From an uncultured Eubacteriales bacterium (GTDB lineage Bacteria; Bacillota; Clostridia; Christensenellales; Aristaeellaceae): DNA of 60,209 nucleotides. The translations under genes and the position numbers were made by a program. The DNA is taken from contig CADCHI010000025.1 of assembly GCA_902801165.1 (NCBI GenBank), forward strand, positions 1 through 60,209, in the 5' to 3' direction. Shown in pieces: positions 1-60,209 of the stretch (positions are counted from its first letter, which is position 1; every line of letters begins with the position of its first letter). Below the pieces are notes generated by a model. The model was not told the DNA's origin. It saw only the letters and a list, made by a program, of their open reading frames with translations, and did no database searches.

Positions 1-81
1 GGCCTTGATCTTTTCAATGTCCCAGCCCGCGGGCAGGATCTCGCTGAAATAGGAGCCCTTCAGGGTGTTGGTCATATCCAT
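1..81 (-). CDS. N-terminal fragment, possible glucosamine-6-phosphate isomerase-like protein (runs off window)
   Basis: Only the first 27 codons are in the window, starting ATG at 81 and reading MDMTNTLKGSYFSEILPA and onward to the left edge. AGGAGGAATGCCAC stands directly before the ATG, so the start is well supported. The gene lies 67 bp behind a PIG-L deacetylase on the same strand and is probably its operon partner. The N-terminal wording (a LPAGWD motif) recalls glucosamine-6-phosphate isomerase-like proteins that occur beside PIG-L deacetylases. That family call is an inference from a very short piece; that a coding start exists here is much safer. Confidence 0.5.
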   Translation of the reverse strand, partial: MDMTNTLKGSYFSEILPAGWDIEKIKA

Positions 82-148
82 GTGGCATTCCTCCTTATGT
101 TTGCGCCGCCGCGCGGCATTTGGTTCGATTTGACGACAGGGCCTCCCG

Positions 149-856
149 TCAGGGCAGCAGGCGGCAGGGCACCATGCGCAGGTAGTTCCGGCTCAGCCGG
201 AAGCCCTCGGCGTACTTCACGCCGCACTGGTAGCCGCGCACCTTGGAGCAGGTCCGCACCATGTCCGCGAAGTCGATGTTGTCGTGCTCCATCATCCACT
301 TCAGCTGGGATTCATGGCAGTTCAGCGCCTCCATCTTCAGCTCGATGGTGTCGGTGATGTCCACGTATTCGGTGGGCAGGAAGTCCGCGCCGGTGAGGGT
401 GTCCATGTGGTACATCGGGCAGACGTTCGCCGCGGGCGTCGTGGCCGACAGGTCGAAGTGGCCGCAGCTGGCGCCGAAGGTGGCGCGGAAGGCCGCGTAA
501 TAGGTGTTCATGTGGTCGTTCATGTAGTCCCGCTCGTAGTGGGTGATGACCACGTCCGGCTGGACCTCCCGCACCACGGCGGCCAGGCGGCGGATCAGCT
601 CGTCGTTCTCCGGCGTGACGTACAGGTCGTCGATGTCGATGGAATAGTGGGTCGCGCCGATCACCTTCGCGGCGCGCTCCGCCTCCTCGAAGCGGATCTT
701 GCGCAGCTCGTCCGGCATGATGACCACGTGTCCCAGGTTTCCGTTGGCCACGTGGCACACCGCCACATCGTGGCCCTGCTTGACGTACTTCGCCAGCGTG
801 CCGTAGCATCCGATCTCCAGGTCGTCCGGATGGCAGCCAATTGCCAGTATGTTCAT
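149..856 (-). CDS. PIG-L family deacetylase (LmbE-like)
   Basis: A 235-residue cytoplasmic protein of the zinc-dependent LmbE/PIG-L family, which removes N-acetyl groups from sugars or sugar conjugates. The metal-binding HPDD motif is at residues 9-12 and a DYMNDH segment near residue 110-115 supplies the distal histidine, in the usual order. The open frame extends upstream to about 1024, but the ATG at 856 is preceded by AAGGAGGGG at good spacing and the promoter at 996-1024 lies inside the longer frame, so the short start is chosen. It is the first gene of an operon with the truncated gene at the left edge. Substrate is unknown; pairing with a sugar-phosphate isomerase-like gene would suggest amino-sugar catabolism. 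Confidence 0.88.
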   Translation of the reverse strand: MNILAIGCHPDDLEIGCYGTLAKYVKQGHDVAVCHVANGNLGHVVIMPDELRKIRFEEAERAAKVIGATHYSIDIDDLYVTPENDELIRRLAAVVREVQPDVVITHYERDYMNDHMNTYYAAFRATFGASCGHFDLSATTPAANVCPMYHMDTLTGADFLPTEYVDITDTIELKMEALNCHESQLKWMMEHDNIDFADMVRTCSKVRGYQCGVKYAEGFRLSRNYLRMVPCRLLP

Positions 857-926
857 TTCTTCCCCTCCTTGATGGTTTCCACGAATTGCGCGGCGTGCCT
901 TCCGCCGCGGCGATAAAGATTCATCG

Positions 927-968
927 TCGACGCGCCGGGAACGGCCACTGCCATAGACCGCGCGTCGA
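927..968 (-). repeat. Inverted repeat in the leader of the PIG-L operon
   Basis: Perfect 9-bp arms TCGACGCGC (927-935) and GCGCGTCGA (960-968) are separated by 24 nt and lie between the promoter and the ribosome binding site of the deacetylase gene. It could be an operator or an mRNA hairpin; nothing in the sequence decides. Confidence 0.4.
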
Positions 969-995
969 AAGGTTAAGTTGTTTTTGTCTATGAAT

Positions 996-1024
996 ATTTT
1001 ACAAACGAAGCAGCAAAAAGTCAA
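996..1024 (-). promoter_or_regulatory. Sigma-A type promoter of the PIG-L operon
   Basis: On the minus strand TTGACT (1019-1024) is followed after exactly 17 bp by TAAAAT (996-1001). It lies about 140 bp upstream of the deacetylase ATG. Confidence 0.65.
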
Positions 1025-1072
1025 CCTACCGGCACGCTTTTCGCGCCATTTTTATCGGTGAAGCAAAAAAGG

Positions 1073-1101
1073 TTGGCACGAACGCCGCCCTGTGATAATA
1101 T
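1073..1101 (+). promoter_or_regulatory. Sigma-A type promoter of the TIM-barrel gene
   Basis: TTGGCA (1073-1078), 17 bp spacer, TAATAT (1096-1101), upstream of the epimerase/isomerase-like gene and divergent from the deacetylase promoter about 50 bp away. Confidence 0.6.
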
Positions 1102-1185
1102 GTATCTGTAAGTACCGCCCGCGCATGCGGGTCTCGTGCCGGGGATTTCAGAAACCCGCCTGCTCCATGAGCTGAATGAAAGGAC

Positions 1186-2025
1186 GTGATTCCCACGAAG
1201 AACGCGTTTGCCATCAACACGAACACCTACCACGGATTCAGCGCCGACGAAGCGCTGGAGGGCATTGCCGCGGCCGGCTTCAGGTATGTGGAAATCGCCG
1301 CGCTGCGCGGATGGACCGAGCACATCCTGCCCGATTGGCCCCGGGAAGAGATTGAGCGCGTCAAGCAAAAGGCGAAGGCGCTGGGCCTTGAGATCATCGC
1401 CATGAGCGGCCACTGTGACCTGAGCGATGCCAGGGGATTGGACGCCTTCCGCGCCAACATGCGTTTGGCCCGGGAGCTGGGCTGCGGATGGATCATTTCC
1501 ACCACTGGCGAAACCGACTTTACACCTGGCCCCGGCGGCACCGAGGACCGGCTGATCGCCAACCTCAGGGCGCTGCTGCCGGACCTGGAAGCCTGCGACC
1601 TGCGGCTGGGCATCGAGGTGCACGGCGCGCACTACGGCACCGGCGAGGCCGCCTGTCGCCTGGTGAATGCCGTGGACAGTCCCAGGATCGGCGTCTGCTA
1701 CGACGCCGCCAACGCGGTGTTCTGGAGCGGCGTCGATCCCCGCGCCGACCTCCGCGCCTGCCTGGAGGGGATGAACTGCTGCCACCTCAAGGACAAGATC
1801 GGCGGCAAGGGCGTCTGGAACTTCCCGGCCCTCGGCGGCGGCGAGCTGCCCCTGCCGGAGCTGATGCAAACCATGGAGGACGACGGCTTCGAGGGGCCCT
1901 TCTCCATCGAGATCGAGTTCACCGAGGCCTTCAGCCTGCGGGAAAAGCATGCGGAAGACCTGGCTTATGCCAACCGGCTGGTCCGGGAATCCCACGACTG
2001 GCTGCAGGCCCGGGGGCTGATCTGA
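1186..2025 (+). CDS. Sugar phosphate isomerase/epimerase (xylose isomerase-like TIM barrel)
   Basis: A 279-residue protein of the AP-endonuclease-2/xylose-isomerase-like TIM-barrel family (IolE, hydroxypyruvate isomerase, ketose 3-epimerase relatives). Family landmarks are visible: GLEIIAMSGHCDL in the first half, LRLGIEVHG (metal-binding Glu and His) near residue 145, GVCYDAANA near 170, CCHLKDK near 203, and IEIEF with the last metal-binding Glu near 245. The start GTG at 1186 is unusual: AAAGGA lies only one base before it. No ATG is available before the first conserved block, so the initiation site is the weak part of this call. It has its own promoter and a strong terminator and is monocistronic. 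Substrate unknown. Confidence 0.85.
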   Translation: MIPTKNAFAINTNTYHGFSADEALEGIAAAGFRYVEIAALRGWTEHILPDWPREEIERVKQKAKALGLEIIAMSGHCDLSDARGLDAFRANMRLARELGCGWIISTTGETDFTPGPGGTEDRLIANLRALLPDLEACDLRLGIEVHGAHYGTGEAACRLVNAVDSPRIGVCYDAANAVFWSGVDPRADLRACLEGMNCCHLKDKIGGKGVWNFPALGGGELPLPELMQTMEDDGFEGPFSIEIEFTEAFSLREKHAEDLAYANRLVRESHDWLQARGLI

Positions 2026-2047
2026 GGTCCTTCCATGACACAGCAGA

Positions 2048-2086
2048 GCGGCGCGCACTCGCCTGAGTGCGCGCCGCCGCCTTTTT
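2048..2086 (+). terminator. Rho-independent terminator
   Basis: A perfect 13-bp stem GCGGCGCGCACTC / GAGTGCGCGCCGC with a 4-nt loop, followed by CTTTTT, ends the TIM-barrel gene. It sits between convergent genes. Confidence 0.9.
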
Positions 2087-2094
2087 GAAAAACC

Positions 2095-3147
2095 TTACAG
2101 TCCGAACACCCGGATGGCGTTATCCCGATAGAGCTTTTTGAGCACGCCGCGCTCCAGCCCCAGGCCGCAGATCTTCCACTGGCCCAGGAAATCCGGGAAG
2201 GGATGGTCGAAGTATTCGTCCCAGGTCTGGAAGAAGCGGTAGTGGGTGTGGTAGAACTCCCGGGTGCGCTCCGGCGTGAACCAGCCCTCGTAGTCCGTGC
2301 CGAACATCACCCGGTCCTGCCAGCGCTCGATGAACGCCCGGGCCGTGTAGGGCTGCCGGCCCAGCTGATCCAGCCGGGCGGCCACGTCCACGTACAGGTT
2401 GGGGTACTGCTCCAGCCACTTGCTCACCTGGGGCAGGTTCTCCGCGTAGGAGCCCACGTGGGCCACTACGAAGGTGGTCTTCGGATGGTTCCGGATCACG
2501 GCCTCCTGCATGCGCATGTGCTCCTCGAAGGAGAACAGCCCCGGCCGGTAGAAGGACCACTCGGGATGCCTGGACAGGCACACGTAGTGCTCGTTGTCCG
2601 TGTCGATGGGCTTGAAGAAGCAGGGTGGGTCCGCCACGTGGATGATGATGGGCAGCCCGAGCTCGCCGCAGGCCTGCCACAGCGGCTCAAAGTGGGGGTC
2701 GTCCAGCGCCAGGTTGCGGCCGAAGCGCTCCTGGCCCATCAGGGTCATGTTCTTCCACAGCTTCACCGCCGGGCTGCCCTTCGCCTTCAAATCCCGGAGC
2801 ACGCGGTACACGTGGTCCTCGAAATCCGGCTCCAGCGCCTTGAACACGTCCACCGAGCCGACGGGCACGATCATGCCGTCGGAGGCCTCCAGCTTGCGGC
2901 AGAGGCGGTCGTACTCGCCGTCCCACACCAGCTCCAGGCAGAAGATCCGCTCCAGGCCCATCTCCCGCAGCACCTCGCAGCAGCGCCGGGTGTCGTATTC
3001 CTCTTCATAGCGCTCGCCCAGCAGCAGCGGCCCGAAGTGGGCGTGCATGTCGATCACCGGGAAGGGCGGCATCGCCTCCGGGTGCCGGGGCAGCGCCAAC
3101 TCGCTGCGGGGGTGGAACTCGTCCGCGTATACTCTCCTCATCGCCAT
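2095..3147 (-). CDS. Amidohydrolase family protein
   Basis: About 350 residues of the amidohydrolase-2 group (metal-dependent TIM-barrel hydrolases and decarboxylases). The entry motif VIDMHAHFG is near residue 32, PIIIHVADPP (metal His) near 170, FVVAHVGSYAENLP near 227 and VMFGTDYEGWF near 285, the expected order for metal and catalytic Asp residues. ATG at 3147 is preferred because GGGGTGG lies five bases upstream; a GTG at 3156 is also in frame. It follows the fucose-isomerase-like gene by 11 bp and is surely cotranscribed. Reaction unknown; a lactonase or sugar-acid hydrolase would fit the neighbour. Confidence 0.85.
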   Translation of the reverse strand: MAMRRVYADEFHPRSELALPRHPEAMPPFPVIDMHAHFGPLLLGERYEEEYDTRRCCEVLREMGLERIFCLELVWDGEYDRLCRKLEASDGMIVPVGSVDVFKALEPDFEDHVYRVLRDLKAKGSPAVKLWKNMTLMGQERFGRNLALDDPHFEPLWQACGELGLPIIIHVADPPCFFKPIDTDNEHYVCLSRHPEWSFYRPGLFSFEEHMRMQEAVIRNHPKTTFVVAHVGSYAENLPQVSKWLEQYPNLYVDVAARLDQLGRQPYTARAFIERWQDRVMFGTDYEGWFTPERTREFYHTHYRFFQTWDEYFDHPFPDFLGQWKICGLGLERGVLKKLYRDNAIRVFGL

Positions 3148-3158
3148 CGTTGCCACCC

Positions 3159-4538
3159 CTATGCCCTGATGAACTCAATGCCCATGATGTCGCAGAAGGC
3201 CTCCAACTCGCCCGCCAGGTGCTCGCCGTAGCCCAGCACGCCGTATTCGTTCATGTAGCCCTCGATCAGCGTGTCCACGTCCACATCGTCGTTCAGGCGA
3301 ATGAAGGCGTGGGGCCAGAAGGGGATGCCGCACTCCAGCTTGCGCTCGGCCAGGTTGTCCGGCACGTAGACCTCGCCCTCGGCGATGGTCATGACGAACT
3401 GGCCCTCGACGCGGCCCAGGCGGGCCAGCACGCACTTGCCGGGCACGCAGGTCAGCTTCACTGACAGGCCGCCCGCCGCGCCCTCCGTGGGGATGCCGTG
3501 GCCGGCGAAGTCGGCGGGGTCCCGGGGGTCGGCCAGCGAGGGCGGCACGGCGCCGTCGCCGATGATCTTCGCCTCGCGGGTCTTGCGATCGAAGTGCTGC
3601 AGATCGCCGTAGTAGACCCGGCGCTCGCTCAGGTTCGTCAGCAGGTAGACCGTCATGGCGGTGTTGAAGTCCGACAGCGTGGAGGTGGGCACGCCGTCGT
3701 CCAGCATCATGCTCTGGGCGAAGCAGGTGGCGCCGTAGTCGTCGCCCAGGCCCGGGAAGGACTGGATGGTGTAGAAGTCAAAGCCGTTCTTCGCCACGAC
3801 CTTCTTCAGCGCGACATACAGCGCGATGGAGCGGCGGGCGGTGTCGTCCATCTCCGGGGCCTTGCCGAACAGCTTGACGATCTTCGGCATGACCGCGTCG
3901 ATCTCATCGTCGGTCACGGCCCGGGCGGCCTCCAGCAGCTCCGTGGTGTCCCGGGAATCGATGTCCACGCCGAACACGCGCATCCACTGGGAGGGGTCCG
4001 CCACGCCGCAGGCCTGGCCCATGCCGCGCCCGCCGAACACGCCGATGGTGGACATGTTCAGCTGCCGGCGCAGCTTGCCCGCGCGGCAGTAGAAGGCGAT
4101 CTGGTCCACGTACTCCGCCTCGTCGGCGGCGGCATAGATGAACTTGTGGGGAATTCCCACCTCCAGCATGGTGCCGTGCATGACAAAGCCGCCCACGGGA
4201 CGCCAGCCCTGGGAGCCCGAGTGGGTCCACAGGATGATGGGCTTGCCGCTGGTGGCGAAGTCCCGCACGGCGGCGATCATCAGCCCGGACCAGATCCAGG
4301 TGCCCGCGAACAGTATCAGCGCGTCGATGCTGTCGTCCTTCTTCATGGCGGTCAGGGCTTCCTTGGCCTCGGCCTTGTTGGCCAGCACGATGGGCCACTC
4401 CACCAGCTCGATGTCCCGCGCCACCAGCGCCTCCTTGGACGCCTGGATGATGGCCTCGTCGATAAAGGGCGTGCCCATGGGATCCAGCAGCCCGTCCTTG
4501 TGGGTTCCGAATACGACAAATCCCGCTCTCGTCTTCAT
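3159..4538 (-). CDS. L-fucose/L-arabinose isomerase family protein
   Basis: 459 residues resembling the L-fucose isomerase/arabinose isomerase superfamily: an N-terminal Rossmann-like half (LILFAGTWIWSG, IGVFGGRGMGQ near residue 165) and a C-terminal half with conserved acidic and His segments (SFPGLGDDYGATCFAQ, near 270; GVPTSTLSDFNTAM). Members interconvert aldoses and ketoses with Mn2+. The start ATG at 4538 has GGAGGA nine bases upstream; an in-frame extension to 4568 precedes that site and is rejected. It leads an operon with the amidohydrolase, from the strong promoter at 4610-4638 with a palindrome just downstream. It is distant from true FucI, so the sugar cannot be named. Confidence 0.82.
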   Translation of the reverse strand: MKTRAGFVVFGTHKDGLLDPMGTPFIDEAIIQASKEALVARDIELVEWPIVLANKAEAKEALTAMKKDDSIDALILFAGTWIWSGLMIAAVRDFATSGKPIILWTHSGSQGWRPVGGFVMHGTMLEVGIPHKFIYAAADEAEYVDQIAFYCRAGKLRRQLNMSTIGVFGGRGMGQACGVADPSQWMRVFGVDIDSRDTTELLEAARAVTDDEIDAVMPKIVKLFGKAPEMDDTARRSIALYVALKKVVAKNGFDFYTIQSFPGLGDDYGATCFAQSMMLDDGVPTSTLSDFNTAMTVYLLTNLSERRVYYGDLQHFDRKTREAKIIGDGAVPPSLADPRDPADFAGHGIPTEGAAGGLSVKLTCVPGKCVLARLGRVEGQFVMTIAEGEVYVPDNLAERKLECGIPFWPHAFIRLNDDVDVDTLIEGYMNEYGVLGYGEHLAGELEAFCDIMGIEFIRA

Positions 4539-4573
4539 AGCCTCGTTTCCTCCTGTCCTCTGTTTCACATCAT

Positions 4574-4586
4574 CCGGTTCAACCGG
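4574..4586 (-). promoter_or_regulatory. Candidate operator palindrome
   Basis: CCGGTT-C-AACCGG, a perfect 6+6 palindrome, lies roughly 20-30 bases into the transcript of the isomerase operon, a usual place for a LacI-type or similar repressor. No regulator gene is adjacent. Confidence 0.45.
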
Positions 4587-4609
4587 TTTTCATCTTACGA
4601 TTCGTTAAT

Positions 4610-4638
4610 ATTATAGCTGTTTTGCCACATTTTCGCAA
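4610..4638 (-). promoter_or_regulatory. Strong sigma-A type promoter of the isomerase-amidohydrolase operon
   Basis: On the minus strand TTGCGA (4633-4638), 17 bp, TATAAT (4610-4615). Confidence 0.75.
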
Positions 4639-4670
4639 TAGCATTCTGCAAAGCCGAAGCCGCCGCGCGA

Positions 4671-5714
4671 TTATTCCCAACAGAATTCAAACTCCGTGGC
4701 GGAGGTGAAGCGCTCCCCCGGCTCGAGCAGCACGCCCCCGCGCCAGTCGGGCAGGTTGACCCCGTTGGGAAAGCGCTCGGTCTCGAGGCACACGCCCCAG
4801 TTCCGGCCGTAGATCGCGCCGCCCTTCCCCCGCTCCGCCTCCAGGCCGTTGGCTGTGTACACCAGCAGCCCCGGCGCGTCCGACCGGCAGCGCAGCGACA
4901 GGCCGCTCTCCTCGCAGCGCAGAAGCGCGAACTCCCGCAGGCCCGCCCCCGCCACGGGGAAGTAGTGGTCGACGCCGCCCGCCCGGGCGATCTCGGAGAA
5001 ATCCCGCCGGTCGACGGCATCGCCTATCCGCGTCGCTTCCCGGAAGTCCAGCGGCGTGCCCGCCACGGGTAGCGTCCGTCCCGTACAGATCGGGTCGCTC
5101 TCCCGCTCGGTCTCGGCAAAGCGCTCCGTCCGCAGGGTCAGCCGGTGATCGCGGCAGTCCCCCCGCCCGCCGTTCAGCGTAAAGTAGCTGTGGTTGGTGA
5201 GGCTCACCGCCGTCTGCCGGGTGCACTCGGCGGCGTACTCCAGCCGCAGGGTGTACGGCGCAATCAGGCGATAGCGCAGCCGGACCGAGAGCACGCCCGG
5301 AAGGCCCGTAGCGGCCTCGTCCAGGTCGGCGAAGAGACACAGCCCGTCCGCCTCCTCCCGCCAGCTCCACGCGCGGCAGTGGAAGCCCCGGTCCCCGCAG
5401 TGGCTGGCGTCCGGCCCGGCGTTCAGAGGCAGGCGCGCCGTCCGGCCGTCCAGCGTGCAGGTGCCGCCCGCCACCCGGTCCGCCAGGGGACCGATCATCG
5501 CCCCGAAGAACGTGTCGCTGCGCCGGTATTCCTCCAGGGTGTCGTAGCCCAGCACCACATCCATATCCCGGCCTTCGCCCAAGACCCTCAACGACTGGAT
5601 CACCCCGCCGTAGTTGGAGACGCTCGCCCGCAGGCCCTCCGCCTCCAGGTCGAACAGCCAGACCGCCTCGCCTTCCGCGCTGCCCCAGGGCTGCCGCGTC
5701 ACCTTCACCGCCAT
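4671..5714 (-). CDS. galM: Aldose 1-epimerase (mutarotase family)
   Basis: 347 residues of the GalM family, which interconvert alpha and beta anomers of aldoses in the cytoplasm. NYGGVIQSLRV near residue 35, GPLADRVAGG near 75 (the family usually has G..NRI here), SLTNHSYFTLNG near 165 carrying the catalytic His, and CLETERFPNGVN near 315 with the catalytic Glu are all in place. ATG at 5714 follows AGAGGGGATGGGAGC. It precedes the fucose-isomerase-like gene on the same strand but that gene has its own promoter. A perfect palindrome GTTTGA-AA-TCAAAC at 5742-5755 lies just upstream and may be an operator. Cysteine content is high, as in its neighbours. Confidence 0.9.
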   Translation of the reverse strand: MAVKVTRQPWGSAEGEAVWLFDLEAEGLRASVSNYGGVIQSLRVLGEGRDMDVVLGYDTLEEYRRSDTFFGAMIGPLADRVAGGTCTLDGRTARLPLNAGPDASHCGDRGFHCRAWSWREEADGLCLFADLDEAATGLPGVLSVRLRYRLIAPYTLRLEYAAECTRQTAVSLTNHSYFTLNGGRGDCRDHRLTLRTERFAETERESDPICTGRTLPVAGTPLDFREATRIGDAVDRRDFSEIARAGGVDHYFPVAGAGLREFALLRCEESGLSLRCRSDAPGLLVYTANGLEAERGKGGAIYGRNWGVCLETERFPNGVNLPDWRGGVLLEPGERFTSATEFEFCWE

Positions 5715-5741
5715 GCTCCCATCCCCTCTTCATCGTATCTG

Positions 5742-5755
5742 GTTTGAAATCAAAC
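5742..5755 (-). promoter_or_regulatory. Palindrome upstream of galM, candidate operator
   Basis: GTTTGA-AA-TCAAAC is a perfect 14-bp palindrome 28 bp upstream of the galM ATG. No convincing -35/-10 pair was found for galM. Confidence 0.35.
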
Positions 5756-5773
5756 TCCCGATCCCGCTTGGCC

Positions 5774-5899
5774 TCTATTAATTCTCAATTCTTCGGGCCT
5801 GCCGGCCCCATCTCGCTTGAAACAGCCCACCGGGCTGTTTTCCGGGCGCTCGATGTCCCAATTCTCAATTCTCAATTTTGCCTGTTACCTAATTCCCCA
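5774..5899. repeat. AATTC-rich intergenic repeat stretch
   Basis: The gap between galM and the next deacetylase contains several units of the form (C)AATTCTCAATTC, at about 5776-5795 and 5859-5880, and TAATTCCCC near 5890. The same vocabulary returns at 19989-20089, 20807-20835 and 54550-54582. No coding potential is seen here. Confidence 0.5.
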
Positions 5900-5909
5900 T
5901 CCCTTCTCC

Positions 5910-5938
5910 TTGACGCATCCATGCCCGAGTGTTAAAAT
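5910..5938 (+). promoter_or_regulatory. Sigma-A type promoter of the PIG-L/M24-like operon
   Basis: TTGACG (5910-5915), 17 bp, TAAAAT (5933-5938). It places the transcript start near 5945 and so rules out the ATG at 5939 as start codon of the following gene. Confidence 0.7.
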
Positions 5939-5974
5939 ATGATTATCAAACAAACTACAGGAGGTGCGTTCCTG

Positions 5975-6823
5975 GTGAACCAATACGAAGTTCTGGACAT
6001 ACGCAGCGAGCGCTTCGGCGGGCTGGAGGTGCTCTTTCCCGGCTGGCAGCCGGGTGACGAGCGCCTGTGCGTCTACAGCCCCCACGACGACGACGCCATC
6101 CTCGGCGCGGGCTACGCCATGCGGGCGGCGCTGGACGCCGGCGCGGAGGTGGACATCATCATCGTGTGCAGCGGCGACTGCGGCTACAGCACGCCGGAGG
6201 AGAAGGACACCATCGTGGCGCGTCGCCACCGGGAGACGGTGAACGTCTACCGCGCCTTCGGCATCCCCGAGGCAAACATCCACTTCCTCAACTACCCGGA
6301 TTTCAGCGCGCTGAGCTACGTGGGCCGCAACATCTCCCCCACCCGCGAGGGCCATTTCCGGGAGGTCATCACGCTGCTGCGGCAGCGCAGGATCACCCGC
6401 ATCCTGGCGCCGAACCACTACCACGAGCACATCGACCACCTCGCCGCCAGCATGATGGCCCAGTTTGACGCGCCCCAGGCGGGCGACGCCCACTCCGTGG
6501 ACTGGGCCGACCCCTATCCCGTCCGCTCCACGGCCCAGTATTCCGTCTGGGCGGAGCTGGACCCCGAGGACGCGCTGGTGGCTGGCCGCGACCCGCGCCT
6601 GCGGGCGGACACCGTGCTGATCGCCAGCGAGTCGGTGGAGCAGAAGGTCGCCCAGGGGCTGCATGAATACGAATCCCAGCAGGCGATCATCGCCGATCTG
6701 ATGGAGCAGCGCAAGGCCCGGCAGCTGCCGGACGGCCGCTTCATCGAGGTCTACCGGCGCTTCGACCCCCGCCCGAAGCTGGACTTCGAGCCCTACAAGG
6801 CCCTGCTGGCCAAACTCATGTGA
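5975..6823 (+). CDS. PIG-L family deacetylase
   Basis: 282 residues from GTG at 5975, which has AGGAGG ten bases upstream; the ATG at 5939 is upstream of the ribosome binding site and inside the promoter. The metal motif is SPHDDD at residues 35-40, followed by VDIIIVCSGDCGYST and, near residue 155, NHYHEHIDH with the distal His. Compared with the deacetylase at 149-856 it has an Asp in place of Pro in the first motif and a longer C-terminus. It is 17 bp ahead of, and cotranscribed with, the M24-like gene. Deacetylation of an N-acetyl sugar or sugar conjugate is inferred from the family only. Confidence 0.87.
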   Translation: MNQYEVLDIRSERFGGLEVLFPGWQPGDERLCVYSPHDDDAILGAGYAMRAALDAGAEVDIIIVCSGDCGYSTPEEKDTIVARRHRETVNVYRAFGIPEANIHFLNYPDFSALSYVGRNISPTREGHFREVITLLRQRRITRILAPNHYHEHIDHLAASMMAQFDAPQAGDAHSVDWADPYPVRSTAQYSVWAELDPEDALVAGRDPRLRADTVLIASESVEQKVAQGLHEYESQQAIIADLMEQRKARQLPDGRFIEVYRRFDPRPKLDFEPYKALLAKLM

Positions 6824-6840
6824 CAGGAGGAGGACCCACA

Positions 6841-8193
6841 ATGTTTCAGATCGACGCATGGAAGCGGGAGGCGGACATCGTAGCGGACGTGCTGCGGCGC
6901 GCGCCTTCCTTCGACAAGGAGTTCAGGATCGGCAAGGAGGAGTTCCAGGCCCGCTGGAAAAAGACCTGGGAGGGCCTGGAGGCCCAGGGCATCGACGTGG
7001 GCTTCGTGTACAGTGACGAGCACTACTGCGGCGACGTGCCCTATTTCGGCGGCAACACCAACGTGCACATTGAGCCGGTGGCCGGCCTCGTGGGCAAGAA
7101 CGGCTTCTTCCTGCTGGCGGGCCTGGAGGGCGGCTACTGCGCAGAGCAGCTCTCCTGGCGCTCCGGCTGCCAGGTCCGCAAGGTGGAGATGCTCAAGCTC
7201 GCGGATGAGGATTACCCCGTGGAGGCCGTGCGCCTCGAGGACGTGCTGGAGGAGGCCTGCGGCAAGAAACCGGTGAACATCGGCCTGCTGACCCCGACGG
7301 AGGTCATTCCGATCAAGTTCCTGTACGCCTTCCGCCAGTACTTCGGCGGCGAGGAGAACGTCATCGACGCCCGGGAGATCCTGTTCAAGGTCAAGTACCT
7401 GAAGAGCGACAACGAGATGCGCATGATCCGCGAGGCCTCGAAGGCCGCGGACGTGATGATCGAGGGCATGCTCGGCGTCATCCGCCCCGGCATGTACGAG
7501 ACCCAGGTGGCCCAGTGGGGCTACGCCATCGCCTCCGAGCTGGGCATCGAGACGATGGGCTTTGACGTGATGGTCTGCGCCGGGGAATCGAACCGCACCA
7601 TCGTCGGCCGGGCCATGAACCGGAAGATCCAGGAGGGCGACTGCATCATGCTGGGCGTCGGGCCCCGCAGGGACGGCCTGACCGCCTGCGAGCGCGCCTC
7701 GGTGATCTGCGTGGACAGCCCCAGGAAGCTGACCGAGAGCCAGAAGTATTGGTTCGACTTCGTGGAGGAGGCCTACCGCGTCGGCCTGAGGGAGTACATC
7801 CGCGTGGCGGAGAACGACCTGCCCGCCAAGCTCCAGGAGCAGGCGTTGGTGGACTACTTCGCCGCCCGCTCCGAGGAGGTCAGCCGCCGCTACGGCAAGC
7901 CCATCGACATGACCGCGCTGAAGCCCTACACCGGCACCCACAACGCGGGCTACACCGAGTGCCAGGAGTTCTACGGCGCGATCACGCTGGATTCCGAGGA
8001 GCCCCTGGGCGAGCAGATCGTCACCATGCTGGATGTGGCCGTGCGCGGCTATTCCAAGAACTGGTACGACGTGATCATCCCCGACATGGACTACGTGCTG
8101 GTGGAAAAGACGCTGGGCAAGTTCGGCCATCATGTGGAGGTGCTCAACGACCTGCCCATCAACGTACAGCACCTGGTGGGGCAGAACTTCTGA
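6841..8193 (+). CDS. M24 (creatinase/aminopeptidase-fold) family protein lacking canonical metal ligands
   Basis: 450 residues from ATG 6841 after AGGAGGAGG. The N-terminal third is the creatinase-N-like domain; the pita-bread domain begins near residue 185 (LKSDNEMRMIREASKAAD) and ends with a conserved IIPDMDYVLVEKTLG segment. In metallopeptidases of this fold the stretch around residue 275 reads as two metal-binding Asp; here it is GDCIMLGVGPRRDGLTACER, without those Asp. The His of GTHNAGYTECQEF near residue 367 remains. This resembles non-metallo members such as creatinase, so a hydrolase or lyase acting on a small amide or guanidino compound is more likely than an aminopeptidase. It is cotranscribed with a PIG-L deacetylase. 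Confidence 0.8.
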   Translation: MFQIDAWKREADIVADVLRRAPSFDKEFRIGKEEFQARWKKTWEGLEAQGIDVGFVYSDEHYCGDVPYFGGNTNVHIEPVAGLVGKNGFFLLAGLEGGYCAEQLSWRSGCQVRKVEMLKLADEDYPVEAVRLEDVLEEACGKKPVNIGLLTPTEVIPIKFLYAFRQYFGGEENVIDAREILFKVKYLKSDNEMRMIREASKAADVMIEGMLGVIRPGMYETQVAQWGYAIASELGIETMGFDVMVCAGESNRTIVGRAMNRKIQEGDCIMLGVGPRRDGLTACERASVICVDSPRKLTESQKYWFDFVEEAYRVGLREYIRVAENDLPAKLQEQALVDYFAARSEEVSRRYGKPIDMTALKPYTGTHNAGYTECQEFYGAITLDSEEPLGEQIVTMLDVAVRGYSKNWYDVIIPDMDYVLVEKTLGKFGHHVEVLNDLPINVQHLVGQNF

Positions 8194-8204
8194 GGTCGGG
8201 CCTG

Positions 8205-8332
8205 AGAAGGATTCTTCGACTCCGGCTTCGCCTTCGCTCAGAATGACCGCTTAGGACGGCCCACTGGGCTGAACAGGGCATCGACACCAGGTCCGATTGG
8301 CGCGAAGGATTCTTCGCTTCGCTCAGAATGAC
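8205..8332. repeat. Two copies of the GAAGCGAAGGAT/TCGCTCAGAATGAC dispersed repeat
   Basis: GAAGGATTCTTCG...TCGCTCAGAATGAC occurs at about 8208-8244 (with an internal 10-bp expansion) and again at 8304-8332. The family also occurs at 24807-24875, 35734-35806, 59035-59060 and 59129-59154. Confidence 0.7.
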
Positions 8333-8347
8333 CGCGGCGGAATATCA

Positions 8348-8390
8348 ATCCCCCGGGAGGGGCCATACCGGCTCCTCCCGGGGGATTTTA
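8348..8390 (+). terminator. Terminator of the PIG-L/M24-like operon, probably bidirectional
   Basis: Perfect 13-bp stem ATCCCCCGGGAGG / CCTCCCGGGGGAT followed by TTT on the plus strand. It lies between convergent genes; the minus-strand side lacks a clear U-run. Confidence 0.8.
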
Positions 8391-8408
8391 CGTCATGCTG
8401 CCGGGCTA

Positions 8409-9383
8409 TTATTCGATGCCCAGCACTTCCTTGTAGTCCTCGATGGTGGCGATCTGAACGCCGGTGTTGATGAACTTCGCGCCGATGGTCTCGTCGAAGT
8501 CCGCCTCGACCTCCTCGCCCGCGATCAGCTTGTGCAGGGTCTCGACGCACTGATAGCCCATGTTGTAGAAGCTCTGGCCGATGGCCACGTCCAGCACGCC
8601 CGCCTCGAAGAAGGCCGGGGTGGTCTCCGGGAAGATGTCCACGGTGACGATCTTGTGGTTGGGGTCCGCCAGCTTCCACTCGTTGGTGTTGGGCATGGCG
8701 GTCACGTCCACGGTGTAGGGCCAGCCGCCGGCCATGAACCACGCGTCGCACTCATCGCCGTTGGCGCGGCTGTAGGCCTCGACGCCCTCGATGGCCTCGT
8801 CCACGTTGTCGTTGCAGGCGAAGGTGTAGACGACCTCGATGTTCGTGCCCGCGATGGCATCCTGGAAGCCGCGAATGCGGGCCTCGATGTCATCGGCGCC
8901 GGGAATGCCGGCCAGCACGGCCACGCGGACCTTCTCCAGGTCGATGTCCTTGTACAGGTCGATCATGTACTCGCCGCTGGTATAGCCAGCCTTGTAGTTT
9001 TCGGTGCCGATGTAATACTCGCGGTTGGAGTTCGGGGAGTCGACGTCGTAGCAGACCACCTGGATGCCCGCGTCCAGCGCGGCGTTGATGGAGGCCAGCA
9101 GCGCGTCGCCGGTGGTGCAGGAGATGGCGATGCCGTCCACGTCGCCGCGGGAGATCAGGTTCAGCATGATCTCGTTCTGCAGCTCGGCCTCGGCGCGCAG
9201 CGGGGACTGCCACTCCACGGTGATGCCCAGGTCATTGCCGGCGTCGTTCATGCCCTTCTCGGCGTCCAGGAACACAACGTTGCCCAGCTGCTGGCCGATC
9301 ATGACGATGGTCTCGGCCATCGCGGAGCCGCACAGCGTGGCGATCAGCATCGCGACCAATACCAGGGAAACCAGTTTCTTCAT
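8409..9383 (-). CDS. Sugar ABC transporter substrate-binding protein (RbsB-like)
   Basis: 324 residues: a signal peptide (MKK, hydrophobic to about residue 20, AMA before cleavage) and a type-1 periplasmic-binding fold (IVMIGQQLGNVVFLD, DGIAISCTTGDALLASI, GIQVVCYDVDSP, GTENYKAGYTSGEYM). The cysteine at residue 18 is not in a lipobox, so signal peptidase I cleavage is predicted, unusual for a binding protein of a monoderm. It is the last gene of the ATPase-permease-binding protein operon. A CCGGATG/CATCCGG hairpin at 9404-9422 just upstream of its AGGAGGG may stabilise the distal mRNA so that the binding protein is made in excess. Ligand unknown. Confidence 0.9.
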   Translation of the reverse strand: MKKLVSLVLVAMLIATLCGSAMAETIVMIGQQLGNVVFLDAEKGMNDAGNDLGITVEWQSPLRAEAELQNEIMLNLISRGDVDGIAISCTTGDALLASINAALDAGIQVVCYDVDSPNSNREYYIGTENYKAGYTSGEYMIDLYKDIDLEKVRVAVLAGIPGADDIEARIRGFQDAIAGTNIEVVYTFACNDNVDEAIEGVEAYSRANGDECDAWFMAGGWPYTVDVTAMPNTNEWKLADPNHKIVTVDIFPETTPAFFEAGVLDVAIGQSFYNMGYQCVETLHKLIAGEEVEADFDETIGAKFINTGVQIATIEDYKEVLGIE

Positions 9384-9403
9384 GGAAATACCCTCCTTTT
9401 ATT

Positions 9404-9422
9404 CCGGATGAACCCCATCCGG
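9404..9422 (-). other. Intercistronic hairpin between permease and binding-protein genes
   Basis: CCGGATG / CATCCGG stem with a 5-nt loop lies between the permease stop and the Shine-Dalgarno sequence of the binding-protein gene. There is no U-run, so processing or mRNA stabilisation is likelier than termination. Confidence 0.5.
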
Positions 9423-9443
9423 TAAAATTCGTCAAATAATGGG

Positions 9444-10412
9444 TCAGGACCTCGACTTGCGCAGCTGGTCGATGGACACGGCCACGATGATGACCGAGCC
9501 GATGATCAGCGTCTGGAAGTAGGAGTCCACCTTCAAGAGCACCAGCGCGTTGCGCAGCACGCCGATGATGGCCGCGCCGATGATGGTGCCGATGACCGTG
9601 CCCTCGCCGCCGGACAGCGACGAGCCGCCGATGACCACCGAGGCGATGGCGTCCATCTCAAAGCCGTTGCCCGCCGTGGGCTGGGAGACGCCCAGCTTGG
9701 AGGCGTTCATGATACCCGCGAAGGCCGCCGTCAGGCCGCTGAGCATGTAGCACAGCAGGTAGAGCCGCTTGATGTTGATGCCGGAGATGCGGGTCGCCTC
9801 GGCGTTGCCGCCCATGGCGAAGATGCGCCGGCCGGTGACGGTCTGGTTGCGGAAGATGGCGAACAGCACCACGATCACCAGCATGGCGTAGATGGCGATG
9901 GGCACGCCCAGGAAGTAGCCCTGGCCCAGCCACAGGAACTTTTCGCCCAGGCCGGAGATGGGATAGCCGCGGGTGGTGATGTAGCAGATGCCGCGGAAGA
10001 TCTGCTGGGTGCCCAGGGTGGCGATCATCGGCGGCAGCTTGCAGTAGACCACAAGGCAGCCGTTGACCAGGCCGCAGCCCAGGCCGGTGAGGAAGCCGAG
10101 GATCAGCGAAAGCTCCGTGGGCACGCCGCCCTTGATGGCCAGGGCCGCGATGGTCGCCGCCAGGCCGTAGATGGCGCCCACGGAGATGTCGATGCCGCCG
10201 GTCATGATGACCATGGACACGCCCAGGCCGGCGATGGCGTAGGCCGAGAAGGCCCGGGCCGTGCTCAGCAGGTTGTTGGGCTCCAGGAACGCCGGCTGGG
10301 CGATGGAAAGGATCACGCACAGCAGCGCGAAGATGATGAAGATCGTCACCGTGGAGGCGCTGGCGCCCTTGAACACGCTCAGCGCGCCGCCCGCTCTTTT
10401 ATTCTCGCTCAT
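9444..10412 (-). CDS. Sugar ABC transporter permease (RbsC-like)
   Basis: 322 residues with 8-10 hydrophobic membrane segments. Typical RbsC-family segments are GLGVSMVIMTGGIDISVGAI near residue 60 and FEMDAIASVVIGGSSLSGGEGTV (GG.S..GG loop) near 255. It forms the transmembrane pore of the carbohydrate uptake-2 type transporter with the adjacent ATPase and binding protein. ATG 10412 follows GAAGGAGAAGAAAA. It starts 18 bp after the ATPase gene stop, in the same operon. Confidence 0.92.
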   Translation of the reverse strand: MSENKRAGGALSVFKGASASTVTIFIIFALLCVILSIAQPAFLEPNNLLSTARAFSAYAIAGLGVSMVIMTGGIDISVGAIYGLAATIAALAIKGGVPTELSLILGFLTGLGCGLVNGCLVVYCKLPPMIATLGTQQIFRGICYITTRGYPISGLGEKFLWLGQGYFLGVPIAIYAMLVIVVLFAIFRNQTVTGRRIFAMGGNAEATRISGINIKRLYLLCYMLSGLTAAFAGIMNASKLGVSQPTAGNGFEMDAIASVVIGGSSLSGGEGTVIGTIIGAAIIGVLRNALVLLKVDSYFQTLIIGSVIIVAVSIDQLRKSRS

Positions 10413-10430
10413 TTTTCTTCTCCTTCCGAA

Positions 10431-11921
10431 TCAGGAAATGGCCATCTTCATGACGGATTCCTGGGTCGCTTCGCCCCGGGCGATCTCGCCCTTGATCCTG
10501 CCGTCGTGCATCACGTAGATGCGATCCGACATGCCCAGGATCTCCGGCAGCTCCGAGGAGATCATGATGATGGCGACCCCCTGGGCCACCAGCTCGCTCA
10601 TCAGCAGGTGGATCTCCTTCTTGGCGCCCACGTCGATGCCGCGGGTGGGCTCGTCCAGGATCAGCACCGAGGGGTGCGTCGCCATCCACTTGGCGATGAC
10701 CACCTTCTGCTGGTTGCCGCCGGACAGGTTCATGACCCGCTGCTCCTGGGAGGGGGTCTTGACGCGCAGCTTGTCGATGTATTCCCCCGCCAGCCTGCGC
10801 TCCCGCTTCTTGTCCAGGAACCCGCCCTTGGACACGCTGGGCAGCGCGGCGATGGAGGCGTTGTGCTGCACGCTCATCTTCAATATCAGGCCCTGCTCCT
10901 TCCGGTCCTCGGGCACGAAGCCCAGCCCGGCCCGCAGCGCGTCCACGGTGGTGCGGATGTTCACCGGCCGCCCCCGGACGAAGATCTCGCCGGTCTCCCG
11001 GGGGTCGATGCCGAACACGGCCCGCATGACCTCGCTCCTGCCGGCGCCCACCAGGCCCGCGAAGCCCACGATTTCGCCGGCGCGGACGTTGAAGGAGATG
11101 TCCTTCAAAAAGTGCTTGGTGGAGAGGTTCTTCACCTCCAGCGCCACCTCGCCGATGGGCGCGGGCTCCTTGACGAACAGGTTGTTCACGTCGCGGCCCA
11201 CCATGGCGGCGATGACCTTCTGCTCCGTGGCCTCGGCGGCGTCCATCGACTGGATCATCTGGCCGTCGCGCATCACCGCGATGCGGTCGGAGATCTCGAA
11301 GATCTCGTTCATTCGGTGGGAGATGAACACGATGGCCACGCCGTCGGCCCGCAGCTTTCGGATGATGCCGAACAGCATCTCCGTCTCCTTGTCCGTCAGC
11401 GAGGAGGTCGGCTCGTCCATGATGATCATCCGGGCGTGGGTCGAAAGCGCCTTCGCCACCTCCACCATCTGCTTCTGGGCGGTGGAGAGCCGGCCCGTCC
11501 GGGTGTGGGGGTCCACCTCCAGGCCCACCCGCGACAGCAGGCGGCGGGCCTCCTCATGCTGCAGCTTCTTGTCCACAAACCCGTTTTTCTTCTTCTCCCG
11601 GCCCACGAAGATGTTCTCGGTGATGTTCATGTTGTTGAGCACGTTCAGCTCCTGATAGATGATGCTGATGCCCAACTGCCGCGCGTGCAGCGGCCCGCTG
11701 ATCTCGACGGGCTTTCCGTCCAGCAAAATCTCCCCAGCGTCCTTCTTGTAGACACCGGAGAGGATCTTCATCAGCGTCGATTTTCCCGCGCCGTTCTCGC
11801 CGACCAGCGCCAGCACTTCACCCGGGTATACGGTCAGGGTGACGTTGTCCAGCGCGAGCACGCCCGGAAACTGCTTGGTGATGCCCTTCATCTCCAGAAG
11901 CGGCGTCTGTGATCGTGCCAT
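10431..11921 (-). CDS. Sugar ABC transporter ATPase with two ABC domains (RbsA/MglA-like)
   Basis: 496 residues containing two nucleotide-binding domains in tandem. Domain 1 has Walker A GENGAGKST near residue 40, signature LSTAQKQMVEVAKA near 140 and Walker B IIMDEPTSSLT near 163. Domain 2 has the degenerate Walker A GLVGAGRSE usual for this family near 287, signature LSGGNQQKVVIAKW near 403 and ILDEPTRGIDVGAKKEI. It powers import of a monosaccharide by the CUT2 system with the next two genes. First gene of the operon, transcribed from the TTGACA/CATAAT promoter at 11979-12007. Confidence 0.93.
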   Translation of the reverse strand: MARSQTPLLEMKGITKQFPGVLALDNVTLTVYPGEVLALVGENGAGKSTLMKILSGVYKKDAGEILLDGKPVEISGPLHARQLGISIIYQELNVLNNMNITENIFVGREKKKNGFVDKKLQHEEARRLLSRVGLEVDPHTRTGRLSTAQKQMVEVAKALSTHARMIIMDEPTSSLTDKETEMLFGIIRKLRADGVAIVFISHRMNEIFEISDRIAVMRDGQMIQSMDAAEATEQKVIAAMVGRDVNNLFVKEPAPIGEVALEVKNLSTKHFLKDISFNVRAGEIVGFAGLVGAGRSEVMRAVFGIDPRETGEIFVRGRPVNIRTTVDALRAGLGFVPEDRKEQGLILKMSVQHNASIAALPSVSKGGFLDKKRERRLAGEYIDKLRVKTPSQEQRVMNLSGGNQQKVVIAKWMATHPSVLILDEPTRGIDVGAKKEIHLLMSELVAQGVAIIMISSELPEILGMSDRIYVMHDGRIKGEIARGEATQESVMKMAIS

Positions 11922-11946
11922 TTGAATAATTCTCCTTCAACATTCA

Positions 11947-11963
11947 GTTAATCGCGTTTTAAC
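11947..11963 (-). promoter_or_regulatory. Candidate operator of the ABC transporter operon
   Basis: GTTAA / TTAAC arms around a CGCG-containing core lie between the promoter and the ATPase gene, at roughly +10 to +30. This geometry suits a LacI-type repressor; none is encoded nearby. Confidence 0.35.
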
Positions 11964-11978
11964 CAGGATGACACTTTT

Positions 11979-12007
11979 ATTATGGCACAATGAAGCGAAT
12001 CTGTCAA
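11979..12007 (-). promoter_or_regulatory. Strong sigma-A type promoter of the ABC transporter operon
   Basis: On the minus strand TTGACA (12002-12007), 17 bp, CATAAT (11979-11984). Confidence 0.8.
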
Positions 12008-12040
12008 CACGAGCAGCCCCGTTTCAGCACTGTTTTAAGC

Positions 12041-12086
12041 GGATTCCGCCGGAAACCTTGACGGGAATCCGGCGCTGTGCTATGCT
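12041..12086 (+). promoter_or_regulatory. Promoter of the zinc dehydrogenase gene with overlapping inverted repeat
   Basis: TTGACG (12058-12063), 17 bp, TATGCT (12081-12086). GGATTCC (12041-12047) and GGAATCC (12064-12070) flank the -35, a possible operator. The transporter promoter diverges about 50 bp away. Confidence 0.65.
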
Positions 12087-12120
12087 TGCCCCAGAAACAC
12101 AGCGACGGGAGGCGGCGGCG

Positions 12121-13140
12121 ATGCGCGGATTGTACGGAAGAAGGGGCTTCGAGGTGGCGCTCCGGGAGCGCGGCGACGTGGAGGTAACGGGCCGGAAGGT
12201 GCGCCTGCGGGTGGTCACCTGCGGCGTGTGCGGCACGGACCTGCACTTTTTGCGGGAGCTGGACGAGTTCACGCCCATGGGCCACGAGATCTCCGCCGTG
12301 GTGGAGGAGGTCGGCCCCGAGGTGACCCGGGTCAGGCCCGGCGACCGCGTCATCTGCGAGGACGTCAGCCCCTGCGGCGGCTGTCCCGCCTGCAAGTCCG
12401 GGCAGTCCCGGCTCTGCCGCAGCGGGTACAACCTGGAGGGACAGCCGGGCATGTCCGACTACCTGGTGGTGCACGAGAACCTGCTGAACCCCTTCGAGGG
12501 CATCGACCCCGTCACGGCCTCGATGGTGGAGCCCCTGGCCGTCGCCATCCGGGGCGTGCGAAAGCTGAACCTCCGTCCCCTGGGGGCGCTGGCGGTGTTC
12601 GGCATGGGCGCCATCGGCCTGCTGAGCGCCGCTTACGCCCGGGCCATGGGCGCCGGACGCATCGCCATGGTGGCGCGCAGCCGGGGCAGCCTGCGAAACC
12701 AAGCCGCTGAGGCAGCCGCCCTGGCCCTCGGCGCGGACGAGGTGTACTACTCCGGGGACGGCGAGGGCTACGCCACCGAAATGCTCCGGGCGGGCGCCTT
12801 CGACGCCGCCATCGTGGCGGCACCGCCCAGCCTGTGCGCGGACGCCATGGGCGTGGTGGGCTACGGCGGCAGCGTGCTGGCCCAGGGCGTCACCTTCGGC
12901 GGAAACCCCATGGCCACCCTGAACGTCAGCGAGATGGTGTTCGAGAAGAAGCAGCTGCTGACCTCCCTGGCGGAGCCGGCGGAGAACTTCCCCCTCTCCA
13001 TCGAGCTGATCCGCACCGGCCGCGTGGACGCCGGACGGATCATCACCCACCGGCTGCCCATGTCCCGGGCGGGCGAGCTGGGGCAGCTCTACGGTCAGGA
13101 CGCCCCCGCCATCAAGACCGTGATCCTTCCCGGGGAGTGA
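12121..13140 (+). CDS. Zinc-dependent alcohol dehydrogenase (sorbitol/threonine dehydrogenase-like)
   Basis: 339 residues of the medium-chain dehydrogenase family. VCGTDLHFL near residue 38 carries the catalytic zinc Cys, GHEISAVVEEVG near 57 the His-Glu pair, and CGGCPACKSGQSRLC near 85-100 the four structural-zinc cysteines. The nucleotide-binding segment AVFGMGAIGLLSAAYA is near residue 160. ATG 12121 has GGGAGG nine bases upstream, and the promoter ends at 12086, which excludes longer starts. It diverges from the ribose-type ABC operon with shared control DNA, so it probably oxidises the imported polyol or sugar or a product of it. Exact substrate unknown. Confidence 0.88.
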   Translation: MRGLYGRRGFEVALRERGDVEVTGRKVRLRVVTCGVCGTDLHFLRELDEFTPMGHEISAVVEEVGPEVTRVRPGDRVICEDVSPCGGCPACKSGQSRLCRSGYNLEGQPGMSDYLVVHENLLNPFEGIDPVTASMVEPLAVAIRGVRKLNLRPLGALAVFGMGAIGLLSAAYARAMGAGRIAMVARSRGSLRNQAAEAAALALGADEVYYSGDGEGYATEMLRAGAFDAAIVAAPPSLCADAMGVVGYGGSVLAQGVTFGGNPMATLNVSEMVFEKKQLLTSLAEPAENFPLSIELIRTGRVDAGRIITHRLPMSRAGELGQLYGQDAPAIKTVILPGE

Positions 13141-13196
13141 CCCGCGTCCCGCCCCGGAGACTTCATAAAAGGGTCTTCACGGAAACTTGGGGAATA

Positions 13197-13250
13197 GATG
13201 CCCCCTCTCCGCCCTTCGGGCACCTCTCCCCCTCACGGGGGCGAGGCAAG
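13197..13250. repeat. GC-rich palindromic intergenic element
   Basis: CCCCCTCTCC-GCCCTTCGGGC-ACCTCTCCCCCTCACGGGGGCGAGG contains two nested small hairpins (GCCC/GGGC and CCCCC/GGGGG). No gene is visible between 13141 and 13282. Confidence 0.4.
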
Positions 13251-13281
13251 TTTATATTTCAGTGCTTGGCTCTGAAGAACC

Positions 13282-13340
13282 AAAAAAACGCGCAACCCTT
13301 CCGGAACGCTTGGTTCCAAAGGGGCTGCGCGTTTGCTTTT
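13282..13340. terminator. Bidirectional terminator
   Basis: AAACGCGCA...CCC pairs with GGGG...TGCGCGTTT, with an inner GGAAC/GTTCC hairpin. Seven A residues on the left give a U-run for the minus-strand sugar transferase gene; GCTTTT on the right serves the plus-strand dehydrogenase gene. Confidence 0.8.
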
Positions 13341-13344
13341 CCCG

Positions 13345-14790
13345 TCAGGCGGCGGGCTTGTCGTCGTTTTCCGCGAGGGTGTGGCCAGGGGCGACGCCCT
13401 CGGTGCTCTCGCGGCTGAACAGTATCATGATGGTGGCGAACATGATCTTCAGGTCCTCCACGATGCCGGGCTTGGAGATGTACATCAGGTCCATCTGCAG
13501 CTTGTCGTAGGGCGTCGTGTTGTACTTGCCATAGACCTGAGCGTAGCCGGTCAGCCCCGCCTTGGCCTGCAGGCGCAGGGCAAACTCCGGCATCTCCTTC
13601 TCGTACTCGGCGGCGATCTCCGGGCGCTCGGGCCTGGGGCCCACCACGCTCATGCTGCCGCCCAGTATGTTGAACAGCTGGGGCAGCTCGTCCAGCCGGC
13701 AGGCGCGCAACACCCGGCCGAAGCGGGTGATGCGGGGGTCGTCTTCGCCGCTGGAGAGGCGGGCGATGCCGTCCTCCTCCGCGGAGACCACCATCGAGCG
13801 GAATTTCAGCATCTCGAACTCCCGACCGTCCTTGGTCAGGCGGGTCTGCCTGTAGAACACCGGCCCGCCGTCCTGCAGCTTGACGATCAGCGAGATGCCC
13901 AGCAGCAGCGGGCTGGTCAGGACGATCATCCCCAGGCTGAAGAGGATGTCCAGCGCCCGCTTGGCGAGGATGTACTCCGGCGTGGGGTTGTAGCGGTCCA
14001 CCCGCAGGATGGGCAGATGGAACATGTGGATCTTCCGCGCGCCGCTCATGATCACGTCGCCCACCCGGGGAATGATGTACACCACGATGCCGTTGGCCAC
14101 GCAGTATTTCAATATGACGTTGCGCTCATGGCTGTGCACGCCGCAGAGGAACACGGAGGTCAGGTCGTTGAGCATCTCCATGTCCCGCTCGAGGCAGTCC
14201 TCCACGGTGCAGGTGAACCGGACGTCGAACTTCCGGTCCAGGCCGTACTTGCCGAACAGGTCCTCCACGCCGCGGCGCACGTCGTAGACCACGCCGGTCT
14301 TCTGGCCGCCGTAGTTGCTGAAATACCACCGGTTGGCGGCCCAGCACCACAGCACCGAGATGACCAGCTGCGCCCCCATCGCCGCCAGCGCGGGCAGCAG
14401 GTTCGGGAAGGCGTTGCTCATCAGCCACAGCACCAGGAACATGAAGGCATCTGAAAACAGGATGCTCAGCGCCTGGGCATAGAACATGTCCGACACGCGC
14501 TTGAGCGACACCTGGTAGGCCTCGTAGGCGCGGCCGAAGAAGGAGTACAGCACCACGAACATCAGCACGATGCCGCTCGCCCTGATCACAGACGGGAACA
14601 TCAGCACCGTGTGGATATAGTAGAGCACCCAGACCAGCGCGAAGGGCAGCGTGATCAGCACCACATTCGCCAGCTTGAGCAGCCTCAGGCCAAAATCATG
14701 GTGCAAATTGGCGCCCCAGCGCGGCGCCCTGGGCAGGACGCCACGGCGTCCAACGGCTTCCGCTCTCGGTCTGCGCTTTTGCGCTTTCAT
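13345..14790 (-). CDS. Exopolysaccharide polyprenyl-phosphate sugar-1-phosphate transferase
   Basis: 481 residues of the WbaP/WcaJ-type family, which starts an exopolysaccharide or wall glycan repeat by moving a sugar-1-phosphate onto undecaprenyl phosphate. Four hydrophobic segments occupy the first 150 residues, a Rossmann-like central region follows, and a fifth hydrophobic segment precedes the catalytic C-terminal domain with FYRQTRLTKDGREFEMLKFRSM, RLDELPQLFNILGG and VGPRPERPE. The ATG at 14790 follows AAGGG; a longer frame to 14904 is unlikely because the promoter at 14910-14938 would leave almost no leader. No glycosyltransferases, flippase or polymerase genes lie nearby, so it is an orphan initiator. 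Confidence 0.9.
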   Translation of the reverse strand: MKAQKRRPRAEAVGRRGVLPRAPRWGANLHHDFGLRLLKLANVVLITLPFALVWVLYYIHTVLMFPSVIRASGIVLMFVVLYSFFGRAYEAYQVSLKRVSDMFYAQALSILFSDAFMFLVLWLMSNAFPNLLPALAAMGAQLVISVLWCWAANRWYFSNYGGQKTGVVYDVRRGVEDLFGKYGLDRKFDVRFTCTVEDCLERDMEMLNDLTSVFLCGVHSHERNVILKYCVANGIVVYIIPRVGDVIMSGARKIHMFHLPILRVDRYNPTPEYILAKRALDILFSLGMIVLTSPLLLGISLIVKLQDGGPVFYRQTRLTKDGREFEMLKFRSMVVSAEEDGIARLSSGEDDPRITRFGRVLRACRLDELPQLFNILGGSMSVVGPRPERPEIAAEYEKEMPEFALRLQAKAGLTGYAQVYGKYNTTPYDKLQMDLMYISKPGIVEDLKIMFATIMILFSRESTEGVAPGHTLAENDDKPAA

Positions 14791-14909
14791 CGCTTCACGC
14801 CCTTTTCTGGTCCTTGCACAGCTTATGCGTCCGGCCTTCGACACGCCCCGCGGTCCTTGATGAAAACCCCCGGGGCTGGTCGAACCGTGTACATTCGTAT
14901 TCAATATAT

Positions 14910-14938
14910 ATTCTATCCGAGTCGGGCGGCCTTGTCAA
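14910..14938 (-). promoter_or_regulatory. Strong promoter of the sugar transferase gene
   Basis: On the minus strand TTGACA (14933-14938), 17 bp, TAGAAT (14910-14915). The leader to the ATG is about 110 nt. Confidence 0.75.
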
Positions 14939-14997
14939 CGCGATTCGCGCAAATTGGCAACAGACAAAATTCTTCGACGAGGCTGCCGCAAAATATG

Positions 14998-15031
14998 CAA
15001 AACCCCGCCGCGCCTGTATGGCGCAGCGGGG
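14998..15031 (-). terminator. Terminator of recA
   Basis: CCCCGC.GCGCC / GGCGC.GCGGGG stem with one mismatch and loop TGTAT. On the minus strand the hairpin is followed by TTTTGCATATTTTG. Confidence 0.75.
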
Positions 15032-15064
15032 TAGAAATTCGGAAACAGCCTCATCCGCGAGCGA

Positions 15065-16186
15065 TCACTCGTCCAGCTCGAACTCCTCGTCGTCGTCCTC
15101 CTCGTCGTCGATGGCGTCCACCGGCGCGGACTCCAGGGGCGCTTCGATGCCGCCGCTCTTGAAGCTCTCGCGGATCTTCGCCTCCACCTCGTCGAAGGCC
15201 TCGGGATGGTCGTGGAAGTACTTGCGGGCATTGTCCCGGCCCTGGCCGATGCGCTCGCCCTTGTAGGAGTAGAAGGAACCGGCCTTCTGCACCAGGTCCT
15301 GCTCCACGGCGATGTCCAGCAGCTCGCCCTCCCGGGAGATGCCCTCGCCATACAGCATGTCCACCACGCAGGTGCGGAAGGGCGGGGCCACCTTGTTCTT
15401 GACGATCTTGATCTTCGTGCGGTTGCCGATGATCTCCTTGCCCTCCTTGATGGCCTCGGACTTGCGGATGTCGATGCGCACGGAGGCGTAGAACTTCAGC
15501 GCCTTGCCGCCGGTGGTGGTCTCGGGGTTGCCGTACATCACGCCCACCTTCTCGCGCAGCTGGTTGATGAAGATCACCACGGCGTTGGTCTTGGAGATGA
15601 CGCCCGTCAGCTTGCGCAGCGCCTGGGACATCAGGCGGGCCTGCAGGCCCACGTGGCTGTCGCCCATGTCGCCCTCGATCTCGGCCTTGGGCACCAGCGC
15701 CGCCACGGAGTCGACGACCACGATGTCGATGGCGCCGGAGCGCACCAGCGCCTCGCAGATGTCCAGCGCCTGCTCGCCGTTGTCCGGCTGGGAGACGTAC
15801 AGCTCGTCGATGTCCACGCCCAGCTTGGAGGCGTAGATCGGGTCCAGCGCGTGCTCCGCGTCGATGAACGCCGCGGTGCCGCCGGCCTTCTGGGCCTGGG
15901 CCACGCAGTGCAGCGCCACGGTGGTCTTACCGGAGGATTCCGGGCCGTAGATCTCCACGATGCGGCCCTTGGGCAGGCCGCCCACGCCCAGCGCGAAGTC
16001 CAGCTGCAGGCTGCCGGTGGGAATGACCTCCACCTGCATGTTGCCCGCGGCGCTGCCCAGCTTCATCACCGAGCCCTTGCCAAAGTCCTTCTCGATCTTG
16101 CCCAGCGCCACCTCCAGCGCCTTCTTCCGGTCGTCCCCGAGCCTCTGGATCGCGGGCTTCTTCTCGGCCTTTTTCTCAGCTGCCAT
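15065..16186 (-). CDS. recA: Recombinase RecA
   Basis: 373 residues, the usual RecA length plus a short N-terminal Lys/Glu-rich lead. It forms ATP-dependent filaments on single-stranded DNA, pairs homologous strands and triggers LexA cleavage. Walker [10 protein letters not shown] is at residues 81-89, with [26 protein letters not shown] (Walker B and loop 1 region), [24 protein letters not shown] (loop 2) and a very acidic C-terminal tail typical of RecA. Start ATG follows GGAGGAAATACAG. It has its own SOS-controlled promoter and a terminator, so it is monocistronic downstream of dnaE. Confidence 0.99.
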
Positions 16187-16244
16187 CTGTATTTCCTCCA
16201 GTGCATTATTCTGTCGCGCACCCGCGCGCTCACTCTATGGCATG

Positions 16245-16288
16245 ATTATAACACAAGCCGCGGGGAATTTAAATCGAACATATGTTTA
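16245..16288 (-). promoter_or_regulatory. recA promoter with LexA (SOS) box
   Basis: On the minus strand TATAAT (16245-16250) has a weak TTTAAA -35 at 17 bp (16268-16273). CGAACATATGTTTA at 16275-16288 matches the Gram-positive SOS box (CGAAC-N4-GTTCG type) and abuts the -35, the expected site for LexA repression. Confidence 0.8.
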
Positions 16289-16349
16289 TTTTTTCTTGTC
16301 GAGGCCAAATTTCGGGACTCCATCCCCCTGTGGGCCCACGGAATTGTCC

Positions 16350-19300
16350 CTACCCCTTCAACACGATGCTGTCCGCGCCGATCAGGTTGGCCAGCGCGCC
16401 GAAGTCGTAGCCCTCGTCCACCCAGTACTCCCGGGGGGCCTGGTAGGTCTTTTTCTCGTCGGCCATGTACAGCATCACGCAGATGCGGCCGGGGGTCTGG
16501 GCCAGTATGCGCAGGGCCTCGTCCCGGGTCTCGCGGGTCAGCTTCAGGTACAGCTTCCGGCCGCCCCTCGCGTCGCGGGCACCGCCGCGAGCGTCATTGG
16601 AAGCGTATCCCCCGCCGTAGTCCTCCGGGGGCGGCGCGCCGTAGGCGTCATAGGCCGGGGGCGCGTCATAGCCGCCCCGGCTCCCCCGCCCCGATGGCCG
16701 GTCGTCCAGGGCGTCCATGTCGCCCAGCGGCGCGACCCGGTCCAGCAGCAACTTCGGGGACTCTTCCTCCCGCACGGACAGCTTGCCGGTCATCACCACG
16801 GGCGCGTCCTCCACCAGCTGGGCGGACACCCGCTCGTACACCTTCGGGAACACCAGCACCTCGGTGGTGCCGTACATGTCCTCCAGCTGCACGAAGGCCA
16901 TCATGTTGCCGCTGCGGGCGGCCTTCATCTTCTTCTCGGCGATGATGCCGCCCATGCGCACCGTCTTCTGGTCCCAGGACATGCCGCCGTCCGGGGCCTC
17001 CTCCGCCAGGGACTCCAGGAACCGGGCGTTCACCGGCAGCTTCGCCAGCTGCTCGGCGTAGGCGTCCAGCGGATGGCCGGAGATGTACACGCCGGTGGTC
17101 TCCTTTTCCATCTGCAGCAGCTGCCGCTTGTCGAAGGGGGGCATGTCCGGCATCGGGGGCATGGGCACGTCCAGGGCGCTCTCCGTCATGCCGAACAGCG
17201 AGATCTGGCCGGACACCATGCTCCTCTGGCTGCGGGTGATGCCGTCCATGGCTCGCTCGAACACGTGCAGCTTCTGGCTGCGGCTGCCGGGCATGTTGTC
17301 CAGCGCACCGCAGCGGATCAGGCTCTCCACGCCCTTCTTGTTCATGTCGCCGCCGGTCACCCGGGCCACGAAGTCGTACAGGTCCCGATAGGGCCCGGAG
17401 GCCTCCCGCTCGGCCACCAGCGCCTCCACGGCCTTGAGGCCCAGGTTCTTCACCGCGCCCAGGCCGAAGCGGATGCCCCGCGCGCCGTCGCCGGCGTCCA
17501 CGGTGAAGCGGGCCCGGGAGCGGTTCACGTCCGGGGGCAGCACCGGGATGCCCTGCCTGCGGCAGTACTGGATGTAAAAGGCGATCTTGTCGGTGTTGCC
17601 CAGCATGGAGTTCATCATCGCCGCCATGAACTCCGCCGGATACTTCAGCTTCAGCCACGCCGTCTGCACAGCGACCAGCGCATAGGCGGCGGCGTGGGAC
17701 TTGTTGAAGGCATAGCTCGCGAAGGCGGTCATCTCGTCGAACAGCCGGGTGGCCACGTCCTCAGAGATGCCGTTGCGCACGCAGCCGGGCACGGACACGG
17801 AGCCGTCCGGCTCCACCTGGCCGTGGATGAAGATCTCCTTCTCCCGGGCCATCACGTCGTGCTTCTTTTTCGCCATGGCGCGGCGCACCAGGTCGCTGCG
17901 GCCCATGGAATAGCCCGCCAGGTCCCGCACGATCTGCATGACCTGCTCCTGGTAGACCATGCAGCCGTAGGTGACGTCCAGGATCGGCTTGAGCTGGGGC
18001 GTCAGGTAGGTGACGCTGTCGGGGTTCTGCTTGCCCGCCACGTACCGGGGGATGGACTCCATCGGCCCGGGCCGGTACAGCGATATGGCGGCGATGATGT
18101 CCTCGAAATTGGAGGGCTTCATCTGCGTCAAAAACTGGGTCATGCCCGAGGATTCCAGCTGGAATATGCCCGTGGTGTCGCCGTCGGAGATCATCTGATA
18201 CACGCCCGGCTCGTCCAGGGGGATGTCCTCGCTGGTGAAGTCCGCTCCCAGCCGGTCCCGGGCCATCTCGATGGTGTCCATGATCACGTTCAGGGTCCGA
18301 AGGCCCAGGAAGTCCATCTTCAAGAGGCCCAGGGCCTCCACCGTGCCCATGGGGAACTGGGTAGTGATCACGTCGTCGTTGGTCTGCAGCGGGCAGTAGT
18401 CCACCACCGGCTTGGCGGTAATCAGCACGCCCGCCGCGTGGGTGGAGGCGTTCCGGGGCATGCCCTCCAGCTTGCGGGCCATCTCGATCAGCTTGTGGAT
18501 GTTGGGGTCGTTCTCGTAGGCGCCGCGCAGCTCCGCGTTCATCTTCAGCGCCTTTTCCAGCGTCATGTTCAGCTCGAAGGGCACCATCTTGGCGATGGCG
18601 TCCACCTCCTGGTAGCTCATGTCCATCACCCGGCCCACGTCGCGGATGACGGCCCGGGCGGCCATGGTGCCGAAGGTGATGATCTGGGCCACGTGGTCCG
18701 CGCCGTAGCGCTGCCGCACGTAGTCGATCACCCGGCCCCGGCGCTCGTAGTCGAAGTCACAGTCGATATCGGGCATGGACACGCGCTCCGGGTTCAGGAA
18801 GCGCTCGAACACCAGCGCGTACTTCAGCGGGTCGATCTCGGTGATATCCAGCGCGTAGGCCACGATGGAGCCGGCGCCGCTGCCGCGTCCGGGGCCGACG
18901 CCCACGCCGTGGGTCTTGGCGTAGTGAATGAAATCCCACACGATCAGGAAATAATCCACGTAGCCCATGGACTCGATCACGCCCAGCTCATACTCCATGC
19001 GCTCCCGGGCGTCCTTGCGGTCCGGGCCGTACTTGCGGGCGAGGCCCGCCTCGCACAGCTTGCGCAGATAGCCCCTGTCCGTCTCGCCCTCGGGCAGCGG
19101 GAACGCCGGCAGGTGGGTGGTGGAGAAGTCGAAGTCCACCTGGCAGCGCCGGGCGATCTGCTCCGTGCGCTCGATGGCCTCGCCGAAGTTCGGGAACAGC
19201 GCCCGCATCTCCTCCTCCGACTTCACGTACATCTGGTCGGTGTCCATGCGCATGCGGTGCTCGTCGGACAGCGTCTTGCCCGTCTGGATGCACATCAGCA

Positions 19301-19946
19301 CCTCCTGGGCGGCGGCGTCCTCCCTGGTCAGGTAGTGGCAGTCGTTGGTGACCACCAGGGGGATGTCCATGTCCCGGGCCAGGCGCACCAGCCGGGGCGC
19401 CACGGTCCTCTGGTCGGCCAGGCCGTGGTCCTGCAGCTCGATGAAGAAGTTGTCCTTCCCGAAGATGTCTATGTAGCGCTGGGCCATGGCCCGGGCCTCC
19501 TGCTCGCGGCCGTCCAGCAGCAGCTTCGGCAGGTCGCCGGACAGGCAGGCGGACAGGGCGATGAGCCCCTCGCTGTACTGCGCCAGCAGCTTGTAGTCCA
19601 CCCGGGGGCGGTAGTAATAGCCCCGGATGAAGCCCTCGCTGACCAGACGGGAGAGGTTCTGGTAGCCCTTCTGGTTCTCGCACAGCAGGATCAGGTGGCT
19701 GTAGTCCCGGGTGGTGCTGGTCTTGTTGTTCATGTCCGGACACACGTAGACCTCGCACCCGATCACCGGGTGGATGCCCGCCTCCTTCGCCGCGCGGTAG
19801 AAGTCCACCACGCCATACATCACGCCGTGGTCGGTCACCGCGCAGGAGGTCATGCCCAGGGCCTTCAGCCGTTCCATCAGCGGCTTGATCCGGCACGCGC
19901 CGTCCAGCAGGCTGTATTCGGTATGTAAGTGAAGGTGTGCGAACAT
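16350..19946 (-). CDS. dnaE: DNA polymerase III subunit alpha
   Basis: 1198 residues, the replicative/repair polymerase of the DnaE type. The PHP domain starts at once (HLHLHTEYSLLDGACR, HGVMYGVVDFYRAAKEAGI); the palm carries the catalytic acidic motif PDIDCDFDYERRGRV near residue 390-400; the fingers, helix-hairpin-helix and OB region follow. Between the OB fold and the C-terminal domain, about residues 1080-1130, is a Gly/Tyr/Asp/Pro-rich low-complexity stretch not usual in DnaE. The start is ATG 19946 after AAAGGAAAC. Transcribed in the same direction as recA, which has its own promoter. Confidence 0.98.
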   Translation of the reverse strand: MFAHLHLHTEYSLLDGACRIKPLMERLKALGMTSCAVTDHGVMYGVVDFYRAAKEAGIHPVIGCEVYVCPDMNNKTSTTRDYSHLILLCENQKGYQNLSRLVSEGFIRGYYYRPRVDYKLLAQYSEGLIALSACLSGDLPKLLLDGREQEARAMAQRYIDIFGKDNFFIELQDHGLADQRTVAPRLVRLARDMDIPLVVTNDCHYLTREDAAAQEVLMCIQTGKTLSDEHRMRMDTDQMYVKSEEEMRALFPNFGEAIERTEQIARRCQVDFDFSTTHLPAFPLPEGETDRGYLRKLCEAGLARKYGPDRKDARERMEYELGVIESMGYVDYFLIVWDFIHYAKTHGVGVGPGRGSGAGSIVAYALDITEIDPLKYALVFERFLNPERVSMPDIDCDFDYERRGRVIDYVRQRYGADHVAQIITFGTMAARAVIRDVGRVMDMSYQEVDAIAKMVPFELNMTLEKALKMNAELRGAYENDPNIHKLIEMARKLEGMPRNASTHAAGVLITAKPVVDYCPLQTNDDVITTQFPMGTVEALGLLKMDFLGLRTLNVIMDTIEMARDRLGADFTSEDIPLDEPGVYQMISDGDTTGIFQLESSGMTQFLTQMKPSNFEDIIAAISLYRPGPMESIPRYVAGKQNPDSVTYLTPQLKPILDVTYGCMVYQEQVMQIVRDLAGYSMGRSDLVRRAMAKKKHDVMAREKEIFIHGQVEPDGSVSVPGCVRNGISEDVATRLFDEMTAFASYAFNKSHAAAYALVAVQTAWLKLKYPAEFMAAMMNSMLGNTDKIAFYIQYCRRQGIPVLPPDVNRSRARFTVDAGDGARGIRFGLGAVKNLGLKAVEALVAEREASGPYRDLYDFVARVTGGDMNKKGVESLIRCGALDNMPGSRSQKLHVFERAMDGITRSQRSMVSGQISLFGMTESALDVPMPPMPDMPPFDKRQLLQMEKETTGVYISGHPLDAYAEQLAKLPVNARFLESLAEEAPDGGMSWDQKTVRMGGIIAEKKMKAARSGNMMAFVQLEDMYGTTEVLVFPKVYERVSAQLVEDAPVVMTGKLSVREEESPKLLLDRVAPLGDMDALDDRPSGRGSRGGYDAPPAYDAYGAPPPEDYGGGYASNDARGGARDARGGRKLYLKLTRETRDEALRILAQTPGRICVMLYMADEKKTYQAPREYWVDEGYDFGALANLIGADSIVLKG

Positions 19947-19985
19947 GATTGTTTCCTTTCATTTCCAGCGCTTCAAGGGGCTGTA

Positions 19986-20089
19986 ACTTGGAATGAGGAA
20001 TTGGGAATTAGGAATTAGGAATGGATGTTTAAATCCCTTCGGGATTTCCTCCTTAATTCCTAATTCCTCATTTCTAATTCCTAATTCTT
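19986..20089. repeat. Large AATTC-rich inverted repeat
   Basis: (G)AATTAGGAATTAGGAAT units on the left (about 19989-20022) are mirrored by TAATTCCTAATTCCTC units on the right (about 20054-20089) around a perfect hairpin AAATCCC-TTC-GGGATTT (20031-20047). It lies directly behind the sporulation lipoprotein gene and may act as its terminator. Confidence 0.65.
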
Positions 20090-20670
20090 CAGCGCAGCGT
20101 CGTCGCGTTCCTCACGATGGCGTTGATCTCGGCGCTGAGCTCATCGGCGGTGCGGCCCGCGCGGATGCGCTCGGACAGGTCGTAGACCTTCTTCACGTCC
20201 TCGGGGTCGGCGGTGACGGCCACGGTCTGGATGGAGGGATCGACCCGAAGCACCTCGGCGGCCACCATCTCGCGAATGCGCTCGGTCATCTCGCCCTTGT
20301 AGGCGTTGTCAAACTTCACGCCCACCAGCGCGGTGGAGTTGGTCACCACCACCCGGGCCTCGGAGACCTCCGAGAGCTGGGAGATGGCCTTCTCCACGTC
20401 GGCGGAGCCGTTCAGCCAGTCGAAGGGGTTCAGCGCGCCGTTGGTCTCGGCGGCGGTGTTGCCCGCGGCGCCATCGTTGTTCTGGATCTGCCCCGCCGTG
20501 CCGCTGCCGTTCTGGGCGGCATTGTTCTGGGCGGCGCTGCCGGTGGCGCCAGGCGCGTAGTTCGCCGTAGGCGCGGGCTGGACGCCGGCGTCATTGTTCA
20601 TGCAGGCGGCCAGGGCCAGGCCCGCCGCCGCGAGCATCAGTATAAACGGAATGATCTTGCGAATCCTCAT
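20089..20670 (-). CDS. YhcN/YlaJ family sporulation lipoprotein
   Basis: 193 residues: a signal peptide ending in lipobox LAAC (Cys at 22), so a membrane-anchored lipoprotein, then an Ala/Asn/Gly-rich disordered linker to about residue 85, then a compact domain with EKAISQLSEVSEARVVVTNSTALVGVKFDNAYKGEMTERI and VAVTADPEDVKKVYDLSERI. That domain matches the YhcN/YlaJ family, found in spores or cortex of endospore formers. The start has AAGGAGGT. Its presence is the best sign that the host belongs to a spore-forming lineage. Promoter not identified; a sporulation sigma factor is plausible. Confidence 0.85.
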   Translation of the reverse strand: MRIRKIIPFILMLAAAGLALAACMNNDAGVQPAPTANYAPGATGSAAQNNAAQNGSGTAGQIQNNDGAAGNTAAETNGALNPFDWLNGSADVEKAISQLSEVSEARVVVTNSTALVGVKFDNAYKGEMTERIREMVAAEVLRVDPSIQTVAVTADPEDVKKVYDLSERIRAGRTADELSAEINAIVRNATTLR

Positions 20671-20841
20671 GGTGCATACCTCCTTGCGAGAGGTATTTTT
20701 GCCCCAAGCCAGTCAAATCATACCGTCGAATTCAGGAATACTCGCTTCATGGTTCGTTTTCAGAATGCTGTAAGCATCGTCACCGGCATCAGCCCACATT
20801 CCAATTCAGCATTCAATAATTCTCAATTCCCAATTGCGGTT

Positions 20842-22494
20842 TCAGTCTTCCGCCTTGTAGAAGCAGCACCCGCCGATGAACTCCCGCAGAATGGAATTGA
20901 CGGGGATCTCGTCCTCCACGTCGGCGGTCTGGATGTAATTCAGGAACTTCACCAGCCGGCGCGCCAGGGTGTAGTAGGGGCTCTCCGGCGTGACGGCCAG
21001 CAGCTGGGGATAGGCGTACTTCTTCATGATCGGCAGCTCGTAGGTCAGCGCGGAGTTGAACATGGCGTCCGCCTTCTCCTGGAAGGGGAAGATGTACTTC
21101 TCCTCGCCCCGGCGCACGGAGGCCCACATGGCCATGGTGTCCTCGGGCGCGGTGCCGCGGAACAGGTTGTCCCGCACGATGCGCCGCAGCAGGCGGGCGT
21201 CGGTGGTGCGGATGCGGTTGTGGTCGTCCAGGTTCAGCATGGTCAGCGGGCTGATGTACACCTTGAACTTCATGTCCGCGGGCACGGAGGCGGTCAGCCG
21301 GTCGTTCAGGCCGTGGATGCCCTCGATGATGATGGGCTGCCCCAGCTCCACCGAGAAGGCGTGGGTGGTCTCGCAGCGCTTGCCGGACTTGAAGTCGAAC
21401 TCCGGCACGTTCACGGTCTCCCCCGCCAGCAGCCGGGCCAGGTGGTCGCAGAGCAGCTCGATGTCCAGCGTCTCGATGCGCTCCAGGTCGATGCTGCCGT
21501 CCGGCTCCAGCGGGATCTTGTCCCGATCGAGGTAGTAGTCGTCCAGGGAGATCTTCACCGGCCGCAGGCCGTGCACCCGCAGGGCGATGGACATGCGGTG
21601 GGAGAAGGTGGTCTTGCCGGAGGAGGACGGCCCGGCGATCAGCAGCAGCCGCGCCCCGGAGGCGATGAACTGGTCGGCGATCTGCTCGATCTTGCGCTCC
21701 TGGAGCGCCTCGTTCACGCGGATGAACTCCCTCAGCCGGCGGTTCACAATCATGTCGTTCAGGTCCGCGGCGTTCTCACAGTTCAGTATCGCGTGCCACT
21801 GGGCCGCCTCGGTGTAGGTGTGCAGCAGGTGCGGCAGGTCCACGAACCGGGCGGGCTTCCCGGGGTCACTGCCGTCGGGCATCTGCAGCAGTATGCCCTC
21901 GCCGTAGGCCCGCAGGTCGAACACGCCGATCAGTCCGGTCCTCGGCGCCATCTCGCCGTAGAAGTAGTCCTCCAGGCCGTCGATGCGGTACAGCGTAAAG
22001 TGCTTGAACTTGCGGTAGCCCAGTATCCGCAGCCGGTCGGTCTGGCCGGTGCGGGCGAAGTAGTCCTGGGCGTCCTCGGTGGAGACGCTCAGCCGCTCGA
22101 TGGGCAGGTCCGCGTCCACGATGGCCCGCATTTCCGCCTTCACCTGTTCCACCAGCGCCTTCGTGACCTCCATGCCCGGCAAGTCGATGAACAGGCCCTG
22201 GACAAAGGAGTGGCGGATGCGCACCCGCTCCCCGGGGTACAGCCGGTGGACCGCCGTGAGGAATATGAACTGGAGCGAGCGCTCGTAGATGCGGCGCCCC
22301 TCCTCGTCGGCATAGGTCAGCGTGCGGGCAAAGGCATACTCCTCCACCCGGGCGTTCAACGACTCCGTGCGGCCCTGCACCGACACGCCCAGCGCGTCCG
22401 CGCCGCCTTCCGGAAGGCGCTCCAGCAGATCGCCCCAGCGCTCCTCGCCGGCGCAGCTCATCTCAATGCCGTTCAGCTTCAAATACACAGCCAT
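20842..22494 (-). CDS. Uridine kinase-like nucleoside kinase with N-terminal ThrRS-like TGS/editing region
   Basis: 550 residues. The first 60 resemble a TGS-type domain, residues 60-230 resemble the threonyl-tRNA synthetase second additional domain (HSFVQGLFIDLPG, LRILGYRKFKHFTLYRIDGLEDYFYGEMAP), and the C-terminal half is a P-loop kinase of the phosphoribulokinase/uridine kinase group with Walker A GPSSSGKTTFSHRM near residue 287, SLDDYYLDRDKIP and EGIHGLNDRL. Such fused kinases are common in Firmicutes and are annotated as uridine kinase or nucleoside kinase; the synthetase-like part lacks a catalytic synthetase core. Transcribed from a TTGCAA/TATAAT promoter. The real substrate is unsettled. 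Confidence 0.85.
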   Translation of the reverse strand: MAVYLKLNGIEMSCAGEERWGDLLERLPEGGADALGVSVQGRTESLNARVEEYAFARTLTYADEEGRRIYERSLQFIFLTAVHRLYPGERVRIRHSFVQGLFIDLPGMEVTKALVEQVKAEMRAIVDADLPIERLSVSTEDAQDYFARTGQTDRLRILGYRKFKHFTLYRIDGLEDYFYGEMAPRTGLIGVFDLRAYGEGILLQMPDGSDPGKPARFVDLPHLLHTYTEAAQWHAILNCENAADLNDMIVNRRLREFIRVNEALQERKIEQIADQFIASGARLLLIAGPSSSGKTTFSHRMSIALRVHGLRPVKISLDDYYLDRDKIPLEPDGSIDLERIETLDIELLCDHLARLLAGETVNVPEFDFKSGKRCETTHAFSVELGQPIIIEGIHGLNDRLTASVPADMKFKVYISPLTMLNLDDHNRIRTTDARLLRRIVRDNLFRGTAPEDTMAMWASVRRGEEKYIFPFQEKADAMFNSALTYELPIMKKYAYPQLLAVTPESPYYTLARRLVKFLNYIQTADVEDEIPVNSILREFIGGCCFYKAED

Positions 22495-22527
22495 CCCTCC
22501 AATGCGGATAAATTCCCATTTTGCTCC

Positions 22528-22556
22528 ATTATATCATCCCATTCGCGGGATTGCAA
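22528..22556 (-). promoter_or_regulatory. Promoter of the uridine kinase-like gene
   Basis: On the minus strand TTGCAA (22551-22556), 17 bp, TATAAT (22528-22533). Confidence 0.75.
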
Positions 22557-22636
22557 CCGCGGGCGGCGGGCAATCCCGCGGCCCTGGATTTGCCTCGCGT
22601 CCTGCCCGCCGTCCTCCTCGGCTTCATTATTTGCAC

Positions 22637-22665
22637 TTGCAAGCCCACCGCCGAAATGATACAAT
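22637..22665 (+). promoter_or_regulatory. Promoter of the PHP-domain gene
   Basis: TTGCAA (22637-22642), 17 bp, TACAAT (22660-22665), divergent from the kinase promoter. Confidence 0.7.
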
Positions 22666-22705
22666 ATTTCCATTGGAAAACCGGCAAAGAAAGGATGCTG
22701 CGAAC

Positions 22706-23847
22706 ATGGCAAAGACCCGTGCGGAGCTGCTCGCGCTGCTGAACGGCGCAGACGGCCTGGAAAACCTGAAGGCGCTGCTGGAGACGGAGCCCCTGTCCCC
22801 GGTGGCCCGCGACGTGAACAACCACATCCACACCACCTATTCCTTCTCCCCCTATTCCCCCACGGCGGCGGTGTTCTTCGCCCGGGCGGCGGGCCTGTGC
22901 ACCTGCGGCCTGATGGACCACGACTCCATCGCCGGCGCGGAGGAGTTCCTGGCGGCGGCCAAAGCGGCCCATATGGGCGCGACCATCGGCATGGAGTGCC
23001 GCGCCAGCTTCAAGGACACCCCCTTCGGCGACAGGAAGCTGAACAACCCAGACCAGAAGGGCATCGTGTACATGACGCTGCACGGCGTGCCCCACGACCG
23101 CGCCGGCGAGCTGAACACCCTCTACGCCCCCTATCGGGAGAAGCGCAACGTGCGCAACCGGGCGATGGTTGAGGCCATCAACGGCATGATGGGCAAGTAC
23201 GGCATCGCCATCGACTTCGACAAGGACGTGCTGCCCCTGTCCAACTTCGCCAAGGGCGGCTCCGTCACCGAGCGCCACCTGTCCAGCGCCCTGGCCTACC
23301 GGATGCTGGAGGTCGTGGGCAAGGGCCAGAAGCTGATCGACTTCATCAAGAACGAATTGAAGCTGCCCATCTCCGGCAAGATCGAGGGCTTCCTGCTGGA
23401 CGAGGCCAACCCCCACATGATGTACGACCTGCTGGGCTGGATCAAGAGCCAGCTGATCACGACGAGTGCCCAGACGTGCGCGAGCTGCTGGCCCTGTCCG
23501 AGCGGATGGGCGCCATCTCCGCCTACGCCTACCTGGGCGACGTGGGCGACAGCGTGACCGGCGACAAGCGCGCCCAGAAGTTCGAGGATGACTTCCTGGA
23601 CGAGCTGGTCGAGTACGTGGCGGGCCTGGGCTACCGCGCCATCACCTACATGCCCAGCCGCAACACCCGGGAGCAGCTGCGCCGCCTGCGCGCCCTGTGC
23701 GAGAAGCACAGCCTGTTCCAGATCAGCGGCGAGGACATCAACCAGCCCCGCCAGAGCTTCGTCTGCGAGGCCCAGCGCGACCCCGAGTTCGCCAACCTCT
23801 ACGAGGCCACGGCCTTCGCCCGTTTCGGCGAGGAGATGGCCCGGTAA
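22706..23847 (+). pseudogene. PHP-domain phosphoesterase gene, frameshifted near 23450-23461
   Basis: Two abutting frames encode one protein. From ATG 22706 a PHP-type metal-binding start is read (NNHIHTTYSFSPYSPT, CGLMDHDSIAGAEEF, IGMECRA); at about 23455 this frame turns into nonsense, while the frame beginning with DECPDVRELLALSERMG continues as coherent protein (YLGDVGDSVTGDK, KHSLFQISGEDINQPRQ) to the stop at 23847. The shift corresponds to one missing base. There is no slippery heptamer, so a sequencing or assembly error, or a recent mutation, is likelier than programmed frameshifting. Repaired length would be about 380 residues. PHP proteins are metal-dependent phosphoesterases, some acting on 3',5'-nucleotides. 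Promoter and weak AAAGGA site are intact. Confidence 0.8.
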
Positions 23848-23875
23848 AGCCCGACCGGCCCAGAGCCGCATAATC

Positions 23876-24736
23876 ATGAATCCCAAGCTGAAGATGATCC
23901 TCTCCATGGCGGCGTTCGGCACGATCAGCCTGTTCGTCCGCCACATCCCGCTGACCTCCGCGGAGGTCGCGCTGTTTCGCGCGGCCATCGCCCTGCTGCT
24001 GATCGTACCGGGCAAGGCCCTGGCCGGACGGCCCGTCCGCCTGGCCGGGCTGGGGCGGGACGGCCTTTTGCTGTTCCTCTCCGGCGCGGCCATGGGCTTC
24101 AACTGGATCTTCCTGTTTGAAGCCTACCGCTACACCACGGTCTCGGTGGCGACGCTGAGCTACTACTTCGCGCCGGTGATTGTCATGGCCGCCTGCCCGC
24201 TGCTGTTCCACGAGCGGATGACGGCAAAGCAGGTGCTGTGCTTCGTCGGCTCCACCATAGGGCTGGTGCTGGTGATCAACCCCGGCGGGCTGGCCGGCAG
24301 CGACCCAGTAAAGGGCGTGCTGTTCGGGCTGGCCGCGGCCGCGCTGTACGCCACGGTGGTTTTGCTGAACAAGGGCATCCGCCGCGTCTCCGGCATCGAC
24401 CGCACCGCGCTGCAGTTCGCCGCGGCCGCCGCCGTGCTGCTGCCCTACGTGCTGCTGACCACCGGCATCCACCTGGAGCGGATGGACGCGGCGGGCGGGC
24501 TGTGCCTGATCGCCGTTGGCGCGCTGCACTCGGGCCTCGCCTACGTGTTGTACTTCTCCGCGCTGAAGGCCCTGCCCGGGCAGGAGACCGCCCTGCTCAG
24601 CTACATCGACCCGCTGGTGGCGGTGCTGATCTCCCTGACCGTGCTGGCCGAGCCCGTCGCCCCGCTGCAGCTCGTCGGCGGCGCGCTGATCCTGGCCTTC
24701 ACCCTGGCCAACGAGCTGGGCGCGGCCAGGGCCTGA
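23876..24736 (+). CDS. EamA/DMT family transporter
   Basis: 286 residues with ten hydrophobic segments arranged as two five-helix EamA repeats (first from FGTISLFVRHIPLTSAEVALFR, second from GVLFGLAAAALYATVVLLNKGI). Conserved family positions include the membrane-end FRA and SYIDPLVAVL segments. Drug/metabolite transporters export amino acids, nucleosides or drugs; the substrate here cannot be told. It begins 28 bp after the PHP gene and is probably cotranscribed with it. Shine-Dalgarno is weak, suggesting coupling or low expression. Confidence 0.87.
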   Translation: MNPKLKMILSMAAFGTISLFVRHIPLTSAEVALFRAAIALLLIVPGKALAGRPVRLAGLGRDGLLLFLSGAAMGFNWIFLFEAYRYTTVSVATLSYYFAPVIVMAACPLLFHERMTAKQVLCFVGSTIGLVLVINPGGLAGSDPVKGVLFGLAAAALYATVVLLNKGIRRVSGIDRTALQFAAAAAVLLPYVLLTTGIHLERMDAAGGLCLIAVGALHSGLAYVLYFSALKALPGQETALLSYIDPLVAVLISLTVLAEPVAPLQLVGGALILAFTLANELGAARA

Positions 24737-24794
24737 CACATGAACGACACCCGATAGGGCGGTTCTTCACCGCTCGGCAAAAAGCATATTCATC

Positions 24795-24884
24795 GCAAAA
24801 AACAAAAGATCCTTCGCTTCGCTCAGGATGACAGGAACACAGCCCGTCGTCATCCTGAGCGCAAGCGAAGGATCTTTCTTTTTT
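24795..24884. terminator. Bidirectional terminator made of two facing dispersed-repeat copies
   Basis: AGATCCTTCGCTTCGCTCAGGATGAC (24807-24832) faces its inverted copy at 24848-24875 with one extra CG. The right side runs into TTTCTTTTTT for the plus-strand transporter; the left side gives a U-rich tract for the minus-strand MATE gene. The 170-bp gap has no other content. Confidence 0.75.
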
Positions 24885-24905
24885 CGAAGCGTCTATAGCC
24901 TTTCC

Positions 24906-26276
24906 TCAGATCAGCTTGAATTCCTTCCACCTGCCGCCCTTCCAGCGCCAGACGTCCAGGGCGCTCTTGATGCACCAGTCGATGCCCATGGCCAGGGCGA
25001 TGCCGACGACGCCCATGCCCATCCACAGCCCGAAGGCGAAGGAGAACAGCGTGCGGCAGATTACGGTGGCAAATATCGAGGACCACATGGCAAAGCGCAC
25101 GTCGCCCGCGGCGCGCAGGCCGGCGGACAGCGGCATGGAGAAGGGCTGTACCAACGCGGCGAAGCTGTTGTGGATCAGCACGATGATCCAGACCAGCCGC
25201 CGGGTCTCGGCGGTGATGCTGTACAGGGGCAGCAGCGCCACCACGAGCGCGTTCCATAGTATGGCCAGCAGCAGGGACAGCCGGGTGAGCTTCTTCATGT
25301 ACCAGTCCGCGGCCTCGACGTCCCCGGCTCCCATGCACTGGCCGATGACCGTGATGAACACCGGGCTCATGGAGACGCACATGCAGGCGGCCAGGGACCA
25401 CAGCGTCTGGCCGATGCCGTTGGCGGCGATCTGGGAGGTGCCGAAGGTGGCGATCAGCGCCCCAAGCACCACCTTTGCCAGCTGGAACAGCGTGTTCTCC
25501 ACCGCGTTCGGCAGGGCGACCCGGGTGATTCTGCGGCGCATGTCGCCGTTGGGCCTCAGCGCCAGTCGGGGCCGGAAGGTCACCTGGGACCTGGGGTTCA
25601 TGCACAGCGCGGTCATCACGGCGGCGGCGAAGTACCAGGCGATCGTCGTGGGCCAGGCCACGCCCGCCGCGCCGGCGTGGAGGACGAAGATGCCTATGGC
25701 GTTCCCGGCGACATTCATCAGGTTCATGCCGACGGACACGTACATGGTGGTGCGCGTGCGTCCCATGGAGCGGTACAGCGCCGCGCCGGCGTTGTACACC
25801 GCGTTCGCCGGGAAGGACAGCGTCAAGATCCACAGGTAGGTCCGGCAGGCGGCCATGACCTCCGGCTCCACGGCCGGATACAGCAGCGCCAGCACGAAGC
25901 GGCCCAGCAGCAGCATCGCGGCCATGCAGGCCAGCGACACGATGGCCGCCATGCGGTAGATCTGCGCGGCGGACAGGTCCGCCATGTCCCGGTCGCCGCT
26001 GCCCAGGTACTGGGACACGATCACCGCGCCGCCGGTGGCGACGGCGGTGAACAGGTAGATGAAGATGGTGTACAGCATGGTGTCCAGCGACACGCCGGAG
26101 ACCGTCGCCTCCCCCGCGTAGCTGACCATCAGCGTGTCCGCGATCCCCACCACCATCTGCAGCAGCTGCTCGATCAGCAGCGGCACGATCATGGCTTTCA
26201 AAGCCCGGTTGGAAAAGAGCTGGCGCTCCCCGGGCAGCGCGGGGCTCGGGTTCAAAAAGCGCGCGATCACTGGCAT
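24906..26276 (-). CDS. MATE family efflux transporter
   Basis: 456 residues with twelve hydrophobic segments in two MatE repeats. It opens with LKAMIVPLLIEQLLQMVVGIADTLMVSYAGEATVSGVSL, the usual first helix with its conserved acid, and the second repeat begins near RRITRVALPNAVENTLFQLAKV. Such antiporters export cationic drugs or metabolites using Na+ or H+. Start ATG 26276 follows AGGGGGAG. A strongly basic C-terminal tail (WRWKGGRWKEFKLI) is present. Probably the last gene of the minus-strand run that begins upstream at tex or later. Confidence 0.92.
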   Translation of the reverse strand: MPVIARFLNPSPALPGERQLFSNRALKAMIVPLLIEQLLQMVVGIADTLMVSYAGEATVSGVSLDTMLYTIFIYLFTAVATGGAVIVSQYLGSGDRDMADLSAAQIYRMAAIVSLACMAAMLLLGRFVLALLYPAVEPEVMAACRTYLWILTLSFPANAVYNAGAALYRSMGRTRTTMYVSVGMNLMNVAGNAIGIFVLHAGAAGVAWPTTIAWYFAAAVMTALCMNPRSQVTFRPRLALRPNGDMRRRITRVALPNAVENTLFQLAKVVLGALIATFGTSQIAANGIGQTLWSLAACMCVSMSPVFITVIGQCMGAGDVEAADWYMKKLTRLSLLLAILWNALVVALLPLYSITAETRRLVWIIVLIHNSFAALVQPFSMPLSAGLRAAGDVRFAMWSSIFATVICRTLFSFAFGLWMGMGVVGIALAMGIDWCIKSALDVWRWKGGRWKEFKLI

Positions 26277-26336
26277 CTCCCCCTGGTTCTGTCGTCGGCT
26301 GAATGGGCGCTCACCGTTTTTTCGGTCCCCTGCGGG

Positions 26337-26825
26337 TCACAGGCGAAATACGCTTCGCAGCAGCCGCCTGCCCGCCTCGGTCCTGAACACCCTGCGTTCA
26401 AAGTTCAAGAGGTTGTCCGCGCCGTATCCGTTCTCCGCCGCGTTCGCGATGTAGTCGGCCTCGACGAGGATCTGGTAGTCCAGCCCCTCGATGCCGGTAA
26501 GCGTGTGGTGGTGGCCGACGAGATACTTCACCCGCTCGACCTGCGCCGCGCTCAACCCACAGTCCGCGAGGAACGCCGCCACCATCGGCACACCCTCCGT
26601 CTCCTGGAGCTTCCCGTTGGTGTTGCCGTACTTTTCCCGGCAGAGGGGGCAGGCGATGTCGTGGGTGATGGCGGCGACCTCCAGCACGAACTGCGCCTCC
26701 GGGTCCAGCCGCTCCAGCTCGCCGATCGTCTTTGCGTAGGTCCAGACCCGCATCAGGTGGTCGATATCGTGGAGGTTGCCCTCCGAAAAGGCGATCATCT
26801 TCTCCATGATCTGCGCCACGGTCAT
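26337..26825 (-). CDS. HD domain-containing protein
   Basis: 162 residues of the HD phosphohydrolase superfamily. The metal ligands are visible as HDIDHLMRVW near residue 20, ITHDIACP near 55 and VGHHHT near 107, with a final Asp in VEADYIANA. ATG 26825 has GGAGG eight bases upstream; a longer frame to 26840 overlaps that site. Members hydrolyse phosphomonoesters or nucleotides; the actual substrate is unknown. It follows the HAD-TPK gene by about 40 bp and is likely in the same transcript. Confidence 0.85.
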   Translation of the reverse strand: MTVAQIMEKMIAFSEGNLHDIDHLMRVWTYAKTIGELERLDPEAQFVLEVAAITHDIACPLCREKYGNTNGKLQETEGVPMVAAFLADCGLSAAQVERVKYLVGHHHTLTGIEGLDYQILVEADYIANAAENGYGADNLLNFERRVFRTEAGRRLLRSVFRL

Positions 26826-26866
26826 ATCCGACGCCTCCAATCCAGTTTGCGATTATTCCCAGCGGG

Positions 26867-28177
26867 TCACTCCCGGCAGGCCACCACCAGCAGCGCGCCG
26901 TCCCGGACCTCGATCTGCGCCGCGTCCCCGGCGAACTCGTTGCTGACGCCCAGCGGGAAGGTATTGGCGAGGGTCCCGTCCTCCAGGGGGTACTTCGTTC
27001 CCCGGAGGGTGACGCCGCTGCAGTGGTCGCCGAGGGCGAACACGGACAGCTTCACCCGTCCCGGCCCGAGCACGTCCGCGGGCACCCGCAGCGCGCCATT
27101 CCGCACCGCCGCCGCCCAGGTCGCGCCGTCGCGCATCTGCGCCTTGGCCCGCCGCGCCGCGGCATAGTGCAGCGCCTGGAGGTTGGCCAGGGTGTGGTCC
27201 AGCCGGCCGCCGAAGCCGCCGACGATCAAAAAGTCCTCAAGGCCCATGGCCAGACCCCGCTTGAGGCACAGCATCGTGTCGGTGTCGTCCTTTTCCACGG
27301 GCACGCGCACGGTGGGAAGATCCCCGGGCTCGCCCGACGAATCAAAGTCGCCGATCACGCAGTCAGGCGCGACCCCCATCGACCGGGCCAGCTCCCACCC
27401 GCCGTCGGCGCAGAGCACATAGTCCCCGGGCAGCGGCGCATAGGCCTTTCGGACATCCCCCTCGCAATGGGCGGTGAAGATCACGCAGCGCCGGGCGTTG
27501 TCGGGAAAGGGATGATGGCGGCACATCTGGTCGAAGGCCTCGACAGCGCCGTCGGCCATGGCCCGCAGCTCAGCATGGTACGGCGCGGTGAGCGGGTCGA
27601 GCACCGCATAGGCTGCCATGCCCGCCGCCTTGGCCCCGGCGACGCCGTCCAGCGCGTCCTCGAACACAGCGCAGGCCGCCGGGTCCACCCCCAGCCGCCG
27701 AGCCGCCAGCCGATACAGCTCGCCTCCGCGCTTGTTCACATCCCCCACCTCGGCGGAAGTGCACACCGCGTCGAACAGCTCCAGCGCCCCTCCGCGCTCC
27801 AGCGCCGGTCGGAACAGCTCCGGCTTGTTCGAGGTGGCCACGGCCAGCTTGACCCCGGCCCGCTTCAAGAGCCGCAGGTAGTCCAACGCCCCGGGCTTCA
27901 TGGGCACGCGGGCGGCATATTCCTCCGCCGTCATGCGCATCCACTCGGCGATCACCTCGTCGCAGCTCTCGGACAGCCCGTAGCGCCGCCGCGTGTATTC
28001 CGCAGAGCCGCGAAAGCTCATCCCCTGCACGGCCCGGCTGTATTCCTCCTGGTCATAGGCAATGCCGCGCGCGCGGAAGAATGCGGCGTCCACCCGGTGC
28101 CAGACGTCCAGGCTGTCCAGCAGCGTGCCGTCCAGGTCGAACAGCGCCGCGCGGAAGGGTATGGCGTCACTGAGCAT
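26867..28177 (-). CDS. HAD phosphatase-thiamine pyrophosphokinase fusion
   Basis: 436 residues in two parts. Residues 1-215 are a HAD-superfamily hydrolase of the beta-phosphoglucomutase subgroup: FDLDGTLLDSL near 13, VATSNKP near 110, Lys within EVGDVNKRG and FEDALDGVAGAKAAGM near 165. Residues 225-436 are a thiamine pyrophosphokinase: CADGGWELA, CVIGDFDS, EKDDTDTMLCLKRGL, GGFGGRLDHTLANLQ and, near the end, GVSNEF. The second part makes thiamine diphosphate from thiamine. A natural reading is that the HAD part supplies thiamine by dephosphorylating thiamine monophosphate, an activity reported for other HAD proteins; this is inference. It overlaps the FAD oxidoreductase stop by 11 bp and has GGGGGAG as ribosome site. 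Confidence 0.9.
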   Translation of the reverse strand: MLSDAIPFRAALFDLDGTLLDSLDVWHRVDAAFFRARGIAYDQEEYSRAVQGMSFRGSAEYTRRRYGLSESCDEVIAEWMRMTAEEYAARVPMKPGALDYLRLLKRAGVKLAVATSNKPELFRPALERGGALELFDAVCTSAEVGDVNKRGGELYRLAARRLGVDPAACAVFEDALDGVAGAKAAGMAAYAVLDPLTAPYHAELRAMADGAVEAFDQMCRHHPFPDNARRCVIFTAHCEGDVRKAYAPLPGDYVLCADGGWELARSMGVAPDCVIGDFDSSGEPGDLPTVRVPVEKDDTDTMLCLKRGLAMGLEDFLIVGGFGGRLDHTLANLQALHYAAARRAKAQMRDGATWAAAVRNGALRVPADVLGPGRVKLSVFALGDHCSGVTLRGTKYPLEDGTLANTFPLGVSNEFAGDAAQIEVRDGALLVVACRE

Positions 28178-30008
28178 GGTCGTTCTCCCCCAATGATTTG
28201 ATGAGCATCTCCGCGCAGCGGAGGCCGTCCACGGCGGCGGACATGATGCCCCCGGCGTAGCCCGCCCCCTCGCCGCATGGGTAAAGGCCCCTTAAGTTGG
28301 ACAGGCAGTCGGCGTCCCGCTCGATGCGCACCGGGGAGGAGGACCTGGTTTCCACGCCGGTGAGCACGGCGTCGGGATGGGCGAAGCCCTTCAATTTCCG
28401 ATCCAGCAGCGGCAGCGCCTCCCGCATGGCGTCGGTGACGAAGCCCGGCAGGCAGGCGGTCAGGCTGCCCCACTTCACGCCGGGGCGATAGCTGGGGCGG
28501 ACCCCGCCGGGGTTCGCGCTGGGGCGGCCATTCATAAAGTCCCCCACCCTCTGGGCCGGCGCGCGGTAGTCGCCGCCCCCCGCGGCAAAGGCGGCCTGCT
28601 CCCACTTGCGCTGGAAGCGCACCCCTGCCAGCGGGTCGTCGCCGCCGAAGTCCTCCGGCAGCACGTTCACCAGCAGGGCGCTGTTGGCGTTCTCGCCGTC
28701 CCGGGCGAACAGGCTCATGCCGTTGACCACCACGCCGCCTTCCTCGCTGGCGGCGGCGACCACCTGGCCGCCGGGGCACATGCAGAAGGTATAGACGGAG
28801 CGCCCGCCGGGCAGGTGCACGGCCAGCTTATAGTCCGCGGCGCCCAGGGCGGGGTGTTCCGCCGAGGGGCCGTACTGGGCCCGGTTGATCATGCTCTGGC
28901 GGTGCTCGATGCGCGCGCCGATGGCGAAGGGCTTGCGGGACATGTTCGCGCCGGCGTTCCTGAGCATCTCGAAGGTATCCCGGGCGCTATGGCCCACGGC
29001 GAGTATGATCGCCGCCGTCGCCAGCTCATACGCGCCGTCGGGGCCCTCCAGCATCGCGCCGGTCACCGCGCCGTCCGCGATGCGGAGCCCGCTGAGCCGG
29101 GTCTTAAAGCGCACGTCGCCGCCCAGGGCGATGATCTCTTCCCTGATCGCGCGCACCATGCCCTTCAGGTGATCGGTGCCCACGTGGGGCTTGGCCTGCC
29201 ACAATATGGCCTCCGGCGCGCCGGCCCGGGCCATTTCCTCCAGCACCCTCCTACACCGGGGGTCCTTGATGCCGCTGTTCAATTTGCCGTCCGAGAAGGT
29301 GCCCGCGCCGCCCTCGCCGAACTGGACGTTGCTGGCCGGGTCGAAGGGGCCGCCGTTCCAGAACGCGGCCACGTCCTTCTCCCGCTCCTCGACGGGTTTG
29401 CCCCGCTCCACCACCACGGGCCGAAGTCCGGCCCGGGCGAGCATCAGCGCGGCGAACAGCCCCGCCGGGCCCATCCCCACCACCAGCGGGCAGGGCCCGC
29501 GGCCGTTTGCTGCCGCCTTTCTGGTACCGTTTTCCCGCGCCACTGATTCAAGCGCGGGAAAACTACCGGGGTCGGCAGGGCTGAGCCCGGAGGCAATTGC
29601 TGCCGCCTTTCTGATACCGTTTTCCCGCGCCGGGCTGAGCCCGGAGGCATCTGCTGCCGCCTTTCTATTACCGTTTTCCTGCGCCACTGATTCAAGCGCA
29701 GGAAAACTGCCCCGGGAGAGAAATACATTTGAATGTGTGCTACCGTTGCCGGGTTTTCCTGCGGCTCTTCCTTCCCCCGCCGGGAGCTCCTCGGCGTTCT
29801 TGGGCAGGCGCACGGGGCGGGCGGTCTCCACGTCCAGGGTCAGCGTGAAGTGCACGTCGCCCTTGTCCCGGGCGTCCACGGACTTGCGCGCCAACCGTGC
29901 CCACAGGATGTCCTGGGGCTTGATCTTCAGGGCCCGGGCTGCCACGGTCTCCAGCGGCAGCTGCCAGTCGTCCAGCCTCTGGCGAAGCTGGGAAATGCGT
30001 ATAAACAA
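28167..30008 (-). CDS. NAD(P)/FAD-dependent oxidoreductase with in-frame repeat insertion
   Basis: About 613 residues. The N-terminal domain (MFIRISQLRQRLDD, ARKSVDARDKGDVHFTLTL) is that of the conserved FAD-dependent proteins with a dinucleotide-binding VVGMGPAGLFAALMLARAG near residue 180, NVQFGEGGAGTFSDGKLNSG near 240, and SLRGLYPCGEGAGYAGGIMSAAVDG (FAD/NAD closing motif) near 585. TTG at 30008 is chosen because GAGAGGGA lies six bases upstream and the family normally begins at this point. Residues of about 98-172 are a repetitive insertion absent from the domain logic, encoded by 29509-29707. Its ribosome site lies in a stem (30009-30059). Cotranscribed with the HAD-TPK gene. Substrate unknown. 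Confidence 0.85.
   Translation of the reverse strand: MFIRISQLRQRLDDWQLPLETVAARALKIKPQDILWARLARKSVDARDKGDVHFTLTLDVETARPVRLPKNAEELPAGEGRAAGKPGNGSTHSNVFLSRGSFPALESVAQENGNRKAAADASGLSPARENGIRKAAAIASGLSPADPGSFPALESVARENGTRKAAANGRGPCPLVVGMGPAGLFAALMLARAGLRPVVVERGKPVEEREKDVAAFWNGGPFDPASNVQFGEGGAGTFSDGKLNSGIKDPRCRRVLEEMARAGAPEAILWQAKPHVGTDHLKGMVRAIREEIIALGGDVRFKTRLSGLRIADGAVTGAMLEGPDGAYELATAAIILAVGHSARDTFEMLRNAGANMSRKPFAIGARIEHRQSMINRAQYGPSAEHPALGAADYKLAVHLPGGRSVYTFCMCPGGQVVAAASEEGGVVVNGMSLFARDGENANSALLVNVLPEDFGGDDPLAGVRFQRKWEQAAFAAGGGDYRAPAQRVGDFMNGRPSANPGGVRPSYRPGVKWGSLTACLPGFVTDAMREALPLLDRKLKGFAHPDAVLTGVETRSSSPVRIERDADCLSNLRGLYPCGEGAGYAGGIMSAAVDGLRCAEMLIKSLGENDHAQ
29509..29707 (-). repeat. Palindromic element array inserted in frame in a coding gene
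   Basis: Three related units start with GCTGCCGCCTTTCT-(N)-TACCGTTTTCC on the plus strand. Two of them contain perfect 12-bp hairpins with the same 11-nt loop: GTTTTCCCGCGC/GCGCGGGAAAAC (29529-29563) and GTTTTCCTGCGC/GCGCAGGAAAAC (29673-29707). The two stems differ by a compensated pair. In protein the units read as repeats of GSFPALESVA(R/Q)ENG.RKAAA. The middle unit has lost one arm. Confidence 0.85.
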
Positions 30009-30059
30009 GGCGATTCCCTCTCTGACTGCGTATTCCTGCAATCATTTTAGGGAATCGCC
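30009..30059 (-). promoter_or_regulatory. Leader hairpin covering the Shine-Dalgarno of the FAD oxidoreductase gene
   Basis: Perfect 11-bp arms GGCGATTCCCT and AGGGAATCGCC enclose 29 nt. On the minus strand the 3' arm contains the AGGGA ribosome site and ends one base before the TTG start. Folding would hide the start; there is no U-run. Confidence 0.5.
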
Positions 30060-30068
30060 GCGATTCTG

Positions 30069-30866
30069 TCAAGCGCCGCCGCGTTGCGTCGGGCGGGTCC
30101 TCCATCCCTGGGTCCACGTGTCCAGCATCATGATCACTTCCCACATCAGGTTCGCCCCGTACTGGAGGGGGTCCGATCGGGCGGGCACCCGCACGATGTC
30201 CGTGAAGCCCGCCTCCCGGGCGAGCCGGACCGCCCGGCTCATGTGCCAGCCGCTGGTGACGATCGCCACGGGCAGGCCGGGGTCGATCATCCGCGCCGCG
30301 TTGGCGAAGTTCTGCCGGGTGTCGGCGGCCTCCGGCTCCAGCAGAATCCTTTCCTCCGGTAAGCCCCATTCGACGAGGAGCTCCCGCATCACCTCCGCCT
30401 CCGAGGCGGAACCGCCCACCGGGTTGCCTCCGGTGACGATCAGTTTCGCGCCGGGATGCTCCCAGGCGAAGCGTTCCGCGGCCCCGATCCTGAGGCGCAG
30501 GTCCCGGGTCGGCCGGCCGTTCTCCAGCGCCAGCCCCAGCACGATGGCGTTATCCGCGCTCCCTCTGTCCCGGATGAAGCCGCCCGCCGCGATGGAGACG
30601 GCGATGGCCAGCAGGGTCGCCGTCGCCGCCGCCACGGCGATCCTCGCCGCCCAGCCCAGCGTCCTCGTCCGGGGATCCGGGAGCCGTCCCACCAGGTCGA
30701 AGCGGACGTCCAGCGCGAACAACAGCAGCGCGCCGCAGAGCGCGAGCTCATACCGAAGCGCCTTCCGATAGATGTCGGCCTTCGCCACGGTGGCGATCCG
30801 GTGCGCCATGATGGCGACGATATACGCCGCAAAGGCCGCCGCCAGGGCGACGAGCGCACTTCCCAT
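30069..30866 (-). CDS. YdcF/DUF218 family membrane protein
   Basis: 265 residues: three hydrophobic segments in the first 95 residues (LVALAAAFAAYIVAIMAH; ELALCGALLLFALDV; IAVAAATATLLAIAVSIAAG), then a DUF218 domain with DNAIVLGLALENG, AKLIVTGGNPVGG near residue 147, ILLEPEAADTRQNFANAA and VAIVTSGWHMSRAVRLA near 205. Such proteins (YdcF, SanA, ElyC relatives) are linked to envelope or lipid-carrier metabolism. Start ATG follows GGAGGCAAGGACC. It sits between tex and the FAD oxidoreductase on one strand. Function unproven. Confidence 0.85.
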   Translation of the reverse strand: MGSALVALAAAFAAYIVAIMAHRIATVAKADIYRKALRYELALCGALLLFALDVRFDLVGRLPDPRTRTLGWAARIAVAAATATLLAIAVSIAAGGFIRDRGSADNAIVLGLALENGRPTRDLRLRIGAAERFAWEHPGAKLIVTGGNPVGGSASEAEVMRELLVEWGLPEERILLEPEAADTRQNFANAARMIDPGLPVAIVTSGWHMSRAVRLAREAGFTDIVRVPARSDPLQYGANLMWEVIMMLDTWTQGWRTRPTQRGGA

Positions 30867-30903
30867 GGTCCTTGCCTCCTCCCGGCCCGCGCCTCGGGTT
30901 CGG

Positions 30904-33057
<2,154 letters not shown>

Positions 33058-33091
33058 GTCTTTTCCTCCTGCGGCACGGTGCCGCCCGGCC

Positions 33092-33121
33092 ATTATACCA
33101 CGCCGGCGGCGGATATGTCCA
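33092..33121 (-). promoter_or_regulatory. Promoter of tex
   Basis: On the minus strand TGGACA (33116-33121), 18 bp, TATAAT (33092-33097). Confidence 0.65.
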
Positions 33122-33154
33122 CAGGTGATCCAGGGGCGAATGTCAATCCCGTCA

Positions 33155-33183
33155 TTGCGCACGCTCGTACCGCATGGTATAAT
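33155..33183 (+). promoter_or_regulatory. Promoter of the Cof-type HAD gene
   Basis: TTGCGC (33155-33160), 17 bp, TATAAT (33178-33183). The leader is about 115 nt. Confidence 0.7.
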
Positions 33184-33305
33184 AAATAAATGGAACAGGG
33201 CATAAATTCCAGATCGATCCCATCACGGGCTGCAATCGCGGCTCAGCCCGCTCTGCGAACGGCGTTCAAGGCGGACGCGGGGCCGCAATGATAACGGAGG
33301 ATATT

Positions 33306-34130
33306 ATGAACAGAAAGTGCATTTTTCTCGATATCGACGGCACGCTGACCCCGGCGGGCAGCAATCATCCGCCGGTGAGCGCCATGACGGCCATCCGCGC
33401 CGCCCAGGCGAAGGGCCACATGGTTTTCCTGTGCACGGGCCGCAACCCGGACATGCTCGCCCCGGTGCTGGCCTACGGATTCGACGGCGCGGTAGCCTGC
33501 GCGGGCGGCCGCGTGTTCGCGGGCGACCGGGTGCTGTACGACCACCCGATGCCCGCGGAGGACCGGGACACCGCCCTTAAACTGCTGAAGGAGAACGGCG
33601 TGTTCCGCACCATCGAGGCGGTGGACGCCACCTACGGCGACGAGGACCTGGGGGACTTTCTGGCCCAGGCCGGCGAGGGCAACAGCGAGCTGGTGCGCTG
33701 GCGCAAGGCCCTGGCAGAGCAGCTGAACATCCACCCGATGGCCGAGTACGACGGCCGTCCCATCTACAAGGTGGTGTTCATGTGCAACCATGCCGAACAG
33801 CTCGAGCCCGCCCGCGCCGCGCTGGAAAAGGACTACCACTTCGTGGTGCAGGACGTGGCAGCCCACCACTGTCTGAACGGCGAGATCATCCACCGCGCCT
33901 TCGACAAGGGCAAGGGCGTGCGCATCGTGGCGGACGCCTTTGGCTTCGATCTCGCCGACACCCTGGGCTTCGGCGACAGCATGAACGACCTGGAGATGAT
34001 CGAGACCGTGGGCACCTCCGTGTGCATGGACAACGGCAGCCCCGCCCTCAAGCAGATCAGCACCCTCGTCTGCCCCGCCGTGGAGGACGACGGCCTGGCC
34101 TGGGCCTTCGAAAAGCTGGGGCTGGTTTAG
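33306..34130 (+). CDS. Cof-type HAD-IIB family hydrolase
   Basis: 274 residues of the HAD superfamily with a C2-B cap. Motif I FLDIDGTLTPAG starts at residue 7, motif II is LCTGRNP near 43, the cap runs from about 85 to 185, and motifs III/IV are the Lys of DKGKG near 200 and LGFGDSMNDLEMIETVG near 225. These enzymes dephosphorylate sugar phosphates, pyridoxal phosphate or flavin precursors. ATG 33306 follows GGAGG. An inverted repeat (CGGAAATGC at 34140-34148, GCATTTCCG at 34177-34185) follows the stop and may end the transcript. Confidence 0.92.
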   Translation: MNRKCIFLDIDGTLTPAGSNHPPVSAMTAIRAAQAKGHMVFLCTGRNPDMLAPVLAYGFDGAVACAGGRVFAGDRVLYDHPMPAEDRDTALKLLKENGVFRTIEAVDATYGDEDLGDFLAQAGEGNSELVRWRKALAEQLNIHPMAEYDGRPIYKVVFMCNHAEQLEPARAALEKDYHFVVQDVAAHHCLNGEIIHRAFDKGKGVRIVADAFGFDLADTLGFGDSMNDLEMIETVGTSVCMDNGSPALKQISTLVCPAVEDDGLAWAFEKLGLV

Positions 34131-34266
34131 AGTCTGTTTCGGAAATGCCTGAAGCGCACTTTCGGCGTTTTTGACTGCATTTCCGCGTTGATTTCCGCTG
34201 ACTTAGCCGCCGCGCGGTCCAGGCTTTCCCACCGCTTCGGCACAGACGGAAAGGAGGGCGACGGCC

Positions 34267-35586
34267 ATGGGAACGAAGAAGATCAGCCGGCTCGTGCTGA
34301 CCACGGGAATACCGCTGATGTTGAGCCTGCTCATCAATTCCCTGTACAACTTTGTGGATTCCGTTTTCGTATCCCGGGTGGCCGAGAACGCCCTGACCGG
34401 TTTGTCCCTGGCTTCGCCCGTGCAGATCATAGTATCCGCGCTGGGATTGGGAAATGCCGTGGGCCTGAACGCTGCCATCTCCCGAGCCCTGGGCGAGGGC
34501 CGGCCCGACAAGGTGAAAAAGACGGCCAGCGCCGCGATTTTCCTGGCCCTGTGCGCCTGGGTACTGATCAGCGCGGCCTGCCTGGTCGGGGTTCGCGCAT
34601 ACTTCGCCTGGCAGAGCGGCGGCAACGCCGAAATCGCCGCATACGGACAGGATTACCTTACAATCTGCATGCTGTTCTCGCTGGGCCAGATGGGCCAGTG
34701 GGTGTTTGACCGGTTTGTGATCGCCAGCGGCAAGTCCCACCTGTTCCTGTTCACGCTGTCGGCTGCCTCCATCACCAACCTCATCCTGGACCCGGTGTTC
34801 ATATTCGGGTTCGGCATGGGCACCCGCGGCGCGGCCATCGCGACGGTGATCGGCCAGCACGTGGGCCTGCTGGCGGGAATCCTCATCAACGCCCGCTGGA
34901 ACAAGGAGATCGAGTTTTCCTTCACCCTGCGGCCGGACTGGCACAGCGTCGCCACGATCCTGCGGGTCGGCATCCCCTCCACCCTGGTCCAGGTGATCAC
35001 CAGCTTCGTCACGGTGGCGATGAACTCCCTGCTGCTGGCCTTTTCCAGCACGGCCGTGGCGGTCTACGGCGTGTGCAGCCGCATGATGGGGCTGTGCACC
35101 GTGGGGGTACATGGCATCGACAACGGGCTGATCCCCATCGTGGCCTTCAACTATGGCGCGGCGCAGCCCCACCGCGTGCGGGAGGCGCTGCGCTGGGCGG
35201 TCATCTACTCCGTGCTGTTCTACCTGCCCTTTCTGCTGGTGCTGGAGGCCGCTCCGGGACTGGTATTGAAGCTGTTCAACGCCTCGGCGCAGATGACGGG
35301 CATCGGCCTGCCCGCGGTGCGAATCATGGGGCTGGCGAGCCTCGTGTCCATTCCGAACCTCGTCGTGGCCTCGGCGCTGCAAGGGCTCTCGCGGCCAAGG
35401 CCGAGCATGTTCCTGACGATGCTGAGGCAGGCCGCGCTGCCCGTCCTGCTGGCGCTGACACTGAGTCGACTCGGGCGGTTGAACCTGATCTGGGTCGCCT
35501 TCGTACTGGCGGAGGGCATCGGCATTCCCGTGGCATTGTCGTTTTGGCGGCAGGAGAGCCAGGCCGCCCTCATGGACAGGGCCTGA
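34267..35586 (+). CDS. MATE family efflux transporter
   Basis: 439 residues with twelve hydrophobic segments. The first helix LVLTTGIPLMLSLLINSLYNFVDSVFVSRVAENALTGLSLASPV is classical for the DinF-like/MatE branch, and VLRVGIPSTLVQVITSFVTVAMNSLL opens the second repeat. ATG 34267 follows AGGAGG at nine bases. It shares little sequence with the MATE protein at 24906-26276, so the two are different subfamilies rather than recent duplicates. Export substrate unknown. No clear promoter was seen in the 136-bp gap upstream. Confidence 0.92.
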   Translation: MGTKKISRLVLTTGIPLMLSLLINSLYNFVDSVFVSRVAENALTGLSLASPVQIIVSALGLGNAVGLNAAISRALGEGRPDKVKKTASAAIFLALCAWVLISAACLVGVRAYFAWQSGGNAEIAAYGQDYLTICMLFSLGQMGQWVFDRFVIASGKSHLFLFTLSAASITNLILDPVFIFGFGMGTRGAAIATVIGQHVGLLAGILINARWNKEIEFSFTLRPDWHSVATILRVGIPSTLVQVITSFVTVAMNSLLLAFSSTAVAVYGVCSRMMGLCTVGVHGIDNGLIPIVAFNYGAAQPHRVREALRWAVIYSVLFYLPFLLVLEAAPGLVLKLFNASAQMTGIGLPAVRIMGLASLVSIPNLVVASALQGLSRPRPSMFLTMLRQAALPVLLALTLSRLGRLNLIWVAFVLAEGIGIPVALSFWRQESQAALMDRA

Positions 35587-35731
35587 CCTCCTGAGGAGAA
35601 ACCCGCTCCGGCGTCGCCCTTCCCCTGTCCGCAGGTCCGTTACAGACCGATATAAAGGCCCTTCATGAAAATTCGAGGGGCAACGCGAAACAACCTTCGG
35701 TCAGCTTCTTTCAATGTTTGCCAATGAAATG

Positions 35732-35806
35732 CACAGATCCTTCACTGCGTTCAGGATGACAACGAATCGCAATTCCTGTCTTCCTGAACGCAGCGAAGGA
35801 TCTGTA
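35732..35806. terminator. Inverted-repeat pair of the dispersed family, likely bidirectional terminator
   Basis: CAGATCCTTCACTGCGTTCAGGA faces TCCTGAACGCAGCGAAGGATCTG with 29 nt between, one A/G mismatch only. It divides a plus-strand MATE gene from a minus-strand kinase gene. The rest of 35587-35883 shows nothing else. Confidence 0.65.
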
Positions 35807-35883
35807 TTTATGTCCGCTGACTACATATTCTTAATCCCGCAGCTTCCGTGAGGAACCCACATGAAGCGCGTTGCGGGCCGGGA

Positions 35884-36633
35884 TCATTGGTATTCCGCCA
35901 CGCTGATCCACTTCTCCAGCAGCTCGCGCTCGGCCTCCCTGTGCTTGGTCAGCTGGGCGGCGGCCACCACGGGCAGCCACTTCTGGACGTACTGGATCGC
36001 CATGTCCGCCTTCTTGCAGAACAGCCTCAGGTACTTCTCCGCCAGCTGGGGCGCCTCCAGCGAGAAGCGCATGTAGGTGATGGCGGCGTCGGCCCCGGCG
36101 TTTCCGGCGCTGGCGTGGGCCCAGTCCAGGATGCGATAGGAACCGTCCTCCCTGATGACGATGTTGGAGGGCACCAGGTCGCCGTGGCACAGCTTGGAGT
36201 GCTGGGGCATGCCATGGATGCGCTGCAGCAGCTCATAGCGGGTGCTGGCGTCGATCTCCGTCAGGGACTTGATGGCCTCCTCCATCTTCACGCGGGTGTT
36301 GCGCAGGTTGCGCACCCGATAGGAACCGGTCTCCAGCTGGATGTCCACCAGCTTCTCGAGGTACTCGTCCACATTCTCCGGGTGCTCGTCCATGAGCTCC
36401 TGGAGCGTCTTCCCCTCAACATATTCCAGCGCGATGGCCCAGCCGCCGCCGGCGGGGTTCACGCCCAGCAACTTCGACACCGGCACCCCGGCGTCCTCCA
36501 CGCAGGCGTGGATGTAGGCCTCGTTGAACACGTCGGATTTGGGATGGGAGGCCGTGAATTCCTTGACGATCTGGTTGCCCTCCCGGTATACGGTCTTATA
36601 GGATTTCTCCTCCAGGATCTGCCTGTCTGCCAT
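35884..36633 (-). CDS. APH-fold phosphotransferase (choline/aminoglycoside kinase-like)
   Basis: 249 residues with the aminoglycoside/choline kinase fold: a short N-lobe (YKTVYREGNQIVKEF with the Lys, ALEYVEGKTLQELMDEHP hinge near residue 75), the catalytic loop LCHGDLVPSNIVI near 148 and the metal motif RILDWAHASAGNAGADAA near 168 (DWA replacing the usual D.E/D.D). It phosphorylates a small molecule alcohol or amine, identity unknown; true antibiotic resistance is unlikely from context. It begins 15 bp after adhE, with AGGAGG in the gap, so it is cotranscribed with the fermentation enzyme. Confidence 0.85.
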   Translation of the reverse strand: MADRQILEEKSYKTVYREGNQIVKEFTASHPKSDVFNEAYIHACVEDAGVPVSKLLGVNPAGGGWAIALEYVEGKTLQELMDEHPENVDEYLEKLVDIQLETGSYRVRNLRNTRVKMEEAIKSLTEIDASTRYELLQRIHGMPQHSKLCHGDLVPSNIVIREDGSYRILDWAHASAGNAGADAAITYMRFSLEAPQLAEKYLRLFCKKADMAIQYVQKWLPVVAAAQLTKHREAERELLEKWISVAEYQ

Positions 36634-36648
36634 TTTTCATTCCTCCCC

Positions 36649-39279
36649 TTAGATGTTCTCGGCTTCCTTCGTGTCCTTGCCGTAGTAAGCCAGCAGATAG
36701 AGCTGCTTGATCTCGCTCATCAGCGGATAGCGCGGGTTCGCGCCGGTACACTGGTCGTTGAAGGCGTTCTCGGTCATCTCGTCCAGCGTCGCTAGGAAGT
36801 CCTCCTCCTTGACGCCGAAGTCCCTGATGGAGGCCGGGATGCCGATGGTCCGCTTGAGCTCCTCCAGCTTGTCGATCAGCATGTCGAAGGTCTCATGATC
36901 GTCCTTGCCCACCAGGCCGTTGTAGCGTGCCACGTCGCAGTAGCGCTGCAGGGTGTGGGGATACTCGTACTGCGGGAAGGTGCCCATCTTGGTGGGAACC
37001 TCGCTGGCATTGTAGCGCATCACATAGGTCAGGATCAGCGCGTTGGCCACGCCGTGGGGGATGTGGTGGTACGCACCCAGCTTGTGGGCCATGGAGTGGT
37101 TCACGCCCAGGAAGGCGTTGGCAAACGCCTCGCCCGCCAGGGTTGACGCCATCGCCATGTGCTCGCGGGCCCTGGGGGCCTTCGCGCCGCGTTCGTAGGC
37201 TTCGGGCAGGTTGTCGAACACCAGCTTGGTGGCCTTGAGCGCGATGCCGTCGGTCATGTCGCTGGCCATCACGGACACGTAGGCCTCCAGCGCGTGGGTC
37301 ATGACGTCGATGCCGCTGGCAGAGGTCAGCCCCTTGGGCTGGTTCATCATGTTGTCCACGTCCACGATGGCCATGTTGGGCATCAGCTCGTAGTCGGCCA
37401 GGGGCCACTTGGTGCCGGTGGTGGCATCGGTGATGATGGCGAACGGCGTGACTTCGGAGCCGGTGCCGGAGGAGGTGGGGATGGCCACGAAATAGGCCTT
37501 CTTGCCCATCTCCGGGAAGGTGTACACGCGCTTGCGGATGTCCATGAAGTCCATGGCCATGTCGTCGAAGTTGACGTCGGGATGCTCGTACATCACCCAC
37601 ATGATCTTGGCAGCGTCCATGGCGGAGCCGCCGCCCAGGGCGATGATCACGTCCGGGCCGAAGGAGGCCATCTGCTTCACGCCCTCCTGGGCGCACTGGA
37701 GCGTCGGGTCGGGGGCCACGTCCCAGAAGCACGCGTGGGTGATGCCCATCTGGTCCAGCTTGTCGGTGATGGGCTTGACATAGCCGTTCTGGTAGAGGAA
37801 GGTATCGGTGACGATAAACGCCTTCTTCTTGTGCATCACGGTTCCCAGCTCATCCAGGGCCACGGGCATGCAGCCCCGCTTGAAGTAGACCTTCTCCGGC
37901 AGTCTCAGCCACAGCATGTTCTCTCTCCTCTCCGCCACGGTCTTGATGTTCAGCAGATCCATCGCGCCCACGTTGTGGGAGACGGAGTTGCCGCCCCAAG
38001 AGCCGCAGCCCAGCGTCAGGGACGGGGTCAGGCGGAAGTTGTAGATGTCACCGATGCCGCCCTGGGAGGACGGGGTGTTCACCACGATGCGGCAGGCGTG
38101 CATCCGCGCGGCGTGGGCCGCCATCTTCTCCTTCTCGGTGGTATCGATGTACAGCGAAGCGGTGTGGCCGGGGCCGCCGTCCATCAGCAGCTGCTCGCAC
38201 ATGTCCAGCGCCTGCTCGAAGGTGTCCGCCTTATACATTGCCAGCACGGGAGAGAGCTTCTCATGGGCGAAGGGCTCGGAGATATCGGTGCTGGTGACCT
38301 CGCCGATCAGGATCTTGGTCTTCTCGGGCACCTCGACGCCGGCCAGCTTGGCGATCCTGTACGCGCTCTGACCCACGATCTTCGCGTTCACGCCGCCGTT
38401 GATGATGACGGTGTCGCCCACCTTCCGGATCTCCTCACCCTGGAGGAAATAGCAGCCGCGCCGGGCGAACTCGGCCCGCACCTCGTCGTAGATGTCGGAC
38501 AGCACCGTCACGGACTGCTCGGAAGCGCAGATCATGCCGTTGTCGAAGGTCTTGGAGTGGATGATGGAGTTCACCGCCAGCTTGATATCCGCCGAGCTGT
38601 CGATGATGACCGGCACGTTGCCCGCGCCGACGCCCAGCGCCGGCTTGCCGGAGGAATAGGCCGCCCGCACCATGCCGGGGCCGCCGGTGGCGAGGATGCA
38701 GTCCGCCTCCTTCATCACCAGGTTGGTCAGGTCCAGGGAGGGCTCGTCGATCCAGCCGATGATGTCCTTCGGCGCGCCGGCCTTCACCGCTGCCTCATAG
38801 ACGATCCGCGCCGCCTCGATGGTGGACCGCTTCGCCCGGGGGTGGGGGCTGATGATGATGGCGTTGCGGGTCTTCAGGCAGATCAGCGTCTTGAAGATGG
38901 CCGTGGAGGTGGGGTTGGTGGTGGGAATGACCGCCGCCACCAGGCCGATGGGCTCGGCGATCTTCTTGATGCCGTAGGCGGGGTCCTCCTCGATCACGCC
39001 GCAGGTCTTGGTATGGCGATAGGTGTTGTAGATGTACTCGGCGGCGTAGTGGTTCTTGATGACCTTGTCCTCCACCACGCCCATGCCGGTCTCCTCAACG
39101 GCCAGCTTGGCCAGCGGGATACGCGCCTTGTTGGCCGCCATGGCCGCCGCCTGGAAGATGCGGTCCACGTCCTCCTGGCTGTAGGTGCTGAATTTCTTTT
39201 GTGCCTCGCGCATCACCGCGAGCTTCGCCTCCAGCGCTTCGACGCTGTTTACGATGTTTTCGCTTGTTTTCATAGGCAT
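36649..39279 (-). CDS. adhE: Bifunctional acetaldehyde-CoA/alcohol dehydrogenase
   Basis: 876 residues, normal AdhE length. It reduces acetyl-CoA to acetaldehyde and then ethanol with two NADH, and assembles into spirosomes in relatives. The N-terminal aldehyde dehydrogenase half has IPTTNPTSTAIFKTLICLKTRN and the catalytic Cys in NGMICASEQS near residue 248; the C-terminal iron alcohol dehydrogenase half has DVIIALGGGSAMDAAK (nucleotide binding) near 550 and GVNHSMAHKLGAYHHIPHG (iron-binding His) near 730. ATG 39279 follows AAGGATGG. It lies just downstream of hydCBA but has its own promoter and a terminator between. Confidence 0.98.
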   Translation of the reverse strand: MPMKTSENIVNSVEALEAKLAVMREAQKKFSTYSQEDVDRIFQAAAMAANKARIPLAKLAVEETGMGVVEDKVIKNHYAAEYIYNTYRHTKTCGVIEEDPAYGIKKIAEPIGLVAAVIPTTNPTSTAIFKTLICLKTRNAIIISPHPRAKRSTIEAARIVYEAAVKAGAPKDIIGWIDEPSLDLTNLVMKEADCILATGGPGMVRAAYSSGKPALGVGAGNVPVIIDSSADIKLAVNSIIHSKTFDNGMICASEQSVTVLSDIYDEVRAEFARRGCYFLQGEEIRKVGDTVIINGGVNAKIVGQSAYRIAKLAGVEVPEKTKILIGEVTSTDISEPFAHEKLSPVLAMYKADTFEQALDMCEQLLMDGGPGHTASLYIDTTEKEKMAAHAARMHACRIVVNTPSSQGGIGDIYNFRLTPSLTLGCGSWGGNSVSHNVGAMDLLNIKTVAERRENMLWLRLPEKVYFKRGCMPVALDELGTVMHKKKAFIVTDTFLYQNGYVKPITDKLDQMGITHACFWDVAPDPTLQCAQEGVKQMASFGPDVIIALGGGSAMDAAKIMWVMYEHPDVNFDDMAMDFMDIRKRVYTFPEMGKKAYFVAIPTSSGTGSEVTPFAIITDATTGTKWPLADYELMPNMAIVDVDNMMNQPKGLTSASGIDVMTHALEAYVSVMASDMTDGIALKATKLVFDNLPEAYERGAKAPRAREHMAMASTLAGEAFANAFLGVNHSMAHKLGAYHHIPHGVANALILTYVMRYNASEVPTKMGTFPQYEYPHTLQRYCDVARYNGLVGKDDHETFDMLIDKLEELKRTIGIPASIRDFGVKEEDFLATLDEMTENAFNDQCTGANPRYPLMSEIKQLYLLAYYGKDTKEAENI

Positions 39280-39292
39280 ATTCTATCCATCC

Positions 39293-39346
39293 TTCCGGCG
39301 GGTTTGGCCGCAAGTCCATTATATCAGTTCGTTTCCTCCGCCGGAA
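39293..39346 (-). promoter_or_regulatory. adhE control region: -10 box inside a 9-bp inverted repeat
   Basis: On the minus strand TATAAT (39318-39323) lacks a good -35. TTCCGGCGG (plus 39293-39301) and CCGCCGGAA (39338-39346) are perfect arms on both sides of the -10, one over the -35 zone and one just ahead of the ribosome site. An activator-dependent or repressor-controlled promoter is inferred. Confidence 0.5.
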
Positions 39347-39350
39347 ATAG

Positions 39351-39396
39351 AAAAAAGGGCCTCCGCCATACCAATTTTGATATGGCGGAGGTCCTT
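39351..39396 (-). terminator. Terminator of the hydCBA operon
   Basis: Stem AAGG.CCTCCGCCATA / TATGGCGGAGG.CCTT with a 10-nt loop; six A residues on its left give the U-run on the minus strand. Confidence 0.85.
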
Positions 39397-39441
39397 CCCG
39401 GGTTGTACGGGCCTTGAAAACAAGGCGTTTGCGCGTCGGCG

Positions 39442-41157
39442 TCAGCCGCGCCGGCCCTTCAAATAGTCCACGTGCAGCAGCTCGTGCACCTTGCCCTTCA
39501 TGACGCCCTCGTACAGCTCCTTCATCAGCGGGTTGTCCTGGCTGCGCTTGATGGTGCTGACGCGGTCGGCGCGGTACAGGCCCTCGCCGCGGCTGGCGCG
39601 GTGCCGCAGGGAGATGTAGGGCTGGCCGGCGCCGCTGATGCAGCCGCCGGGGCAGGCCATGACCTCCACCAGGTCGTAGTGGACCTCGCCGGCCTTGATC
39701 TTCATAAGCAGGCCCTCGGCGTTGCCCAGGCCGCTGACCACGGCGATCCTGAGGGTCTGGTCGCCGAAGGGGATCTCGGCCTCCTTCACGCTGTCCATGC
39801 CGCGCACGCCGGTGTAGGAGATCTCCGCCAGGGTGGTGCGGCTGTTGTCCGCGGCGATCTTGCGCAGCACCGCTTCGGTGACGCCGCCGGTGACGCCGAA
39901 GATCACGCCCGCGCCGGACATGGTGCCGAAGGGCATGTCCACGCTCTCGGGCTCCAGCTCCTTGAAGATGATGCCGGATTCCTTGATCATCTTGATGAGC
40001 TCCTGGGTGGTGATCACGTCGTCGGTGCCGGGGCCGTACTCGGTCCTGAACTCATCCCGCTTGGCCTCGAACTTCTTGGCCGTGCAGGGCATCAGCGCCA
40101 CGTGGTAGTGCTTTTTCTTGCCCTCGGGCAGCTTGCCGCGGTAGACCTCTTTGATGACCGCGGAGAACATGCTCATGGGGCTTCGGCAGGTGGACACGTT
40201 GGGCAGGAATTCGGGGTACTTCTTCTCCACGAACTGCACCCAGGCGGGACAGCAGGAGGTGAACAGAGGGATGGTGCCGCCGGTCTGGATGCGCTCGACG
40301 AACTCGTTGGCCTCCTCGATGACGGTCAGGTCCGCGCCGGTGGAGGTGTCGTAGACCTCGTCGAAGCCCATGCGGTGCAGGGCGGCGACGATCAGGCCCA
40401 CGGCATTCTCGCTGATGCCCAGGCCCAGCTCGCGCCCGATGCCCACGCGCACGGCGGGGGCGATCTCGCAGGTCACAAAGGTCTCCGGGTCGTCGATGGC
40501 GTCCCAGACCTTGGAGGTGTCGTCCCGCACGATGATGGCGCCGGTGGGACAGGCCACCGCGCACTGGCCGCAGCCCACGCAGGGGGATTCCGCCAGCGGG
40601 ATGTTGAAGGCCGTGGCGATGGTGGCGTTGGAGCCGCGGTGGGCGAAGTCGATGGCGCCCACGTGCTGCACCTCGTTGCACTCGCGCACGCAGTCGCCGC
40701 AGAGGATGCACTTGCCCGGCTCGCGCACGATGCAGGGCGAGGACTTGTCGCCGGGAAGGTTCACCCGGCTGTTGGGAAAGCGGATGTCGTGGATGCCGAA
40801 CTGGGCCGCCAGGTCCTGGAGCTTGCACTTGCCGGAGTTGCCGCAGGTGGTGCAGTCGCGGCAGTGCTCGGCCAGCAGCAGCTCGAGGATGTTCTTGCGA
40901 TAGCGGCGCAGGCGACCCGTGTTGGTGCGGATCTTCATGCCCGCTTCGGGCAGGGTGGAGCAGGCTGCCATCAGGCGTCCCCGGTCATCCTCCACCATGC
41001 ACATGCGGCACGCGCCGTAGATGGAGAGGTAGCTGTGGTAGCAGAACACCGGCATGATGGTGCCCACCTTGGCGATGATCTCCAGCAGGTTGCGCTCGCC
41101 CTCGATCCTCACGGGCACGCCGTCCACCGTCATCATGTTTTTAAGCTGCATGGTCAT
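39442..41157 (-). CDS. hydA: [FeFe] hydrogenase catalytic subunit, NADH-dependent type
   Basis: 571 residues. N-terminal [2Fe-2S] domain (CYHSYLSIYGACRMC), a His/Cys [4Fe-4S] site (HCRDCTTCGNSGKC), two further [4Fe-4S] sites (CILCGDCVREC; CVGCGQCAVACP), then the H-cluster domain with all three signatures: TSCCPAWV near residue 302, MPCTAKKFE near 357 and MACPGGCISGAG near 500. Length and domain order fit the group A3 trimeric, electron-bifurcating or NADH-linked enzyme rather than monomeric ferredoxin hydrogenases. It takes electrons from HydB and makes H2. ATG 41157 follows GAGGAGG; hydB stops two bases before it. Confidence 0.96.
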   Translation of the reverse strand: MTMQLKNMMTVDGVPVRIEGERNLLEIIAKVGTIMPVFCYHSYLSIYGACRMCMVEDDRGRLMAACSTLPEAGMKIRTNTGRLRRYRKNILELLLAEHCRDCTTCGNSGKCKLQDLAAQFGIHDIRFPNSRVNLPGDKSSPCIVREPGKCILCGDCVRECNEVQHVGAIDFAHRGSNATIATAFNIPLAESPCVGCGQCAVACPTGAIIVRDDTSKVWDAIDDPETFVTCEIAPAVRVGIGRELGLGISENAVGLIVAALHRMGFDEVYDTSTGADLTVIEEANEFVERIQTGGTIPLFTSCCPAWVQFVEKKYPEFLPNVSTCRSPMSMFSAVIKEVYRGKLPEGKKKHYHVALMPCTAKKFEAKRDEFRTEYGPGTDDVITTQELIKMIKESGIIFKELEPESVDMPFGTMSGAGVIFGVTGGVTEAVLRKIAADNSRTTLAEISYTGVRGMDSVKEAEIPFGDQTLRIAVVSGLGNAEGLLMKIKAGEVHYDLVEVMACPGGCISGAGQPYISLRHRASRGEGLYRADRVSTIKRSQDNPLMKELYEGVMKGKVHELLHVDYLKGRRG

Positions 41158-41159
41158 CG

Positions 41160-43061
41160 TCAAGCCTCCTCTCTCACGGCGTCGAAGCTGCAATTGGTCT
41201 TGCACGCACCGCACTTGATGCACTTGTCCTGGTCGATGGTGAAGGGCTTCTTCACCACGCCGGTGATGGCGTTCACCGGGCAGTTGCGGGCGCACTTGGA
41301 GCAGCCCTTGCACTTCTCGGGGTCGATCAAGAAGCGCCTGAGCTTGGAGCACGCCCCGGCGGGACAGCGCTTGTCGTAGATGTGGGCCTCGTATTCATCC
41401 CGGAAGTTCTTGATGGTGGAGATGACCGGCGAGGGCGCGGTCTTGCCCAGGCCGCACAGCGCCGTGTTGGAGATGGTGTCCGCCAGCTCCTCCAGCAGCT
41501 CGATGTCGCCGTCCCTGCCCTGGCCCGCCACGATGCGCTCCAGGATCTCCAGCATCCGCTTCGTGCCCTCGCGGCAGGGCACGCACTTGCCGCAGGACTC
41601 GTTCTGGGTGAAGTTCATGAAGAACCGGGCGACCTCGACCATGCAGGTCTTCTTGTCCATGACCACCAGGCCGCCGGAGCCGATCATGGCTCCCACCTTC
41701 TTGAGGCTGTCGAAGTCCAGCGGGATGTCCAGCTCCTTCTCGGTAAGGCAGCCGCCCGAGGGGCCGCCGATCTGCACGGCCTTGAAGTTCTCCGCCGGGG
41801 CCGGGCCGTCCGGGCCGCGCATGCCACCGCCGATGTCGAATATGACCTCCCGCAGGGTGGTGCCCATGGGGACCTCGATCAGGCCGGTGTTCTGGATGGT
41901 GCCGGTGAGGGCAAAGGCCTTGGTGCCGGGGCTGTTCTCCGGGCCGATGGACCTGTACCACTTCGCGCCTTTGTTGATGATCATGGGCACGTTGGCGTAG
42001 GTCTCCACGTTGTTCAGGTTGGTGGGCTTGTCGAACAGGCCGTGCTCCACCGTGCGGGGCGGCTTCACGCGGGGCATGCCGCGCTTGCCCTCGATGGAGG
42101 CGGTCAGCGCCGAGCCCTCGCCGCAGACGAACGCGCCCGCGCCGCGGTTGATGTGCATGTGGAAGCTGAAGTCGGTGTCCAGGATGTTGTCGCCCAGCAG
42201 GCCGATTGCCTCCGCCTGGGCGATGGCCGCGCGCAGGCGCTCCACCGCCAGCGGGTACTCCGCGCGCACGTAGATGTAGCCCTCGCTGGAGCCGATGGCG
42301 ATGCCCGCGATGATCATGCCCTCGATGAGCCTGTGGGGGTCGCCCTCCATCACCGAGCGGTCCATGAACGCGCCGGGGTCGCCCTCGTCGCCGTTGCACA
42401 CGATGTAGCGCGGGGTCTCCTTCTGGCGCGCGCAGCTCTTCCACTTGCGGCCCGCCGGGAACCCGCCGCCGCCGCGGCCCCGCAGGTTGGACTCCGCCAC
42501 CTCGTCCAGTATGGCGTTCTGGTCCATGTCGAACAGCGCTTTTTCCAGCGCCGTGTAGCCGCCCACCGCCAGGTAGTCCTTGATGGACATGGCGTTGATG
42601 TGGCCGCAGTGCTCCAGCACCACGCGGTGCTGCTTGGCGTAGAAGGGGATCTCCTCCTGCTTGCGGTAGATCTCGCCGTTCTGCTTGTAGGCCAGGCGGT
42701 CCACGCATTCGCCGCCCAGGATGGTCTTTTCCACGATCTCGTCGCAGTCGGCAAGCTTCACCTTGGTGTACAGCCAGCCCTGGGGCTCCACGCGCACCAG
42801 CGGGCCCATCTCGCAGAAGCCATGGCAGCCGCTGCGCTTGATGCCCACAGACTCGTCGTGGGCGTCCTCGGCCAGTTCCACGGTCACGGGGATGCCCTTG
42901 GCCTCCATCTGCTCCTTCAAACGAGCGTAGATGTCCAGGGAGCCGCCCGCCACGCAGCCCGTGCCGCCGCAGACGAGGATCTTCTTCGTCTCAAGCGACA
43001 GGGCCTTTCGACAGACCTCGCGCAGGTCCTGAAGGGCTTGCCTGCTCGTCAGCTTCGTCAT
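41160..43061 (-). CDS. hydB: NADH-dependent [FeFe] hydrogenase subunit B (NuoF-like, flavin)
   Basis: 633 residues. A thioredoxin-like [2Fe-2S] domain (CGGTGCVAGG, CHGFCEMGP) occupies residues 1-125; the NuoF core carries the NADH site RGRGGGGFPAGRKW near 210, FMN-binding VCNGDEGDPGAFMDRSVME near 237, and the [4Fe-4S] motif ESCGKCVPCREGTKRM near 488; two ferredoxin [4Fe-4S] sites (CKGCSKCARNCP; CIKCGACKTNC) end the protein. It oxidises NADH and passes electrons to HydA. ATG 43061 overlaps the hydC stop by ATGA, so translation is coupled. Longer frames upstream are rejected for that reason. Confidence 0.97.
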   Translation of the reverse strand: MTKLTSRQALQDLREVCRKALSLETKKILVCGGTGCVAGGSLDIYARLKEQMEAKGIPVTVELAEDAHDESVGIKRSGCHGFCEMGPLVRVEPQGWLYTKVKLADCDEIVEKTILGGECVDRLAYKQNGEIYRKQEEIPFYAKQHRVVLEHCGHINAMSIKDYLAVGGYTALEKALFDMDQNAILDEVAESNLRGRGGGGFPAGRKWKSCARQKETPRYIVCNGDEGDPGAFMDRSVMEGDPHRLIEGMIIAGIAIGSSEGYIYVRAEYPLAVERLRAAIAQAEAIGLLGDNILDTDFSFHMHINRGAGAFVCGEGSALTASIEGKRGMPRVKPPRTVEHGLFDKPTNLNNVETYANVPMIINKGAKWYRSIGPENSPGTKAFALTGTIQNTGLIEVPMGTTLREVIFDIGGGMRGPDGPAPAENFKAVQIGGPSGGCLTEKELDIPLDFDSLKKVGAMIGSGGLVVMDKKTCMVEVARFFMNFTQNESCGKCVPCREGTKRMLEILERIVAGQGRDGDIELLEELADTISNTALCGLGKTAPSPVISTIKNFRDEYEAHIYDKRCPAGACSKLRRFLIDPEKCKGCSKCARNCPVNAITGVVKKPFTIDQDKCIKCGACKTNCSFDAVREEA

Positions 43062-43555
43062 GCCTCCGCCGCCTCCTTTTCCAGTTCGGCCTTGAGCTCC
43101 TTTAGAAGCTCGGACGCCTTGTCGGGGGTCATCGCGCCGTACACCGTGCCGTTGACGGTCATGGCCGGGGCCAGGCCGCAGGCGCCCAGGCAGGACACCG
43201 TCTCCACCGTGAAGTTCAGATCGTCGGTGGTCTTCTTGCCGCCGGTCAGCCCCAGCTCGGCGCGCAGGCGCTCGAGGATCGGGATCGAGCCGCGCACGTG
43301 GCACGCGGTGCCGTCGCAGCAGCGGATCACGTATTTGCCCTTGGGCTCCAGCGAGAAGTTCTCATAAAAGGTCGCCACGCCGTACAGCCGGGCCTCCCCC
43401 ACGCCGATGGCCTTCGCCACGTAGGGGAACACCTCCCGGGGCAGGTAGTGGTAGTGCTCCTGGATGTCCTGGAGGATGGCGATGGTGGAGAGCTCGCTCC
43501 TGGGGTAGTTGTCCAGTATGCGATCCACCGGGGCAAAGTCAAATGGTCTGGTCAT
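43058..43555 (-). CDS. hydC: NADH-dependent [FeFe] hydrogenase subunit C (NuoE-like)
   Basis: 165 residues with the NuoE thioredoxin-like [2Fe-2S] fold: LPREVFPYVAKAIGVGEARLYGVATFYENFS then CCDGTACHV and CLGACGLAPAM supplying the four cluster cysteines near residues 84, 89, 125 and 129. It is the small subunit of the trimeric enzyme and heads the hydC-hydB-hydA operon. ATG 43555 follows AGGGTGAGG. Upstream, TTGT-TAAT-ACAA on the minus strand at about 43579-43590 resembles part of a Rex (NADH-sensing repressor) site, but the full 18-bp operator is not there. Confidence 0.95.
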   Translation of the reverse strand: MTRPFDFAPVDRILDNYPRSELSTIAILQDIQEHYHYLPREVFPYVAKAIGVGEARLYGVATFYENFSLEPKGKYVIRCCDGTACHVRGSIPILERLRAELGLTGGKKTTDDLNFTVETVSCLGACGLAPAMTVNGTVYGAMTPDKASELLKELKAELEKEAAEA

Positions 43556-43616
43556 TGTGCCGCCTCACCCTTTCTCTATTTGTATTAACAACAGGACAGG
43601 CCTGGGCTCCTCGTCC

Positions 43617-43626
43617 GGACATGTCC
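43617..43626. promoter_or_regulatory. Perfect palindrome upstream of hydC
   Basis: GGACATGTCC overlaps GTCCGGAC to its left, about 65 bp upstream of the hydC start. Possible operator. No convincing -35/-10 pair was found for the operon; the remainder of 43556-43800 holds nothing else recognised. Confidence 0.3.
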
Positions 43627-43800
43627 TGCAAATTCCTGTTCACAACCAGCGCAGCGCGCGAAGGGGACACATCGTTCTTTGGTCCGAAGAACATAACATG
43701 TTCCCATACAGGCAGCAGGTCTTTTCGCCGCAGACCCCTCCCCGTTTCGTTCCTGGCATGCGTGCTGTGATGATTCCCCGTTTTCGTTCCATTTTGTACG

Positions 43801-43840
43801 GGGGACGGTCCCGTTGCTTCAATCCAACAGGACCGTCCCC
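43801..43840. repeat. REP-like palindrome with GGGGACGGTCC ends
   Basis: GGGGACGGTCC (43801-43811) and GGACCGTCCCC (43830-43840) form a perfect 11-bp stem, with GTTG/CAAC pairing inside the loop. It lies just behind the stop of the Ig-like protein gene. A related element with CAGGGACGG/CCGTCCCTG ends lies at 45688-45781. Confidence 0.6.
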
Positions 43841-43854
43841 TGTGTTCCGGCTCC

Positions 43855-45459
43855 CTATCTGTAGCGCACCGCTTCTATCCGGTATTTCCCATCCTGCTTG
43901 AAGAGGACGCGGGTATCGACCTGCTCGATCGCCGGATCCATGGACTCCAGCTTGCCATCGAAGGAATCGATGATCAGCAGATCCTGGGGCCGGAGGTCCT
44001 CCCGCCTGGTCACGCTGGAGCGATAGCCGACCACCGTGACAAAGTGGCGACTGCCCCGATGGAGGATGGCTTCGACCATCAGCATCTGCGGCAGCCCTGC
44101 GCTGAGCAAGTCGTACAGCTGCGCCATCATGGTATTGGGGTTGCTATACAGCTCCTTCTTGTAGCTGAGCTTCCGGCTCGTCATGTATTTCCTCAGGGCC
44201 ACGGAGAGATCCACGTTCGTCACATTGTCCACCATGCAGTACACATAGTAGTTGGCAAAGCCGAGGCAGTAGCCGCTGTACTTGTCGGTTCCACCGGGGT
44301 GCGTGCAGATGCTGTCGCGGACCAGCTTCGCGCAGGTCATGGGATCGACGGCGGTATTGACGACCTTGAATTCCACGCCATTGTAGGAGGCGAGGTTCAT
44401 CGCGGGGGTCCTGGGCTGGCTGTTGGGGTCGATGACCCGAAGCTGCAGCACGGCGGACAGCTTGTTGGCCGTCTTCACGGTGATCTTCGCCGTACCGCTG
44501 GCGACCGCGGTCACGCAGCCGTTGGCATCCACCGTCGCCACCTTGGCCTTGCTGCTCTTCCACGTCAGCGTCGTCCGCGCCGTTTCCGGCGCCAGCACCG
44601 CGTCCAGCTGCACGCTCTCGCCCGCGATCAGCGCCAGCGAATTCCCCTGGGCGAGGCCGATGCCCGTCGGCTTGTAGGGATTGACCACCTTCACCGTGAT
44701 CTTCGCCTTTTTCTTGTTCGCGGTCGACACGGTGAGCTTTGCCTTGCCTTCCTTCAACCCGGTCACCACGCCGTTGCCGTCCACGGACGCCACCTTGGCC
44801 TTGTCGCTCTTCCACGTCAGCGTCGTCCGCGCCGTTTCCGGCGCCAGCGCCGCGTCCAGCTGCACCGAGTCGCCCAGGTTCAGCGTGATCGCCTTCCCCT
44901 GGCCGATGCGCACGCCCGTCGGCTCATACGGATCGATGATCTTGACGCGCAGCGTCCGCTTCTTGCCGCCGGCCGGCTTGAACTCGATCTTTGCCGTGCC
45001 CTTCGCCAGCGCCGTCACCAGCCCGTTTTCATCCACCCGCGCCAGCTTCGGGCTCTTCGACGTGAACCTGCCCGTCTCGCCCTCGTTCACCGCGATCTGC
45101 AGCGTCTCATCCACGTTCATCTGCGCCGTGGCACTCTTGCCCGTCAGCGCCACGGTCTGCACCGCAGCCGGCTGCTGGAGCTCCGGCGACGGCGCATCGC
45201 CGTCCGGCTCGTCCGCGGCCATCGGAGCCGCGGCGACGGCCTGCGCTTCCACCGGCTGTGCTTCCTCCGGCGCCGCGATGCTGGCCTCTGCTTCCGTCGA
45301 CTGCGCTTCCTCCGGCGCCGCCGGGGCCTCCTCGGCATACTCGCCGACGTATATCTCCTCGGCGTACAGGTCTATCTCGCCCAGCTCTTCGGCCACGCCC
45401 ACCGCAGACAGCAGCAGCGCCACCGCAGTGACCAGCGACAAACAACGCAAGCGCTTCAT
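43855..45459 (-). CDS. Secreted Big_2-domain protein with C-terminal C39-like cysteine peptidase fold
   Basis: 534 residues. Signal peptide at 1-23 (MKRLRCLSLVTAVALLLSAVG), an Ala/Glu/Pro linker to about 95, three bacterial Ig-like (Big_2) repeats to about 345, each with a LTWKS..AKVA.VD..G.VT core, then a globular domain. That domain has YCLGFANYYVYC (candidate nucleophile Cys), GSRHFVTVVGYR (candidate His) and LLIIDSFDG (candidate Asp) in the order of papain-like C39 peptidases. No sorting signal or membrane anchor follows. Extracellular peptidase or peptidase-like binding role is inferred. Start follows CGGAGGATTTTGA. Repeat 2 and 3 share long identical stretches, so recent duplication. 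Confidence 0.82.
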   Translation of the reverse strand: MKRLRCLSLVTAVALLLSAVGVAEELGEIDLYAEEIYVGEYAEEAPAAPEEAQSTEAEASIAAPEEAQPVEAQAVAAAPMAADEPDGDAPSPELQQPAAVQTVALTGKSATAQMNVDETLQIAVNEGETGRFTSKSPKLARVDENGLVTALAKGTAKIEFKPAGGKKRTLRVKIIDPYEPTGVRIGQGKAITLNLGDSVQLDAALAPETARTTLTWKSDKAKVASVDGNGVVTGLKEGKAKLTVSTANKKKAKITVKVVNPYKPTGIGLAQGNSLALIAGESVQLDAVLAPETARTTLTWKSSKAKVATVDANGCVTAVASGTAKITVKTANKLSAVLQLRVIDPNSQPRTPAMNLASYNGVEFKVVNTAVDPMTCAKLVRDSICTHPGGTDKYSGYCLGFANYYVYCMVDNVTNVDLSVALRKYMTSRKLSYKKELYSNPNTMMAQLYDLLSAGLPQMLMVEAILHRGSRHFVTVVGYRSSVTRREDLRPQDLLIIDSFDGKLESMDPAIEQVDTRVLFKQDGKYRIEAVRYR

Positions 45460-45528
45460 TCAAAATCCTCCGTTTCAAAACACCCGGCGTGGGCGTCACT
45501 TGATCGATCCCAGGTCGTTTCAGAGTTG

Positions 45529-45648
45529 TCAGTGGCGATGAAGATGGCATTCGGGATGTCGGCGCAATCGGCGATCATCGCCCTCCGCCAGCGCAAAGGA
45601 CGCGCGGGTCAGCGCCACGGTCAGCAGCGGCACACAGAGCTTCTTCAG
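45529..45648 (-). pseudogene. Possible remnant of a secreted-protein gene (signal peptide only)
   Basis: The minus strand reads LKKLCVPLLTVALTRASFAL then AEGDD and stops after 40 codons; it looks like a Sec signal peptide but has no ATG start (the nearest ATG is followed by TGA) and no body. A TTGACA-16-TATGAC promoter-like pair (45650-45677) precedes it and may drive the Ig-like protein gene. Low confidence. Confidence 0.25.
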
Positions 45649-45687
45649 GTCATACCGCCTGATTTCGCGGTGTCAAAGTGGAACACA

Positions 45688-45781
45688 CAGGGACGGCCCT
45701 CGGCGTCGGCTTCTTGCCTGTCGACCTCCCGGCATGCGACAAAATGTATCAAATATACACGGATATATGGAACCGTCCCTG
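45688..45781. repeat. Inverted-repeat-bounded intergenic element
   Basis: CAGGGACGG (45688-45696) and CCGTCCCTG (45773-45781) bound 76 bp that include a TGTAT/ATACA palindrome near 45746-45760. The ends match the palindrome at 43801-43840, suggesting a REP or MITE-like family. No gene is visible in 45460-45856 apart from the remnant noted. Confidence 0.5.
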
Positions 45782-45856
45782 CGATTAAAGCAGCATCTTA
45801 AAGCACCGCCATTATACCACATCTGTGGTTTCAAATGCAATAAAATGTCGCTGAAT

Positions 45857-45889
45857 CAAAAGAAGGACCCGATCCAATGATCGAGTCCT
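45857..45889 (-). terminator. Terminator of tRNA-Ala
   Basis: Stem AGGACTCGATC / GATCGGGTCCT (one G-U type mismatch) with a 4-nt loop, followed on the minus strand by TCTTTTG. Confidence 0.8.
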
Positions 45890-45897
45890 CTTTCCGT

Positions 45898-45974
45898 TGG
45901 TGGAGCATACCGGATTCGAACCGGTGACCTCTACAATGCGAATGTAGCGCGCTAGCCAACTGTGCTAATGCCCC
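45898..45974 (-). tRNA. tRNA-Ala (anticodon CGC)
   Basis: The 77-nt gene includes an encoded CCA. Acceptor stem GGGGCAT/ATGCTCC carries the G3-U70 pair that defines alanine tRNA; anticodon stem CTACA/TGTAG encloses loop TTCGCAT with anticodon CGC (reads GCG); T-arm is ACCGG-TTCGAAT-CCGGT. The D-stem GCAC/GCGC has one A-C mismatch. It has its own promoter (46009-46037) and terminator, and stands alone. Confidence 0.97.
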
Positions 45975-46008
45975 ATATTTCCGACGCATACCGCATCGAA
46001 CAAAAGAG

Positions 46009-46037
46009 AGTATAGCATATTTGTCCCGGAATTGCAA
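46009..46037 (-). promoter_or_regulatory. Promoter of tRNA-Ala
   Basis: On the minus strand TTGCAA (46032-46037), 17 bp, TATACT (46009-46014), about 35 bp before the tRNA. Confidence 0.8.
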
Positions 46038-46154
46038 TAGCCGGGAATGTAAAATTTGAACAGGACGGCGGCGTGGCGGTGGGAACCGCGCCTGGCCCGA
46101 ATCCCGATCCCTCCGCGCCTGCGCCGTTTTCCCGGCATTCCCATCCGATTTGCC

Positions 46155-46184
46155 TTGACAGGCCATGCTCCGATGAAATAAAAT
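46155..46184 (+). promoter_or_regulatory. Promoter of the membrane repeat-protein operon
   Basis: TTGACA (46155-46160), 18 bp, TAAAAT (46179-46184). Confidence 0.65.
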
Positions 46185-46247
46185 ATAGTAAGGAAAGTGG
46201 GCGCAATCCGGCCCGCGAACGATTTGGCGAAACGGAGCGAGGCTTCA

Positions 46248-47882
46248 ATGGTTCACGCGCGGAGAAACTGGCACAGGATGGCGGCGGCGCTGCTGGCGCT
46301 GCTGGCTTTGTGCGCCCTTTTCCCGGTGCGGATCGCAGTTCCCGCCGCCGCCGAGGCGGCGGAGGATGCCAGCCTGTCCATCGAGTTCACCGTTCGGCCC
46401 GGGGTGCTGGTGACGCCCGGCGATGTGACGATGACCTTCGTCATCGTCAACCGCACCGACCTGCCCGTGCAGAACGTCTACCTCTCCTCCGCCGACGGCC
46501 TGCTGTCCGAGCCCATCGGTCAGATCGGCCCGCGGGAGAGCCAGACCCTCGTCCGCCCGCACACCGTCACCGAGGCGGAGCTGGACGCGGGAGCCATCAC
46601 CTACACCGTCAGCCACGACGCCCGCGACCCCCAGGGCGAGAAGGTCTCCTACAGCCTCAGCGCTCCCATCGCCCGCAGCGACGCCCGGCCCAGCGTGGAC
46701 TTCACCCGCCAGCTGTCCTCGAGCAGCGTCATCCCCGGCGGCCAGGTCACCGTCACCTACCGGCTGGTGAACACCGGCAACGTGCCCCTCAGCGCGCTGC
46801 GCCTGCGGGACAGCCTGGGCGACTTCACCGGGCGGCTGGAGCAGCTGGAGGTCGGCGAGACCCGCGCCTTCATCAGCCGGGTCACCCTCAGCGGGCCGGC
46901 GGAATCCGCGCCGGTGCTGGAGTACGCCACCCCCTCCGGCCAGACGGCTTCCATCGGCCTGGACCCGACCTCCATCCGCATCGCGGACAGCGCCCTGGAC
47001 CTCTCCTTCTCCGTGGGCCGGTCCGTGTTCTCCCAGGACACGGCGGACGCCGTGCTGATCCTCACCAACAACGGCGACGTGGACTACCGCAACATCACCG
47101 TGCTGGACGACGTCTACGGCGGCGTCATCGCCGACGCGGTCACGCTGCCCAGCGGCGGCGCGCCGGTGGAGATCTCCTGCACCTATCCCCTGCGAGGCGA
47201 GGGACAGTACCGCTGGCGCATCACCGGCAGCAGCTCCGCGGGCGAGGCGCTGGACCTGCGCACCGACACGCTGACGGTGTCCAACGCGCCCGAGGAGCAG
47301 ACCGTGGACATCCGGCTGGACGCTTCGGCCCGCACGCCGCGCATCAACCGCCCCGGCCAGGTCTCCTTTGACTTTGCCATCACCAACGCCGGCAGCGTGG
47401 TCGCCAGCGACGCGCTGCTCTACGAGGTCAACCAGGGCGAGATCCGCCGCCTGGCCGTGCTGCCCACCGGCGAGCCCACCCGCTTCGCCGCCAGCTACCG
47501 GGTGGACGGCAACAGCCAGTTCATATTCTGCCTGAACTACACCGACGCCCAGGGCCGCCAGCGCACGGTCTCCACCGCGCCCATCGAGGTGCGCGTCGCC
47601 GCCGACGGCGTGTCCCCGGAGCGCACCGAAGCCGCCGAAATGGGGCTCGAGGGCCAGTCCGTCAAGCCCGGCAGCAGCGGCTCCACCTTCGTGGTGCTGC
47701 TGATCATCGCCGGCGCGGCCCTGACGGTGATGATCACCATACTGGTCATCGCCTCCGTGCAGGCCCGGCGGGAGCGCAGGCAGCGCATCGCCGCCGAGAA
47801 GAAGCGCATCCACGAGGAGCTGGGCAAGACCAACCCCTTCACCCCCGTCAAGGCCTCCGCAGGGAAGAAAAGGAAGAAGTGA
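46248..47882 (+). CDS. Secreted, membrane-anchored protein with DUF11/NEW3-like Ig repeats
   Basis: 544 residues. Signal peptide about 1-38 (MAAALLALLALCALFPVRIAVPAAA), then four beta-rich repeats of roughly 100 residues that each open with a pattern such as VTMTFVIVNRTDLPVQNVYL, VTVTYRLVNTGNVPLSALRL, DAVLILTNNGDVDYRNITV and VSFDFAITNAGSVVASDALL, as in CARDB/DUF11/NEW3 domains. A single membrane helix (TFVVLLIIAGAALTVMITIL) near residue 480 is followed by a basic cytoplasmic tail of about 40 residues. Start ATG 46248 follows GGAGCGAGG. It is 65 bp ahead of the phosphohexomutase-like gene, probably one operon. Surface adhesion or scaffolding is only a guess. Confidence 0.8.
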   Translation: MVHARRNWHRMAAALLALLALCALFPVRIAVPAAAEAAEDASLSIEFTVRPGVLVTPGDVTMTFVIVNRTDLPVQNVYLSSADGLLSEPIGQIGPRESQTLVRPHTVTEAELDAGAITYTVSHDARDPQGEKVSYSLSAPIARSDARPSVDFTRQLSSSSVIPGGQVTVTYRLVNTGNVPLSALRLRDSLGDFTGRLEQLEVGETRAFISRVTLSGPAESAPVLEYATPSGQTASIGLDPTSIRIADSALDLSFSVGRSVFSQDTADAVLILTNNGDVDYRNITVLDDVYGGVIADAVTLPSGGAPVEISCTYPLRGEGQYRWRITGSSSAGEALDLRTDTLTVSNAPEEQTVDIRLDASARTPRINRPGQVSFDFAITNAGSVVASDALLYEVNQGEIRRLAVLPTGEPTRFAASYRVDGNSQFIFCLNYTDAQGRQRTVSTAPIEVRVAADGVSPERTEAAEMGLEGQSVKPGSSGSTFVVLLIIAGAALTVMITILVIASVQARRERRQRIAAEKKRIHEELGKTNPFTPVKASAGKKRKK

Positions 47883-47947
47883 CCCCTGACCTTCGCATTT
47901 TCCCGCCGCGCCGCGGCGGAAGCGATAAAAAGCAGAAAGGATTTTGT

Positions 47948-49453
47948 ATGGATACCGACAGTACGAGACTGCTCAAGCTCAGGAGCGGCAGCGAGATCCG
48001 CGCCGCCGAGCACCTGCTCACCGACACCCGCGTGGAAAAGATCGGTTACGCCTTCGCCTGCTGGCTGGCGGAGCGCCAAGGCACCACCCCCGACGCCCTG
48101 AGGCTGGCCGTGGCCCGGGATTCCCGGCCCTCCGGCGAGCGCATCATGGCGGCGCTGGTGCGCGGCATCACCGCCGCGGACAGCGACGTGTGGGACTGCG
48201 GCATGTGCGCCGCGCCGGCGCTGTTCATGACCACCCGCGCCGGTGATCCCGCTCCCGCCAACGGCGCCGTGATGGTCACGGCCGGACGCGCCGCGGAGGC
48301 GCTGAACGGGCTGAAGTTCTTCACCGGCGAGGGCGGCCTGCGGGACGCCGACACCGCCGAGATCCTCGCCCGCGCCGCCCGCGCCGAGGTGCCAGAGCGG
48401 CTGGTGGTCAAGGTGGACGCCGCCGGGCAGTACGAGGAGCACCTGCGCCGGGTCGCCGCCCAGTACCTGGAGGACGACGCCCTCAAGCCTCTGCTGGGCC
48501 TGCGCGTGGTGGTGGACGCCCGCGGCGCCGTGGGCCGGGACTACGCCCGCCTGCTGGAATCGCTGGGCGTGGACACCGAGGGCAGCCTCCTGCCCGAGGA
48601 GGGCTCCGGAGACATCATCACCGACCCGGAGGACCCCACCGCCCTGGCCGCGCTGAAGCGGGCCGTGCTGGACCGGCGCGCCGACCTGGGCGTGATCTTC
48701 GACGCCGACGGCGAGCGCGCCGCCCTGGTGGACCAGAACGGCAAGGCCATCGACCACAACCGTCTGATCGCCCTCACCGCCGCCATGCTGCTGGACCAGA
48801 AGCCCGGCTCCACCTTCGTCACTGACAGCGTCACCAGCTCCGGCCTGTCCGCCTTCATCGCGGAGTGGGGCGGCATCCACTACCGCTTCAAGCGCGGCTA
48901 CCGCAACGTGATCGAGGAGGCCGTCCGCCTGAACGCCGAGGGCATCGACTGCCCCCTGGCCATCGAGACCAGCGGCCACGCCGCCTTCCGGGAGAACGGC
49001 TTTTTGAACGACGGCATCTACCTGGCCACCCGCATCCTCTGCGAGGCGCTGAACCGCAAGCGGGAGGGCCAGACCCTGTCGCACCTCATCGAAGGCCTGA
49101 AGGAGCCGGTGGAGACCGTGGAGATCCGCCTGCCCATCCTGGAATACCAGGACTGGGAGAGCGAGGAAGAGGCCCAGGAGATCGTCGAGATCATACTGTC
49201 CCACACGCTGGAGAACCCCGCCTGGCAGGCCGCGCCGGACAGCCGCGAGGGCGTGCGCATCACCTTCAATCTGGACGGCGGCATCAACAACGCCTGGTTC
49301 CAGCTGCGCATGTCCGTGCACGACCCGGTGATGCCCCTGAACGCCGAGAGCGACGTGCCCGGCGGCGTGAAGCGCATCCTGGCCCAGCTCTACGAGCTGA
49401 TCCGGGGCACCGAGCTGCTGGACCTGGAGCCGCTGCGCCGGGAGCTGGAATGA
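47948..49453 (+). CDS. Alpha-D-phosphohexomutase family protein lacking the catalytic serine
   Basis: 501 residues with the four-domain phosphomannomutase/phosphoglucomutase layout. The active loop, normally TASHNP before NGLKFF, reads VMVTAGRAAEALNGLKFF near residue 118: the phosphoserine is Gly and the His-Asn-Pro is gone. The metal loop is kept in altered form (IFDADGERAALVD near 258, usual DPDGDR), the sugar loop is IETSGHAAF near 342, and the phosphate loop (usual R.SGTEP) is LRMSVHDPVMPL near 460. Either a pseudoenzyme or a mutase with other chemistry. ATG 47948 follows AAAGGA. Cotranscribed behind the membrane repeat protein. Confidence 0.82.
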   Translation: MDTDSTRLLKLRSGSEIRAAEHLLTDTRVEKIGYAFACWLAERQGTTPDALRLAVARDSRPSGERIMAALVRGITAADSDVWDCGMCAAPALFMTTRAGDPAPANGAVMVTAGRAAEALNGLKFFTGEGGLRDADTAEILARAARAEVPERLVVKVDAAGQYEEHLRRVAAQYLEDDALKPLLGLRVVVDARGAVGRDYARLLESLGVDTEGSLLPEEGSGDIITDPEDPTALAALKRAVLDRRADLGVIFDADGERAALVDQNGKAIDHNRLIALTAAMLLDQKPGSTFVTDSVTSSGLSAFIAEWGGIHYRFKRGYRNVIEEAVRLNAEGIDCPLAIETSGHAAFRENGFLNDGIYLATRILCEALNRKREGQTLSHLIEGLKEPVETVEIRLPILEYQDWESEEEAQEIVEIILSHTLENPAWQAAPDSREGVRITFNLDGGINNAWFQLRMSVHDPVMPLNAESDVPGGVKRILAQLYELIRGTELLDLEPLRRELE

Positions 49454-49491
49454 TCCTCCCCCATTTTGTTGCCAAAATCGGCCGGCGAGCC

Positions 49492-49521
49492 TTGTCCGCG
49501 CGGCGGTTTGTATGCTATAAT
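49492..49521 (+). promoter_or_regulatory. Promoter of transketolase
   Basis: TTGTCC (49492-49497), 18 bp, TATAAT (49516-49521) preceded by TGC (extended -10). Confidence 0.7.
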
Positions 49522-49585
49522 GATGTGTGGAAGTCTGTTGTCATCAAAACCGACTAAATATATATTCAGATAGGAGTGTATTCCC

Positions 49586-51559
49586 ATGAACAAAGAATGC
49601 CTGGTCGTCAACGCGATTCGCATCCTGACCGCCGAGGGCGTGCAGAAGGCCAAGTCCGGCCATCCCGGCATGCCCATGGGCGCGGCTCCCGCGGCCTATG
49701 CCATCTGGGGCAAGGAAATGAAGCACAACCCCGCCGATCCCAAGTGGGTCAACCGCGACCGCTTCGTGCTGTCCTCCGGCCACGGCTCCATGCTGATCTA
49801 CAGCCTGCTGCACCTGTTCGGCTACGGCCTGACCATCGATGACCTGAAGCAGTTCCGCCAGTTCGGCTCCCGGACCCCCGGCCATCCCGAGTACGGCCAC
49901 ACCGTCGGCGTCGAAACCACCACCGGCCCCCTGGGCCAGGGCATCGCCAACGCGGTGGGCATGGCCATGGCGGAAAAGCACCTGGCGGCCAAGTTCAACC
50001 GCGAGGGCTTCAACGTGGTGGACCACTACACCTACTGCATCCTGGGCGACGGCTGCATGATGGAGGGCATCTCCCACGAGGCCTGCTCCCTGGCCGGCAC
50101 CCTGAAGCTGAACAAGCTGATCGCCGTCTATGACGACAACGAGATCTCCATCGAGGGCAGCACCGACCTGGCCTTCCGCGAGGACGTGCCCGCCCGCTTC
50201 CGCGCCTACGGCTGGAACGTGATCGACGTGACCGACGGCAACACCTGGTGCCAGGTGGACGCCGCCCTGAAGCTGGCCAAGAAGTCCGACAAGCCCACCC
50301 TGGTGGTCACCCACACCTCCATCGGCTACGGCTCCCCCAAGGCCGGCATGAACTCCGCCCACGGCGAGCCCCTCGGCGAGGAGAACATCGCCATCACCAA
50401 GAAGAACCTGGGCTGGCCCTGCGAAGAGCCCTTCGCCGTGCCCCAGGAGGTCTATGACTGCACCGCCGAGACCCGCGCGGCCGGCGCCAAGGCCCAGGCC
50501 GACTGGGAGGCCCTGTTCGCCGAGTACGCCAAGCAGTATCCCGAGCTGAAGAAGGAGTGGGACGTCTGGTTCTCCGACGAGCTGCCCGTCGACCTGTGCA
50601 AGGACGAGGAGCTGTTCGCCTTCGAGGGCAAGTCCGCCACCCGCAACTCCAGCGGCGTGACCCTGAACCGCCTGGCCGAGCGCATCCCGAACCTGTTCGG
50701 CGGCTCCGCCGACCTGGCGCCCTCCAACAAGTCCAACATGAAGGGCAAGGGCGACTTCTCCGCCGAGACCCCGGACGGCCAGAACATCCACTTCGGCGTC
50801 CGCGAGCACGCCATGGCGGCCATCTGCAACGGCATCAAGCTGCATGGCGGCCTGCGCCCCTACTGCGCCACCTTCTTCGTGTTCTCCGATTACATGAAGA
50901 ACGCCATGCGCATGAGCTCCATCATGAACCTGGGCATCCCCTACATCCTCACCCATGACTCCATCGGCGTCGGCGAGGACGGCCCGACCCATCAGCCCAT
51001 CGAGCAGCTGGCCGGCCTGCGCGCCGTGCCCGGCCTGGTGGTGTATCGCCCCGCGGACAGCAAGGAGGTCGCCGCCGGCTGGATCGCCGCCATGACCGAG
51101 AAGCATCCCGTGGCGCTGGTGCTGACCCGCCAGGACCTGCCCCTCTACGAGAAGAGCGGCCTGGACGCGCTCAAGGGCGGCTACGTCATCTCCGACTGCG
51201 ACAAGGCGACCCCCGACGTGCTGCTGATGGCCTCCGGTTCCGAGGTCGAGCCCTGCGTCGAGGCGCAGAAGCTGCTGGCCGAGGAAGGCATCGCCGCGCG
51301 CGTGATCTCCATGCCCAGCTTCGAGCTGTTTGACCAGCAGTCCGACGAGTACAAGGAGTCCGTCATGCCCAAGGCCGTGCGCGCCCGCGTGGCCGTGGAA
51401 GCCGCCGCCACCTTCGGCTGGCACAAGTACGTGGGTCTGGACGGCGCGGTGATCGGCCTGGATCACTTCGGCGCCTCCGCCCCCTACAAGCTCCTGTTCA
51501 AGGAGTACGGCTTCACCGCCGAGAACGTGGCCGAGACCGCCAAGAAGGTCATTGGCTAA
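49586..51559 (+). CDS. tkt: Transketolase
   Basis: 657 residues, full-length single-chain enzyme (many Clostridia split it). It moves two-carbon units between sugar phosphates in the non-oxidative pentose phosphate pathway using thiamine diphosphate. ANAIRILTAEGVQKAKSGHPGMPMGAAP starts the protein, ILGDGCMMEGISHEA near 152 is the ThDP/Mg motif (GDG...N reads GDG..., followed by YDDNEISIEG), and FGVREHAMAAICNGI near 408 and DSIGVGEDGPTHQPIE near 465 are the transketolase signatures. RBS TAGGAG at nine bases. Codon use is strongly biased to C/G-ending optimal codons, so high expression is expected. Monocistronic. Confidence 0.98.
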   Translation: MNKECLVVNAIRILTAEGVQKAKSGHPGMPMGAAPAAYAIWGKEMKHNPADPKWVNRDRFVLSSGHGSMLIYSLLHLFGYGLTIDDLKQFRQFGSRTPGHPEYGHTVGVETTTGPLGQGIANAVGMAMAEKHLAAKFNREGFNVVDHYTYCILGDGCMMEGISHEACSLAGTLKLNKLIAVYDDNEISIEGSTDLAFREDVPARFRAYGWNVIDVTDGNTWCQVDAALKLAKKSDKPTLVVTHTSIGYGSPKAGMNSAHGEPLGEENIAITKKNLGWPCEEPFAVPQEVYDCTAETRAAGAKAQADWEALFAEYAKQYPELKKEWDVWFSDELPVDLCKDEELFAFEGKSATRNSSGVTLNRLAERIPNLFGGSADLAPSNKSNMKGKGDFSAETPDGQNIHFGVREHAMAAICNGIKLHGGLRPYCATFFVFSDYMKNAMRMSSIMNLGIPYILTHDSIGVGEDGPTHQPIEQLAGLRAVPGLVVYRPADSKEVAAGWIAAMTEKHPVALVLTRQDLPLYEKSGLDALKGGYVISDCDKATPDVLLMASGSEVEPCVEAQKLLAEEGIAARVISMPSFELFDQQSDEYKESVMPKAVRARVAVEAAATFGWHKYVGLDGAVIGLDHFGASAPYKLLFKEYGFTAENVAETAKKVIG

Positions 51560-51579
51560 AACAGAGTCCATTGCAAAAC

Positions 51580-51614
51580 GGAGTCCCGCGCCACCGCGCG
51601 GGACTCCACTTTTT
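51580..51614 (+). terminator. Terminator of tkt
   Basis: Stem GGAGTCCCGCG / CGCGGGACTCC with a 6-nt loop, followed by ACTTTTT. Confidence 0.9.
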
Positions 51615-51622
51615 CACCTATG

Positions 51623-51664
51623 AAAAACGAGGCGTCTGCCACAGCGGCAGGCACCTCGTTTGTT
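51623..51664 (-). terminator. Terminator of the J-domain gene
   Basis: AAACGAGG..TCTGCC / GGCAGG..CCTCGTTT; the five A residues on the left give a U-run on the minus strand, and GTTT on the right makes it usable both ways. Confidence 0.75.
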
Positions 51665-51682
51665 TAAATCTATTCTGTTCCC

Positions 51683-52180
51683 TCAACGCCGCCTTGCGAA
51701 CAGCGCCGTCAGCTTGCGGGTATTGCGCATCCGCTGGGCCTCCTCCAGCGCCCGGGCGTACTTCACGCACTCCGGGGCCTGGTGGACGGCGACGGTCAGG
51801 TAGATCAGCGCCTTCTGAACGTCGTTCTGGCACATCAGCAGCGCGCCGAACAGGTAGTTCCACTCCGCGCAGCGGGTGTTGAAGCCCATCAGCAGCTTGC
51901 GGGCGGACTGGTACTTGCCGGTGTCGATCAGCGCCTGGACCCGCTGCAGGGCCTCTTCGTCGCTGTCGGCGGCGGCCCGGGCATCCTTCAGCCCGCTCAG
52001 GCACAGCTTGTAGGCCGTGTTGATCGCGGCCATCTTCTCGTTGGCCCAATCCCGCTCCGGCCCCGCCATGAAGCGGTCCGGGTGCCAGCGGCGCGCCAAA
52101 TCCCGGTACGCCGCGCGGATCTCCTCCCGCGTGGCCGTTACCGGCACGTTCAGCAGCTCGTATGCGTTCAAGGCCTTCAC
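51683..52180 (-). CDS. J-domain (DnaJ-like) protein with helical C-terminus
   Basis: About 165 residues. The J domain spans roughly residues 5-65 (AYELLNVPVTATREEIRAAYRDLARRWHPDR, with the HPD triad), so it should stimulate an Hsp70 ATPase. The rest is helical with TPR-like pairs (ALIDTGKYQSARKLL; ALIYLTVAVHQAPECVKYA). No Gly/Phe or zinc-finger region, so it is a specialised co-chaperone, not DnaJ. The frame is open to 52282, but a perfect promoter at 52235-52264 lies within it. The start is therefore GTG 52180 (AAGGA upstream) or TTG 52171; the exact one is uncertain. Confidence 0.8.
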   Translation of the reverse strand: MKALNAYELLNVPVTATREEIRAAYRDLARRWHPDRFMAGPERDWANEKMAAINTAYKLCLSGLKDARAAADSDEEALQRVQALIDTGKYQSARKLLMGFNTRCAEWNYLFGALLMCQNDVQKALIYLTVAVHQAPECVKYARALEEAQRMRNTRKLTALFARRR

Positions 52181-52234
52181 CCCGTCCTTCAGCCGTCTCA
52201 ACAGCGTATGCGATAAATCTTCTATAATATGCGC

Positions 52235-52264
52235 ATTATAGCATTCCCTTCTGAATATTGTCAA
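52235..52264 (-). promoter_or_regulatory. Strong promoter of the J-domain gene
   Basis: On the minus strand TTGACA (52259-52264), 18 bp, TATAAT (52235-52240) with TGC before the -10. Confidence 0.8.
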
Positions 52265-52378
52265 GATTTTACCGCTTAACATCCATTCCCGGGCGGGTGA
52301 ACTATGCGGTTCAGGCGCGAAACATTATTTCAAAATTGTTAAATCTATTTCAAAATTGATTTTTCCCGTTCCGAACCC

Positions 52379-52407
52379 TTTACTATTCTGCGAAAATCGA
52401 GTACAAT
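52379..52407 (+). promoter_or_regulatory. Promoter of the small membrane protein gene
   Basis: TTTACT (52379-52384), 17 bp, TACAAT (52402-52407). Upstream, a 13-bp direct repeat TATTTCAAAATTG occurs twice in the AT-rich stretch 52325-52360. Confidence 0.6.
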
Positions 52408-52463
52408 AGTCATACAAAAAAGAAATTTCTGTCATATTTTGTCGATAAAAGGTCGTGATTGCT

Positions 52464-53045
52464 GTGAAAGCATTGAATAATTTGAGAAAGCCGTCGAAGC
52501 CGCGCAGGCCCAGGCCCGCCCGGGTCAAATCCCCCCAGGCCATCGCGCGCCGGCGCAGCACCATCCGCACGGCGCTGTGGCTGCTGGTGCCGCCGGTGGG
52601 CCTGGCCATGATGTGGCGCTCCAGCTGCCACTGGCGCCCCTGGGTGAAGGCGGCCATTTCCGGCGTCATGGTGGCGGCGGTCATCGCCGTGTTGGCCTTC
52701 CCCACGCCCCGCACCGCCGTGGACGGCGGCGTGGAGCTGGTCACCAACCGCCCGGAGGTGGAGGTCTACGGCCCCGACCTGCCCACGTTCATCGTGCCCG
52801 GCTACACCAACGACCAGACGGAATCCGTCATCGTCAACGCCGAGCAGAGCGACGTCCACTACGTCTACGCCGCCGACGGCGCGGAGTGCTACCACGAGTA
52901 CAAGTGCAAGTTCGCCTTCGCCAGCTCCCAGCGCCTGACGGTCTACGAGGCCTACTACCTGGGCTTCCGGCCCTGCGGCCGCTGCAAGCCCCCGATCTAC
53001 GACCCCGTCACCAACACCATCACGGAGCAGCAGCAGGACGAATAA
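52464..53045 (+). CDS. Membrane protein of unknown function with C-terminal Cys/His metal-binding motif
   Basis: About 193 residues. A very basic N-terminal stretch (Lys/Arg/Pro, residues 1-35) precedes two hydrophobic segments (TALWLLVPPVGLAMMW; AAISGVMVAAVIAVLAF). The remaining 110 residues are predicted outside and end with CYHEYKCKFAFASSQRL and, after AYYLGF, RPCGRCKPP. This is the small YH...C...A...GY.PC..C.P motif seen at the ends of some nucleases and SH3 proteins, probably a zinc site. Full family not recognised. GTG 52464 is preferred over GTG 52455 because AAAAGG (52447-52452) is too close to the latter. Downstream terminator at 53212-53247. Confidence 0.7.
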   Translation: MKALNNLRKPSKPRRPRPARVKSPQAIARRRSTIRTALWLLVPPVGLAMMWRSSCHWRPWVKAAISGVMVAAVIAVLAFPTPRTAVDGGVELVTNRPEVEVYGPDLPTFIVPGYTNDQTESVIVNAEQSDVHYVYAADGAECYHEYKCKFAFASSQRLTVYEAYYLGFRPCGRCKPPIYDPVTNTITEQQQDE

Positions 53046-53132
53046 ACCAATGCCAAAATCCCCTGTCGGCATATGCCAAAGGGGGGATATGAAAGAGACT
53101 GTCTCAGAACAAATAGCATTGCGGAATCCATT

Positions 53133-53202
53133 CGTAGGGACGGCAGAAATGCCGCTGGGAGCGGACCCTCCGTCCGCGGGCGCCAATTATGGCGCCCCTA
53201 CG
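53133..53202. repeat. 70-bp palindromic element with CGTAGGG/CCCTACG ends
   Basis: CGTAGGG (53133-53139) and CCCTACG (53196-53202) bound nested hairpins GCGGAC/GTCCGC (53161-53177) and GGGCGCC/GGCGCCC (53178-53197). The compact palindromic structure suggests a MITE- or REP-like unit. It lies between convergent genes. Confidence 0.6.
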
Positions 53203-53211
53203 GTGTTTTCT

Positions 53212-53247
53212 GAATCATCCCCCGATGATTCCTCTGTATTTTTGTTT
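53212..53247 (+). terminator. Terminator of the small membrane protein gene
   Basis: GAATCATC-CCCC-GATGATTC followed by CTCTGTATTTTTGTTTT. Confidence 0.7.
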
Positions 53248-53331
53248 TGAGGCAGTCCCTTTTTCTATTCCGGGACCAACCGCCGTTCCGATACCGCCAT
53301 CCCCACCAAAGGAGGGAACGTCAAAACCAAA

Positions 53332-54372
53332 TCACATCTTGGCGAGCAGGCGCTCCTTTTCCTTCCGGGCCACCGTCACCGAGGAGTCCGTCTCCTCCGT
53401 CAGGCCCCACTCGTTTTCCAGCAGGTCGAGGATGCGGTCGTAGGTCTTCGCCGCGCCGGCATAGTCGCCCATGATCTCGCAAATGTCCGCGATGCCCATC
53501 AGCGCGTCCTGGAAGCGGGGCCGCCTGGGGTCCGCGGCAAAGGCGCGCTCATAGCAGTCGATGGCCTTCTCATAGCTGCACTTGGCGGCGTAGTACTGCG
53601 CGGCCTCAAACAGGGCGGCGTCATCCTCCGGCTTCTCCGCCAGCAGCGCCTCCATGATCCGGTCCGCGGCGGGCTCGTCGAAGCGCGCCAGGGCGATGTA
53701 GGCGCGGTAGACCCGCTTCATGATGGGGTGCGCCTTTTCCAGCGCGCTGTAGCGGTCCAGCCACTTTTCCGCCTCGTCGGCCCTGTGGTCGGCGATGAGG
53801 TTGTCCAGCAGATACATGTAGGGCAGCGGGGTGTCGGGATTGGCCTCCACCAGTTCCCGGTAGAAGTTGATCGCTCGGGTGTGGTTGGCGATGTTCCAGT
53901 CCCAGACGGCGTGGTTCTCCGCCTTGTCCAGTATCCACTGGCAGCCCTTTTCGCCAGGCGCACGCAGAATCGCCTCCTTCGCGTAGCGCGCCGCCTTCTT
54001 CCCCTCCGCGTTCATGCGGTGCCAGTAGAGATAGGCGATCAGCTCGGTGGCCCGCTTGCCATGCTGCTCGGAGGTCAGCTGCCCCTTCAGGAACTCCTCA
54101 TACTCCCAGAACACGTCCTGGGGGAGTTCCTCCTCGGCGTCCATGCGGTTCTCGATGCGGTTGAGGCGCTGCTCCGTGCTCAGGTCGAACAGGTCGTCGA
54201 TGGTGACGCCAAAGACCTCCGCCAGCAGCGGAAGCGCGGTGATGTCCGGCATGGCCACGGCGTTCTCCCACTTGGACACCGACTGCGGGCCGATCCCCAG
54301 CTTGTCCGCCAGCTGCTCCTGCGTCAGCCCGGCCTTGAAGCGCAGCTGCCTGATCTTCTTTCCCAGTTCCAT
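53332..54372 (-). CDS. XRE-family transcriptional regulator with TPR repeats
   Basis: 346 residues. The N-terminal helix-turn-helix of the Cro/XRE type spans about residues 3-58 (LGKKIRQLRFKAGLTQEQLADKLGIGPQSVSKWENAVAMPDI). The rest is helical, with TPR-like units such as ALFEAAQYYAAKCSYEKAIDCYERAFAADP and DALMGIADICEIMGDYAGAAKTYDRIL. This resembles regulators that sense a small molecule or peptide with a TPR body. ATG 54372 follows GGAGGAGG at eight bases; an upstream ATG at 54390 is inside the ribosome site. No signal-peptide gene lies beside it. Monocistronic by layout. Confidence 0.88.
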   Translation of the reverse strand: MELGKKIRQLRFKAGLTQEQLADKLGIGPQSVSKWENAVAMPDITALPLLAEVFGVTIDDLFDLSTEQRLNRIENRMDAEEELPQDVFWEYEEFLKGQLTSEQHGKRATELIAYLYWHRMNAEGKKAARYAKEAILRAPGEKGCQWILDKAENHAVWDWNIANHTRAINFYRELVEANPDTPLPYMYLLDNLIADHRADEAEKWLDRYSALEKAHPIMKRVYRAYIALARFDEPAADRIMEALLAEKPEDDAALFEAAQYYAAKCSYEKAIDCYERAFAADPRRPRFQDALMGIADICEIMGDYAGAAKTYDRILDLLENEWGLTEETDSSVTVARKEKERLLAKM

Positions 54373-54422
54373 ATGCAAAACCTCCTCCAATCGGATTGCT
54401 TCTTGATTGCAGGATCATTATA

Positions 54423-54574
54423 CGAAACCGCTTCCCGGAATTCAATAACGCAGCTTTCAAGTCGCCTCGCCCATTGGTGGAACGAAAGACAAACCGAAGG
54501 AGACCGCTTCCCCCGGGAAGCCCCTCCTTCGACGCGCCTTTATCCGGCTATTTTCAATTCCCAATTCCCAATTC
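54423..54574. repeat. Intergenic stretch with AATTC-rich repeat
   Basis: The gap holds (C)AATTCCCAATTCCCAATTCTCAATTCCTC at about 54554-54583, the same family as at 5774-5899 and 19986-20089, and no recognisable gene. The repeat overlaps the last codons of the UPF0210 gene. Confidence 0.5.
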
Positions 54575-55933
54575 TCAATTCCTCAAGCTGTGCAGCGGCG
54601 CGGGGATCCTGCCGCCGCGATGGATGAACTCCGCCGCGGAGAAGCCGCGCACGGGGATCACCGGGGCGTGGCCCAGCAGACCGCCGAACTCCACGCTGTC
54701 CCCCACTACCTTGCCGGGGGCGGGGATCACGCGCACGGCGGTGGTCTTGTTGTTGACCATGCCGATGGCGGCCTCGTCGGCGATGATGGCGGAGACGGTC
54801 TCCGCGGGGGTGTCGCCGGGGATGGCGATCATGTCCAGGCCCACGGAGCACACGCAGGTCATGGCCTCCAGCTTCTCCAGGCTCAGCGCGCCGCGCTCGG
54901 CAGCCTGGATCATGCCGATGTCCTCGCTGACGGGGATGAACGCGCCGGACAGGCCGCCCACGTGGCTGGACGCCATCACGCCGCCCTTCTTCACCGCGTC
55001 GTTCAGCAGCGCCAGCGCCGCGGTGGTGCCATGGGTGCCGCACACCTCCAGGCCCATCTCCTCCAGGATGGCGGCCACGGAATCGCCCACCGCCGGGGTC
55101 GGGGCCAGGGACAGGTCCACGATGCCGAAGGGCACGTTCAGTCGGCGGCTGGCCTCCCGGGCCACCAGCTGGCCCACGCGGGTGATGTGGAAGGCGGTGC
55201 GCTTGATGGTCTCGGCCACCTCGTCGAAGCTCGCGCCCTTCACGCCCTCCAGGGCCACCTTCACGACGCCCGGGCCGCTGACGCCCACGCTCACCGCGCA
55301 GTCGCCCTCCCCGGGGCCGTGGAACGCGCCCGCCATGAATGGGTTGTCCTCCACGGCGTTGCAGAACACCACCAGTTTCGCGCAGCCCAGGCCGCCGCTG
55401 GCGGCGGTGTTCGCCGCGGTCTGCTTCACCACGTCGCCCATCAGGCGCACGGCGTCCATGTTGATGCCGGCCCGGGTGGAGCCCACGTTCACGGACGAGC
55501 AGACCAGGTCCGTGGTTGCCAGCGCCTCCGGGATGGACTCGATCAGCCTGCGGTCGGCCTCGGTCATGCCCTTCTGCACCAGCGCCGAATAGCCGCCGAT
55601 GAAGTCCACGCCCGCGGTCTTGGCCGCGCGGTCCAGCGCCCGGGCCACCTTCACGGGGTGCTTGATCGCGCCGGTCACCAGCGCCGCCGGGGTCACGGAG
55701 ATGCGCTTGTTCACGATGGGCACGCCGTAGTCCCGCTCGATCTCCCTCCCCACCTTCACCAGGTTCTCCGCCCGGCGGGTGATGAGGTCGTAGATGTTCG
55801 CGCACAGCTTGTCCTCGTCCTCGGAGATGCAGGACAGCAGCGAGATGCCCATGGTGATCGTGCGCACGTCCAGCTTCTGGTGGTCGATCATGCTCAGGGT
55901 CTCCAGGATCTCGGAGGTATTGATCATGTGCAT
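54575..55933 (-). CDS. PFL family protein (UPF0210/DUF711)
   Basis: 452 residues of a conserved family whose name comes from pyruvate-formate-lyase-like folding; no reaction is established. Conserved stretches include [82 protein letters not shown] and [14 protein letters not shown] 55933 follows AAGGAGCATATCC. It follows the ACT-domain gene by 27 bp; this pair (UPF0237 then UPF0210) is conserved in many Firmicutes, which implies a shared function with amino-acid or ligand sensing by the ACT partner. The last codons overlap an AATTC-rich repeat, so the extreme C-terminus may be altered. Confidence 0.93.
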
Positions 55934-55960
55934 GGATATGCTCCTTCAATTAACTCTGTT

Positions 55961-56242
55961 TTAAATCTGGTGCATCGCTTCGAAGATCTCGCTGCGCTGG
56001 GTGCGGATCTGCACGCCCAGGCGATCGCCCAGGGCGTCCAGCTCGGTCTTGAGCGCGTCGAAGGAGCAGGCCTCCGAGGAGATGTCCGCGATCAGGATCA
56101 TGCTGAACAGGCCGGACACGATGGTCTGGCTGATGTCCAGTATGTTGGCGTCGTTTTCGTAGAGTATTCGGCTCACCTGGGCGATGATGCCCTTCTTGTC
56201 CGTGCCCAGCACGCTGATGACGGCCTTTTTCATTTCATTCAT
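55961..56242 (-). CDS. ACT domain-containing protein (UPF0237)
   Basis: 93 residues, a single ACT domain (KKAVISVLGTDKKGIIAQVSRILYENDANILDISQTIVSGLFSMILIADIS). ACT domains bind amino acids or similar small ligands and regulate partners. ATG 56242 follows GGGAGGG. First gene of the operon with the UPF0210 gene, transcribed from the TTGATT/TACAAT promoter. The ligand is unknown. Confidence 0.93.
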   Translation of the reverse strand: MNEMKKAVISVLGTDKKGIIAQVSRILYENDANILDISQTIVSGLFSMILIADISSEACSFDALKTELDALGDRLGVQIRTQRSEIFEAMHQI

Positions 56243-56278
56243 GGGAAAGCCCTCCCCTCGCTTCTTTCATATGGTTGT

Positions 56279-56307
56279 ATTGTATATGGTATTTGTCCAT
56301 TAATCAA
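56279..56307 (-). promoter_or_regulatory. Promoter of the UPF0237-UPF0210 operon
   Basis: On the minus strand TTGATT (56302-56307), 17 bp, TACAAT (56279-56284). Confidence 0.7.
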
Positions 56308-56380
56308 CGAAGAAAGAATGAAATTTCCATTGGCCGCAGCGATTTTCTCTTGCACAAACCGGGCGCGGCGCGTTCGGCGT

Positions 56381-56409
56381 TTGCAATTCCCGGCCTTTGC
56401 GAGTATAAT
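56381..56409 (+). promoter_or_regulatory. Promoter of rimM-trmD
   Basis: TTGCAA (56381-56386), 17 bp, TATAAT (56404-56409), divergent from the ACT-gene promoter. rimM therefore does not depend on an rpsP promoter as in Bacillus. Confidence 0.8.
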
Positions 56410-56439
56410 GGTCTCAACACTCAATTCGGAGGATTACAC

Positions 56440-56967
56440 ATGCTTTCAGAATACCTGATGATCGGCGAGATCACCAAGCCCCAGGGCGTGCGGGGCGAGG
56501 TCAAGGTGCGGCCCTGCACCTGCGACCCGGATCGCTTCGAGGGCCTCGAGACCGTCTACATCGAGAAGGACGGCGGCTACGCGCCGCTGCACGTCGCCGT
56601 GAACCGCATCGGCGGGGACGCGGTGTTCATGAACATCAAGGGCGTCGCTGACCGGGACGCGGCGGAGAAGCTACGGGGCACGCTGCTGTACATCGACCGG
56701 GCCCACGCCGTGGCGCTGGACGAGGACACCAACTTTCTCACCGACCTGTACGGCCTGCACGGCGTGGCCAGCGACGGCCGGGACCTGGGCAAGCTCACCG
56801 ACGTGATGCAGCCCGGCGGCAACGACGTGTACGTGTTCATCGGCCCGCTGGGCGAGGTGCTGGTGCCCGCGCTGAAGAGCGTGGTGCTGAAGGTGGACTT
56901 GGAAAAGGGCGAGATGCTGCTGGACGGCGCGCGCCTGGACGAGGTGGCCGTTTTCGATGAGGATTAA
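56440..56967 (+). CDS. rimM: Ribosome maturation factor RimM
   Basis: 175 residues. N-terminal RimM beta-barrel (YLMIGEITKPQGVRGEVKVRPCTCDPDRF) and C-terminal PRC-barrel (DLYGLHGVASDGRDLGKLTDVMQPGGNDVYVFIGPLGEVLVPAL). It binds ribosomal protein S19 and helps 30S head maturation. ATG 56440 follows GGAGGATTACAC, and the promoter ends at 56409, which excludes the longer open frame. Its 3' end overlaps trmD by 11 bp, so translation is coupled. Confidence 0.96.
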   Translation: MLSEYLMIGEITKPQGVRGEVKVRPCTCDPDRFEGLETVYIEKDGGYAPLHVAVNRIGGDAVFMNIKGVADRDAAEKLRGTLLYIDRAHAVALDEDTNFLTDLYGLHGVASDGRDLGKLTDVMQPGGNDVYVFIGPLGEVLVPALKSVVLKVDLEKGEMLLDGARLDEVAVFDED

Positions 56968-58111
56968 GGTATTTACGCTGTTCCCGGACATGCTGCGGCC
57001 CATGCTGGCCCAGTCCATACTGGGCCGCGCCATTTCGGCGGGGCTGCTCCAGGTGGAGCTGATCGACATCCGGGACTACACCCTGGACAAGCACCGCAAC
57101 ACCGACGACTATCCCTTCGGCGGCGGCGCGGGCATGGTGATGTCCGCCCAGCCCATCGTGGACGCCTTTGCGGACAACCTGCCGGACCCCTTCACCGGGC
57201 GGCGGATCTACCTGTCCCCCCGGGGCCGGACGCTGACCCAGAGGGTCGTGGAGGAGCTGGCCCGGGAGGAGGAGCTGGTCCTGCTCTGCGGCCACTACGA
57301 GGGCGTGGACCAGCGGGCGCTGGACGCGGTGATCGACGAGGAGCTGTCCATCGGCGACTACGTGCTCACCGGCGGCGAGCTGGGGGCGCTGGTGGTCATC
57401 GACGCGGTGGCCCGTCTGGTGCCCGGCGTGCTGGGCTCCGACGAGTCCAGTGAGGACGAGAGCTTCACCACGGGCCTGTTGGAATATCCCCAGTACACCC
57501 GCCCCGCCGACTTCCGCGGCGCGCAGGTGCCCCCGGTGCTGCTGGGCGGCAATCACGCGGACATCGTGGCCTGGCGGCGGGAGCAGTCCCTCGAGCTGAC
57601 GCTGAAGCGCCGCCCGGAGCTGCTGGAGGCCGCGCCGCTGACGGACGCCGACCGGGACGTGCTGGCCCGGCTGGAGCGGGCCGGGGAGGTCTCCGCGCGC
57701 CTGGACGACCTCGGCCTGGCCCACGAGCGCCTCGAGCTGCGCCTGGCCGACCAGTGGCCGAAGCAGTGGCTCAACGCCTTCGTGCCGGAGGAGAGCCGCA
57801 AGGCGGCAAGGAAGCAGTGCGTCTCCGGGCGTCGGCACGTGGGCTACCTGTGGCAGGCGTTCTCCATGGGCTTCGTGCCGGGTTACCTGGAGGGCGATGC
57901 CGCGCGGGAAGCGTGGCGCGAAAAGTCACCGGAGGTGTGCCTGCTGTACCTGCCGGAGGACCGGCTGCTGTACGCGGTGCGCGGCGATGTCGTCCCGGAG
58001 GCGCTGGAGGGGCTGGGCCCGTTCGCGCTCGCCGACACCGATCTCACCCACACCTTCATGCAGACAAACCGGGCAGGCGTCGGGCCTTACTTCTGCGAGC
58101 GTCCGCGCTGA
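56957..58111 (+). CDS. trmD: tRNA (guanine-N1)-methyltransferase TrmD with extra C-terminal domain
   Basis: 384 residues; TrmD itself is usually 230-260. Residues 1-240 are a complete SPOUT methyltransferase that makes m1G37 in tRNA: FTLFPDMLRPMLAQSILGRAI, PFGGGAGMVM near 52, LCGHYEGVDQRALD near 113, DYVLTGGELGALVVIDAVARLVPGVLG near 135 (knot and S-adenosylmethionine site), and LLEYPQYTRP near 178. Residues 245-384 form an added domain with QWLNAFVPEE, GYLWQAFSMGFVPGYLEGDAAREAW, VCLLYLPEDRLLYAVRG and a C-terminal MQTNRAGVGPYFCERP; I do not recognise it. The same frame runs unbroken with the same codon bias, so the fusion looks real. Confidence 0.95.
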   Translation: MRIKVFTLFPDMLRPMLAQSILGRAISAGLLQVELIDIRDYTLDKHRNTDDYPFGGGAGMVMSAQPIVDAFADNLPDPFTGRRIYLSPRGRTLTQRVVEELAREEELVLLCGHYEGVDQRALDAVIDEELSIGDYVLTGGELGALVVIDAVARLVPGVLGSDESSEDESFTTGLLEYPQYTRPADFRGAQVPPVLLGGNHADIVAWRREQSLELTLKRRPELLEAAPLTDADRDVLARLERAGEVSARLDDLGLAHERLELRLADQWPKQWLNAFVPEESRKAARKQCVSGRRHVGYLWQAFSMGFVPGYLEGDAAREAWREKSPEVCLLYLPEDRLLYAVRGDVVPEALEGLGPFALADTDLTHTFMQTNRAGVGPYFCERPR

Positions 58112-58208
58112 GGGCTGCCGCCGCGAGGTCGTTGCGTCGTGCGCTTTTATCGACGGCCTTCGCGCGAATATCGACGGGCATTGTCCGAAGTTTAACACAA
58201 AATGTCCC

Positions 58209-58237
58209 TTGTGTTCCTCCCACCGCCGTGCTATAAT
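58209..58237 (+). promoter_or_regulatory. Promoter of rplS
   Basis: TTGTGT (58209-58214), 17 bp, TATAAT (58232-58237) preceded by TGC. Confidence 0.75.
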
Positions 58238-58239
58238 AG

Positions 58240-58312
58240 ACGAGTTGAATACGGACGGTCCGCTGCCACAGGTTGGTTATGAACGTCCTGGAGAGGAAAG
58301 GAGGAACATCCC
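58240..58312 (+). promoter_or_regulatory. Possible L19 autoregulatory leader
   Basis: About 70 nt separate the rplS promoter from its ATG, and GGACGGTCCGC...GAACGTCC segments can pair. Firmicutes often have an L19 leader RNA here. I could not confirm the consensus, so this is a position-based suggestion. Confidence 0.25.
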
Positions 58313-58657
58313 ATGAATGAGATCATCCGTTCCATCGAGAGCGCCCAGCTCAAGAGCGACATCCCGGAGTTCGCCATCGGTGATACCGTGCGCGTTCAGG
58401 TGAAGGTTGTCGAAGGCTCCCGCGAACGTCTGCAGGCCTTTGAAGGCGTGGTCATCGCCCGTCGCAATGGTTCTGTCCGCGAAACGTTCACCGTTCGCCG
58501 CACTTCCTATGGCGTCGGTGTCGAGCGCACGTTCCCGCTGCACAGCCCCCGCATCGACAGCATCAAGGTTGTCCGTCGCGGTAAGGTTCGTCGCGCGAAG
58601 CTGTACTATCTACGTCAGCGCAGCGGCAAGGCGGCCAAGGTCAAGGAGAGGACTTAA
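58313..58657 (+). CDS. rplS: 50S ribosomal protein L19
   Basis: 114 residues, the standard length. [50 protein letters not shown] and [35 protein letters not shown] are typical of L19, which lies at the 30S-50S interface. ATG follows GGAGGAACATCCC. It has its own promoter and terminator although it follows trmD as in Bacillus. Codon use here is more varied (CGT, GGT) than in neighbours, as in highly expressed ribosomal genes. Confidence 0.99.
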
Positions 58658-58673
58658 TCTTCCGGACCACAAT

Positions 58674-58703
58674 CGGGAATCGCTATGGCGATTCCCGTTT
58701 TTT
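58674..58703 (+). terminator. Terminator of rplS
   Basis: CGGGAATCGC-TATG-GCGATTCCCG followed by TTTTTT. Confidence 0.95.
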
Positions 58704-58923
58704 GTCGGCAGTGCCGACGGCCACCTGCTGCCGCCGGGGCAACGCCCCGGTCCCCATTTACTGCCGCGCCTCCTGGCGACGCCGGATCGGCCAACGAACG
58801 GCCTCCCGGCTGCGTCGGCAGTGCCGACGGCCATTTGCTGCCGCCGGGGCAAAGCCCCGGTCCCCATTTGCTGCCGCGCCTCCTGGCGACGCCGGATCGG
58901 CCAACGAACGGCCTCTCGGCTTC
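58704..58923. repeat. Two tandem copies of a 110-bp repeat
   Basis: GTCGGCAGTGCCGACGGCCA starts a unit at 58704 and again at 58814; the copies agree along the full 110 bp except for a handful of substitutions. Each unit holds small perfect hairpins (GTCGGCA-G-TGCCGAC; CCGGGGC-AAC/AAA-GCCCCGG). No gene is seen between 58704 and 59245. Confidence 0.85.
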
Positions 58924-59034
58924 GCATCCCCTGGAAAGGGCAGCAGTTCGGCAGAAGGTGTGGCCCGCAGCGACACATCGCCATCCCTACCCCGAACAAC
59001 GTCAAGTGTGACGTGGTGGCAATTCCCGGCGCAC

Positions 59035-59154
59035 AGATTCTTCGCTTCGCTCAGAATGACAGAGAAGCGGAAGCGCGCCATTCCGTGCGCGGAACTGTCT
59101 GTACGGATTGACAGCGGCATACCGCCAGGTCATCCTGAGCGAAGCGAAGGATCT
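59035..59154. repeat. Two facing copies of the GAAGCGAAGGAT dispersed repeat
   Basis: GATTCTTCGCTTCGCTCAGAATGAC at 59036-59060 faces GTCATCCTGAGCGAAGCGAAGGATC at 59129-59153. No U-runs follow, and the genes on both sides are on the same strand, so no terminator role here. Confidence 0.75.
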
Positions 59155-59245
59155 GCGCATCGGGTGTTGCGCAGTAGCGCATACCATCCGCAACCGCCAC
59201 CATCCCAACTCTCAACTCTAAACTCTCACTGAAGGTGAACCCACT

Positions 59246-60094
59246 ATGGCAAACGAACGCATCAACTGGTATCCGGGCCACATGGCGAAGTCCCGGCGGC
59301 TGCTCCAGGAGCAGCTGCGGGCGGTGGACGCGGTGATCGAGCTGTGCGACGCCCGCGCGCCGCTGGCCACCCGCAACCCCGACCTCGGCAGGTTGACCCA
59401 GGGCAAGACCCGCATACTGGTGCTGAACAAAGCCGACCTGGCCGACGACGCCCCGACCGCGCGCTGGCTGGAATACTTCCGCCGGCAGGGTCTCACCGCC
59501 ATGCGCTTCAACTCCAACGGCGGCAAGGTGAAGGAGATCCTCGGCCACATCGAGGCGGCCTCGAAGCCCGCCTTGGAGCGCTATGCCGCCCGGGGCGTGC
59601 GCAAGACCATCCGCTTCATGGTCATCGGCATACCCAACGTGGGCAAGTCCACCTTCATCAACCGGCTCCACGGCTCCGCCATCGTCAAGTCCGGCGACCG
59701 CCCCGGCGTGACCCGGGCCAACCAGTGGGTCAAGATCGGCCCGTTCCTGGAGATCCTGGACACCCCCGGCATGCTGCCGCCCCGCATGGATGACCAGGAG
59801 GGCGCGAGGCTGCTGGCCTGCCTGGGCTCCATCCGGGATGAGATCATGGACACCGACGCGCTGGCGGGCCACCTGATGGCCCTGCTGTACGCCCGCTATC
59901 CCGCAGCCCTCCGGGCGCGCTACAAGCTGCCGGAGGACTGCGGCAGCGAGCCCCACGAGCTGATCGAGGCGGCCTGCAAGGGCCGCGGCTGGCTGCTGTC
60001 CGGCGGCCGCTACGACACCGACCGCGCCGCCGCGCTGGTGCTGGACGAGTTCCGGGGCGGCAAGATCGGCAGGATCACCCTGGAGACGACATAA
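59246..60094 (+). CDS. rbgA: Ribosome biogenesis GTPase RbgA (YlqF)
   Basis: 282 residues. A circularly permuted GTPase: the G4 motif LNKADL near residue 60 comes before G1 GIPNVGKST near 130, G2 region RPGVTRANQW near 153 and G3 DTPGMLPP near 172. The opening INWYPGHMAKSRRLL is diagnostic of the YlqF/RbgA group, and the C-terminal ANTAR-like helical domain follows. It drives late 50S subunit assembly. ATG 59246 follows AAGGTG. The trmD-rplS-rbgA order matches other Firmicutes, though 590 bp of repeats separate it from rplS. Confidence 0.97.
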   Translation: MANERINWYPGHMAKSRRLLQEQLRAVDAVIELCDARAPLATRNPDLGRLTQGKTRILVLNKADLADDAPTARWLEYFRRQGLTAMRFNSNGGKVKEILGHIEAASKPALERYAARGVRKTIRFMVIGIPNVGKSTFINRLHGSAIVKSGDRPGVTRANQWVKIGPFLEILDTPGMLPPRMDDQEGARLLACLGSIRDEIMDTDALAGHLMALLYARYPAALRARYKLPEDCGSEPHELIEAACKGRGWLLSGGRYDTDRAAALVLDEFRGGKIGRITLETT

Positions 60095-60133
60095 TATCCG
60101 AAAACGACCCGGGAAAGACCAACTATGAAAAGT

Positions 60134-60155
60134 CAACCCCTCCGAAGGGGTTGAG
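60134..60155. other. Hairpin after rbgA
   Basis: TCAACCCCT-CCGA-AGGGGTTGA is a perfect stem without a U-run. Nothing else is recognisable to the right edge. Confidence 0.4.
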
Positions 60156-60209
60156 AGGCGGAGCGGGCGAGATTTAACCTGCGCATAACAATGCAACAAA
60201 AGGGACAGG

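Follow-up and report, generated by a model that had tools for sequence, protein, structure and literature searches.

A modular palindromic repeat, probably terminator-like, lies antisense in the linker of a flavoprotein gene from uncultured Clostridia

The window analyzed here comprises 60,209 nucleotides (positions 1 to 60,209) of contig CADCHI010000025.1 from an uncultured Eubacteriales bacterium. The minus strand harbors an open reading frame (ORF) of 624 aa at positions 28167-30041 which was identified as an FAD-dependent oxidoreductase by Pfam matches to PF21688 (FAD-depend_C, E 4.9e-83) and to DAO. No ATG is located near the conserved N-terminus (30003-30041 in the window) of the flavoprotein ORF in genomes G000 and G009, and a TTG codon is the likely start. 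The sole solved homologue found, 3nlc, matched weakly at residues 13-72 (8.2 bits) and strongly at residues 183-615; therefore, the repeats described below occupy the junction between domains. This interdomain linker segment (positions 29486-29707) contains three repeat units and is flanked by the conserved N-terminal and FAD domains. Genes were called by a codon-usage script of our own making, with four genes of the window as seeds for its training. One of them, the flavoprotein gene, was chosen by Pfam. Of the three others, the gene at 26867-28177 was named thiamine diphosphokinase after selection, the one at 30904-33162 matched solely an S1-domain model below the cut-off of this model, and no model matched the one at 30069-30866.

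The repeat units were read on the plus strand. Unit 1 starts with a triloop hairpin, termed X (GCGGGC AGG GCCCGC, 29486-29500), which was read from the sequence and overlaps the codons preceding the FAD-binding motif; its inner four pairs were recovered by folding of the stretch starting at 29487. A GCTGCCGC stretch follows at 29509-29516, and then hairpin A at 29529-29563, with a 12-bp stem formed by the arms GTTTTCCCGCGC (29529-29540) and GCGCGGGAAAAC (29552-29563) and with the 11-nt loop CACTGATTCAA. Unit 2 consists of an X-type hairpin (GGGC TGA GCCC, 29578-29588), a GCTGCCGC stretch (29599-29606) and a lone arm of hairpin A (29619-29630), the loop and the second arm being gone. Unit 3 comprises an X-type hairpin (29632-29642, from sequence and folding), a GCTGCCGC stretch (29653-29660) and hairpin A (29673-29707), in which the arms GTTTTCCTGCGC (29673-29684) and GCGCAGGAAAAC (29696-29707) enclose the same loop as in unit 1. 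The C-G pair at 29536-29556 in unit 1 corresponds to a T-A pair at 29680-29700 in unit 3. In one arm this compensated change leaves the amino acid unaltered (Pro, CCC/CCT), and in the other it exchanges Arg (CGG) and Gln (CAG). On the minus strand, the units are read in frame within the 624-aa ORF as FPALESVARENG and FPALESVAQENG. An earlier, sequence-only reading had described two units sharing a 12-bp hairpin and an 11-nt loop, a compensated C-G versus T-A change, a third unit without one arm, and an array open in frame in a flavoprotein gene; all of this was confirmed. The repeat is wider than first described, includes the triloop hairpin and the TGCTGCCGC stretch, and spans about 29486-29707. 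Two matches to the hairpin pattern (≤3 mismatches) were found in the window, a number equaled by none of 100 window shuffles. The same genome contained no further copy within 3 mismatches of this pattern, and copies with other stems were present.

BLAST of a 211-nt segment against the own genome yielded 68 matches at E ≤ 10. According to a covariance model, with the 150 best candidates scored per genome, the hairpin occurs 0-44 times per genome of the genus (387 summed), with copies in 25 of the 28; a 150-genome sample of the taxonomic family gave 12 finds, six of them from the own genus. For the own genome, 25 hairpins were collected from fetched loci and 23 were aligned after L020 and L023 had been dropped for a register shift. 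The loop was nearly fixed, and 11 of the 12 stem pairs varied on both sides; none of 500 shuffles reached this value and slid controls were lower. Paired percentages given in this study are inflated because copies were chosen partly by pairing. A dispersed palindromic family with pairing kept by compensated changes, as implied by the sequence-only reading, was borne out by copies elsewhere in the own genome and in relatives. Eroded copies occur as well, namely unit 2 of the window and a copy in the linker of G025.

Exact matches to the core were retrieved from a public genome collection. Among the 80 loci listed, 61 were titled as metagenome-assembled genomes (MAGs) of uncultured Clostridiales or Clostridia, in agreement with the predicted Clostridia-type host. 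The sources of these 61 include goat, sheep, and roe deer gut, and RUG in MAG names presumably stands for rumen. The remaining 19 of the 80, exact core matches in unrelated taxa, provided a chance control: in 19 of 19 the stem had 4-5 bp and the GCGGCAGC stretch was absent. Six loci were searched against Rfam and gave five matches up to E 1, all below the gathering threshold of the respective family. Phage and plasmid collections gave no match; three viral core matches had no long stem as judged by eye.

Placement was determined for 212 distinct copies. Twenty were located inside coding sequence, every one of them in the flavoprotein linker of one of 12 species, and two further copies (L087, L186) touched called ORFs at their edges. 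A downstream neighbor had been called for 183 intergenic copies; 180 of these pointed at its 3' end and three did not. These counts omit the 19 loci from unrelated taxa and one false copy in L150; the 212 copies overlap the 387 covariance-model matches but include some from outside the genus. The usual site of the repeat is behind gene 3' ends in a fixed orientation, and the copies in the flavoprotein gene are reversed; the assumption that the element is mainly protein-coding was thus not upheld.

Read in gene sense, the usual order is stop codon, triloop hairpin X, TGCTGCCGC, and hairpin A. X mostly has 5-7 bp; hairpin A mostly has 12-14 bp, the loop CACTGATTCAA and a weakly U-rich tail. The GCTGCCGC of the TGCTGCCGC stretch mostly lies 8-9 nt behind X, and roughly 10-15 nt separate this stretch from hairpin A. 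A set of 65 distinct 3' ends was defined by a stop codon ≤60 nt from hairpin A and the presence of GCTGCCGC, the lack of which led to omission of L077 and L111. X was present in 59 of these ends and had ≥5 bp in 55, as compared to 2 of 65 in a shuffled control. It carried a triloop in 56 and ended 8-9 nt before GCTGCCGC in 51 of the 65. The stop codon was found within X, overlapping X or ≤3 nt away in 54 of the 65, and in two X was wholly inside the coding sequence. At L092, L099, and other loci, X can lie wholly or partly within the last codons of the gene, with the other arm matching them. Furthermore, part of the loci carry tandem X-TGCTGCCGC units ahead of hairpin A, and in folds GCTGCCGC may itself pair with an upstream GGCA. 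The mean proportion of T at tail positions 2-9 was about 0.41 behind 189 intergenic copies (190 if the second real copy in L150, omitted from tail and tag counts, is included) as compared to 0.18 behind the 20 flavoprotein copies.

Relatives of the module were also found in the window at 58704-58921 on the plus strand, where two 110-bp tandem units carry X hairpins and the TGCTGCCGC stretch (with GCTGCCGC) and end in the loop TCGGCCAACGAACGGCCT. This loop had 15 matches in the genome (≤3 mismatches) versus 2 in a reversed control; 11 of the 15 had the TGCTGCCGC stretch upstream. At 58704-58921 and at other places in the genome, TCGGCCAACGAACGGCCT represents a second class of loop behind the same head module.

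Orthologous 3' ends were compared for the genes encoding RNase Y and NADP-specific glutamate dehydrogenase (GDH), both named by NCBIfam. By eye, 12 of 23 readable RNase Y ends contained the loop-A module, two a partial module, and nine another single hairpin; the 21 readable GDH ends comprised seven with the module, three with a partial one, and eleven with another single hairpin. The module occupies positions at which other species carry different hairpins of ordinary appearance. An empty site with clean ends was not encountered; the module appears swapped for another hairpin, not inserted beside it. The RNase Y 3' ends of 11 species (12 before G002 was omitted for an extra module) were aligned over two helices. 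All 209 cells were paired, and 15 of 19 pairs varied on both sides, which none of 500 shuffles matched; the number of pair types was not above that of shuffles (127/500). Hairpin A passed a strict U-tract rule in 9 of 11 RNase Y ends scored as bearing the module and in 3 of 7 such GDH ends, and a fourth GDH end passed through another structure. The rule also accepted 3 of 9 RNase Y and 9 of 11 GDH ends called plain; the stop codon was not located at one RNase Y (G013) and one GDH locus (G022). The rule therefore gives no more than rough support.

The linker of the flavoprotein was readable in 20 genomes: 12 contained intact hairpins, two (G017, G008) a different palindrome, and six neither intact form. 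Linker length, measured in 18 genomes, varied between 29 and 134 aa. Orthologues exist with and without the insert, as had been anticipated, and the segment is no uniformly conserved normal linker. The 12 species carry 20 intact copies, all antisense to the usual orientation of the family; these are not 20 independent events. Two reading frames, not one favored frame, are used, one giving ALESVAR (11 copies) and the other RLNQWR (nine copies), and the third would encounter a stop codon. The stem of the RLNQWR type, TTCTTCGCGC, occurs in nine flavoprotein copies and was absent from all 189 intergenic copies. This confinement to the flavoprotein suggests that the insertions are old and have been inherited. 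A FAD-domain tree of 20 species was poorly resolved; on it the ALESVAR and RLNQWR labels need two changes each, and the well-supported branches force one change for ALESVAR and two for RLNQWR. In the flavoprotein copies 240 of 240 cells were paired, the copies having been preselected by pairing. Changes on both sides affected 6 of 12 pairs, a value that 1 of 500 shuffles reached; pair types were not more numerous than in shuffles (368/500).

The different palindrome in the linker of G017 and G008 is of the RAYT type and lies in frame; its core was found near 16 of the 30 Y1 transposase loci scanned. The same palindrome recurs upstream of the flavoprotein gene (L049, L050). Between G017 and G008 both arms of the stem differ at both sites (GAGATA versus GGAATA), as if replaced in concert.

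We consider it probable that the segment in the window is a cluster of three copies, one of them broken, of a modular, terminator-like palindromic repeat which lies antisense in the flavoprotein gene. This reading is based on the modular build, the covariation of stems, the placement on stop codons and the finding that orthologous 3' ends may have or lack the module. As far as can be judged from sequence, the module at the 3' ends of ordinary genes most likely acts as a terminator or as an mRNA 3'-end structure. The flavoprotein copies lie reversed in the linker between the N-terminal and FAD domains. Because the terminator strand is antisense there, the gene could be transcribed and translated through the repeats in either open frame, and the reversal would be what makes these copies harmless. 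The linker itself is presumably permissive, as two or more unrelated palindromes have come to lie in it; two frames and a stem type found only in the flavoprotein suggest at least two gains in the linker, kept through speciation. Complementarity of the arms may be maintained either by selection on the fold or by repair of one arm with the other as template.

Several other origins of the segment were considered. That it is a product of chance or an ordinary repetitive linker, unrelated to any dispersed family, is next to impossible: the freely varying linker length would fit, but the family is genus-wide with covarying stems, and the chance matches in unrelated taxa all have short stems and no GCGGCAGC. 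Rickettsia palindromic elements (RPEs), of which 44 are reported in unrelated genes of R. conorii (PMC10969869, PMC3733652), share with the present repeat that a palindrome is found in frame in a protein, and a CGTC tag at one end is described for them (PMC3733652). A protein-coding element of this kind, mobile, adapted to translation, and scattered through many genes, would account for copies which are in frame, located in a linker, and recurrent in 12 species. However, a single gene was hit among the 212 copies examined, and nearly all assessable intergenic copies (180/183) face gene 3' ends. Unlike RPEs, the repeat enters one gene among the copies examined, most of which are at gene 3' ends. 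Insertion into many genes was not observed among them. Of 189 intergenic copies, 2 had CGTC and 54 had CGTT in the first nucleotides behind hairpin A, the only end counted. The analogy to Rickettsia, drawn in the sequence-only reading, therefore holds for the in-frame presence and fails for the spread through many genes, the 20 coding copies of 212 all being in one gene; as an explanation such an element is very unlikely.

Mobilization as a REP-like element by a Y1 transposase of the host (RAYT or IS200) also appears unlikely. REPs and BIMEs are short palindromes forming arrays, mostly downstream of coding regions; some lie within genes, at sites that roughly coincide between relatives, as in recB of two Xanthomonas (PMC3733652). 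The present repeat resembles them in its small size, its palindromic arrays and its mostly 3'-end sites behind genes. Y1 genes were detected in 16 of 28 genomes, and the palindrome that entered the same linker in G017 and G008 has the Y1-associated core mentioned above. Against this, G005, G013, and G020 hold 27, 27, and 33 copies with no Y1 match at E 1e-6, and G017 and G008 hold 9 and 7 Y1 matches with zero copies. A link is not supported: Y1 transposases do not track the repeat (Spearman -0.15, p 0.45), and its TGCTGCCGC stretch and loop were absent from all 30 Y1 loci scanned, though a transposase since lost or outside the sample may have been involved. Unlike RAYT-REPs, the repeat has a fixed orientation to the gene, no link to host Y1 genes and no conserved GTAG tag, which was found on the linker side in 5 of the 23 aligned own-genome copies and in 1 of 189 intergenic tails. 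A fourth explanation concerns the arms only. They may match by arm-to-arm correction of imperfect palindromes at replication, without selection, so that a compensated change is one mutational event. We regard this as a real possibility, though less likely than not. It is favored by stems that seldom contain a mismatch, even in the flavoprotein, where no selection for termination is expected, and by the RAYT-type palindrome of this linker, both arms of which are different in the sister species G017 and G008. Such correction leaves the conserved loop, the TGCTGCCGC stretch and the placement on stop codons unexplained.

The reading as a modular, terminator-like repeat was also compared, by description, with two pneumococcal repeats. 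BOX elements of Streptococcus pneumoniae are modular interspersed repeats with an inner module in variable number, and 36 of 58 overlapping coding sequences are touched at the extreme 3' end, where the repeat supplies the stop codon (PMC3049150). A modular build with a repeated inner module is present here as well, in part of the loci. What sets the present repeat apart from BOX is a first hairpin whose position at or next to the stop codon is fixed, together with stem covariation around loops that do not vary and the in-frame copies within one gene. SPRITE is a dispersed pneumococcal repeat resembling a rho-independent terminator, with a long duplex and a U-rich tail (PMC3049150), and is similar to the present repeat in all these respects; a stop-codon hairpin and a conserved stretch, present here, are not mentioned for it in the accessible part of that description. 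With intrinsic terminators the module shares the position behind orthologous genes, a strong stem and a T-enriched tail; unlike ordinary ones, it has a conserved 11-nt loop, the TGCTGCCGC stretch, an extra stop-codon hairpin and tandem arrays.

Mismatches in the stems were examined with regard to what keeps the arms matched. Among 1512 interior pairs of intergenic copies, 8 were G.U in element sense, 17 were G.U in antisense and 11 were other mismatches, with a possible bias of these wobble counts since the covariance scan was run on the antisense strand. In total, 36 of the 1512 intergenic and 9 of 182 flavoprotein pairs were not Watson-Crick. The intergenic wobble pairs (8 sense versus 17 antisense) gave no sign of selection on the sense RNA. 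As mismatches are rare and G.U pairs show no preference for the sense strand, repair-like correction remains beside selection. An apparent lean of wobble pairs to the flavoprotein mRNA (5/5) was dropped, because a strand-symmetric filter gave the same lean in intergenic copies.

A more far-reaching and rather doubtful proposal is that the module might be a dedicated 3'-end signal read through its structure. It would consist of the stop-codon hairpin, the near-invariant UGCUGCCGC and interchangeable final stem-loops, of which at least two loop classes, CACUGAUUCAA and UCGGCCAACGAACGGCCU, would each have a trans-acting partner, and it would spread by replacing terminators. The antisense flavoprotein copies might then be kept for a benefit derived either from their fold or from an mRNA whose sequence complements the loops found at dozens of 3' ends. 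The usual place of the repeat at 3' ends and its translated place allow a copy-by-copy comparison in about 20 related species. This makes testable whether selection or repair keeps the arms of a palindrome matched, and in what way a repeat becomes anchored on stop codons and replaces terminators.

Additionally, other repeats were observed in the window. Dispersed direct and inverted copies of AGATCCTTCGCTTCGCTCAGGATGAC are located at 24807-24834, 35735-35805, and 59019-59170. A palindromic array of GGAATTA/TAATTCC units is present at 19985-20087, and a 252-bp tandem repeat with 2.2 copies and 75% matches extends from 44506 to 45048.
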